From a virus, in the IMG/VR virus record IMGVR_UViG_3300021962_000340, positions 1 to 34,748 of that record: DNA of 34,748 bases. The stretch is one strand, 5' to 3'. The notes below the pieces were generated by a model, which was not told the DNA's origin, made no database searches, and saw only the letters and a list, made by a program, of their open reading frames with translations. This document shows, piece after piece, positions 1-34,748 of the stretch. Position 1 is the first letter of the stretch, and the number at the start of each line of letters is the position of its first letter. The translations under genes and the position numbers were made by a program.

Positions 1-153
1 TGTGTTATATTTTTCTGTGAAATCACCAATTTCTTTAAAGATAATTTTTTCAATACGATCTGAAAAATATTCATCTTTTACGAACGGTAAAACCTTTCTG
101 AGATAATCTTCATTTTGTATCAGGTTCCTCAAAATAGTCTGTTCCAGTTTCAT
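1..153 (-). CDS. 41: Replicative DNA helicase (T4 gp41, DnaB-like), N-terminal fragment
   Basis: The first 51 codons of a gene that runs off the left edge. It begins MKLEQTILRNLIQNEDYLRK and continues with a KVLPFVKDEYFSDR-type segment, the typical N-terminus of T4-like gp41 helicases. gp41 is the hexameric 5'-3' helicase that unwinds the fork and works with the primase. An AAAGGA ribosome binding site lies 7-12 bases before the ATG. The gene overlaps the 3' end of the gp40-like gene by 44 bases, and the order uvsX-40-41 is the T4 order, which supports the call. The ATPase domain lies outside the window, so no Walker motif can be checked. Confidence 0.82.
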   Translation of the reverse strand, partial: MKLEQTILRNLIQNEDYLRKVLPFVKDEYFSDRIEKIIFKEIGDFTEKYNT

Positions 154-442
154 CAATCATCCTTTTGTCAATATTTTCCGACATTATCGAAACAAGTATA
201 TCACCTATGTGATTTTTAAATTCTTCACTTTTTTCCAAATCACTTTTGTCCATAGGAGACTCAATGATATTATAAATGAAATTTAAGTAAACGTCACCTG
301 TTTTTTCTTCTTCAAATTTTACTTTACCATATTGATATACTGTGTCGATGTATTTGCCTGAGAGCAGTTTTATTCCTACAGTGGTTTCTTCACTTTCTGG
401 TATGACATAATTAAAATCAACACCTTCTTTAAGCTGTTTCAT
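110..442 (-). CDS. 40: gp40-like head vertex assembly chaperone (putative)
   Basis: A 110-residue acidic protein (from MKQLKEGVDF) between uvsX and gene 41, exactly where T4 carries gene 40, whose product (about 114 residues) helps assemble the portal/head vertex. A GIKLLSGKYIDTVYQYGKV segment resembles what I recall of the same-position protein in cyanophages. I chose the ATG at 442 because GAGGA lies about 8 bases upstream; an in-frame ATG at 463 would give 7 more residues but has a poor binding site. The start overlaps the uvsX stop, which suggests translational coupling. Position, size and partial sequence resemblance support the assignment, but there is no diagnostic motif. Confidence 0.6.
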   Translation of the reverse strand: MKQLKEGVDFNYVIPESEETTVGIKLLSGKYIDTVYQYGKVKFEEEKTGDVYLNFIYNIIESPMDKSDLEKSEEFKNHIGDILVSIMSENIDKRMIDETGTDYFEEPDTK

Positions 443-1487
443 CTTCTGTTTCCTCTTCTTCATGCTTTATAATTTCACCTGATGCTACTCTATATTTTGT
501 TTCAATGAAATCTCTAAAGCTTTTTTGTTTTAAAATTGGCATCCAGAAATCTTTGCTGTCTGTGTCTTTTTCACGATATTTTTTATCTTCAATTTCACCA
601 GTATCAACATTTACCTTTGAATACCAACCATTAGATGGTTTGATAACATGCCCGGATTCAAGAGCGATATCCAATAGACCAGACCACTTACTAATACCAC
701 CATCAAAAGATACAGTGACAGGTATTTTAGATTTTTCTTTAACATATCTAGACTTTTCGACATTGATGATAAAATTGTATCCAACAATTTCTGTGCCTTC
801 CTTTTCTTGTTGTCTTCCTATGATAAAAATATTATCAGCAGAGTAATATGATCCTGTTCCGCCACCAACGATATCTTTTGGAAACATTCCAATTTCTTTA
901 TAAGTATGATTCACAACTACCATTGGAATATCTTTCATTGAAAGATGAGGTGTGATCATTCTGAATAAAGACTTAATTTGTTTTGCTCTGGACATATCTG
1001 CGACAGATTTTTGATCGAGTGCATCTTCAACTTCTTTTTTAGATGCAAGATTTCCAATCGAATCTACGACAATAATAAGTCTATCACCTCTGTCAATATT
1101 CTGTAATTGATTCATGATATCAAATTTCAACTGCTCGATATCAGTGATAGGTGTATGATACACTCGGTCTTTATCGATATTAAACGTATCAAAGTATGAT
1201 TGAGGTGTACCAAATTCTGAATCATAAAATAACAAAGCTGAGTCTTCATATTTGTCTAGATAAGACTTAGCCATCAACAAACTAAATGCCGTCTTAAAAT
1301 GTTTAGAAGGGCCTGCCCACATCGTAAGCCCAGGTGTCAAACCACCATCCAGTCTACCACTCAACGCAACATTAATGATAGGTATTGAAGTGGGAATCAT
1401 ATCTTTGTCTGTGAAAAATTTAGACTTGGACAGGATGGAAGATTCTTTAATGCTACTATTCTTTTTAATTTTTTCAAGGATACTCAT
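429..1487 (-). CDS. uvsX: UvsX RecA-like recombinase
   Basis: 352-residue strand-exchange protein, the T4 counterpart of RecA. It forms filaments on single-stranded DNA with help from UvsY and drives recombination-dependent replication. Walker A is GPSKHFKT (residues 59-66), in the typical UvsX form; Walker B is LIIVVDSIGN, with the aspartate near residue 141. The C-terminus is acidic (EEEETEDE), as in UvsX. The gene starts nine bases after the gene 43 stop with an AAGGA site, and its end overlaps the gp40-like gene, so 43-uvsX-40-41 looks like one transcription unit. Confidence 0.96.
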   Translation of the reverse strand: MSILEKIKKNSSIKESSILSKSKFFTDKDMIPTSIPIINVALSGRLDGGLTPGLTMWAGPSKHFKTAFSLLMAKSYLDKYEDSALLFYDSEFGTPQSYFDTFNIDKDRVYHTPITDIEQLKFDIMNQLQNIDRGDRLIIVVDSIGNLASKKEVEDALDQKSVADMSRAKQIKSLFRMITPHLSMKDIPMVVVNHTYKEIGMFPKDIVGGGTGSYYSADNIFIIGRQQEKEGTEIVGYNFIINVEKSRYVKEKSKIPVTVSFDGGISKWSGLLDIALESGHVIKPSNGWYSKVNVDTGEIEDKKYREKDTDSKDFWMPILKQKSFRDFIETKYRVASGEIIKHEEEETEDETA

Positions 1488-1496
1488 ATATTTTCC

Positions 1497-4037
1497 TTAA
1501 TCAAAGAGTGAAACTGTTTTTTCTGTCGACCAATTCATACAATCCAATACCACTTTAATAGGGTCTAGAAAGGTTTTTTCGAATTGCATTTCATAATCAA
1601 TGTATGGATCTAAATTGAATTCGGTAGGTAACCTGCCGGGAAAAGAAATAACACTATCTTTAAACGGATTAGGTTTTTTCAGATAAGTAAACTTTATCTT
1701 TTCACCTTCTTGAATCAGAGGGTATTTTTTAGTCAAACCTTTTTCTTGCAGATAATTATTATATAGTAATGCACCCTTTACATGAATAGGTGTACCTTTT
1801 GAGTAAATGGTAGTTTTGTTTGAATATTCACTCAACCCATTTATACCTCTAGGGAAAGAAATTTCTTCAGGCGGCAAGCTTTTAAACTCACGTTTGAAAT
1901 CGTCTATAAACTTGTGAATATCACTCTCTTCACCTCTCATCATAATTTCCAAAGCTTGCTTCATTTTCTCACGCACAGGCGCAGGCGTAGAAGATTTAAT
2001 CATTTCAAGACCCATGACTTTCATCTGCGGTTCTTGATATTGAACACCTTCATTATTATATACATGCATGATATAACGTTTCTTTGCAGTCCAAATGCCT
2101 TTGTCCGCCAGAGCTTCACGTTTCATTCTCATTTTTTGAGCATACGCATGAACATATTCTGCCAATTCGGCATAACTTTTATCGATGAATGGTTGCAGTT
2201 TTTCTTGACAAACACGATCCATAAACTCAATTATTTTTTGACCATGCAAAGAAATTTCGTCTTTTGTTCCATATACTTTTTGTACCAATTCATTGAGTCT
2301 CAAATAAATTGAATCTGTATCAGAAGCGATCACATAGTCTTTATTAGTTTTAAGTAGTGAGTTCATATACTGATTCAGCTTATTTTCGATCCAACGAATA
2401 GACAATTGGCCTGCCAGGGTGACAGCGAGAGCCATTCTCAAATCATAAAATCTAAAATACTGTGAACCAAGAGCACCGTAAGCAGAGTTTAGAGAAACTT
2501 TTTTTGCTAACTGTAGATTGTTATATCGTGCAATTCTCTTTTCTATCTCAAACTTTTTGTTTTCATCCTTTTCATTCTCATATTCTTGTTTAGCTTGAAG
2601 CATCAACTTCTTGAATTTTTTACGATCTTCATACATTTCTTCCATCATCTTAGGAAGAAAGCCCTGAAAATCTGTCCTGAAAAATTGCCCATTCGGTGTA
2701 AGTGTAGCATCTTTTAATTGACTCACATCTATTTTTTTCGAAAGAAGCTTTTCAACATCTACACCCGATGAAAGTATTTCTCGCATTTCGGCAGTATAGT
2801 TTTCCGGTTCAATCAAAGTTTCGGGAGAAATATTATACTGCATCATAAGGTGTGGATACAAACTATCGAGGTCAAATGATGCAACCCAATCATGTTTTCC
2901 AACCTGCGGTTCTTTAACATAAGCACCTTCAAAAGCAGAGCTTTTTTCTTGAATTACTCTTGGAGGTACAATAACATTTTTTTCCAGCAAATGATTATAT
3001 GTCAGAGCGTCCCACATTCTCGTCTGTGCAAATACGTCGGTATAATTTGATTTTGTATCGTATGCAAGCGTCAGTGCCAACTCCAACAGTTTCAACTTAT
3101 CTTCCATTCGAATGATAAGCTCAACGTCTTTGATATTATATTCGATGAATTTCTGAAAGTTTAGCTTATAGAGTTGATGTAAAGAGTCGTACTCATCATA
3201 TGATAGCTTTCGTTCACCTAACTCAACATTGGCAATGTTATCAAGTTTGTATGATTCTTGTGACTTTCCGTTAGGTGAATACCATTTGTAAAGTTCCAAA
3301 TAATCTAGATGCCCGATACCCACAAGATCATAAACCGTCTGTTGTTTGTTCATGACAAAAACTTTTCTCTCAGAAATTAAATTCCAAGGAGAAAGTTTCT
3401 TTGCGTAATCTTCACCCAAGATTTTTTTAAACCTGTTAACCAGATATGGAATATCAAAAAACTCTGTATTCCAACCAGTCAAAACATCAGGGGTTTTCAA
3501 AGCCCAAGCATTTAGAAAACTTGTGCAAAGAGTCCATTCATCTTTACATTTGTAATATGTCACAGTTTCTGGCGTATCATTTTTGAATTCACCACAACCC
3601 CAAACGTACATGTGACCATTTAACACTTTCCAAGCAATAGCCGTGATTGGTTCATTAGCTTGATATGGGTCAGGAAAACCATTCTCTGACCCAACTTCGA
3701 TATCGATGACTGCAATATCAATTTTATTGAAATCCCATTCGATCATACCTTTGTAATGATCTGCAATATATGCATATTCAAATCTAGAATTACCATAGAT
3801 TTTTTTACCTGAGACATTTTCGAATTGACGGAAATAATCTCTGGCTTCACGCATAGAATCAAACTTTATTTCTTGTAGATATTCACCTTGCAGATTTGTA
3901 AAATTTGTAACCTTTTTAGAAAGTTCAAAAAATCTAGGCTGATAGGCAATTTTACCTTTTACTTTTTTACCCTTAGAAACACCACGAAAGAGTATATTAT
4001 TGCCTACAGATTGCACATTTGTGTAAAAGTTTGACAT
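1497..4037 (-). CDS. 43: DNA polymerase (T4 gp43, family B)
   Basis: 846-residue family B polymerase with 3'-5' exonuclease. The Exo I motif (VIDIEVGSE, near residue 110), polymerase motif A (DLDSLYPHL, near 388), motif B (KVSLNSAYGALGS) and the catalytic motif C (DTDSIY, near 572) are all present and intact, so the enzyme is probably active. Length is close to cyanophage gp43 and a little shorter than T4 (898). The ATG overlaps the stop of the upstream LSm-like gene in a TAATG junction, a sign of coupled translation. In the complex it would work with the gp45 clamp and gp44/62 loader encoded elsewhere in the window. Confidence 0.98.
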   Translation of the reverse strand: MSNFYTNVQSVGNNILFRGVSKGKKVKGKIAYQPRFFELSKKVTNFTNLQGEYLQEIKFDSMREARDYFRQFENVSGKKIYGNSRFEYAYIADHYKGMIEWDFNKIDIAVIDIEVGSENGFPDPYQANEPITAIAWKVLNGHMYVWGCGEFKNDTPETVTYYKCKDEWTLCTSFLNAWALKTPDVLTGWNTEFFDIPYLVNRFKKILGEDYAKKLSPWNLISERKVFVMNKQQTVYDLVGIGHLDYLELYKWYSPNGKSQESYKLDNIANVELGERKLSYDEYDSLHQLYKLNFQKFIEYNIKDVELIIRMEDKLKLLELALTLAYDTKSNYTDVFAQTRMWDALTYNHLLEKNVIVPPRVIQEKSSAFEGAYVKEPQVGKHDWVASFDLDSLYPHLMMQYNISPETLIEPENYTAEMREILSSGVDVEKLLSKKIDVSQLKDATLTPNGQFFRTDFQGFLPKMMEEMYEDRKKFKKLMLQAKQEYENEKDENKKFEIEKRIARYNNLQLAKKVSLNSAYGALGSQYFRFYDLRMALAVTLAGQLSIRWIENKLNQYMNSLLKTNKDYVIASDTDSIYLRLNELVQKVYGTKDEISLHGQKIIEFMDRVCQEKLQPFIDKSYAELAEYVHAYAQKMRMKREALADKGIWTAKKRYIMHVYNNEGVQYQEPQMKVMGLEMIKSSTPAPVREKMKQALEIMMRGEESDIHKFIDDFKREFKSLPPEEISFPRGINGLSEYSNKTTIYSKGTPIHVKGALLYNNYLQEKGLTKKYPLIQEGEKIKFTYLKKPNPFKDSVISFPGRLPTEFNLDPYIDYEMQFEKTFLDPIKVVLDCMNWSTEKTVSLFD

Positions 4038-4351
4038 TAGCTTGTGATGATTTGTTTTGATGGAGTTACAATGCCAGAAAATACTGCTCGATAGTTATCA
4101 ACAATATTATCGTCGGGAGTATAAGAGTATACTACATGAATAGGTTCAATTACAACAATATTATTATTTTCGTTCATTTTTGCCAAAGCGGGAAAAGGCA
4201 CAAACCCCATTGAAGGTTCATTACCTCTCATCTGTGGCGGCATGACCCTAAGTTGTAAAGCATTTATTAGTTTGAATCTACCATCTTCCGTGTACTCTAA
4301 ATTAGAAATGATTTCTTCACCTGTTACAAGTTTTAAACCAATAATATTCAT
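4037..4351 (-). CDS. Small LSm-like phage protein of unknown function
   Basis: 104 residues, with an N-terminal strand pattern IIGLKLVTGEEIISNLEY and a later IHVVYSYTPDD segment. The first part resembles the short Sm-like beta barrels often found beside replication genes in marine T4-like phages; a related layout occurs in the 129-residue protein at 27434-27823. The stop and the gene 43 ATG share one base, and the gene follows the 2OG-oxygenase-like gene by eight bases, so it is part of the 43 operon. The function is unknown. RNA or DNA binding would fit the fold, but that is inference. Confidence 0.55.
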   Translation of the reverse strand: MNIIGLKLVTGEEIISNLEYTEDGRFKLINALQLRVMPPQMRGNEPSMGFVPFPALAKMNENNNIVVIEPIHVVYSYTPDDNIVDNYRAVFSGIVTPSKQIITS

Positions 4352-4359
4352 ATTTTTTC

Positions 4360-4926
4360 CTATTGTTCAGTGTTAAAAAAGAAAGTTTGAAACAACCTTC
4401 CGTTAAATTGATTGTCACCAAATCCTGGCAACATACTTCTATGATAATACTCACCTCTGTACATAACAAGACGATTAAAGATGTTTGAAACTTGTATTAT
4501 TGGTTCCCATTTAGATTCATCATTAATTATTTGATTTGAGTTATAATCGGTATTTGGGTCATTTCTATCTAACATGAAGATTTTACTATCTTTGTTTTGA
4601 TAAATTGCTGTACCTGATTCTGTTGGCGCATCTGGCGTTAGATATAAAACGGCTGCCCAATTCGTAGGATCATAGTGAATCCAAGTTTTTGCATCCTTTG
4701 TCGTATACTGAAATGCTGTATTGTATTGATCCGGCCACCAAATTATTTTTTTTCTTAAAATCGATTCAAAGAGTTCTTTAGCATTTTCGCTATCTTTACC
4801 TTTTAATGATTCAGTTCTTGCTCCTGGGTAATTTCCTGTAACATTAAATGGTAAACTTAATGCATAATTCCTAACGTCTAAAACATTACTATAAAAATTA
4901 TCGAAAATAAGAAGGTTTGGAGTCAT
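4360..4926 (-). CDS. Putative 2OG-Fe(II) oxygenase-like protein (DUF6445-like)
   Basis: 188 residues. The pattern His84-x-Asp86 (in WIHYDPTNW), then His162 (in YYHRS), then Arg177 (in GRLFQTFFF) is the metal-binding and 2-oxoglutarate-binding layout of Fe(II) dioxygenases on a double-stranded beta helix. Such small phage dioxygenases are common in aquatic T4-like phages, with mostly unknown substrates (proteins or modified bases are proposed). It is the first gene of the leftward polymerase operon, directly below a sigma70-like promoter at 4982-5010. The family label is from memory; the metal triad is visible in the sequence. Confidence 0.6.
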   Translation of the reverse strand: MTPNLLIFDNFYSNVLDVRNYALSLPFNVTGNYPGARTESLKGKDSENAKELFESILRKKIIWWPDQYNTAFQYTTKDAKTWIHYDPTNWAAVLYLTPDAPTESGTAIYQNKDSKIFMLDRNDPNTDYNSNQIINDESKWEPIIQVSNIFNRLVMYRGEYYHRSMLPGFGDNQFNGRLFQTFFFNTEQ

Positions 4927-4952
4927 AGATTTCTCTTATATATGTTTTAAAA

Positions 4953-4960
4953 CATAAATA
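4953..4960 (+). promoter_or_regulatory. Candidate T4-type late promoter for the secreted-protein cassette
   Basis: CATAAATA, one mismatch from the T4 late -10 box TATAAATA recognised by gp55. It is 80 bases before the first plus-strand gene. It overlaps the end of a 16-base perfect palindrome (TATGTTTTAAAACATA, 4941-4956). No other promoter is evident for the plus-strand block. Confidence 0.4.
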
Positions 4961-4981
4961 CTAATGGCGGTAATTCTTTTA

Positions 4982-5010
4982 ATTATAAAGGATTTACGTC
5001 AAGAAATCAA
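4982..5010 (-). promoter_or_regulatory. sigma70-type promoter for the 43-uvsX-41 operon
   Basis: Read on the minus strand: TTGATT, 17 bases, TATAAT. The -10 box is perfect and the -35 matches four of six positions. Transcription would start near 4975 and run into the oxygenase-like gene, gene 43, uvsX and gene 41. It faces away from the plus-strand cassette, so this intergenic stretch is a divergent control region. Confidence 0.55.
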
Positions 5011-5039
5011 CCATAAAACGGCAAAAATAGAGGCACTCA

Positions 5040-5588
5040 ATGTTCAAAAAGCTACCATTTTTGGTGCTTTTTGTTATTTCTTCGCTAAGTTTCGCACAAT
5101 CTGATGTGATCGTTACAGATTCAAAAAGCACAAGCACCGTAACGACAAACAGTAACAGCGTCAACGAAACCACAGTAAAATCACCACCTGGAACGGCAAT
5201 CTCGCCATCTTTTAATGTCTTGAACAATGACCTTTGTACAACTGGGGTCAGTGGTGCCGTACAAACTCAGATCCTGGGTATTTCTGGCGGGACTATGATT
5301 CGTGATATGAATTGCGAAAGATTGAAACTCGCCAAGAACCTCTATGATATGGGTATGAAGGTGGCTGCTGTCGCTACTCTTTGCCAAGATGACAGAGTAT
5401 TTCAAGCGATGTTGAATGCAGGTACGCCATGCCCAATAGATGGCAAAATTGGCGAGGAAGCAAAGAAAGTTTGGGATGCAAACCCCGACCGCAAACCGGT
5501 CCCATTAAAAGAGAGCAATGATGCAAGTTTCTGGCAAAAAATTTCTGCTGGTCTTGGCTTCTTGGCTATCCTTCTCATTCTACTGTAA
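5040..5588 (+). CDS. Exported protein with signal peptide and C-terminal membrane anchor
   Basis: 182 residues, family not recognised. The N-terminus (MFKKLPFLVLFVISSLSFAQ) is a clear Sec signal peptide with probable cleavage after SFA. A Ser/Thr/Asn-rich stretch follows (residues about 22-60), then a middle domain with four cysteines, LAKNLYDMGMKVAAVATLC and CPIDGKIGEEA. The last 19 residues (ISAGLGFLAILLILL) form a hydrophobic tail that ends at the stop. The mature protein would sit outside the inner membrane, held by its tail. First gene of a four-gene plus-strand cassette; its last 71 bases overlap the next gene in another frame. An AGAGG site precedes the ATG. Confidence 0.75.
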   Translation: MFKKLPFLVLFVISSLSFAQSDVIVTDSKSTSTVTTNSNSVNETTVKSPPGTAISPSFNVLNNDLCTTGVSGAVQTQILGISGGTMIRDMNCERLKLAKNLYDMGMKVAAVATLCQDDRVFQAMLNAGTPCPIDGKIGEEAKKVWDANPDRKPVPLKESNDASFWQKISAGLGFLAILLILL

Positions 5589-7170
5589 CGCACAAGACTT
5601 ACTAACCTCTCCCAATATTATTACCAATCAGTGGAGTAATACTGTACCTGGAGTATCTGGAGGTAATAGAGGTGGTAATGTTGCAGGGTTTGATCCGACA
5701 ACCAATACGATATTATTTGGTTATACACAGCAAACGGTCGGGCAAAGGATAGCTCTTGAAGGCACAGGAATAAAGTTGCATGGCTATAACTATTCTTTTG
5801 AGTATAATAACTCTGGATTTTCTAGAGGATACCTTGCTGGGTCAATCATTCTTTTGGACAAAGACAATAAGTCATTAGACACCAATGCATTTTCTTTAAA
5901 CGCAACTGAAGGATGGAAACAAGTAAGTGTAACTAGAAACTTCAATAATCAATATTCACTTGATTACGCTCGAACATTATCCGTAAATTTTACAGGTAAG
6001 GATGACAGGTATTGGGCGGGGTACTATGGACCTCAAGTAAGAAATGTAAATGTAAGCCTGCGATATACACAAGACTTATGTGTAACTAATCCCCTATCAT
6101 CACCGTCTTGCGAAGGCTACGAAAAAGCATACTTCGATCTACAATGTAATGCAAGCCCATTCTACAGTGTAGCTTGCCCTGGATACGAACAAGCAAACTT
6201 TCAGAGACTATGCACTAATAATCCTCTTTTTAATCCCACTTGCCCAGGATATGCGGCTGCAAAGTTTACTCAACAATGCACAGAAAATTCTCTTTTCTCT
6301 AAAGAATGCCCTGGATATCAACAAGCGTTTTTCAATCAACAATGTTCTTTAAATACTCTTTACAATCCCTCATGCCCAGGGTATGCAAAGGCACTATTCG
6401 ATAAAACTTGTAATGAAAATCCTTTGTCGAGTGACGCATGCCCACTTTATCAAGCTGCATACTTAGATCAACAGTGTAAAGCAAACCCCCTTTTTTCCTC
6501 CGCTTGCCCAATGTATCAGCAAGCATTTTTCAATCAGCAATGTACGGCAAACCCACTGTACAATTCTGGTTGTTTAGGTTATGCAGAGGCTTTTAGAAAG
6601 AAGCAAATTACAGATGCATGTAATGCAAATCCACAATCAAATCCTACATGCAAAGGATATGAAGTGGTAAAACACACTGTACAATCTATTCAACACAGTG
6701 TCGCTATTAATGAAGATCCGATTAAAGCTCTAATAGAGCCAAAACTTGTAGAAGATCCTATTGTCAACCAAGTGCTGCAAGTAACTTCAACACATACTTT
6801 AAACCATCAAGCAGCACCACCAATGCAAACTCCGCAGCAAAATACAAGACCGCAACAAGGACAAAGAACAGAGCAAAAGACAGACAAGTCACAATCACAA
6901 AGAACATCAACGGGTTCACGACAAGCAGCATCATCAGCCGCTCGTAAGAGTCAGCAAGAGCAGCAACAAGATGACGTAGTGGCTTCAATGGGAAATGTTC
7001 CTGGTTTTAGTAGTTATTTACAATCAAATATACCTGATGCACCATTTTATATTTCTGAGGATATTTATCGTCGAGCAAACATTCCCGATAATGCGAGAGC
7101 ATTAAGACAACTTAATCAACGTTCAGATAGAATCCATAAGGAGATGGTAGATGAGCAGTACAGAAGATAA
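5518..7170 (+). CDS. Secreted cysteine-repeat protein
   Basis: 550 residues, family not recognised. Signal peptide in residues 1-25 (KKFLLVLASWLSFSFYCNA, cleavage before QD). Residues about 26-185 look beta-rich with many Gly/Asn and YTQQTVGQRIALEGTGI-type strands. Residues 188-389 are nine tandem units of about 22 residues with two cysteines each. Residues about 415-485 are Gln/Ser/Thr-rich and probably disordered. The C-terminus is charged (RRANIPDNARALRQLNQRSD). The start is fixed by GAGAG before a double ATG, which places the signal peptide inside the 3' end of the upstream gene. Disulfide-rich export suggests a role at or outside the host envelope or on the virion; this is inference. Confidence 0.75.
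   Translation: MMQVSGKKFLLVLASWLSFSFYCNAQDLLTSPNIITNQWSNTVPGVSGGNRGGNVAGFDPTTNTILFGYTQQTVGQRIALEGTGIKLHGYNYSFEYNNSGFSRGYLAGSIILLDKDNKSLDTNAFSLNATEGWKQVSVTRNFNNQYSLDYARTLSVNFTGKDDRYWAGYYGPQVRNVNVSLRYTQDLCVTNPLSSPSCEGYEKAYFDLQCNASPFYSVACPGYEQANFQRLCTNNPLFNPTCPGYAAAKFTQQCTENSLFSKECPGYQQAFFNQQCSLNTLYNPSCPGYAKALFDKTCNENPLSSDACPLYQAAYLDQQCKANPLFSSACPMYQQAFFNQQCTANPLYNSGCLGYAEAFRKKQITDACNANPQSNPTCKGYEVVKHTVQSIQHSVAINEDPIKALIEPKLVEDPIVNQVLQVTSTHTLNHQAAPPMQTPQQNTRPQQGQRTEQKTDKSQSQRTSTGSRQAASSAARKSQQEQQQDDVVASMGNVPGFSSYLQSNIPDAPFYISEDIYRRANIPDNARALRQLNQRSDRIHKEMVDEQYRR
6079..6684 (+). repeat. Nine tandem 22-residue cysteine repeats within the secreted protein
   Basis: Consensus C-x(2)-N-P-L-[FY]-x(3)-C-P-G-Y-x(2)-A-x-F-x(2)-Q-x, repeated nine times. 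Both cysteines are present in every unit, and the CPGY turn becomes CEGY, CPLY, CPMY, CLGY or CKGY in some units. The DNA of the units has diverged while the protein pattern holds, so the array is old and under selection. Confidence 0.85.
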
Positions 7171-7783
7171 AGACATAAACAAGAAGATTGATGCTGCTGA
7201 GGCAGCAATGAAACAGTATGCAAGTAAAGATACCGTAATTAGTATTGGAGGATATAGTTTCACTCCAGCAAAACTTATGATTGCTGCGGGTATCGTTTCA
7301 TCTGTTGTTGGTGGAATGTATGGTGTGTTCGAAACGTATAAAGACTATATGGGAATGAAAAAAGCTATTGCAAATTATGTTGCACCAGACTTTAGTGAGT
7401 ATGAAGCAAGAATTATCAAGCTAGAAGAGAATAGTGAAAAGGTTGTTGGATATACCAGAGATATAAACACAAACCTGAAAGGTGATATTCGTAGAACGGA
7501 AGGTGTATTGGAAAACGTAGAGCGAGGAACTAAAGTTGCTCAACGTGAAGTGGAGAAAGATATTGCGGACATTCGCAAACAACTTGATGGCGAGATTAAA
7601 GAAATTCGTCGTAGCACTGATTCTCAAGTGAGAGAGATGCAAAAGCAAGTTGATGCAACTGTGCAAAATGTCAATGAAAGAGTGAATCGTATTGAGCGTG
7701 AGAATGCAGCAGAGTTGAGAACAATACGTCGTGAAGTGGATGATAAGATAAAGAAAGCGTTAGATAATCCATTAGCAAACTAA
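7151..7783 (+). CDS. Single-span membrane protein with long coiled coil
   Basis: 210 residues. A polar N-terminus of about 45 residues, one membrane span (KLMIAAGIVSSVVGGMYGVF, about residues 48-67), then more than 120 residues of charged heptad or hendecad coiled coil (repeated EIRR, VREMQKQVDATVQNVNERV patterns). A good AAGGAGAT site precedes the ATG, which overlaps the end of the cysteine-repeat gene by 20 bases. With its short N-terminal part inside, the coiled coil would lie in the periplasm, an inner-membrane-spanin-like shape, but nothing in the sequence proves a lysis role. The function is unknown. Confidence 0.75.
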   Translation: MSSTEDKDINKKIDAAEAAMKQYASKDTVISIGGYSFTPAKLMIAAGIVSSVVGGMYGVFETYKDYMGMKKAIANYVAPDFSEYEARIIKLEENSEKVVGYTRDINTNLKGDIRRTEGVLENVERGTKVAQREVEKDIADIRKQLDGEIKEIRRSTDSQVREMQKQVDATVQNVNERVNRIERENAAELRTIRREVDDKIKKALDNPLAN

Positions 7784-7784
7784 T

Positions 7785-8303
7785 ATGGATCCAGTAACAC
7801 TACTTGCAACTGCATCTGCGGCTTTCAATGGCATCAAAAATGCGGTTGCAATAGGTCAAGAAGTTGAAGGTGTATTTCGCCAGTTAACGAAATGGGCTGA
7901 TGCTGCTGGTCAATTACAGGAATTAATTAATGAAAGAAAAGGTGATACAAATGAGAGAAAAGTTGGGATATTTGAAAAGATAGGATTTAAGCAAAGCGAA
8001 ACTTCTGAAGCATTTGATATATTTGCTGCACAGATGCGCTTACGTGAGATGGAAGAAGAAATACGCCTAATGTTTATCTATGGTGAACTACAGCATCTTG
8101 GTATGGAAGGATACAGTCAGTTCAATCAGATACGTCGTGAAGTGAGAGAGAAAAGAGAAAGGATGATCCGAGATCAGGCTAGAAGAAGAAAAATGTTTAT
8201 AGAGAATGTTTTTTGGTACTCTCTACTAATTGTGACAATAAGTATAGGTATAAAACTCGCCGTATGGTTTTATGATTACGGTGTTGAATCGGGAAAGTGG
8301 TAG
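7785..8303 (+). CDS. Helical protein with C-terminal membrane anchor
   Basis: 172 residues, family not recognised. An Ala-rich N-terminus (DPVTLLATASAAFNGIKNAV), a charged helical middle (RLREMEEEIRLMFIYGEL, then REVREKRERMIRDQARRRK) and one membrane span near the end (VFWYSLLIVTISIGIKLAVW, about residues 141-160). The ATG lies one base after the previous stop and has no clear binding site, so it probably relies on coupled translation. The stop codon overlaps the 3' end of tRNA-Met on the other strand. Its place in the cassette and tail anchor suggest it works with the other three membrane or secreted proteins. Confidence 0.7.
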   Translation: MDPVTLLATASAAFNGIKNAVAIGQEVEGVFRQLTKWADAAGQLQELINERKGDTNERKVGIFEKIGFKQSETSEAFDIFAAQMRLREMEEEIRLMFIYGELQHLGMEGYSQFNQIRREVREKRERMIRDQARRRKMFIENVFWYSLLIVTISIGIKLAVWFYDYGVESGKW

Positions 8304-8371
8304 CGGATTCTGGAGTCGAACCAGAAACTGAGGATTATGAGTCCTCTGTGATACCTTTTCACCAACCCGCA
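8301..8371 (-). tRNA. tRNA-Met(CAT), elongator type
   Basis: Full cloverleaf: acceptor TGCGGGT/ATCCGCT with a T-T mismatch at 1-72, D arm GTG/CAC, anticodon loop CTCATAA on a five-pair stem, T arm TCTGG/CCAGA, discriminator A followed by an encoded CCA. An unpaired 1-72 is an initiator trait, but the anticodon stem lacks three G-C pairs and position 11-24 is T-A, as in elongators. The CCA end overlaps the stop of the plus-strand gene. Confidence 0.85.
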
Positions 8372-8635
8372 ATCATATTTATTTGGTGGGCCCCCTCGGA
8401 GTCGAACCGAGCACCAACGAATTATGCTTACCACTACAACTTTCGTTGCCTGTTTCCAGTTTGTGGTCTGGACTATACCTTACCTTTACGGCTGTACCGT
8501 CTAGTCTCTACACCTTCCTATTTCTAGGTTTGGCTCGGTATTAGCATCAGTATTACCTGTTAAGCCTTCACCGAATTTGATACATTCTATTTTTAATCCT
8601 TAGACATATTAAAAGATTATGAAATTCTTCATAAT

Positions 8636-8643
8636 TATAAATA
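8636..8643 (+). promoter_or_regulatory. T4-type late promoter for the HNH gene
   Basis: An exact TATAAATA, the consensus for gp55-dependent late transcription, 39 bases before the HNH start codon. It directly follows a perfect eight-pair hairpin (ATTATGAA/TTCATAAT, 8617-8636) that could be intron P2 on the other strand. Confidence 0.65.
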
Positions 8644-8681
8644 TGAATGTGAATTAAAAACAACCCATTAGGATTAATCAT

Positions 8682-9050
8682 ATGTTAAAATGTATAACTT
8701 GTCAACAAAATTTAACTGGTAAAAAAACTAAATTTTGTTCTTTAAAGTGTAAAAATTCTTTCACAAATAATAAATTTCAAAATTATCAGACCCAACAAAA
8801 ACGAGGTCATGAAAGAAAAAAGAAACTTATCGAAATGAAAGGAGGAAAATGCGAGATTTGTTCATATAACAAAAATTTGTCCGCTCTGTGTTTTCATCAT
8901 AGAGACCCTAAAGAAAAAGAAACACCTTTAACCATTAGGGAATGTTCAAACAACACTTGGGATTCATTAGTGGAAGAAGTTTTGAAATGTAGACTTCTTT
9001 GCCACAATTGTCATATGGAAATTCATTTTCCTGAACATAATAACACTTAG
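8682..9050 (+). CDS. HNH homing endonuclease
   Basis: 122 residues. An N-terminal zinc ribbon (CITC...FCSLKC) is followed by an HNH nuclease domain: CEIC, then LCFHHRDP, then LLCHNCHMEIH, so the zinc cysteines and the catalytic His-His are intact. It lies inside the group I intron of tRNA-Ile2 but is coded on the strand opposite to the intron RNA, with its own late promoter at 8636-8643. Its stop is 13 bases from the intron end. HNH enzymes of this type cut intron-less alleles and spread the intron; that role is inferred from its position. A CTTAGAC repeat flanks the gene (8599-8605 and 9046-9052). Confidence 0.88.
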   Translation: MLKCITCQQNLTGKKTKFCSLKCKNSFTNNKFQNYQTQQKRGHERKKKLIEMKGGKCEICSYNKNLSALCFHHRDPKEKETPLTIRECSNNTWDSLVEEVLKCRLLCHNCHMEIHFPEHNNT

Positions 9051-9106
9051 ACTTCTCCTTTTAAGTTCGCTGCTCTAACCAACATGAGCTAGAGGCCCGT
9101 ATCTGG

Positions 9107-9188
9107 TGCGACTGGCCGGACTCGAACCGGCACGCCCGAAGGCGAGGGATTTTAAGTCCCTTGCGGCTACCTATTACGCCACAGTCGC
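9107..9188 (-). tRNA. tRNA-Leu(TAA)
   Basis: Class II cloverleaf with acceptor GCGACTG/CAGTCGC (seven pairs), anticodon loop CTTAAAA, a long variable arm CGCC-TTCG-GGCG, T arm GCCGG/CCGGC, discriminator A and an encoded CCA (9106-9104). Confidence 0.93.
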
Positions 9189-9202
9189 AATAAAAAGGGT
9201 GG

Positions 9203-9276
9203 AGCGGGCAACCAGATTCGAACTGGTACTGTCAGCTTGGAAGGCTGTCGTGCTAGCCGTTAAACACCATACCCGC
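9203..9276 (-). tRNA. tRNA-Gly(TCC)
   Basis: Acceptor GCGGGTA/TGCCCGC, D arm GTGT/GCAC, anticodon loop CTTCCAA, T arm ACCAG/CTGGT, discriminator T (the bacterial glycine identity base) and an encoded CCA. Confidence 0.93.
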
Positions 9277-9281
9277 AAAGA

Positions 9282-9752
9282 TCACGCTGCTAGACTTTTT
9301 AATCTATCAGCCGCATATGAAGCTGCAAACGCATTTGGTTTGACTAGAGGTACTACATTACACATTCCTTTTATATAGCCAATCGCTTCATTAATTACAA
9401 TACTAGAATTATACTCTTCTTTAGGATTAATGTCAAGATGTACTTCGATATCAACATCAATCATTGCCGAAAGTTGCAAATACATTTCAGCTACTTTATA
9501 AACTTCATTCATTAGTCGCATACGTGGTTTATTACGTGCTTGGTCATAATCACGTTCACGAGTAATTTGCCCAAAAATTTTACAACCATGTTTACTGTCC
9601 ATATGTACAACAATGGCTATAATGTAATCTGCATGCCACTGCCCTTTTACTTTAACCCTTTCGGAATCACAGCCGAGATATACTTTTGTATTTGGGCCGC
9701 AACTATCAATAAACTTTTTTACTTCTTCTAAGTCAATTTTTTTATTATACAT
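9282..9752 (-). CDS. RNase H-like phage protein (DUF458-like)
   Basis: 156 residues from the ATG at 9752, which has AAAGGA nine bases upstream; longer in-frame readings run into tRNA-Trp and are rejected. Acidic motifs on predicted strands (VYLGCDSERV near residue 27 and VEVHLDINP-type IEVHLDINP near 113) and a C-terminal PNAFAASYAADR suggest an RNase H-like fold with a possible metal site. The substrate is unknown. The gene sits between tRNA-Gly and tRNA-Trp, and a perfect sigma70-type promoter for the downstream tRNAs lies inside it. Confidence 0.6.
   Translation of the reverse strand: MYNKKIDLEEVKKFIDSCGPNTKVYLGCDSERVKVKGQWHADYIIAIVVHMDSKHGCKIFGQITRERDYDQARNKPRMRLMNEVYKVAEMYLQLSAMIDVDIEVHLDINPKEEYNSSIVINEAIGYIKGMCNVVPLVKPNAFAASYAADRLKSLAA
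9408..9436 (-). promoter_or_regulatory. Consensus sigma70 promoter feeding tRNA-Gly to tRNA-Met
   Basis: On the minus strand: TTGACA, exactly 17 bases, TATAAT, a perfect match. It lies inside the RNase H-like gene and would start transcription near 9401, ahead of tRNA-Gly, Leu, Ile2 and Met. Confidence 0.7.
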
Positions 9753-9766
9753 GTTACATCCTTTGG

Positions 9767-9837
9767 CCTCCCAGTACGGATTCGAACCGCAATCAAAAGT
9801 TTTGGAGACTTCTATGTTGCCTTTACACCACTGGGAG
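9767..9837 (-). tRNA. tRNA-Trp(CCA)
   Basis: Acceptor CTCCCAG/CTGGGAG, D arm GTGT/ACAT, anticodon loop CTCCAAA, T arm TGCGG/CCGTA, discriminator G (tryptophan identity) and an encoded CCA. Its 5' part overlaps the last 26 bases of the small Cys-containing gene at 9812-10087. Confidence 0.92.
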
Positions 9838-10087
9838 TATTTGCTATTAAACAATCTTCAGTTGACAGTATATCATAATATTCATCTTTTAGAATAGCTT
9901 GTTGAAATAATTCTTTATCTATTACCTCACGAGAACTTACTTCATCTATTTTATGTTGATTAAAAAGACGATTGTTTTCACACCATGGGCATCCACCATG
10001 ATGTTCGCAACTTGATGAAACATGTTGAGGTGTTCCGTCTTTCACATATTTTCCTGTTTTATATTGTTTTCTATAAGTTCTAGACAT
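9812..10087 (-). CDS. Small hypothetical protein with Cys/His cluster
   Basis: 91 residues from MSRTYRKQYKTGKYVKDGTP; the start at 10087 has AAGGATGGAG just upstream, whereas the longer reading runs through tRNA-Asn. The middle has CEHHGGCPWCENN (Cys, two His, two Cys), which could bind zinc. A charged helical part follows (IDKELFQQAILKDEYYDIL). The last nine codons lie inside tRNA-Trp, which suggests that the stop was set by the tRNA insertion. Family not recognised. Confidence 0.5.
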   Translation of the reverse strand: MSRTYRKQYKTGKYVKDGTPQHVSSSCEHHGGCPWCENNRLFNQHKIDEVSSREVIDKELFQQAILKDEYYDILSTEDCLIANTPSGVKAT

Positions 10088-10114
10088 AATCTCCATCCTT
10101 ATAAAAAGAATTGG

Positions 10115-10186
10115 CTCCCCAACAAGGTTTCGAACCTCGGACCCAAGCATTAACAGTGCTTTGCTCTACCCCTGAGCTATTGGGGA
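10115..10186 (-). tRNA. tRNA-Asn(GTT)
   Basis: Acceptor TCCCCAA/TTGGGGA, D arm GCTC/GAGC, anticodon loop CTGTTAA on an AAGCA/TGCTT stem, T arm CGAGG/CCTTG, discriminator G, encoded CCA. Confidence 0.94.
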
Positions 10187-10194
10187 ATAACTGG

Positions 10195-10268
10195 TCCGAG
10201 TAGAGAGATTTGAACTCCCGACCCACTGGTCCCAAACCAGTTGCGCTACCAGACTGCGCTATACTCGG
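10195..10268 (-). tRNA. tRNA-Pro(TGG)
   Basis: Acceptor CCGAGTA/TACTCGG, D arm GCGC/GCGC, anticodon loop TTTGGGA on an ACTGG/CCAGT stem, T arm GGGAG/CTCTC, discriminator A, encoded CCA. Its 5' end overlaps the last ten bases of the gene at 10259-10771. Confidence 0.94.
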
Positions 10269-10771
10269 ATTAATTTTACTTGTACAGTTTCCTTTATAGG
10301 AACTTGTCTTACATATTCTCCATCTGATTTTCTATTTGCCCACGATTTAAGTGGATATTTTAAAATTATATCTCCATCAATTATAACTGCTCTTGTGCAA
10401 TCATTATTTAATTGAACATATGCGACTTTATAATTTTCTTTTAGTTTAAAAGGAATCTTATCAATAAACTCTTTATCCCTTCGCCACTGATAATCTTTTC
10501 TTTCTATACAATTTATTTCTGAAAATGGAAAAGGTATATCCCCTTTCCAATTACCGTATCTAACTTCTATTTCCCAACAATGTACAACTTCATCTTTAGA
10601 ATTTAAAGTAAGTAAATCTATACCATATTTGTTTGGATTTTCAATCGTTTTTAAATTGTAATCTGAGAATTTTTTGTTTAGGAAATTTAACATTGCAGTT
10701 TTGCCTTTTGAGTCATAAACGTTATGCTCATTGGCGTCAAACTTCTTTATAGTTCCTAACATATCTCTCAT
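10259..10771 (-). CDS. Possible PD-(D/E)XK-type nuclease between tRNA genes
   Basis: 170 residues from MRDMLGTIKKFD (an ATG at 10762 is also possible). The segment YGIDLLTL, then VVHCWEIEVRYG, gives the Asp...Glu-x-Glu spacing of restriction-like nuclease folds, though the usual Lys of E-x-K is replaced. The C-terminal half is rich in Lys, Arg and aromatic residues. It lies between tRNA-Thr and tRNA-Pro and overlaps the latter by ten bases, a position typical of genes that arrived by insertion. The nuclease call is inference from the short motif. Confidence 0.4.
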   Translation of the reverse strand: MRDMLGTIKKFDANEHNVYDSKGKTAMLNFLNKKFSDYNLKTIENPNKYGIDLLTLNSKDEVVHCWEIEVRYGNWKGDIPFPFSEINCIERKDYQWRRDKEFIDKIPFKLKENYKVAYVQLNNDCTRAVIIDGDIILKYPLKSWANRKSDGEYVRQVPIKETVQVKLIRV

Positions 10772-10792
10772 TATATTAATCCATATATTTGG

Positions 10793-10863
10793 TGCCCCCA
10801 CCCGGAATCGAACTGGGAATTCATGATTACAAGTCAAGTGTTATACCATTTAACTATAGGGGC
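10793..10863 (-). tRNA. tRNA-Thr(TGT)
   Basis: Acceptor GCCCCTA/TGGGGGC, D arm GTTA/TAAC, anticodon loop CTTGTAA, T arm CCCAG/CCGGG with one A-C mismatch, discriminator A, encoded CCA. Confidence 0.92.
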
Positions 10864-10873
10864 GAAAACTTGG

Positions 10874-10945
10874 TGGACCGCTGGAGGATCGAACTCCAAC
10901 TTCCGCCGTGCAAAGGCGGCGTGCTCCCATTATCACTAGCAGCCC
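10874..10945 (-). tRNA. tRNA-Ala(TGC)
   Basis: Acceptor GGGCTGC/GCGGTCC (with two G-T pairs), D arm GTG/CAC, anticodon loop TTTGCAC on a CCGCC/GGCGG stem, T arm TGGAG/CTCCA, discriminator A, encoded CCA. The alanine G3-U70 identity pair is present. Confidence 0.93.
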
Positions 10946-11024
10946 ATTCTTCCTGCTTACCGTATACAGGATTACCCAAAGGTAACGGCTTAACTACATA
11001 AAGTCTCCCGACTTGATAAGATCA

Positions 11025-11053
11025 ATTATAACAATATATATTCAACTTGTCAA
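11025..11053 (-). promoter_or_regulatory. Consensus sigma70 promoter upstream of tRNA-Ala
   Basis: On the minus strand: TTGACA, 17 bases, TATAAT, a perfect match. Transcription would start near 11018 and run through tRNA-Ala, Thr, the nuclease-like gene, Pro, Asn and beyond. Confidence 0.75.
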
Positions 11054-11190
11054 TATTATTTTATGGCTACCATCACCTGTTTAAGAGCCTCGTGGCCCTC
11101 CTTCACTGGAATCCGTTGGCAAAACGGTTAGAAGGATTCGGTAGGCGCCCCGATGGTTGGGCGGATTTGCCATCATCAATTTTAACAGAG
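11054..11190 (-). other. Structured spacer without tRNA or gene
   Basis: No open frame or cloverleaf. Several short complementary segments are visible: CCGTT/AACGG around TTGCC, GAATCC with GGATTC overlapping it, GATGG/CCATC, and GTGGCTC (reaching into the adjacent repeat) with GGGCCAC. The 7-pair GTGGCTC/GGGCCAC match looks like an acceptor stem, but there is no T arm or anticodon arm between. It could be a structured RNA or the wreck of a tRNA gene. Confidence 0.4.
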
Positions 11191-11296
11191 CCACATTGAA
11201 ACACACTAAATGCTGCACTTTTTCACTCGGAGCTATCTACTATAACGTAGCGTACTGGCAGTCCTTGACCGATCTTCATAATGTGCTTCAATATGG
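11191..11296 (-). repeat. Spacer unit after tRNA-Tyr, bounded by 15-base inverted repeats
   Basis: On the minus strand it opens with CCATATTGAAGCACA (11296-11282, including the tRNA's own CCA) and closes with TGTGTTTCAATGTGG (11205-11191). The ends pair over all 15 positions, two of them G-U. The interior, about 76 bases, has no gene. The same arrangement occurs at 11378-11457. Confidence 0.7.
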
Positions 11297-11379
11297 TGGG
11301 TGCGGATGGAATCGAACCACCGGTGTTTCTCTGTCACTGATTTACAGTCAGCTGCCTTCGCCGCTCGGCACACGCACCC
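11297..11379 (-). tRNA. tRNA-Tyr(GTA)
   Basis: Class II cloverleaf: acceptor GGGTGCG/CGCACCC (perfect), D stem TGCC/GGCA, anticodon loop CTGTAAA, a variable arm of about 13 bases, T arm GGTGG/CCATC, discriminator A, encoded CCA. The 13 bases before position 1 and the 13 bases from the final A of CCA onward are perfectly complementary and would extend the acceptor stem in the precursor. Confidence 0.93.
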
Positions 11380-11457
11380 ATATTGAAGCACACTCTCGTC
11401 TCTTTCCGTCATCTGACCTTGGTCATCGGTACTTTGAAGGAATGTGCTTCAATATGG
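11378..11457 (-). repeat. Spacer unit between tRNA-Cys and tRNA-Tyr, bounded by 15-base inverted repeats
   Basis: On the minus strand it opens with CCATATTGAAGCACA (11457-11443, starting at the CCA of tRNA-Cys) and closes with TGTGCTTCAATATGG (11392-11378), a perfect inverted repeat that overlaps the first two bases of tRNA-Tyr. The inside has no gene. The shared 3' trailers of tRNA-Cys and tRNA-Tyr are identical for 17 bases. Confidence 0.75.
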
Positions 11458-11532
11458 AGCACAGAGTCGGATTCGAACCGACGGGGTTAGAGTTTTGCAG
11501 ACTCTTGCATTGGGCCTCTCTGCCATCTGTGC
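11458..11532 (-). tRNA. tRNA-Cys(GCA)
   Basis: Acceptor GCACAGA/TCTGTGC, D stem GCA/TGC region, anticodon loop CTGCAAA on an AGAGT/ACTCT stem, T arm GTCGG/CCGAC, discriminator T (the cysteine identity base), encoded CCA. Confidence 0.93.
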
Positions 11533-11542
11533 ATATAATTGG

Positions 11543-11634
11543 TAGTAGACTAGGGATTCGAACCCTACCGTTCCAGCCCATCTGACCAGTCTCCAGGGTT
11601 TATAAGACCCCGCCGCACACCAGTGCTGTCTACC
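11543..11634 (-). tRNA. Atypical class II tRNA-like gene, apparent anticodon TAT
   Basis: 92 bases. Acceptor GGTAGAC/GTCTACT, a strong T arm TAGGG-TTCGAAT-CCCTA, discriminator A and an encoded CCA are normal. The anticodon stem GGGGT/ACCCT closes a seven-base loop CTTATAA, which would give anticodon TAT (isoleucine, AUA). The D arm is odd (GCAC-TGGT-GTGC or GCA/TGC), and the variable region is about 27 bases, a class II length never expected for isoleucine. It may be a diverged Leu or Ser tRNA or a non-functional hybrid. Confidence 0.6.
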
Positions 11635-11640
11635 ATTTGG

Positions 11641-11725
11641 CGGAAGCGGTGAGATTCGAACTCACGGACCCTTTTGAGTCTCCAGTTTTCAAGACTGGTG
11701 GATTAAACCACTCTCCCACACTTCC
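11641..11725 (-). tRNA. tRNA-Ser(TGA)
   Basis: Class II cloverleaf: acceptor GGAAGTG/CGCTTCC, D stem GGA/TCC, anticodon loop CTTGAAA on a CCAGT/ACTGG stem, long variable arm, T arm GTGAG/CTCAC, discriminator G (serine identity), encoded CCA. First gene after the promoter at 11763-11790. Confidence 0.94.
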
Positions 11726-11762
11726 GAAAAACAAACTATTTTTTAAAGAACGTATGAATGTA

Positions 11763-11790
11763 ATTATACAGATATCGGTCTTACTGTCAA
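11763..11790 (-). promoter_or_regulatory. Consensus sigma70 promoter for tRNA-Ser, TAT-tRNA, Cys, Tyr
   Basis: On the minus strand: TTGACA, 16 bases, TATAAT. Both boxes are perfect. It lies just below the terminator at 11824-11852, so it restarts transcription for the tRNA block. Confidence 0.75.
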
Positions 11791-11823
11791 GCACATTTTT
11801 ATATTGTTGCATAGGAACAACAA

Positions 11824-11852
11824 AAACCCCTAGTCTTTCGATCTAGGGGTTT
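11824..11852 (-). terminator. Rho-independent terminator before the tRNA block
   Basis: A ten-pair stem (AAACCCCTAG/CTAGGGGTTT) with a nine-base loop, followed on the minus strand by TTTTTGTTGTT. It would stop transcripts arriving from the glycosyltransferase-like gene. Its left arm is also able to pair with the sequence at 11885-11897. Confidence 0.8.
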
Positions 11853-11897
11853 ATGTAATTTTTGGTATTTTACTTTACTAATTGTTACATAAACCCC
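11846..11897 (-). promoter_or_regulatory. Alternative (anti-terminator-like) hairpin
   Basis: GGGGTTTATGTAA (minus strand, from 11897) pairs perfectly over 13 bases with TTACATAAACCCC (11858-11846). The second segment also forms the left arm of the terminator, so only one hairpin can form at a time. This is the layout of a transcription attenuator; whether it is used is unknown. Confidence 0.45.
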
Positions 11898-12030
11898 TTT
11901 TCGACCATGACAGATTATCGCAACCAATAAATGGTTTGCGATACTCATGTGTTATCGATATGGCTTGTAACAAGTGAAACAAAATAAACTCCAAAATTAA
12001 TCTATGATAGGTATATAGGCGTTTTATAAA
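11898..12030. other. Non-coding region after the glycosyltransferase-like gene
   Basis: No gene is seen. It has an imperfect hairpin TATCGCAA/TTGCGATA with a bulged T (11914-11941) around an AT-rich loop, and a short CTTGT-A-ACAAG dyad near 11970. Together with the terminator and tRNA promoter it makes a roughly 300-base control region. Confidence 0.4.
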
Positions 12031-12774
12031 CTAAATTGATGCCCATTTACCATGTTCTATTGGAACCCAATGTCCAGGATCTCTAACTATTTCAAATGAA
12101 GTTGGTGGCCAAACAATGCCTCTTCGTTGTAAAACTGTCTGAAGTAAATATTCGGGATTATATTTTATTCCTTCGAGATATAATTCGTCAAACATATCGA
12201 TTGCATCACAGTAAATGTTCATAACATGAGGCAATCCAATGGCAAACTGATCACAAAAACCTGTATTATACCCTGCTATATTTACAATATAACCGTACCT
12301 TTGATTATTTGGTATATAGATTACATTCGGGTCTCGGTTCAAATATTCGAAAGCTAACCTTAAATCTATTTCTTCACTTAACCCTAAATCTGTCCTAGAC
12401 CTTATAACAAGATCATATGAACCTAGTTCTTTTCTCCAATTATTGCAATATTTTAAAATATTATATTGCTGCCAAACATTTAGAGGCGTACTATTATATG
12501 ATTCATAATTTCTGGGAAGAGAAGAAAAAGTTGAAGGGTCTAAAATCTCGACATATTTAATTTTGTGATTGGCAGGCAAATAGGGTTTTAATTTAATTAA
12601 AATATCATAAGAATTTTTTACTAACCAGTTTGGTGATATTTTTGGATCAAATCCATCTTCTCTTCTCCAAAAACAAATAAACCAATCTACGTCACTGTTT
12701 TTTAAATTGTTTATTTGAGAATCGAAATCGGCAGAAAATCTAGGATTTCCAGATAATAACAAAGCGGTTCGCAT
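12031..12774 (-). CDS. Glycosyltransferase-like protein (putative)
   Basis: 247 residues. The start MRTALLLSGNPRF and later DWFICFWRR, YDLVIRSRTDLGL and QFAIGLPHVMNIY follow a family of phage and bacterial proteins with an N-terminal nucleotide-binding strand and an SRTD acidic site, usually annotated as glycosyltransferases. A C-terminal YLLQTVLQRRGI segment fits this family. It is the last gene of the accessory operon, one base after... the metallopeptidase gene stops just upstream with the two frames nearly touching. The substrate is unknown: virion, DNA or host surface glycosylation are all possible. The call rests on pattern resemblance. Confidence 0.5.
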   Translation of the reverse strand: MRTALLLSGNPRFSADFDSQINNLKNSDVDWFICFWRREDGFDPKISPNWLVKNSYDILIKLKPYLPANHKIKYVEILDPSTFSSLPRNYESYNSTPLNVWQQYNILKYCNNWRKELGSYDLVIRSRTDLGLSEEIDLRLAFEYLNRDPNVIYIPNNQRYGYIVNIAGYNTGFCDQFAIGLPHVMNIYCDAIDMFDELYLEGIKYNPEYLLQTVLQRRGIVWPPTSFEIVRDPGHWVPIEHGKWASI

Positions 12775-13278
12775 TTACTTCCATTTTATTTGAGTTTTAG
12801 TTATAGATTGGTCAGGATTAGAAATGTCTCTGAAAATGTTCCAAAGTTGTTCTTTAATTACAAATTTATTGAATAGTGCAATTTCAATACTATAAGCTTC
12901 CATTTCCCATGGGTGATGGTAATAATCTACAGTTTCAGAATCTATTGGAGTACCCATCCATTTTGAAAGACTTTCGTTCGTTTCACCTTTTGCGTACTGT
13001 TTCACATGTACCATTTCATGTGCCAGTGTTCTGAGAATTTCTCTGGCACCTATCCAAGGGTGAACTTCAATTAAAAACATTCTAGGTTTATTAGATGCAT
13101 TATAATCTTGTATACACGCTTGCCCATAATATGGCATTTTATGATTAAACTTTATGGTCAAATTAATATTATTTCTAAGTTTTTTACTTGATATAAGGTA
13201 TTGCCCGTAAAAATGTATTGCTTTTTTTACGTAGGGTGTAAAGTTTCTGTCGGGGCTTTTTATTACTTTCAAGTTCAT
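12775..13278 (-). CDS. SprT-like zinc metallopeptidase (putative)
   Basis: 167 residues. The zinc site HEMVHVKQ (HExxH) follows a helix ILRTLA, as in SprT/gluzincin-type peptidases, and a later HHPWEMEAY could give the third ligand. The N-terminus is basic with beta strands (NLTIKFNHKMPYYGQACI). The function in the phage is unknown; cleavage of host proteins or DNA-protein crosslinks would be inference. It directly precedes the glycosyltransferase-like gene in the same direction. Confidence 0.65.
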   Translation of the reverse strand: MNLKVIKSPDRNFTPYVKKAIHFYGQYLISSKKLRNNINLTIKFNHKMPYYGQACIQDYNASNKPRMFLIEVHPWIGAREILRTLAHEMVHVKQYAKGETNESLSKWMGTPIDSETVDYYHHPWEMEAYSIEIALFNKFVIKEQLWNIFRDISNPDQSITKTQIKWK

Positions 13279-13334
13279 CAGCTACTCCGCAGTTTATACT
13301 CTATTTAGAGGTGACTACGTTTCACCTGGTGAAA

Positions 13335-13763
13335 TTATATCTTATTTACCTTAACTCCTGCTTTTTGTAAGAAGTGTAAGCCGTCTTCACTACGATAGGT
13401 ATTGCGATAATACACGGTATTAATACCAGACTGATATACCAGTTTTGCACAATCCAAACAAGGAGCATGAGTGACAAAAAGAGAAGCGCCGAGGCCAGAT
13501 TCAGTTGATTTTGCCAATTTAGCGATAGCATTTGTTTCAGCATGAAGCACCTCAGGTTTAGTTTTTAATGTAACAGTCCATTTATCATCAATGATTTCAT
13601 CTTCACAATCATTATTCCAACCTGATGGCATTCCGTTATAGCCAATAGAGATGATGCGATCATCTTTTACAATAATCGCACCAACATGAAGGCGCCTTGC
13701 AGAACTCAATTCCGCAAAAGTTTCCGCTGTCTTCATATAAGCCTGAACGAACTTATCTTTCAT
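13335..13763 (-). CDS. cd: dCMP deaminase
   Basis: 142 residues. Zinc motifs HAETNAIAKL (His and catalytic Glu) and HAPCLDCAKLV (two Cys) are intact, and SARRLHVGAIIV with SIGYNGMPSGWNND is the deoxycytidylate deaminase signature. It makes dUMP for thymidylate synthesis and feeds phage DNA synthesis. It lacks the zinc-binding N-terminal extension seen in T4 Cd (193 residues). The ATG overlaps the rubredoxin stop (ATGA), so it is translated together with the redox pair. Confidence 0.93.
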   Translation of the reverse strand: MKDKFVQAYMKTAETFAELSSARRLHVGAIIVKDDRIISIGYNGMPSGWNNDCEDEIIDDKWTVTLKTKPEVLHAETNAIAKLAKSTESGLGASLFVTHAPCLDCAKLVYQSGINTVYYRNTYRSEDGLHFLQKAGVKVNKI

Positions 13764-13894
13764 AGAACTTCGTATTCGTCTTTACCTACACCACACTCAG
13801 GACACAGAAAATCATCAGGCAATTCTTCCCATTTACCTTCTGTTGCCTCATCATGTACATGCCCGCACACTACACAAACGTGATCTGGTTTCAT
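13760..13894 (-). CDS. Rubredoxin (44 residues)
   Basis: A single small iron domain: CVVCGHVHDE near the start and LCPECGVGKDEYE near the end, the two CxxCG knuckles of rubredoxin, with EELPDDFLCPECG between. The four cysteines would hold one Fe and carry single electrons. The ATG overlaps the rubrerythrin stop and the stop overlaps the dCMP deaminase ATG, both by four bases (ATGA). It supplies exactly the domain missing from the rubrerythrin next to it, so it is probably its electron donor. Confidence 0.9.
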   Translation of the reverse strand: MKPDHVCVVCGHVHDEATEGKWEELPDDFLCPECGVGKDEYEVL

Positions 13895-14340
13895 AGTGCC
13901 TCCAATACTTGTTTATATGCATTTGCATGGCGTTCTTCAACTTTTTTCAAAGCTGCAAAACGTTTTTCTGCTGTTTCCATGATTCTTTTGAAATATTCAG
14001 AATGCTCTTTAGATTCATTTTTCTGTTCAAGAAATTCTAATGCAGCTTTATCATTTTTTTCCTGTTTAGCAATTTCTTCAAATTTAGGATACATTTCTGT
14101 ATACTCATAAGTTTCTCCATCAATTGCTTTCTGTAAACATTCTTTAGTCGATGGGTGCCCAATTAGAAGTTCTAGATGCCCCCATGCATGTTTAATTTCT
14201 TGATCCGCAGTATGTTCAAAATGTTTTGCAACATCTTCAAAACCTTCTTCTCTGGCGATTTTTGCAAAGTACCTATACTTAATATGTGCCATGCTTTCAC
14301 CAGCTAAAGCACTTTCTAAGTTTGTTAAAGTTATTGTCAT
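13891..14340 (-). CDS. Rubrerythrin (diiron domain only)
   Basis: 149 residues, a four-helix ferritin-like diiron protein. The N-terminal motif LESALAGESMAHIKYRYFA, an ExxH at residues 48-51 (DQEIKHAWGH) and a second ExxH at 135-138 (VEERHANAY) give the two-iron site. Classic rubrerythrins end with a rubredoxin domain; this one stops before it, and a separate rubredoxin gene follows at once. Rubrerythrins reduce hydrogen peroxide in bacteria, so the pair may protect the infected cell or phage nucleotide enzymes from peroxide. tRNA-Arg lies directly upstream. Confidence 0.92.
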   Translation of the reverse strand: MTITLTNLESALAGESMAHIKYRYFAKIAREEGFEDVAKHFEHTADQEIKHAWGHLELLIGHPSTKECLQKAIDGETYEYTEMYPKFEEIAKQEKNDKAALEFLEQKNESKEHSEYFKRIMETAEKRFAALKKVEERHANAYKQVLEAL

Positions 14341-14364
14341 ATTTTTCCTTTAATAAAAAAATGG

Positions 14365-14436
14365 TCCAACCGCCAGGAATCGAACCTGGAATCTGGGTTT
14401 AGAAGACCCATGTTATATCCATTTAACTACGGTCAG
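14365..14436 (-). tRNA. tRNA-Arg(TCT)
   Basis: Acceptor CTGACCG/CGGTTGG (two G-T pairs), D arm GTTA/TAAC, anticodon loop CTTCTAA on a TGGGT/ACCCA stem, T arm CCAGG/CCTGG, discriminator A, encoded CCA. It stands alone between two protein genes, apart from the main tRNA cluster. Confidence 0.93.
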
Positions 14437-14442
14437 AAAATA

Positions 14443-14724
14443 TTATTTGCTATAATCAATTTTGTGAATAAGTTTATCGACCATCCAATGCGAACACCAT
14501 TCTTGTTTGTTTTCCTTCAGTCTTGACACAAGCTCTTCCAGTTGTTGCTTTGTTACTTCTTTTCCATCGATTATATTTTCACCCAAACATTTTTGAGAAA
14601 GTTCATCAAAATTACGATCATGTTCAGTCATGACGATTTCATCAAAAGCATGTTCAAGTTTTTCTGCTTCGATAACATACTTATTTCGGAATGTTACGAG
14701 AACATCAATTTCATAAAAAGGCAT
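14443..14724 (-). CDS. Small hypothetical protein
   Basis: 93 residues, MPFYEIDVLVTFRNKYVIEA at the start, then helices with EHAFDEIVMTEHD and SRLKENKQEWC. A short strand-rich opening followed by helices resembles small DpnD/PcfM-like proteins, but I could not establish this. It is the last gene of the phosphoesterase unit (two bases from its neighbour), immediately upstream of tRNA-Arg. The function is unknown. Confidence 0.6.
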   Translation of the reverse strand: MPFYEIDVLVTFRNKYVIEAEKLEHAFDEIVMTEHDRNFDELSQKCLGENIIDGKEVTKQQLEELVSRLKENKQEWCSHWMVDKLIHKIDYSK

Positions 14725-14726
14725 AA

Positions 14727-15491
14727 TTAAATCTCCGTAAACAAAAGTTTGAATTCTTTAGCACGTTTTTCGTAACCGATATATCCACGAGGATTGCATA
14801 GAATGCGTGTTTCACCTATAATATAATCAAATGTATCATGAGTGTGCCCATGAGTCCAAAGTTTGATTTGGGGGTGATCTAAAATAAATTCCGATAAATC
14901 GGACGAGTATGCTCCATTAGTTAATCGATCATCATAATAACGAGGTTTAATTGATTGTTTGCATGGCGCATGATGCCCAACTATAACATATTTTTTACTG
15001 CTATCGGAAACTGCATGACGGATATAGTCTATAGTTTTGCAGTGTTGTTCGTAGACAAATTCTGGTGTCAAAATCGACTCTGAGGTGTTATGAACAATCC
15101 TAAAATCATTCATTACACGGCCCACATGCCATAATGTAGTCGGATCATTTTTATTCATATCCGTCCACAAAGTGCCACCAACAAAAGTATATTCACCCAG
15201 TTCAATTGTTTCTTTTTCAAGTAGATGAATATTTTTAAATTCTTCCAATTCTTCACGAAGAATTTTTTCAGTTAATTGAAAATCGCCATTATAATGTTCG
15301 TGGTTTCCCATGATGTAAATTACATTAGGAAAATTTTGTGAACATTCTTTAAAAAATTTTGTAACTTCTTTTTTGAAATTTGTTGCTATACAAATGTCTC
15401 CAGACAAAATCAGAACATCGGCATTTTCTTTATTTTCAAAAAAAATAGTACCAAATTCAAGATGAAGGTCAGATGCAAGAGAAATTTTCAT
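14727..15491 (-). CDS. Calcineurin-like metallophosphoesterase
   Basis: 254 residues. All five metal motifs are visible: ASDLHLE (D-x-H), LSGDIC (GD), GNHEHYNGD (GNHE), VGHHAPC (GHH) and THGHTHD (GHTH). Such enzymes split phosphodiester or phosphomonoester bonds with two metals. The exact substrate is unknown; phage relatives are often in nucleotide or RNA metabolism. The ATG overlaps the stop of the 60-residue gene by four bases. Confidence 0.88.
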   Translation of the reverse strand: MKISLASDLHLEFGTIFFENKENADVLILSGDICIATNFKKEVTKFFKECSQNFPNVIYIMGNHEHYNGDFQLTEKILREELEEFKNIHLLEKETIELGEYTFVGGTLWTDMNKNDPTTLWHVGRVMNDFRIVHNTSESILTPEFVYEQHCKTIDYIRHAVSDSSKKYVIVGHHAPCKQSIKPRYYDDRLTNGAYSSDLSEFILDHPQIKLWTHGHTHDTFDYIIGETRILCNPRGYIGYEKRAKEFKLLFTEI

Positions 15492-15670
15492 TTTGTTTTT
15501 TCCAAAGAATCTTTTCGAACATAAAAAATTTGTTTAGATTTCAAATCTCTCAACACAGGTAAAAAGATAACACCGTCAATTTCTTTAACTGACCAGTGTG
15601 CATATGTGTAATAAACATCAGTCAATGTGACTCTATTACGCATTTTAATGGGTTGATCTTTGATATTCAT
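15488..15670 (-). CDS. Small hypothetical protein
   Basis: 60 residues, strand-rich (RVTLTDVYYTYAHWSV, VIFLPVLRD, IFYVRKDSL). Its start overlaps the stop of the 43-residue membrane peptide (ATGA) and its end overlaps the phosphoesterase start, so it is the middle of a tightly coupled unit. It could be a small partner of the phosphoesterase. Family not recognised. Confidence 0.55.
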   Translation of the reverse strand: MNIKDQPIKMRNRVTLTDVYYTYAHWSVKEIDGVIFLPVLRDLKSKQIFYVRKDSLEKTK

Positions 15671-15798
15671 GGTTTAAATAATAGAAACAGAAAACATATC
15701 GACATTAAACAAAAAGTTACTAGGCGCCCTACAAGGGCACCAAAAAATGCACCAAGCATAAAAATGCTAAAATTTGTGAGGGTGAAATAGTGTTCCAT
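15667..15798 (-). CDS. 43-residue single- or double-span membrane peptide
   Basis: Begins MEHYFTLTNFSIFMLG and continues with GAFFGALVGRLV and CLMSICFLFLLF, so most of the chain is hydrophobic, with one Arg in the middle. A GGAG site lies about ten bases before the ATG, and a sigma70-like promoter is just upstream. The stop overlaps the next start by four bases. A GC-rich hairpin (GGTGCCCT/AGGGCGCC) lies inside the frame and may slow or stop transcription. The function is unknown; holin-like or small membrane effector roles are guesses. Confidence 0.6.
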   Translation of the reverse strand: MEHYFTLTNFSIFMLGAFFGALVGRLVTFCLMSICFLFLLFKP

Positions 15799-15824
15799 AG
15801 TGTAGGACTCCAGTCATTTCTAGA

Positions 15825-15853
15825 ATCCTACACCACTTCTGTCACTCTGTCAA
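15825..15853 (-). promoter_or_regulatory. sigma70-type promoter with flanking inverted repeat
   Basis: On the minus strand: TTGACA, 17 bases, TAGGAT (-10 matches four of six). It overlaps the end of hsp20. An eight-base inverted repeat, GTGTAGGA/TCCTACAC (15800-15807 and 15826-15833), covers the -10 box and lies on both sides of the predicted start near 15818, an operator-like arrangement. Confidence 0.55.
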
Positions 15854-16288
15854 GAGTTTTTCGGTATTATTACCAATTTGAATTTTACGTGGTTTCTTTT
15901 CTTCCGGAATAATATTTTCCAACTCTATAATAAGAGTTCCGTTTTCAATATCGGCACCTTTTACAACAACACTTTCCGCTAAAATAAACTTGTGGCAAAA
16001 ATCTCTTTTAGCAATACCACGGTGAACATATTGTCTGGTTGTAGATTCTTCTACAATTGATCCGGAAACGATAAGTTTTCCATTTTCGTATGTGATTTCA
16101 ATCTCGTCACGTTTAAAACCAGAAACGGCAATCTCAATGGTCCATTTTACGTCAGTTTCTTTTACGAGATTGTAGGGAGGATATGCTTGAGGTTTGAAAT
16201 GTAGTTTATCGAATTCTTCAAATGTGCTAAGAAGTTGATCGAAACCTACTGTTGCAGGCAGTAAAGATTTGCCATAGGATAAAGTCAT
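15842..16288 (-). CDS. Small heat-shock protein Hsp20 (IbpA-like)
   Basis: 148 residues with an alpha-crystallin domain: WTIEIAVSGFKRDEIEITYE, LIVSGSIVEE and RGIAKRDFCHKFILAESVVV, followed by NGTLIIELENIIPEEKKPR (the C-terminal strand and basic tail). Hsp20 proteins hold unfolded proteins as oligomers; T4-like marine phages often carry one, perhaps to help assembly. A strong AAGGAGAA site precedes the ATG. The 115-base leader holds an RNA pseudoknot and hairpin, unusual for such a gene. Confidence 0.93.
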   Translation of the reverse strand: MTLSYGKSLLPATVGFDQLLSTFEEFDKLHFKPQAYPPYNLVKETDVKWTIEIAVSGFKRDEIEITYENGKLIVSGSIVEESTTRQYVHRGIAKRDFCHKFILAESVVVKGADIENGTLIIELENIIPEEKKPRKIQIGNNTEKLLTE

Positions 16289-16321
16289 TTAAGTTCTCCT
16301 TAAAATAAGCGAGTTAATAAA

Positions 16322-16342
16322 ACCAACCCATTAGGCGTTGGT
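16322..16342 (-). terminator. Hairpin with short T tract in the hsp20 leader
   Basis: On the minus strand ACCAAC-CC ... GG-GTTGGT pair with one bulged G and a TAAT loop, followed by TTTATTAA. It resembles a weak intrinsic terminator and directly abuts the pseudoknot. It could end the regA transcript or act as part of a switch. Confidence 0.5.
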
Positions 16343-16381
16343 CCGAGGTTTATTTTACTTGCCTTTGCCTCGGTAGGCAAG
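16343..16381 (-). ncRNA. H-type RNA pseudoknot between regA and hsp20
   Basis: Read on the minus strand: stem 1 CTTGCC/GGCAAG (16381-16376 with 16363-16358) and stem 2 CCGAGG/CCTCGG (16373-16368 with 16348-16343). Both have six perfect pairs, and stem 2's 5' strand lies in the loop of stem 1. Loop 1 is TA, loop 2 CAAA, loop 3 TAAAATAAA, an A-rich loop typical of minor-groove triples. A CC-TTCG-GG hairpin lies just upstream. No known riboswitch class matches as far as I can tell. Confidence 0.65.
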
Positions 16382-16403
16382 CCCCATCCCGAAGGAGGTG
16401 TAA

Positions 16404-16814
16404 TTATTTATCCACGTTTTGCGGTTTTTTACCAATATTATATTTTGGTATTAATTGCCAATCATTCTTCTCTTTATGAGACAGAATTTTAATTTGGGAT
16501 AGTGTTACTGTCGGTTCTTTTGTCAAATCTTTATTAACAATTTTAATTAATTCCCAATCCTCTAATAGATTCGAAACTGTATTTCTCCGTGCAATATCAT
16601 TTTCGGTTAAATCTGTAGGCTTTCCGTCCAGAGAAAACAATTCTTTAAAGTGTACAATATAATACTTACCTCTTTTATGTAAGATGTGGCAAGATTGGTA
16701 TAATACTTTTTCTTTTTTAGATGCCACACCAATACGGGTCAAGGTTTCTCTAACCTTAAGGAAATCGTCTTTTTCGCCTAGCGTTACTTCTACCATATCT
16801 TCTAGTTTGATCAT
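16404..16814 (-). CDS. regA: RegA translational repressor
   Basis: 136 residues. The segments DDFLKVRETLTRIGVA, VLYQSCHILHKRGKYYIVHF and LIPKYNIG follow T4 RegA almost residue by residue. RegA binds start regions of early mRNAs and blocks their translation. It stands after 44 and 62 as in T4, and its ATG overlaps the gp62 stop. A GATAAATA sequence at the end of the gene (16405-16412) could be a late promoter for hsp20. Confidence 0.95.
   Translation of the reverse strand: MIKLEDMVEVTLGEKDDFLKVRETLTRIGVASKKEKVLYQSCHILHKRGKYYIVHFKELFSLDGKPTDLTENDIARRNTVSNLLEDWELIKIVNKDLTKEPTVTLSQIKILSHKEKNDWQLIPKYNIGKKPQNVDK
16405..16412 (-). promoter_or_regulatory. Candidate late promoter for hsp20
   Basis: GATAAATA on the minus strand, one mismatch from TATAAATA. 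A transcript from here would begin near the TTCG hairpin and so carry the pseudoknot as its leader. Confidence 0.35.
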
Positions 16815-17194
16815 TTTTTCGTCACTCCGCCCTTATCTAATTTTTCTTTTATCAAAGCGATTTGTTCATCAGTTAGAATACGCAAGGCCTCTTTCGCTTT
16901 TTCATTTGAATAACCGAAATATTCTTTAACGCATTCCAAATTTTTGATGGCCTCCTGTTTCTGCCAGGGTTGAAACTTGCGTTTCATAGGCCTGATACTA
17001 TTTAGAAAATATTGGTATTGTAAAATACTAGGGATAGAAGGGTTCATATTCATCTGATTGGCATATAAAATGCAATCAATATGATATGACAATGCTCGAT
17101 TTATAACATAGGGATTATAGTCCTTTTCATTATCAAGAACCTCTTTTTTGGTTTGTAGTATGCTGGGAATTATTTCTTTGAACAAATCGGTCAT
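16811..17194 (-). CDS. 62: Clamp loader small subunit gp62
   Basis: 127 residues. Its place between 44 and regA, its ending overlaps, and patterns such as NRALSYHIDCILYANQMN and YQYFLNSIRPMKRKFQPW match gp62 of T4-like phages; it is shorter than T4 gp62 (187), as in marine relatives. It binds gp44 and helps open and load the gp45 clamp. The start overlaps the gp44 stop by one base and its end overlaps regA by four. Confidence 0.88.
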   Translation of the reverse strand: MTDLFKEIIPSILQTKKEVLDNEKDYNPYVINRALSYHIDCILYANQMNMNPSIPSILQYQYFLNSIRPMKRKFQPWQKQEAIKNLECVKEYFGYSNEKAKEALRILTDEQIALIKEKLDKGGVTKK

Positions 17195-18135
17195 TATTTA
17201 AACTCACAATCAACCATAAATTCCGTCAAACAAGCCATGAGATTTATCTCTTGATCTGCAACAAAAGCCGATTGATACTGATATTTTGCAAGAATTAACA
17301 CAGCAGGAGGAATACTTTCCGGTTTAAGAAAATCATACATTGAATCATAAATTTTTCTAATGATGGTTACCGAATCATTATCAAGATTGTTTGTGACCCA
17401 TTTTCTTGCTGAAGTGAAATCTTTTTCTTTAATATTCTTTACAAGATTTGAAATATTAACGTCCAAAACATTCGACAAAATACCTTTATCAATTTTACCT
17501 GAGACGGAGTATCGCTGAAGTTCATTTAAGACTCGACGATTATCAGGAAAATATTTGGTAATAATTGATGCAACAACTTCTTTTTCATATGAAACGCCTT
17601 CTTGTTTCAGAATGCCTTCCACACGTTTCATGAAGTGTGCCGCCATCTTTGCTCTTTGTCCATTTTGAATTTTAAATTCGACCACCGAACACCTAGAATG
17701 TAGGGGTTCAATAATTCTGTTTTTAAAATTACAAGTAAAGATGAACGAGCAATTAATTGCAAATTCTTCTATGGCGCCACGAAGTGCAGGTTGTGTAGAG
17801 TTTGGATTTAAATAATCTGCCTCATCAATAATGATGACCTTGCGGCCACCAGATAGACTCATTGATGATGCATAATTTTTGATTTTGTTTCGGAATGTGT
17901 CAATGCCGCTTTCATCCGAACCGTTGATGATAATAAAATCGCAGCCGACTTCTTCACAAAGGGCTTTTGCGATTGTTGTTTTACCGACGCCAGCGGGTCC
18001 AGCAAGTAGCAAATTTGGGATTTCTTTTCTGTTAACATACTCTTGAAAGGTTGTTTTAATGTTATCGGGCAAAATGCAGTCTTCAACTTTATGTGGGCGA
18101 TACTTTTCCACCCACAACATTTGCGTTTCGTTCAT
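17194..18135 (-). CDS. 44: Clamp loader ATPase gp44
   Basis: 313 residues from MNETQMLWVEKYRPHKVEDC; I chose the ATG at 18135 because GGAGAAG is directly upstream, while the longer reading has none. Walker A GPAGVGKTT (about residues 46-54), Walker B VIIIDEADYL and an SRC-type HSRCSVVEF arginine finger are present, so this is an active AAA+ clamp loader. It loads gp45 onto primed DNA with gp62. Confidence 0.97.
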   Translation of the reverse strand: MNETQMLWVEKYRPHKVEDCILPDNIKTTFQEYVNRKEIPNLLLAGPAGVGKTTIAKALCEEVGCDFIIINGSDESGIDTFRNKIKNYASSMSLSGGRKVIIIDEADYLNPNSTQPALRGAIEEFAINCSFIFTCNFKNRIIEPLHSRCSVVEFKIQNGQRAKMAAHFMKRVEGILKQEGVSYEKEVVASIITKYFPDNRRVLNELQRYSVSGKIDKGILSNVLDVNISNLVKNIKEKDFTSARKWVTNNLDNDSVTIIRKIYDSMYDFLKPESIPPAVLILAKYQYQSAFVADQEINLMACLTEFMVDCEFK

Positions 18136-18167
18136 CAAACTTCTCCATAATATAAAATATAACAATA

Positions 18168-18515
18168 TCAGATTTTACGCCAAGTATCATTTTCTTTGAC
18201 GTAAAGTTTTCCATCTGGTCCAGGTACAATATTAACTGTGACCCTTTTTTCGGTGCCAGGTTTATACATTGGACCTATATTAAACACATACATATTGTCG
18301 GTTCCAAACAACTTTACAGGCGGAAGTTCTTCACCATAAGTTGCACCCAATTGCAATACAGGTTTACCTTCAAGCTGTTTTTCAAGTTCGGCTGTAGGAA
18401 GTTCGTCCTGTTTATAAACGATTCTTTCTTTTACCTCTTTGTAACCAGCAACTCCTGCCACAGCCAAACTTGCTAAACCGAATCCTTTTGCAAAGTTTCT
18501 CCGATCCTTATTCAT
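18168..18515 (-). CDS. Small protein with Tat-like signal, between 44 and dsbA
   Basis: 115 residues, family not recognised. The N-terminus MNKDRRNFAKGFGLASLAVA has the twin-arginine pattern RR-x-F-x-K and a weakly hydrophobic stretch, followed by GVAGYKEVKER. The rest is strand-rich with Gly/Pro turns (VNIVPGPDGKLYVKE near the end). It starts inside the last bases of the dsbA-like gene (ATGA overlap) and stops 32 bases before the chosen gp44 start. An exported protein inside the clamp-loader operon is unexpected. Confidence 0.65.
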   Translation of the reverse strand: MNKDRRNFAKGFGLASLAVAGVAGYKEVKERIVYKQDELPTAELEKQLEGKPVLQLGATYGEELPPVKLFGTDNMYVFNIGPMYKPGTEKRVTVNIVPGPDGKLYVKENDTWRKI

Positions 18516-18787
18516 TTCGCTTCTGTCAGACCAATATAAATGGATTCAAACTCACTATCTTGTGCAAGTTCTTCTTGAAATGAATTTTTATGATGAGCTT
18601 TTGCTAAACGACGAATAACTTTTTTGGGAATATTGTAATTGTCATATACAGCATTGATAACATCTTTAATTGAGTCTTTATGTTGAGAGATAATATCAAG
18701 TTCATTGGAGATTTCTTGAAGAGCAGACTTAATTGATTTGAGGTCTTCTTCTTTAAAAGTGCCATATTGAGTAACGATTTCTGCCAT
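18512..18787 (-). CDS. dsbA: DsbA-like double-stranded DNA-binding protein
   Basis: 91 residues, highly helical and charged: LKSIKSALQEISNELDIIS, then NIPKKVIRRLAKAHHKNSF and a C-terminal acidic helix. Size and helix pattern match T4 DsbA (89 residues), which binds near late promoters. The gene is next to the clamp gene here, whereas T4 places it elsewhere. Its start lies one base after the gp45 stop. Confidence 0.7.
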   Translation of the reverse strand: MAEIVTQYGTFKEEDLKSIKSALQEISNELDIISQHKDSIKDVINAVYDNYNIPKKVIRRLAKAHHKNSFQEELAQDSEFESIYIGLTEAK

Positions 18788-18788
18788 T

Positions 18789-19472
18789 TTAACCCTCGTA
18801 TTTTGAGCCAGTTTCAGTTGTGATCCAGTATTCTACAGGTAATGTATTGTTTTTAAAGTGCCCAATACCTTTAGAAGACAAAGTTACGGAATAAGAACCA
18901 GGCAAAAGCCTTAGATTCTCGGAAGAAAAAATCATACGAAATTTTTTCTCAGAACCTTTTCCGATGTTTGTAGAATTTACATGTGATGCATCATCTTTTG
19001 CATCAAAGGTTTCAACATTCAGATTTTCACCGTCAGATACGAATGCGATATTGGGTGAACCCAATGCTGACGCAACTTTTGAAATCCAATCAAAATCTTC
19101 AGCTTGAATGGTGAAATTGATCTCTGCATTGTCCATATTAACTTTTTTATCGGGTGGCGTCAAAATAGTTTCTTTTGCAGCCTTCCTGTATTTCGTACTG
19201 CTCCTTCCCGAAAGAGTCTTAATAATAATATTCTTATCTTCAACTTCAATTTCCGGTGCAGAATCCCTAGACAAAGTTAGTTGTGCAAGAAAATTATTGA
19301 GATCATGAATACCAAATTCATTTTCAAAATTTTCTGTCAACTGAGCTTTTGCAAGAATGTTTTTCTGTTTCGAAATAGTTTCAATCGTGTTTCCTGGCTT
19401 TACAAAAATACCTTCATTAATAGTTGCAAAATTTTTCAACACACTCATAGTATTATTTGACAGTTTCATCAC
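18789..19472 (-). CDS. 45: Sliding clamp gp45
   Basis: 227 residues, the T4-type trimeric clamp: KLSNNTMSVLKNFATINEGI at the start, MDNAEINFTIQAEDFDWISK in the middle and LPVEYWITTETGSKYEG at the end are typical of gp45. It holds the polymerase on DNA and, with gp55, activates late promoters. Two adjacent ATG codons follow GGAGTG; the second (19469) is equally likely. Upstream is the dNMP kinase gene. Confidence 0.94.
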   Translation of the reverse strand: MMKLSNNTMSVLKNFATINEGIFVKPGNTIETISKQKNILAKAQLTENFENEFGIHDLNNFLAQLTLSRDSAPEIEVEDKNIIIKTLSGRSSTKYRKAAKETILTPPDKKVNMDNAEINFTIQAEDFDWISKVASALGSPNIAFVSDGENLNVETFDAKDDASHVNSTNIGKGSEKKFRMIFSSENLRLLPGSYSVTLSSKGIGHFKNNTLPVEYWITTETGSKYEG

Positions 19473-19493
19473 ATCACTCCAAAGTTAATCAAC

Positions 19494-20135
19494 TTAGACT
19501 TTAACATAACCCATAGAATATTTCAAGAAATTTGATAACTTTTGTTTTAAGTTATCCAAATCTGAATCATTATCAATAACATGATCTACATGATGCCCGA
19601 TCCACCTCCATTCCGATTCATGTATACCAGATTTATTCAACATAAACTGTTCAGCATCATATGAGCCTCGACCTGCTTCGGCTGCAATAGGATACCAAAA
19701 AGGTTTAATACCTCTTCTAATTTCAATTAGAATAGCTCCTTTAGAATGCAGCCAATCTATTTCATTTTTAAATCTAACGTCTGTTACCACAACATCTTTT
19801 TCTTTCAAACTTTTCAATTTCATATCGAGCGCATGAACCCAAAAATCTTCATGAAAGACGTTTCTAACAGATTCGGTACCAAGTAATTGTAGTGCAGACC
19901 TTGGTGTAAAAGGTCTATTGAATTTTTTTGACCAAAATTCATCCGGATTTTCACGAAAGTTTCTAGATTCTTCTGTGTCTCCTTCTAGGAGTTCTCTTTT
20001 CCATCCGAATAAAATTGATGCCACATCTTTTAAATGTGCGGCAAAGCTAACTTTTTCAAAGCCATATTCATCTTTTAAAATGTCTCCGATAGTCCCTTTG
20101 CCAGATCCAATAAAACCCAATACACCAACGATCAT
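19494..20135 (-). CDS. 1: Deoxynucleoside monophosphate kinase (T4 gene 1-like)
   Basis: 213 residues. P-loop GFIGSGKGT at the N-terminus and the gene-1 signature segments VSFAAHLKDVASILFGW, TPRSALQLLGTESVRNVFHEDFW and VVVTDVRFKNEIDWL are visible. It phosphorylates dNMPs for phage DNA synthesis and so works with the dCMP deaminase. Its ATG overlaps the stop of the glycosyltransferase-like gene by one base. Confidence 0.93.
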   Translation of the reverse strand: MIVGVLGFIGSGKGTIGDILKDEYGFEKVSFAAHLKDVASILFGWKRELLEGDTEESRNFRENPDEFWSKKFNRPFTPRSALQLLGTESVRNVFHEDFWVHALDMKLKSLKEKDVVVTDVRFKNEIDWLHSKGAILIEIRRGIKPFWYPIAAEAGRGSYDAEQFMLNKSGIHESEWRWIGHHVDHVIDNDSDLDNLKQKLSNFLKYSMGYVKV

Positions 20136-20953
20136 TACATCTCTCCGACAAAATTTGCGACAGATGGCATATCACCTTGGAAATGATATGTTCCAATGTG
20201 TTGTGTCCTCATCCATGGGCAAAGCCAAATTTTGCCGCCGATTTTTCTCCACAATTGACAGAACATGTAATCTTCGGAAAGATAACGATCCGAACCACCT
20301 CCAGTAGCACTATCTTTACTATCAATAATCGTATCGAAAAATGCATGAATATATCTAGAACCATCAAAGTGTTGTTGCCCAACGTGATCTGGTTTATAAC
20401 GAAGTTGAGGATAAGCTTGTTCCATTTTAGGGAATACTTCTCGATTGATCATCATAAAACCAGTTCCAATTTCCAATACTTCTAAAGGCTCTGAAACTTG
20501 AAATTGAGCGGTACCTTTTACAGGGTTAAACACATAATCACCAGTCAATTTTTCTAACATGTGTGGTTCAATGTCTGGCTTTTTAAGTACAGCTTTTTTG
20601 ACGGACGCCCATTTGAGGGCTTTTTTGGGATAAGGACCGCCGATGACATCTTTTTCAAGCGCAAGCATTGCAATAACATCTTGTGGATTGAAATTGATAT
20701 CAGAGTCGATAAACAAAAGATGTGTGCAATCAGAACGATTCAAAAATTCATCTACTAGATAATTTCTTGCTCGGGTGATCAACGATTCGTTGAAAAGAAA
20801 TGAGAACTTAATATTGATTCCATATTGAATACACATCCCTTGTAAGTCTAGGCATGCTTTCATGTACAAGCCATGATTCATACCTCCATACATTGGAGTG
20901 GCTACAAATAGACTTTTTTTTCGTAATTCATCAGTTTTTATTTGAATTTCCAT
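20135..20953 (-). CDS. GT-A type glycosyltransferase (putative)
   Basis: 272 residues. LFVATPMYGGMNHGLYMKAC and SLITRARNYLVDEFL lead to HLLFIDSDINFNP, whose D-x-D is the nucleotide-sugar metal site of GT-A folds. A later YLSEDYMFCQLWRKIGGKIW is the acceptor-side ED motif. Such enzymes occur in many marine T4-like phages; the sugar and target are unknown. It lies downstream of a strong terminator that separates it from the helix-turn-helix gene. Confidence 0.75.
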   Translation of the reverse strand: MEIQIKTDELRKKSLFVATPMYGGMNHGLYMKACLDLQGMCIQYGINIKFSFLFNESLITRARNYLVDEFLNRSDCTHLLFIDSDINFNPQDVIAMLALEKDVIGGPYPKKALKWASVKKAVLKKPDIEPHMLEKLTGDYVFNPVKGTAQFQVSEPLEVLEIGTGFMMINREVFPKMEQAYPQLRYKPDHVGQQHFDGSRYIHAFFDTIIDSKDSATGGGSDRYLSEDYMFCQLWRKIGGKIWLCPWMRTQHIGTYHFQGDMPSVANFVGEM

Positions 20954-20967
20954 TTGTGCTCCATAAG

Positions 20968-21000
20968 AAAAAAAGGAGAGACCATTACGAATGGCTCTCC
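20968..21000 (-). terminator. Rho-independent terminator after the helix-turn-helix gene
   Basis: On the minus strand GGAGAGCCATT pairs with AATGG-T-CTCTCC (one bulged T) around a CGT loop, then TTTTTTTC. It isolates the one-gene unit 21021-21293. Confidence 0.9.
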
Positions 21001-21020
21001 CTTAACCTCAAGAATCTAAA

Positions 21021-21293
21021 TTAGATAGCTTGCGGGCGAACACCCATTGAGCGGCAACGGGCTTTAAAGCTGCGTGAAGGTTTTCCTAGACGATATACGG
21101 CAACCTTTGAACCATCAGCACGATTGCGGATGTTGGTGTAAATTGCATAACCTTGTTTACGCAATTCAGAAATACGAGCAGAAACGTTCTTGACACCAAA
21201 ACGGGCACGAGCTTGAGCCGTACTAAAAGTGTTATAACCAGAAGTTTTGGTTAGGGTTTCAATCATACGCTGTTTAACAGATACTTTCTTCAT
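21021..21293 (-). CDS. Winged helix-turn-helix DNA-binding protein (putative regulator)
   Basis: 90 residues, very basic. The middle FSTAQARARFGVKNVSARISELRKQGYAIYTN has the shape of a winged helix: a turn, a recognition helix (VSARISELRKQGY) and a wing (VAVYRLGKPS). It is probably a transcription regulator. It stands alone between its own consensus promoter with a leader hairpin and a strong terminator, so it is likely highly expressed early in infection. Confidence 0.8.
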   Translation of the reverse strand: MKKVSVKQRMIETLTKTSGYNTFSTAQARARFGVKNVSARISELRKQGYAIYTNIRNRADGSKVAVYRLGKPSRSFKARCRSMGVRPQAI

Positions 21294-21324
21294 TACAACT
21301 CCTATAATATAAAGTCAATTAAAA

Positions 21325-21341
21325 AACTCGCTTAACGAGTT
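21325..21341 (-). promoter_or_regulatory. Terminator-like hairpin in the leader of the helix-turn-helix gene
   Basis: AACTCG-TTAAG-CGAGTT followed by TTTTAATT, beginning only a few bases after the predicted transcription start. It could attenuate transcription or protect the 5' end of the mRNA. Confidence 0.6.
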
Positions 21342-21346
21342 CACAC

Positions 21347-21375
21347 ATCATACTATTATGTATGAATAATGTCAA
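21347..21375 (-). promoter_or_regulatory. sigma70 promoter of the helix-turn-helix gene
   Basis: On the minus strand: TTGACA, 17 bases, TATGAT (five of six). The start site would be near 21340, just before the leader hairpin. Confidence 0.75.
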
Positions 21376-21400
21376 TAAGAAAACAGGTATATTTGCATTA

Positions 21401-22762
21401 TTACCGACCTACTTGAGGCAAATACTTCTGTTTCGTTTCTTCCCATGTCATAAAAATCAGATCATCATAAAACAAGGTTTCTTTTGAAACTTGCTTTTTT
21501 TTCTTCAGCATAGAAATTCTACCTTTGGCATACTTTGTTTTCCAAATGTCACTTAGAGCTTGACAACTTGTATCAAACGATTTTACAAGTTGTTCCTCTT
21601 TTATTTCTCCACGTAAAAACTCGCAAGTATTATTGTAAAGTGGAGAAAAATAAATGCCTCTTTGATGTTCAGTTTTAGTGAGTTCTTTTGGGATGTTTAG
21701 TTTTGGATATGCGAAATGTAAAGATCGATTTTTGTGATCTCTTTTCAGTGGCAATCCTTGAGCATTCTTGGCTTCCCACCATTCAAAGTATTTTTCCGTG
21801 TGGTTCTCTTTTAACCAATCCCAAACCATATTCAGCGTGGTTTTTCTAGGTTCAAACGCCACTGAGCCAGAAGAAAATCCCATTTTCATCCAATATTCCA
21901 AGCCATCATACTGACTCAAACCGCCAGATTTTGTATTACCGTAGAGTGAGGTGGTTGTCACACCGACCAATGTGTCTCCATATTTTTGTTTCCATAATCT
22001 TTGAACATCATCTGATAAGCACAACAGTGCTAACAATTTACCACCCATATAATTATAACCGAGTGGTTGAAAAGGAACAATTGAAGAACCGATTGCGGTG
22101 TAATTAATCATTCTACCTTGGGTTTTCTTTTCTCTTTCCCAACCAATAAATTTATCTCTAGGTGTTAAGTCTAGAAAATCCGAAGAAATGCATATCACTC
22201 CAAGATATTTTCCAGATACTTCATCACGAACCATAAAATTCAAATTTCTACCAATATTTGAATTATTTTTCATTGTTGAGATAAATGTTCTAGCAACATT
22301 CCAAATGACAGGAAGGTCTTTTGTTCTTTTTTTGGAATGTTTTACAGTCGAACCATCAATACCAACAGAGGACAATTCAGTAGAATCATCAGTATATTCC
22401 ATATAAGGTTTGAGGTTAAAATAATCATCTGGAGACTCAGGAATCCAAATATTATTTTTTACATAATCGATGTATTCTTTTTGGGTATCGTCAATTAAAC
22501 TTTTTTCAACATCACCAAATATAGTAGAAACTTCTTTTGTCGGAAACTTTTCTTGAACTTCACACCATTTTTGATAAAGTGTATATTCTTTAACGTCCAT
22601 TTTAGACGCATAAGTGAGTTCATCGACTAAAACTTTTTTTAGATCATCAGTATTAACGTGTGAAAAAGATTCTTTTGGATTTCTGGATGACCAAGATTCC
22701 CATTGTTTCTGAACAAAATCTGGCCACTTTTCATTATCCAATGCTTCGTTGTCTATTTCCAT
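21401..22762 (-). CDS. DUF4338-like protein (resembles DruA of Druantia), unknown phage role
   Basis: 453 residues. The central part, KYLGVICISSDF, RDKFIGWEREKK, then QPLGYNYMGGKLLALLCLSD and a W..YGDTLVGVTTTSLYG segment, followed by YWMKMGFSSG, follows the DUF4338 layout (R..wIGW, nLas.lLs, yG...lvgT, yw..lG.ssG). DUF4338 is the main domain of DruA from the Druantia defence system. The C-terminus is basic (RISMLKKKKQ). The phage protein may be a structural or enzymatic homologue with an unrelated role. Its start overlaps the peptide deformylase end by 29 bases. The match is from memory of the domain. Confidence 0.5.
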   Translation of the reverse strand: MEIDNEALDNEKWPDFVQKQWESWSSRNPKESFSHVNTDDLKKVLVDELTYASKMDVKEYTLYQKWCEVQEKFPTKEVSTIFGDVEKSLIDDTQKEYIDYVKNNIWIPESPDDYFNLKPYMEYTDDSTELSSVGIDGSTVKHSKKRTKDLPVIWNVARTFISTMKNNSNIGRNLNFMVRDEVSGKYLGVICISSDFLDLTPRDKFIGWEREKKTQGRMINYTAIGSSIVPFQPLGYNYMGGKLLALLCLSDDVQRLWKQKYGDTLVGVTTTSLYGNTKSGGLSQYDGLEYWMKMGFSSGSVAFEPRKTTLNMVWDWLKENHTEKYFEWWEAKNAQGLPLKRDHKNRSLHFAYPKLNIPKELTKTEHQRGIYFSPLYNNTCEFLRGEIKEEQLVKSFDTSCQALSDIWKTKYAKGRISMLKKKKQVSKETLFYDDLIFMTWEETKQKYLPQVGR

Positions 22763-23384
22763 TTGTTTCTTCTTTCACCTTTTTAGAAAGTGTTTTTTCA
22801 ACCTGCTTTCTTTTCAATTTTATATTAAGCCTTTTCTTCTGTGCCATTCTTAGCGCCAAAGGCTTCACATGACTATCATACGTTATTCCGTTCATATGGT
22901 CAAGCTCATGTTGAAAACATCTTGCAGTTAAACCGGTAAATATTTTTGTATGGTATTGCCCATTAAAATCTTGGTACTTGACTTTTATTGTCTCCGGTCT
23001 TTCGATATTCAGGAAAAGGTCTTTGAAACTTAAACACCCTTCTTCCATCTTTAGTGTTTTTTCCGAACTCTCAATTATTTCCGGATTAAAAAATGCCACA
23101 TAGTTATCATCCATACCCATTACAAAAACACGGTAATTATAACCACACTGATTGGCAGATAACCCTAAACCGTTGTGTTTTTTGCATGTCTCAACTAGAG
23201 AACTTGCAAAACGATTTGAATCAACAGGTGGATTTTCAAAATTGAAATTTTCTAATTTAGTTTTGAGTGATGTATGATTTTCTGGAACTAGGTCAAATAA
23301 TTCTATTTTTATCTGAACTATACTTTTTTTATCCTCATCTTTCCACGCTTCTGTATTAATTACTAAAACATCTTCGTTTTTCAT
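22734..23384 (-). CDS. def: Peptide deformylase
   Basis: 216 residues. The three metal motifs are complete: GLGLSANQCG (residues 72-81), EGCLS (115-119, with the Cys ligand) and QHELDH (158-163, with the two His). It removes the N-formyl group from new proteins; T4-like marine phages often carry one, probably to speed maturation of host or phage membrane proteins. A long N-terminal part (about 50 residues) and a basic C-tail exceed the minimal enzyme. A GAGGTGG site precedes the ATG. Confidence 0.93.
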   Translation of the reverse strand: MKNEDVLVINTEAWKDEDKKSIVQIKIELFDLVPENHTSLKTKLENFNFENPPVDSNRFASSLVETCKKHNGLGLSANQCGYNYRVFVMGMDDNYVAFFNPEIIESSEKTLKMEEGCLSFKDLFLNIERPETIKVKYQDFNGQYHTKIFTGLTARCFQHELDHMNGITYDSHVKPLALRMAQKKRLNIKLKRKQVEKTLSKKVKEETNGNRQRSIG

Positions 23385-23412
23385 TTTGCCACCTCGTATT
23401 TATAAATATAAC

Positions 23413-25128
23413 TTATTTTTCGATTTGACTGAAGTTATTTTTTTTAGTGAAACGAATTATTGATCTAAATTTATCAAATAGTTGGTCACCTTTATGCGAT
23501 ATGACAAACACATTCGTTTTACTATCTAGCGTGTTCAGAATTTTTAGAAATTCTTCTGTACCCACTGAGTCTAAAGATGAATCGAATACTTCATCTAATA
23601 TTAACAGATTAGTATTGGTTGAATTCTTCAACTTTGCGATCTGTCTCCAAGTAAACAGGAGTGCCAAATCAATACGCATTTTTTCACCTTCGGAGAAAGA
23701 AGCATATGAAAAAACATCCCTATGTCTTGACTTAATAGTCTCTTCAAAATTTTCATTTAAATTAAAATTGACAAAAAAGTCCATTGCAGTTAGATACTTG
23801 TTAATCAGCTTATTCATTATTGGAAGATACTGTCGGATAATCTTAGTTTTTATACCAGTATCTTTAAGTAAAGTTGCTGCAAATTCATAATACTGTTTTT
23901 CAATAGAAAGTTTTTTTGCTTCTTCAACTAAAGTTTCCAATTCTTTTTTCAACTCTTTTAGTTTATTATTATCCGTTTCTAATGTTATGGCATTCTGACT
24001 TAAAGAATTAATTTCTTCCAACAATGATAGGTTATATTTTGTTGTTTGAGTTACCTGTGTTGATAATTTAATTATTTCAGAGTTATGATTATTGATACTT
24101 TTTTGTATATCAGATATTTTATTGAGTCTCTCATTTATTTTAGTTATTTCTTCTTCCAACTTTTTAGTAGCTTCATTTATCTGTGATAACTTTTGGTTTT
24201 TTTCTCGAATATGTTTTTGTTTATGATCGTGTTCAATGACCTGCTCACACGTTGGGCAGTTATCATTGTTCTGATAAAACTCAATTTCTTTCTTTAATTT
24301 TTTAATATTGTTTTCAAATTTAGCCTCAATTTGAAACATTTTTTTATTTTTGCTTTCGATGTTTACTTTATCGTTTATATTGCTCATTAGAGCATCTATG
24401 TGTTTTTGTATCAAAGTTATATCAGAATTAGTTTTTTCAATAAACAAATTGTTATTGTTTAACTCATCTTTCTTTTTATTCAGAAGTTCTTTTGAGTTCT
24501 TTTTATGCTCTTCGATATTTTGCCTTTGAAGTTCTATCTTTTCGGCAGATAATTTCATTTTATACTCAGAATCTTTCTGAGTATCTTTAATGCCTGACAA
24601 TTTATTTTTGACAATATTGTTCATTGACGAAAAGATTTGAATGTCTAATAGGTCCTCAATTATAGTCCTTCTATCAGCGGGTGAAAGTTGCATGAACGGA
24701 ACAAATGATGCAGATCCTAGAATTACAACTTGTGTAAAAGATTTATAGTTTAATTTAAGTATAAACTTTTCCAGTTGTTCTTGGTAGTCTTTGGACTTAG
24801 CATCTTGATTTACTAAGTTTCCGTCACAATAAATTTCAAAGATGTTCGGTTTAATACCACGTACAACTTTGTAATTCTTCTTTCCTATTTTGAATTCTAT
24901 TTCAACAACACAATTTGAATTATTGATAGAGTTTAACAACTGTGGTTTGTTAATTTTTCTGAAAGGTTTTCCAAACAAACCAAAAGTTAACGCATCAAGA
25001 ATCGTGGATTTTCCTGCACCATTTTGCCCAATAATAAGTGTGTTGGAGGACTTCAGAAAATTTATTTCTGTAAAAGCGTTACCTGTGGAAAGAAAATTTT
25101 TCCACCTGCATTTTTCAAATGTAATCAT
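23413..25128 (-). CDS. 46: Recombination endonuclease subunit gp46 (Rad50/SbcC-like)
   Basis: 571 residues. Walker A LIIGQNGAGKSTILDALTF at the start, long coiled coils, a zinc hook CPTCEQ near residue 291, the ABC signature FSEGEKMRIDLAL near 479 and Walker B LLILDEVFDSSLD near 509 are all present. With gp47 it forms the Mre11-Rad50-type nuclease that processes DNA ends and degrades host DNA. The ATG shares a base with the stop of the 2OG-oxygenase gene between it and gene 47. Confidence 0.97.
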   Translation of the reverse strand: MITFEKCRWKNFLSTGNAFTEINFLKSSNTLIIGQNGAGKSTILDALTFGLFGKPFRKINKPQLLNSINNSNCVVEIEFKIGKKNYKVVRGIKPNIFEIYCDGNLVNQDAKSKDYQEQLEKFILKLNYKSFTQVVILGSASFVPFMQLSPADRRTIIEDLLDIQIFSSMNNIVKNKLSGIKDTQKDSEYKMKLSAEKIELQRQNIEEHKKNSKELLNKKKDELNNNNLFIEKTNSDITLIQKHIDALMSNINDKVNIESKNKKMFQIEAKFENNIKKLKKEIEFYQNNDNCPTCEQVIEHDHKQKHIREKNQKLSQINEATKKLEEEITKINERLNKISDIQKSINNHNSEIIKLSTQVTQTTKYNLSLLEEINSLSQNAITLETDNNKLKELKKELETLVEEAKKLSIEKQYYEFAATLLKDTGIKTKIIRQYLPIMNKLINKYLTAMDFFVNFNLNENFEETIKSRHRDVFSYASFSEGEKMRIDLALLFTWRQIAKLKNSTNTNLLILDEVFDSSLDSVGTEEFLKILNTLDSKTNVFVISHKGDQLFDKFRSIIRFTKKNNFSQIEK

Positions 25129-25766
25129 TATTTAAACTTTGGACCAATACACCAGAGTACAAGGGTTTTTCTAAGCCCACTTATTACGGGGCAAACTCTA
25201 TGTAAAAGAAAAGAAGGAAATACAACGACACTGCCTTTACTCAAAGGTACAGTTTCTGGAAACCTTTCTTCGGAAAGATTTAATTGAAACTCTCCTCCTA
25301 AAAAATCTACTCCCGGTTCGTTTAACAAAAGAACCACACTTAATTTTCTAAAATATTCATTCAGTCTGTAATAATCTGTGTGAACGTCGGAATGAGGCGT
25401 TTTAAAAGGAATATCCATATGAAATTCATGTTTTCCCATATCATTATATTCAGTATACTGTAAGTAATCATAGCCTGTTAATTCGAAACCGTAAACATTA
25501 TCATTGTAGTAACCAATAAGCGTGTTCATCTTTTCATAAATCCAACGATTTTGTGGAGTAACTTCAGTTATAAATGCCGTTTTTGCCTTTCTTGTATTGT
25601 AACTATCATCAGTGAACAATCCTCCATCAACTAAATTAAGAGAAGCTCCATACATTGAAATTAAATCACATTCTTCCGATGTGAAAAAACCGTTATCTAC
25701 AACGTAATTTTGTATAAAAAGTTGTTTATTAAATGACTTATTTACAATTCTAGTGACAAAACTCAT
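25128..25766 (-). CDS. 2OG-Fe(II) oxygenase (prolyl-4-hydroxylase-like)
   Basis: 212 residues. The metal triad is H116-x-D118 (KHEFHMDIP) and H189 (LHRV), and R199 (SGLRKTL) binds 2-oxoglutarate. VVLLLNEPGVDFLGGEFQL is the usual strand core of this family. It hydroxylates a protein or other substrate, unknown. It is inserted between genes 46 and 47 and overlaps both (ATGA and TAATG junctions), so it is made together with the nuclease subunits. Confidence 0.9.
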   Translation of the reverse strand: MSFVTRIVNKSFNKQLFIQNYVVDNGFFTSEECDLISMYGASLNLVDGGLFTDDSYNTRKAKTAFITEVTPQNRWIYEKMNTLIGYYNDNVYGFELTGYDYLQYTEYNDMGKHEFHMDIPFKTPHSDVHTDYYRLNEYFRKLSVVLLLNEPGVDFLGGEFQLNLSEERFPETVPLSKGSVVVFPSFLLHRVCPVISGLRKTLVLWCIGPKFK

Positions 25767-26824
25767 GCTGTTTCCTCATTTAAGGCTTCAATGTACAACT
25801 CTTTAAAAATGTTTTTTAGTTTATCTTTATTCAAATCTGTTGTCAAATTGTCGACATACCGATTTAATATTGTGGATGTATCTTCAGCTTGGTCAACATT
25901 AATATCATCCTGTTCTTCGGCATCAGAAAAATCTTCGGTAATGTTTACGTCAGCAGGATTTTCTTGATAAAGTTTGTTTACCAACATATCAAAAAGATAG
26001 GGATTTGTTTTGTTAACAACCACAATTTTTACGTATGACGAATTGTATTTCGATAGATCCATTTCTTGGATTGTTTTAATATCATCTTTTTTATCGTCAT
26101 AAAAAATCTTGTGAAACATATTGTAAGGATTTTTTATGAATTCTAACTCTTGGGTTTGAAGATTAAAAATATGAAACCCTCTAGGATCATCATAATCTTG
26201 CCATGTTAGTTCGTAAGGATTTCCCAAGTAATGTATATTTTTTCGTGAAGATTTATGATGATAGTGCCCAGAAAAAACCATATCAAACTTATCAAACATC
26301 TTAGGATTCAACCCCTCATTTGAAGGTGCACCACGATACATTTGAAATCCTTCAATTTCAAAATGACCCATACAAATCGTGCTTTCCGTATTCTTCAGTT
26401 CACTCATCGATGCGTCATAATTTTCAGAACATATCCAAGGCATCATACAAATTTTTGTGCTATCAATTTCCAAAGTCTTGGGTGATTCGATGATACTAAT
26501 ATTATCGTAATCTTTGAGCATCAATTCTGGAGAATTTACAGTGTTGGTATTTTTATAATACGTATCGTGATTACCAACCAACATGTAAACTTTAATATCT
26601 CTAGTCTTCAACCTGTCAAAAAACATGCTCTTAGCACGGTGCAACGAATAAAAGTTTACATATTTTCTACGGTCAAAAGTATCACCTAAAATAAAAACGG
26701 TATCAATACCTCGGTCATCGAGTTCTAGGAAAAATAGATTATAAAATTTCTCATAGAAATCTAAAAAATGTAGTGCATCATTTCTAGCACCGAAATGTTG
26801 ATCAGTTATTAAGGCAACTTTCAT
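25763..26824 (-). CDS. 47: Recombination endonuclease subunit gp47 (Mre11-like)
   Basis: 353 residues. Metal motifs TDQHFG (residues 7-12), LGDTFDRR, GNHDTYY and GHYHHKS are complete, as in Mre11/SbcD nucleases. An acidic stretch (DFSDAEEQDDINVD) precedes the C-terminal helical part that binds gp46. It stops at the start of the 2OG-oxygenase gene (ATGA overlap). Confidence 0.96.
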   Translation of the reverse strand: MKVALITDQHFGARNDALHFLDFYEKFYNLFFLELDDRGIDTVFILGDTFDRRKYVNFYSLHRAKSMFFDRLKTRDIKVYMLVGNHDTYYKNTNTVNSPELMLKDYDNISIIESPKTLEIDSTKICMMPWICSENYDASMSELKNTESTICMGHFEIEGFQMYRGAPSNEGLNPKMFDKFDMVFSGHYHHKSSRKNIHYLGNPYELTWQDYDDPRGFHIFNLQTQELEFIKNPYNMFHKIFYDDKKDDIKTIQEMDLSKYNSSYVKIVVVNKTNPYLFDMLVNKLYQENPADVNITEDFSDAEEQDDINVDQAEDTSTILNRYVDNLTTDLNKDKLKNIFKELYIEALNEETA

Positions 26825-26829
26825 TCAAT

Positions 26830-27375
26830 TCATTCCAAAAATTTTTCAATACCTTTTTCTTTTTTAGCCACACGCTTTTTCTTTTTTGTCTCTTCAAAGT
26901 TTTCAATGAACTCTGATATGTTATCATATAATTCGAAAGGTTTCGAGTTAATTTCATCAAATCCTAACAAGTCTGCCTCTTCTAAAATACCAAAATTTTC
27001 GGTAGATTTGTATTTGACATACAATTGTTTTTTCTCTTTTTGTATTCTCCTCAGGAACGCATAATAAATTATCTGTGTAAAATACGCAAAGGCGTTGTTT
27101 GATTTACTTGGATCAAAATTTTCAAAGTACATCAAACAATTCTCAATACCGTCTGCAACCATTTCGTCACGATAAGTGTAGTTTATGAAATTGGGTTTGT
27201 GTGACAACCCTTCAGCGATTTTCATAAAGCATTCACCAATGTAATTTGGTATCATCGGTTTTGGAAGGTGTTCTTTCTTTGCTTTTTCTACCGATTCTTT
27301 GTATTCGACCAAAGCTTTACAGAAATCGGCATTGTTAATATAATGTTTTTTGGTATTTGTGTTCATGTTCACCAT
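26830..27375 (-). CDS. 55: Late sigma factor gp55
   Basis: 181 residues. YINNADFCKALVEYKE, IAEGLSHKPNFINYTYRDEMVADGIE and NNAFAYFTQIIYYAFLRRI match T4 gp55 regions that bind RNA polymerase core and the late -10 box. It directs late transcription together with the gp45 clamp. The start could be at 27375 or at the second ATG (27366). Its presence justifies looking for TATAAATA sites in the window. Confidence 0.93.
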   Translation of the reverse strand: MVNMNTNTKKHYINNADFCKALVEYKESVEKAKKEHLPKPMIPNYIGECFMKIAEGLSHKPNFINYTYRDEMVADGIENCLMYFENFDPSKSNNAFAYFTQIIYYAFLRRIQKEKKQLYVKYKSTENFGILEEADLLGFDEINSKPFELYDNISEFIENFEETKKKKRVAKKEKGIEKFLE

Positions 27376-27433
27376 CTTTTCTCTTGATTTCCACTTGACA
27401 AAGGTCTACACTCCAGTATGTACCCTCTGCATG

Positions 27434-27823
27434 TTAATTAATGTATTTGGATCCAGGTGGATTAATTGTGTCCAATATCAGTTTCATTTCATCATCAGTA
27501 AGACTTTCATCTACATTTTCATTGAAATGATCTTTTTTCCTTCTCTCTAGAGATTCCATAACAGCATTTTCATAATATTCCGAAAAAACAGAAGATGGGC
27601 TCATCTTTGCAAAGATATCTTTTTCTTTAATTATCGCCTCATTAGATTGCATAACAGCTACTGGTAACCAATGATCAATCGATATTGATTGTCTTCCTGT
27701 TCTTTCGTTAGTCATAAGGTATACCACGAAAGGTTCTCTTATAAAGTATTCTTCACCTACATTTTCTACATAAGTAATAATGATATCGTCATTACTTAAT
27801 TTGAATAATTTAATTGTTTCCAT
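27434..27823 (-). CDS. LSm-like phage protein of unknown function
   Basis: 129 residues. METIKLFKLSNDDIIITYVEN and YFIREPFVVYL followed by IDHWLPVAV suggest a short beta barrel, then SPSSVFSEYYENAVMESLERRKKDHF forms a helix. The layout recalls the 104-residue protein beside gene 43 (4037-4351). It overlaps the uvsW end by 14 bases and so belongs to the uvsW-55 unit. The function is unknown. Confidence 0.6.
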   Translation of the reverse strand: METIKLFKLSNDDIIITYVENVGEEYFIREPFVVYLMTNERTGRQSISIDHWLPVAVMQSNEAIIKEKDIFAKMSPSSVFSEYYENAVMESLERRKKDHFNENVDESLTDDEMKLILDTINPPGSKYIN

Positions 27824-29324
27824 TTTTTAGCCCTATTTTGTAAAGTTTGTAGATGAACTTCTCTTCATTATATAGCTTTGTTCTTTCCACAAAGTGTTTC
27901 AACGTATGATTTATGTAATTTTTATATCTCATATCATCTGCAATATCATAAAGTATTGCTTTTTCTTTATTGTCACCTAATCTCAATGCTCTGCCGATAG
28001 ATTGTAAGTTGCGTATTCTGGACTTTGAAGGAGATGCAAATATAATATTGTGCAAATTCCTGATATTAATACCGGTAGAAAAGGTGCCATATGAAGCAAT
28101 TATGATTGCATCATTTTCTCTTTCTGTTATATTGCGTACTTCTTCCCTCGTTTCAACATCTGTTTTTCCTGAGATAAAAAATATCTTTCTTTCACCAATA
28201 TTTTTTGTATTGGTGATTAAATCATATATTAATTTTCCATGTTTGTCAACATATTGATACAATATGAGTGTATTTCCTTTTAATGACACGGCTAAATTTT
28301 TGATGAATTTGTTTCTTTGTTCATTTAGTATTAGATATTGTATTTCTTCTTGGTACGTGGACTTTTTAAGTTTCTCACACATTTCATCTGAGTGCTTTAG
28401 CACTAGACATTTGATTTCGAAATCTGCAAGTCTTTTTTTGTCCATCAGTTCTCTGGTGGTTGCTACTTTTTCACTGATACCAAAAAGCCCCTCAAGAACT
28501 AATTTGTGTGTTTTTGTACCATCTAAGCTACCAGTTAATCCTATACGATACTTGGCGTTTACACAATTCGATAAAATTGTTGTTAGAGACTGTGCCTTAA
28601 ATCTATGTGCCTCATCTCCAATAACAAAATCAAATTGTTCATAATAACTCTTGGGTAGTTTATAGATGGACTGCCATGTTGATATGATCAAAGGAAGTTC
28701 TGTAACCTTTTCTTTTCCTTCGTATATTCTATGAATGTTTTCAGAAACACTCCATTGATTTTGAGACGAATAGTCTTTAAAGTCTGAATATAGTTGTTCA
28801 ACGAGTGATGTGGTTGGAACTATTATCAGACCTTTTTTACAATGATAGTTAAGAAATTGTCTGACAAGAAGATATATGATTAGAGATTTACCTGATGCGG
28901 TTGGAGAAACTAGCAATGCTCTCCTATTACGCATAGCATACAGAAACGCATTCTTCTGATGCTCATCGACCGTTAATTTTTTTCCATTTGAATGTGGATT
29001 TATTTCTTCGAAAAATTTGTTTGACAGATACTCTGAGAAGTCTTCAGTTAAATCTGGGCGAGGATCACAGTATTCTATATTGTAGTTTCTTTCACTTGCA
29101 AAAGATTCAATATAGTTCAGTAAGCCATGATATATTAAATTTGTGTCTATGTGATAGAGATATATTTTTCCATTCCAAATTTTGTTTCTATAAGCCGGCA
29201 CAAACTGAAAACCTGGAACGAAAAAAGAAAAATATTCATGAAGTTCTTTTGATATATGTTTCTCGCATATTATTTTTACATACGATTCATTGTGCTTAAT
29301 TATTTTTATTTTTTCTATTAGCAT
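27810..29324 (-). CDS. uvsW: UvsW helicase
   Basis: 504 residues, SF2 helicase. Motif I LLVSPTASGKSLII, motif II FVIGDEAHRFK, motif III GLTGSLDG and motif VI QSIGRALRLGDN are present. UvsW unwinds R-loops and branched DNA and turns origin replication into recombination-dependent replication late in infection. It follows uvsY as the next gene downstream. Confidence 0.97.
   Translation of the reverse strand: MLIEKIKIIKHNESYVKIICEKHISKELHEYFSFFVPGFQFVPAYRNKIWNGKIYLYHIDTNLIYHGLLNYIESFASERNYNIEYCDPRPDLTEDFSEYLSNKFFEEINPHSNGKKLTVDEHQKNAFLYAMRNRRALLVSPTASGKSLIIYLLVRQFLNYHCKKGLIIVPTTSLVEQLYSDFKDYSSQNQWSVSENIHRIYEGKEKVTELPLIISTWQSIYKLPKSYYEQFDFVIGDEAHRFKAQSLTTILSNCVNAKYRIGLTGSLDGTKTHKLVLEGLFGISEKVATTRELMDKKRLADFEIKCLVLKHSDEMCEKLKKSTYQEEIQYLILNEQRNKFIKNLAVSLKGNTLILYQYVDKHGKLIYDLITNTKNIGERKIFFISGKTDVETREEVRNITERENDAIIIASYGTFSTGINIRNLHNIIFASPSKSRIRNLQSIGRALRLGDNKEKAILYDIADDMRYKNYINHTLKHFVERTKLYNEEKFIYKLYKIGLKNGNN
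28221..28249 (-). promoter_or_regulatory. Possible internal sigma70 promoter within uvsW
   Basis: On the minus strand: TTGACA, 17 bases, TATGAT (five of six). It would feed the LSm-like gene and gene 55. It could be chance in AT-rich DNA. Confidence 0.4.
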
Positions 29325-29393
29325 TACTATGCGTCCAAACTTTATTTTTTTTTCATTCTCTCACTTCTAACGTTACTTTGTTCTTTAGCTATA

Positions 29394-29834
29394 TCAGTTT
29401 CCACCTATAAATTTTTCCCATGAAATATAGTCTCTTAATTGAAAGGTTCTGCTTTTTAATTCTTGTAAAATAGATTCACAAGCAGAAACTGCTTCGTCGT
29501 GATACATCTTCTTTTCAAGTAAGCGTACAAGTTGTTGGTCTGAATCTATATATCTCTCAATCCCTTGCTTTGTTTTGAGATTTAAAAGAAAGGGTTCCCA
29601 ACCGTATTGTTCAAGTTCTTCTTGAGACAAAGAACCATTATAATATTCTTCTTTTACTTTTCTCAGTTTAGAGTAATCAAATTGTGCCTTTTTAGCAGCC
29701 AACCTATGAGAAATTAATATTTTTAGGTATTTGTTATGCAGCTTTGGTATTTTTAGCAGTTCTTTACCTGGTTCCGTCGAATCTATATTAGAGTCTTCGT
29801 CCCACAATTTGATGATTTGTTCAAGATTTTCCAT
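29394..29834 (-). CDS. uvsY: UvsY recombination mediator
   Basis: 146 residues, helical and charged, with patterns shared with T4-like UvsY: LHNKYLKILISHRLAAKKAQFDYSKL, KTKQGIERYIDSDQ and the ending RDYISWEKFIGGN. It loads UvsX onto gp32-covered DNA. A consensus promoter lies just upstream, so uvsY and uvsW are probably expressed early, independent of the virion genes before them. Confidence 0.88.
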   Translation of the reverse strand: MENLEQIIKLWDEDSNIDSTEPGKELLKIPKLHNKYLKILISHRLAAKKAQFDYSKLRKVKEEYYNGSLSQEELEQYGWEPFLLNLKTKQGIERYIDSDQQLVRLLEKKMYHDEAVSACESILQELKSRTFQLRDYISWEKFIGGN

Positions 29835-29857
29835 AATTAATCCATAGGTAAATCTAT

Positions 29858-29886
29858 ATTATATCATTATAATCTTTCAATGTCAA
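29858..29886 (-). promoter_or_regulatory. Consensus sigma70 promoter for uvsY-uvsW
   Basis: On the minus strand: TTGACA, 17 bases, TATAAT, a perfect match, overlapping the end of the tail tube gene. Start near 29851, 17 bases before the uvsY ATG. Confidence 0.75.
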
Positions 29887-30349
29887 AATAGTTGTACTTA
29901 AAAGTTGCTGTGGCATAAATGTGTTCTTCTGCCGATTTTGTGGTATCGAATTCTATATCCGATAGACTTAACGGAAAGATATCCCGGTATTTAATTCTAA
30001 ATTTTGGATTGTTTTGATTTGAATATATGGTAAGTATGGCTTCAGCTTTAGGTTTAGTTCTATATCCCATATCTGTTGTTATGCCACGCATCCAATTATG
30101 TACGAATAGCCATGATGATAGGTCTTCATTGACCAAAAACTCCATCTCAAAATTACCATACGTTAGTTTTGTTCCTGGTACGTATAAGTCCAAGTTTGGA
30201 GTTACTTGAGTAAGTTCTTGTAAATTTAACCCTGGAAGATTAACTTTTTGACAAAAATATACAGTGTCAGAAATTTCTGGAAAACTTACCGTGTATTTGG
30301 TAGGTTGTAGTAAATTGGTGTTTTTTGGTTTACTGATTAGACCACTCAT
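29867..30349 (-). CDS. 19: Tail tube protein (gp19-like)
   Basis: 160 residues. KYTVSFPEISDTVYFCQKVNLPG, LTYGNFEMEFLVNEDLSSW and the C-terminal ATATFKYNYFDIE fit the T4 gp19 tube family, whose subunits stack in hexameric rings inside the sheath. Its place between gene 23 and uvsY is seen in marine T4-like phages, not in T4. A second gp19-type structural protein (e.g. baseplate or terminator) cannot be excluded. Confidence 0.65.
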   Translation of the reverse strand: MSGLISKPKNTNLLQPTKYTVSFPEISDTVYFCQKVNLPGLNLQELTQVTPNLDLYVPGTKLTYGNFEMEFLVNEDLSSWLFVHNWMRGITTDMGYRTKPKAEAILTIYSNQNNPKFRIKYRDIFPLSLSDIEFDTTKSAEEHIYATATFKYNYFDIERL

Positions 30350-30378
30350 GGTTTTCTCCTATATTTACTATTTAGGAA

Positions 30379-30407
30379 TAAAAAAAGAGGAGCCCGAAGG
30401 CTCCTCT
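30379..30407 (-). terminator. Rho-independent terminator after gene 23
   Basis: A perfect nine-pair stem AGAGGAGCC/GGCTCCTCT with a TTCG loop and TTTTTTATT after it on the minus strand. It ends the major capsid transcript, 30 bases after the stop. Confidence 0.95.
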
Positions 30408-30436
30408 AAAACCACTCTTAACGGTGGCTACATCAA

Positions 30437-31786
30437 TTACATCAGATTGGCGACTCTAAAAATACGGTAGTATGTGTTGCGCTTCGAGTAAAGCTGACCC
30501 AGATCGGCGTTAGTACCGCCTGCAAATGGGTTTGCAACCATGCCGTAACGTGTCTTGAATCCAATCTTTGGCTGGAACGTGTACTGATCAACTGCACGAA
30601 CCATCTGGAGAGGAACGTATGGGCAATAGAACAGACCAGCGTCATAAGGTGAAGAACCCTTATAGCCGATTGTGACAAGCTCTTGATTGCTTGTGTAGCC
30701 GCCGAAGTATGGGTCGATATAGACCTTGATACGTCCATGCAGCAGACCAGCAAACGTGTTGCCTGTGTCATCAACTTGCAGATCGGTTGACAGAGCAGGT
30801 GTATAAGAAAGAACACCAGCCATGGCTAAAGCAGAAGCAACGTCTGAAGAAACGATCAGAACGTTACCTTTACCACGACGAGTTTCTTTAGCAATAACGT
30901 TAGCGTCACGTTCGATCTGGAAAATCAGACCTTTGAAACGCTCAACTGACCAACGACCATTTGAGTCTGTGTCAAGGTCGAACACACCAGCAGTTGTTGT
31001 ACCATACTGAGCACCGTTCTTAGCAACAGTGTAGATTGTACGAATAACTTCACGATTGATCTCAGCAAGAATTTCTGTTGACAGAATGTTTGACAGTTCT
31101 GTTTCAGCATCCAGACCGTGAATTGCTTTCAGGTCTTGTGCGAGTTCTAGTGAGTATTCAGCTTTCAGCGCACGGCTTTGTGCTGTAACAGTGACTTTCT
31201 CAATCGAGAATGCCATTTGCTGGAATGCTGTGTTATTCTCGGATCCCAAGAATTCAGCAGTAGCGGTTGGCATACCGATACCAGTTGTGAATGTATTAGC
31301 TGTTGTAAAGCCGTTACCAACTGGGTTGGTGATTGTATCACCAGTCGTGTTGTTAGCAAAGCCGAAACGGTTAGTGTCTGAACCGATACCAGAGAACTGA
31401 GTATTAGCTTCGTTGTAGAAAGCCTCAGTACCAGCAGCCATGTTCTGACCATAACGGGCACGCATTGCGAAAATCAGACCTGTAGGACCAGTCATTGGCT
31501 GAACGCCAGCAACGTCATATGCAATCAGGTTTGGAAGGGCACGACGAACGAGACTGATAAGAATTGGGTCAAAGTTCTGAACACCAGCACCAGTTGTGTT
31601 TGTTGGACCGCCAGAAGTTGTTTCTAAAAGCATACCCATTTGGGCACGATCAGATGCCATAGCTTGAGATTGATTCTCAAGAACCATGGCTGTAACAGCT
31701 TTACGATATGGATCTTTGATAGATTCCAGTTCAGGATGCTCAAGAACTGGCTTCCATTTTGCTTGAAGTTCTTCAGATAGATACAT
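30437..31786 (-). CDS. 23: Major capsid protein gp23
   Basis: 449 residues. SLVRRALPNLIAYDVAGVQPMTGPTGLIFAMRARYG is the diagnostic gp23 segment used in marine myovirus surveys. A probable gp21 cleavage site (LLE, after residue 55) would remove the N-terminal part as in T4. Codon use here is more GC-rich than in the neighbours, as expected for a very highly expressed gene. A terminator follows directly. Confidence 0.98.
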   Translation of the reverse strand: MYLSEELQAKWKPVLEHPELESIKDPYRKAVTAMVLENQSQAMASDRAQMGMLLETTSGGPTNTTGAGVQNFDPILISLVRRALPNLIAYDVAGVQPMTGPTGLIFAMRARYGQNMAAGTEAFYNEANTQFSGIGSDTNRFGFANNTTGDTITNPVGNGFTTANTFTTGIGMPTATAEFLGSENNTAFQQMAFSIEKVTVTAQSRALKAEYSLELAQDLKAIHGLDAETELSNILSTEILAEINREVIRTIYTVAKNGAQYGTTTAGVFDLDTDSNGRWSVERFKGLIFQIERDANVIAKETRRGKGNVLIVSSDVASALAMAGVLSYTPALSTDLQVDDTGNTFAGLLHGRIKVYIDPYFGGYTSNQELVTIGYKGSSPYDAGLFYCPYVPLQMVRAVDQYTFQPKIGFKTRYGMVANPFAGGTNADLGQLYSKRNTYYRIFRVANLM

Positions 31787-31814
31787 TTAAGTAACTCCTA
31801 TAATTGTTAAATGT

Positions 31815-31835
31815 GGTATTATTTATTTTAATACC
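31815..31835 (-). promoter_or_regulatory. Inverted repeat with late-promoter-like core before gene 23
   Basis: GGTATTA/TAATACC (seven pairs) enclose a seven-base AT core, and AATAAATA on the minus strand (31820-31827) is one mismatch from the late box TATAAATA, 34 bases before the gene 23 ATG. The repeat overlaps the stop of gene 22. Confidence 0.4.
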
Positions 31836-33364
31836 GATTTAGAGATTGTTCTTGCAACGGCGTCGACAAGAGGATCAGCCGAAACTTTTGCTGGCTTATC
31901 ATCAGGAACTTCGACACCCTCTTCTAGGGCAGATTTTTCAGCAGTCTTAACTGTTGAAGGAACATATGCTTCTTTCAATGTGTTAAGTTTTTCTGTGAAG
32001 TCTTCCTCAGAAGTAAACTCGACACTCTCTGCGAGCGACTTAAGTTTTTCTACCTGAGTCTGCGTTAGGCCTTCGCAAACTGCTTGCACGGCCTGAATTT
32101 TTTTATGTTCGTTGATTTCTTTTTTCAGTTCAATTGAACGTGCAATTTGCTCGTTTAATTTTCCTTCCAGATCTTCAACTGTCTGAGTCAGTTCTTCAAC
32201 GACATCAACCTTTTCTTCTGGAATATCAATATAGTGTTCTGCAAACAGGTTGCGTAGACCACCAATAAAGTCTTCCACGATTTCTGAACGTAAACCGCTT
32301 TCGATAGCAAGTTTATTTTCTTCCATCCATTCTTCGACCATATAATTTAAATAGTCGTCGATTTTGTTAGCAAAATCTTCTTTGAGTTCTGTGATAGCAC
32401 TGTCGAACTGTTGAGCATACTCTTGTTCCATTTCTTCAGCGATCTCTTCAACACGAGACATGACTGCTGCTTCGAAAATTGTGGTAGCTTTTTGAACGAA
32501 TTCTTCTGAAAGGCTTTCACCTTGCATCAGTGCATCGATATCTTCTTTCATTGAAGTTTTCTTTGCAGCAAATTTAGCAGCCGCATCTCTAAAAGCTGCA
32601 TGATGTTGAGCTAGATGTTGTTGTAAATGGTTCACAACACCAGATTGTAAAGATTTATGTGCCGACTTTTCTGCACTTGACATTGCTCTTCCAACATTCA
32701 TACGGCGTCTTGCAGCACTAACAGAACCAACTTCAGTATGCGCTTTAGCTAATTCAGAAGGTGAACTTGAACTTTTAACACGGTTTATTGTTGCTTCAAT
32801 TGCAGAAGCATTTTTTGCATGATGAGCAGCTCTATTTGGATTTGAAATTCCATGTAGTGAAATTGCTTTTTTTGCTAAATGTGTTGCAACACTTTTAGCA
32901 TCGGACATGTCAACGGCTTCATCGAATTGTTCATATTCTTCATTTTCATCTTCGTAACCTTCGTCTTCTGCTTCGGCTACCATGTTATCTTCATCTTCTT
33001 CTGTTTCTTCATGGTATGTCTCAAATGTGGCACCTTTGTTTTTGTCCATCATTTGACGGCCTGGTTTACCCTCTGGATGCTCAACTGAACCAGCTTCAGC
33101 AGGTTGACCTTTTAGTTTCTTCATTGGTTCAGCACCAACGGGTGGTGTTGCACCAGGAGGGGTTGCAGTTGCAACACCTTTAGTAGCATCTGGACCTGCG
33201 TCTGTTGTTTTGGTTACTTCAGTACCGATATCACCAACTTCTTTTTGCCCAGCAACAACTGAGGTAGGAAGACGGCTTGGCCCTTCTTGTTTTGCTCTTG
33301 CTGTGCTGATACTTTTATTCAGAACTTCAGCGGCAGCTTCAGATAAATTAAACTTCTTAACCAT
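31823..33364 (-). CDS. 22: Prohead core scaffold gp22
   Basis: 513 residues, nearly twice T4 gp22 (269) but like marine relatives. Residues about 95-145 are strongly acidic (EETEEDEDN and so on); about 150-270 form an Ala/His/Ser-rich stretch (AAHHAKNASAIE and HLQQHLAQHHAAF); the C-terminal half is long coiled coil (VDVVEELTQTVEDLEGKL). It shapes the prohead and is then degraded by gp21. An exact late promoter and a good AGGAGAT site precede it. Confidence 0.88.
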   Translation of the reverse strand: MVKKFNLSEAAAEVLNKSISTARAKQEGPSRLPTSVVAGQKEVGDIGTEVTKTTDAGPDATKGVATATPPGATPPVGAEPMKKLKGQPAEAGSVEHPEGKPGRQMMDKNKGATFETYHEETEEDEDNMVAEAEDEGYEDENEEYEQFDEAVDMSDAKSVATHLAKKAISLHGISNPNRAAHHAKNASAIEATINRVKSSSSPSELAKAHTEVGSVSAARRRMNVGRAMSSAEKSAHKSLQSGVVNHLQQHLAQHHAAFRDAAAKFAAKKTSMKEDIDALMQGESLSEEFVQKATTIFEAAVMSRVEEIAEEMEQEYAQQFDSAITELKEDFANKIDDYLNYMVEEWMEENKLAIESGLRSEIVEDFIGGLRNLFAEHYIDIPEEKVDVVEELTQTVEDLEGKLNEQIARSIELKKEINEHKKIQAVQAVCEGLTQTQVEKLKSLAESVEFTSEEDFTEKLNTLKEAYVPSTVKTAEKSALEEGVEVPDDKPAKVSADPLVDAVARTISKSVLK

Positions 33365-33394
33365 TTAGAAATCTCCTTGGTTTTGTATTTGGAA

Positions 33395-33402
33395 TATTTA
33401 TA
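33395..33402 (-). promoter_or_regulatory. T4-type late promoter for gene 22
   Basis: TATAAATA on the minus strand, an exact match, 31 bases before the gene 22 ATG. The spacing leaves a normal leader with ribosome binding site. Confidence 0.8.
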
Positions 33403-33405
33403 ATA

Positions 33406-34050
33406 TTATAATTTTTTAAGGAAGTTTTCGAAGATATTTAAACTTACTTGTTCAATCTCTTTTCTAGACGCTTTACGAATTTGTTGTTTAGCCTCATGAA
33501 GATGAACTTCAGTCCATTTACCATCTACTAACATCCATTCTTTGCCTTCCATAATGCCCTGTACAAATGCACCGGGTGCAGAAGGGTCGGCCACAATATC
33601 TGCCGCTGTGGCTAGATAAAAGTCGGGTTGCACAACATTGACACCGTTGACCATTTTAAGAGAACCCATACCTCTGGATGAGACACCTAAGCATGCCCCT
33701 CCTTCGATTAAGCTTCTTGCAATGTTACCCATTGGTGTATCGAGGATCTTAGCTTTACCAATCCATTGTGTACCATCTTCTCTTAATCCTGTAACCATAT
33801 GTGAAACACGATCAAGATTAATGGTAGGCGTGTCAGGATGCCCTAATTCACCAAAAGCTCGATTCTTATTGATATACTCCTGTGTATATCGGTCTACTTC
33901 TTTCTTTAAAGTATTGTATTCATACAATCTTTTATTTTTATTTTGTCTTTCTGCAACCAGAAAAGGACCTTCAATAAAAAGAGATTTTTTGCCGTCTTTT
34001 TCTTCTGTTAAAATATTGACAGATTCGGTAATTTCTTTAATAAGTTTCAT
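33406..34050 (-). CDS. 21: Prohead core protease gp21
   Basis: 214 residues of the T4 prohead protease (S77) family: GPFLVAERQNKNKRLYEYNTL, FGELGHPDTPTINLDRVSHM (catalytic His) and GACLGVSSRGMGSL (catalytic Ser) are visible. It cuts scaffold and capsid proteins after L/I-x-E. The start overlaps the end of the 68-like gene by four bases. Confidence 0.93.
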   Translation of the reverse strand: MKLIKEITESVNILTEEKDGKKSLFIEGPFLVAERQNKNKRLYEYNTLKKEVDRYTQEYINKNRAFGELGHPDTPTINLDRVSHMVTGLREDGTQWIGKAKILDTPMGNIARSLIEGGACLGVSSRGMGSLKMVNGVNVVQPDFYLATAADIVADPSAPGAFVQGIMEGKEWMLVDGKWTEVHLHEAKQQIRKASRKEIEQVSLNIFENFLKKL

Positions 34051-34364
34051 CTTACCCCCAAGGAAGCCCTTTTTCTAAGTGATATTCTTCTTTTTCTTAA
34101 AATCTGATTCAGTTTACTTCTTCTTTTAATCTTTGCCCGTCTTGCACCCATTTTCCTTCTTCGTCTTTCAAGTGGCGACATTCTCACCAATCTGCCGCCT
34201 CTATACACATAACCTTGTACTGAAGAAAGTTTTTTACGCCTTTGTACTTTTCCCGCCCTCACTCTTACACGAACAACTTTTGTCCTGCCTATTTTTTGTA
34301 TATTGGCTTCTAGTATGTTCTCCAGTAAGGTATCTAACCTTTCTTTGACGAACAGAGACAACAT
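34047..34364 (-). CDS. 68: Prohead core protein (gp68-like), very basic
   Basis: 105 residues, about a third Lys and Arg (for example SPLERRRRKMGARRAKIKRR). T4 gene 68 also lies directly before 21 and encodes a basic prohead core protein, and the gene overlaps gp21 by four bases. Composition and position support the assignment; there is no specific motif. It may bind the acidic scaffold or DNA in the prohead. Confidence 0.65.
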   Translation of the reverse strand: MLSLFVKERLDTLLENILEANIQKIGRTKVVRVRVRAGKVQRRKKLSSVQGYVYRGGRLVRMSPLERRRRKMGARRAKIKRRSKLNQILRKRRISLRKRASLGVR

Positions 34365-34365
34365 T

Positions 34366-34748
34366 TTATGGCTTTAGCCCATACTGCCCATAGTTAAATG
34401 CAGCAGGATCATTAAACTGTCCACGCTGATATTGTGCATTATCTTTTCTCAGTTCTATAATCACTGTGTAACTTGCATTTGCAACTTGACCTCTTGTATG
34501 GACAGAAATATCACCATTATTATTTGCTGTTACTGTTGGGTTCTTAATTGTAATCATACTACCATCGCCATCATACATTCCGTTACCTTGAAGGAACATA
34601 AGAGGCACACCATCTTCTGCTGTTGCGCTTGCGGTATTTGCCCAGTATAATTCAACGGATCCTGAACTTGTGTCGGTGTCATACCACAATCTATTTACGG
34701 TCAATCCGTAATATGAAAGAGGAGTATTTGCTGAGCCACCCCAAACGT
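34366..34748 (-). CDS. Virion structural protein, C-terminal part (partial)
   Basis: The frame is open to the right edge of the window, so the 5' end is missing; the internal TTG at 34704 is not a credible start because the frame continues upstream. The visible 126 residues are strand-rich (WGGSANTPLSYYGLTVNRL, then ELYWANTASATAEDGVPL) and end NDPAAFNYGQYGLKP. It lies one base before the 68-like core gene. It is probably a structural protein; the exact family is not recognised. Confidence 0.5.
   Translation of the reverse strand, partial: VWGGSANTPLSYYGLTVNRLWYDTDTSSGSVELYWANTASATAEDGVPLMFLQGNGMYDGDGSMITIKNPTVTANNNGDISVHTRGQVANASYTVIIELRKDNAQYQRGQFNDPAAFNYGQYGLKP

Follow-up and report, generated by a model that had tools for sequence, protein, structure and literature searches.

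How can a gene be expressed from the strand opposite a ribozyme without spoiling the tRNA in which the ribozyme lies, and how does a mobile intron of this kind get assembled? Both questions are raised by a locus in the viral sequence IMGVR_UViG_3300021962_000340 (the whole stretch analyzed, 34,748 nt, is called the window below, and the sequences compared with it carry L numbers). Here a tRNA gene with the anticodon CAU is interrupted by a group I intron, which in turn holds an HNH endonuclease gene in the opposite orientation (Table 1). The virus is T4-like, as its major capsid protein shares 64.6% identity with that of Methylophilales phage Melnitz.

The split tRNA-Ile2(CAU) gene and its intron

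The minus strand from 9098 to 8384 represents a tRNA-Ile2(CAU) gene, including the CCA end, that is interrupted by 637 nt. Removal of the intron (9063-8427) in silico, joining U33 (9064) to C34 (8426), recovers a CAU tRNA with a short-variable-loop cloverleaf. Uninterrupted CAU tRNAs from T4-like and other phages are 81-85% identical to the tRNA body. The assignment to Ile2 rather than Met follows from the resemblance of this body, and ARAGORN labels such genes Met. As an Ile2(CAU) tRNA, it would carry lysidine at C34 and be charged with Ile. In comparison with the relative L001, the T stem shows a compensatory pair change (CTCGG/CCGAG in the window, CGCGG/CCGCG in L001).

Table 1. Coordinates of the features of the split tRNA locus in the window
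Feature	Position	Strand	Details and support
5' exon, tRNA-Ile2(CAU) positions 1-33	9064..9098	-	in-silico splicing restores the cloverleaf; sequence
Group I intron, 637 nt, omega-G 8427	8427..9063	-	RF00028 E 7.6e-6; core covariation; fold z -4.9
P1 extension, 5' strand AGGA	9056..9059	-	pairs with UCCU 8673-8670; MFE fold, sequence
Internal guide	8662..8668	-	P10 strand AUG 8668-8666, P1 strand GGUU 8665-8662
Ribozyme core P3-P9.1	8427..8591	-	P3 8584-8579/8498-8493, P7 8506-8502/8475-8471; alignment, covariation
3' exon of tRNA-Ile2, C34 to CCA	8384..8426	-	sequence; in-silico splicing
HNH endonuclease gene, 122 aa	8682..9050	+	PHROG HNH matches; homologues; dN/dS against L001
AGGA, Shine-Dalgarno-like site of HNH	8670..8673	+	sequence; AGGAG in L001
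TATAAATA, late-promoter-like	8636..8643	+	46 nt upstream of HNH start; not above chance
Plus-strand gene block toward HNH	5040..8303	+	ORFs; candidate source of a read-through HNH transcript

Detection of this gene by ARAGORN, which had been proposed as a check, succeeded in part. The default mode found 13 other tRNAs in the window and missed the split tRNA-Ile2, and the intron mode reported a cloverleaf interrupted by an intron of 637 nt; it shifted the splice sites, however, and named the tRNA Leu(taa). The latter call was rejected, as the spliced tRNA lacks a long variable arm and the proposed intron end is not an omega-G. The splice sites were set at U33/C34 because of P1, P10, and the omega-G. 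Among the other ARAGORN predictions is a 95-nt tRNA-Ile(UAU) with a long variable arm (window 11540-11634, minus strand), which has no Rfam tRNA match and is kept in L001; it is a possible second AUA-reading tRNA beside Ile2.

In P1, the exon sequence AACU (9067-9064) pairs with GGUU (8665-8662), forming a U33-G wobble at the splice site; there are four pairs, followed by a mismatch. P10 consists of three pairs between AUG (8668-8666) and CAU 34-36, the first bases of the 3' exon. A guide of the same type, GG plus the exon complement, was also found in L012, L023, L308, L313, L314, and L152. An automated guide search was empty for L011, L013, L146, L173, L175, L177, and L197; the L173 guide, AUGGGCUG, is readable by eye.

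The Rfam Intron_gpI model (RF00028) matched positions 8671-8446 at a relaxed threshold (30.6 bits, E 7.6e-6), and a scan of the window at gathering thresholds returned no intron, the RF00028 gathering score being 50 bits. The covariance-model check proposed in the first-pass annotation thus yielded a match that lies under the score at which Rfam itself would report it. That score is a database cut-off and not a feature of introns, and the window intron agrees with the structural definition of the group: a pseudoknotted P3-P7 core with P4-P6, P8, and P9, a U-G guide pairing at the 5' splice site, and an omega-G at the 3' end.

We aligned 28 tRNA-CAU introns of phages and bacteria on a structure comprising P3, P4, P5, P6, P6a, P7, P8, P9, and P9.1. 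Standard pairs occupy 97.0% of cells versus 29-43% in slid controls, a comparison tilted in favor of the structure because it was drawn from the window. Independent of this bias are the double changes, observed in 206 cells versus 59.5 after shuffling, with 27 of 41 pairs altered on both sides; the covariation score is 0.525 versus 0.179 for shuffled and at most 0.093 for slid alignments. De novo energy folding of the intron without the middle of the ORF gave P1, a long P2, P4-P6a, P8, and P9 (z = -4.9). By structure and covariation the element is a group I intron, for which guanosine-dependent self-splicing is to be expected. The tRNA-Ile2 identity, the break between U33 and C34, and the complete core, all read from the bare sequence in the first pass, are borne out by these data.

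tRNA introns in other viruses and bacteria

Exact-pattern scans were made for an omega-G followed by CATAA, as in CAU introns, and for the tRNA-Leu counterpart. The former pattern occurred in 14 viral stretches in a first scan and 27 in a later one, as well as in 81 bacterial stretches with hosts including Accumulibacter, Omnitrophota, and Patescibacteria; the latter was found in at least 120 viral stretches. In-silico splicing followed by ARAGORN restored a tRNA in 172 of the 218 candidates. These scans and the splicing identify U33/C34 as the normal site of CAU introns, so the insertion point, earlier regarded as unusual, is the ordinary one for bacteria and phages alike. Most of the viral CAU introns found are without an HNH gene.

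According to a 2014 review, all phage introns then known resided in protein genes, despite the many phage tRNA genes (PMC3984707), and the first-pass annotation, which knew of no phage tRNA case for antisense homing genes, is in line with it, but phage tRNA introns prove to be common in contigs of uncultivated viruses. Our literature search, of partial coverage, found no report on group I introns of phage tRNAs or on antisense endonucleases of phage introns. The cultured Agrobacterium phage Atu_ph07 has an unannotated tRNA-Leu intron; a search for a cultured phage with a tRNA-Ile2 intron found none. Since the tRNA-Leu and tRNA-CAU introns of viral contigs are both widespread and invisible to default tRNA annotation, phage tRNA sets are undercounted.

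The phage tRNA-Leu intron cores are 73-76% identical to the window core, which supports the previously suggested kinship with tRNA-Leu introns. In core sequence and architecture the tRNA-Leu(UAA) group I introns of phages, and presumably those of cyanobacteria, are closely similar to the window intron. They differ from it in splitting U34/A35 (exon ...CUU / AAAA) instead of U33/C34, and HNH genes of viral tRNA-Leu introns, where present, are in sense orientation (L118; L028, L038, L059, L093), whereas the window HNH is antisense. On the tree of intron cores the groups cluster and many forks are unsupported, and the tree is compatible with an origin of the Ile2 intron from either tRNA-Leu introns or bacterial CAU introns. 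The tRNA-fMet introns of Omnitrophota contain a sense PD-(D/E)XK endonuclease matching PDB 2OST at 1.7e-48, which we take to be I-Ssp6803I. Such introns share with the window the U33/C34 split of a CAU tRNA and an endonuclease near the 5' splice site, but the tRNA (fMet, not Ile2), the enzyme family (PD-(D/E)XK, not HNH), and the orientation of the gene (sense, not antisense) are different.

Several other loci were noted in these searches. Viral contigs L300 (330-640, plus strand) and L261 (1110-1420, plus strand) contain group I introns in apparent tRNA-Asn(GUU) genes split U35/U36. In L019 (5600-5900, plus strand) an intron links the 5' exon of a tRNA-Leu with the 3' exon of a tRNA-Ile2, and unmixed versions occur in L020 and L011; either two introns recombined or the hybrid is an artifact of assembly. 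Finally, in Pelagibacter phage HTVC120P (L009, 2001-2147) two ORFs flank a similar core; because both are annotated as capsid protein, the intron probably interrupts the capsid gene.

The antisense HNH gene and its relatives

The HNH gene lies wholly inside the P1 loop, with the 5' splice site on one side and the guide on the other. Its antisense placement, reported in the first pass, was confirmed. The ORF matches PHROG HNH families (E 1.4e-17). A Pfam scan of the ORF gave no HNH family over the cut-off, only sub-threshold unrelated names, and a PDB profile search retrieved only weak matches to ribosomal zinc proteins. The protein starts with a Zn-finger-like CxxC...CxxxC region, followed by the HNH domain; the residues invariant in A1 (C57, C60, H72, H73, N90, C107, C110, H111, and H115) represent the HNH motif and zinc-binding cysteines. 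Comparison with the 98%-identical L001 copy revealed four synonymous and three non-synonymous codon changes (dN 0.010, dS 0.081), and the gene is therefore probably under constraint, judged on few changes. The AGGA preceding the gene (8670-8673, plus strand) is the complement of UCCU, the 3' strand of the P1 extension.

In tRNA-Ile2 introns of seven phage and bacterial lineages, an antisense HNH gene separates the 5' splice site from the ribozyme core. Five are viral: L001/L015, a relative with the split tRNA elsewhere in the tRNA cluster, L023, L229/L313, L252/L311, and L312. The other two, L173 and L197, belong to Peregrinibacteria/Peribacteria (Patescibacteria), and in both the HNH frame continues into the 5' exon, read antisense. 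The L197 locus looks chromosomal, as it adjoins genes that we read as sufB/sufC-like. In the Peregrinibacteria sequence L173, a serine-recombinase-like gene (1114-2655, plus strand) terminates next to the 3' terminus of the split tRNA-Ile2, as if at an integration site. Sense HNH genes were not seen among the CAU introns examined.

A profile scan produced 80 HNH loci, and the window HNH groups with others in a 28-row clade (support 99/94). All 18 free-standing members of this clade are antisense to the neighboring tRNA; 16 of them directly adjoin a CAU tRNA, several overlapping its 3' end, and two adjoin Lys or Arg tRNAs. CAU accounts for 7.8% of tRNAs at the other HNH loci, so that the binomial probability of 16/18 is ~8e-12, a figure that assumes independent loci, although some related loci are near-copies. 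The HNH gene of L250 borders directly on a CAU tRNA that is intact and Ile2-like; the reading frame terminates within the anticodon loop, read antisense. Intron-borne and free-standing members are interspersed on the tree, requiring at least three changes, but the AU test does not reject a single clade (p 0.112). More distant HNH relatives (L253-L304) likewise lie close against tRNA genes or overlap them, frequently at Asn(GUU) and in many cases in the sense direction, and may be subfamilies that each have a particular tRNA target.

Two further loci show the HNH gene or the intron in reduced form. L010 carries the orthologous phage intron, with the tRNA order and the core of the window, in a form of 300 nt: the two ends of the HNH gene are still there and the middle is missing (the 5' end of this intron was matched to the window by eye, as MAFFT misplaced that part). 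It reads as an intron retained after deletion of HNH, the reverse order being less likely. In L240, the 5' half of a tRNA and HNH are present, and no core is detectable. Free-standing endonucleases at intact CAU tRNAs, HNH-free introns, introns with HNH, and an intron with an HNH remnant make up a natural series, in which the union of endonuclease and intron is directly testable.

Probable capture of the HNH gene and candidate routes of its expression

We consider it probable that the window contains a mobile group I intron of a phage tRNA-Ile2(CAU) gene, in which an HNH gene was captured at its own target with its antisense orientation kept. In the minus-strand pre-tRNA, the last bases of the 5' exon would pair with the internal guide (U33-G), the intron would excise itself via the omega-G, and joining of the exons would give tRNA-Ile2. 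The HNH enzyme may cut or nick CAU tRNA genes that lack the intron, in or close to the anticodon arm, as its association with such genes suggests, and recombination would then copy the intron into the cut gene. The HNH clade includes free-standing phage endonucleases lying antisense against CAU tRNA genes, and introns at the same target would have captured some of its members, in accordance with the collaborative-homing model, where a free-standing endonuclease cuts an intron insertion site in phages (PMC3984707). The antisense orientation could then be inherited, because the free-standing clade sits antisense to CAU tRNA genes; L010 would represent a later loss of HNH with the intron kept.

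The ingredients of collaborative homing are present here: a related free-standing endonuclease occurs at CAU tRNAs, and the site of the window intron is also occupied by introns that lack HNH. The two elements are found at one class of loci, and the composite intron exists as well. Unlike the known cases, the target is a tRNA gene, the composite is antisense, and cleavage is presumed from sequence associations. T4 SegB is likewise an endonuclease of a phage tRNA cluster, but it belongs to the GIY-YIG and not the HNH family and is free-standing, outside any intron (PMC2988022, PMC13096335). More tentatively, and with slightly less than even confidence, we propose that an HNH family directed to the CAU anticodon arm has been captured independently on several occasions by group I introns at one tRNA-Ile2 site, each time in antisense orientation and in the P1 loop, with passage between phages and Patescibacteria, and that the whole cycle of birth and decay coexists in this one gene family.

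The most serious competitor, which we nevertheless regard as rather unlikely, is a working intron that is no longer mobile, where HNH is a passenger in a permissive loop that homes near tRNAs without introns and has no functional link to the intron. The free-standing relatives indeed move without introns, most viral CAU introns found have no HNH, and L010 does without it. Nevertheless, random landing would not be expected to place an antisense HNH upstream of the core, next to the 5' splice site in the intron, in seven phage and bacterial lineages; the usual neighbor of HNH is the same tRNA class, CAU.

In the capture reading, HNH would be translated from a separate antisense transcript, originating either from its own late promoter or by read-through from the plus-strand operon. 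An endonuclease gene opposite both ribozyme and host gene, in need of its own transcript, is documented for a eukaryotic rDNA intron, as the first-pass annotation noted: the nuclear intron Dsq.L2066 of Didymium squamulosum has an antisense homing-endonuclease gene (PMC9548176). It encodes a His-Cys nuclease in a P9.2 insertion of a group IE intron and is set in rDNA with RNA polymerase II, whereas the window has an HNH gene in the P1 loop and the setting is a phage or bacterial tRNA. The first pass had also given HNH its own late promoter on the basis of an exact TATAAATA. This sequence is present, but the window contains four exact sites versus 3.85 expected, and its probability in 110 nt of the same composition is 0.057. 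It is not kept before HNH in L229, L252, and L257 (2-3 mismatches). Neither the over-frequency nor the conservation before HNH anticipated for a T4-type late promoter was observed, and TATAAATA was rejected as late-promoter evidence. No plus-strand terminator was predicted in 8280-9300, and read-through from the 5040-8303 operon and an own TATAAATA promoter appear equally good candidate sources of HNH mRNA.

Antisense regulation of tRNA splicing, raised in the first pass, is a matter of speculation. It would take the form of a timing switch, the antisense HNH transcript pairing with the pre-tRNA late and stopping tRNA-Ile2 splicing. Such a role would fit TATAAATA upstream of HNH and the plus-strand block that points into the intron with no predicted terminator, but it is made improbable by the chance-level frequency of TATAAATA, by mismatches to it in the three further antisense lineages compared, and by the occurrence of the same arrangement in Patescibacteria, where a phage late phase does not exist. 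A decayed locus with halves that are never joined and the tRNA lost would agree with the RF00028 match under the gathering score, but it is hardly credible given the compensatory changes that preserve the core and tRNA stems and the intact splice-site geometry.

On the intron's strand, a promoter-like sequence TTGACA-17-TATGAT (11/12) was noted at window 8705-8677, inside the HNH start, from which a truncated intron transcript would be produced; promoter-like sites numbered seven versus 2.4 expected.
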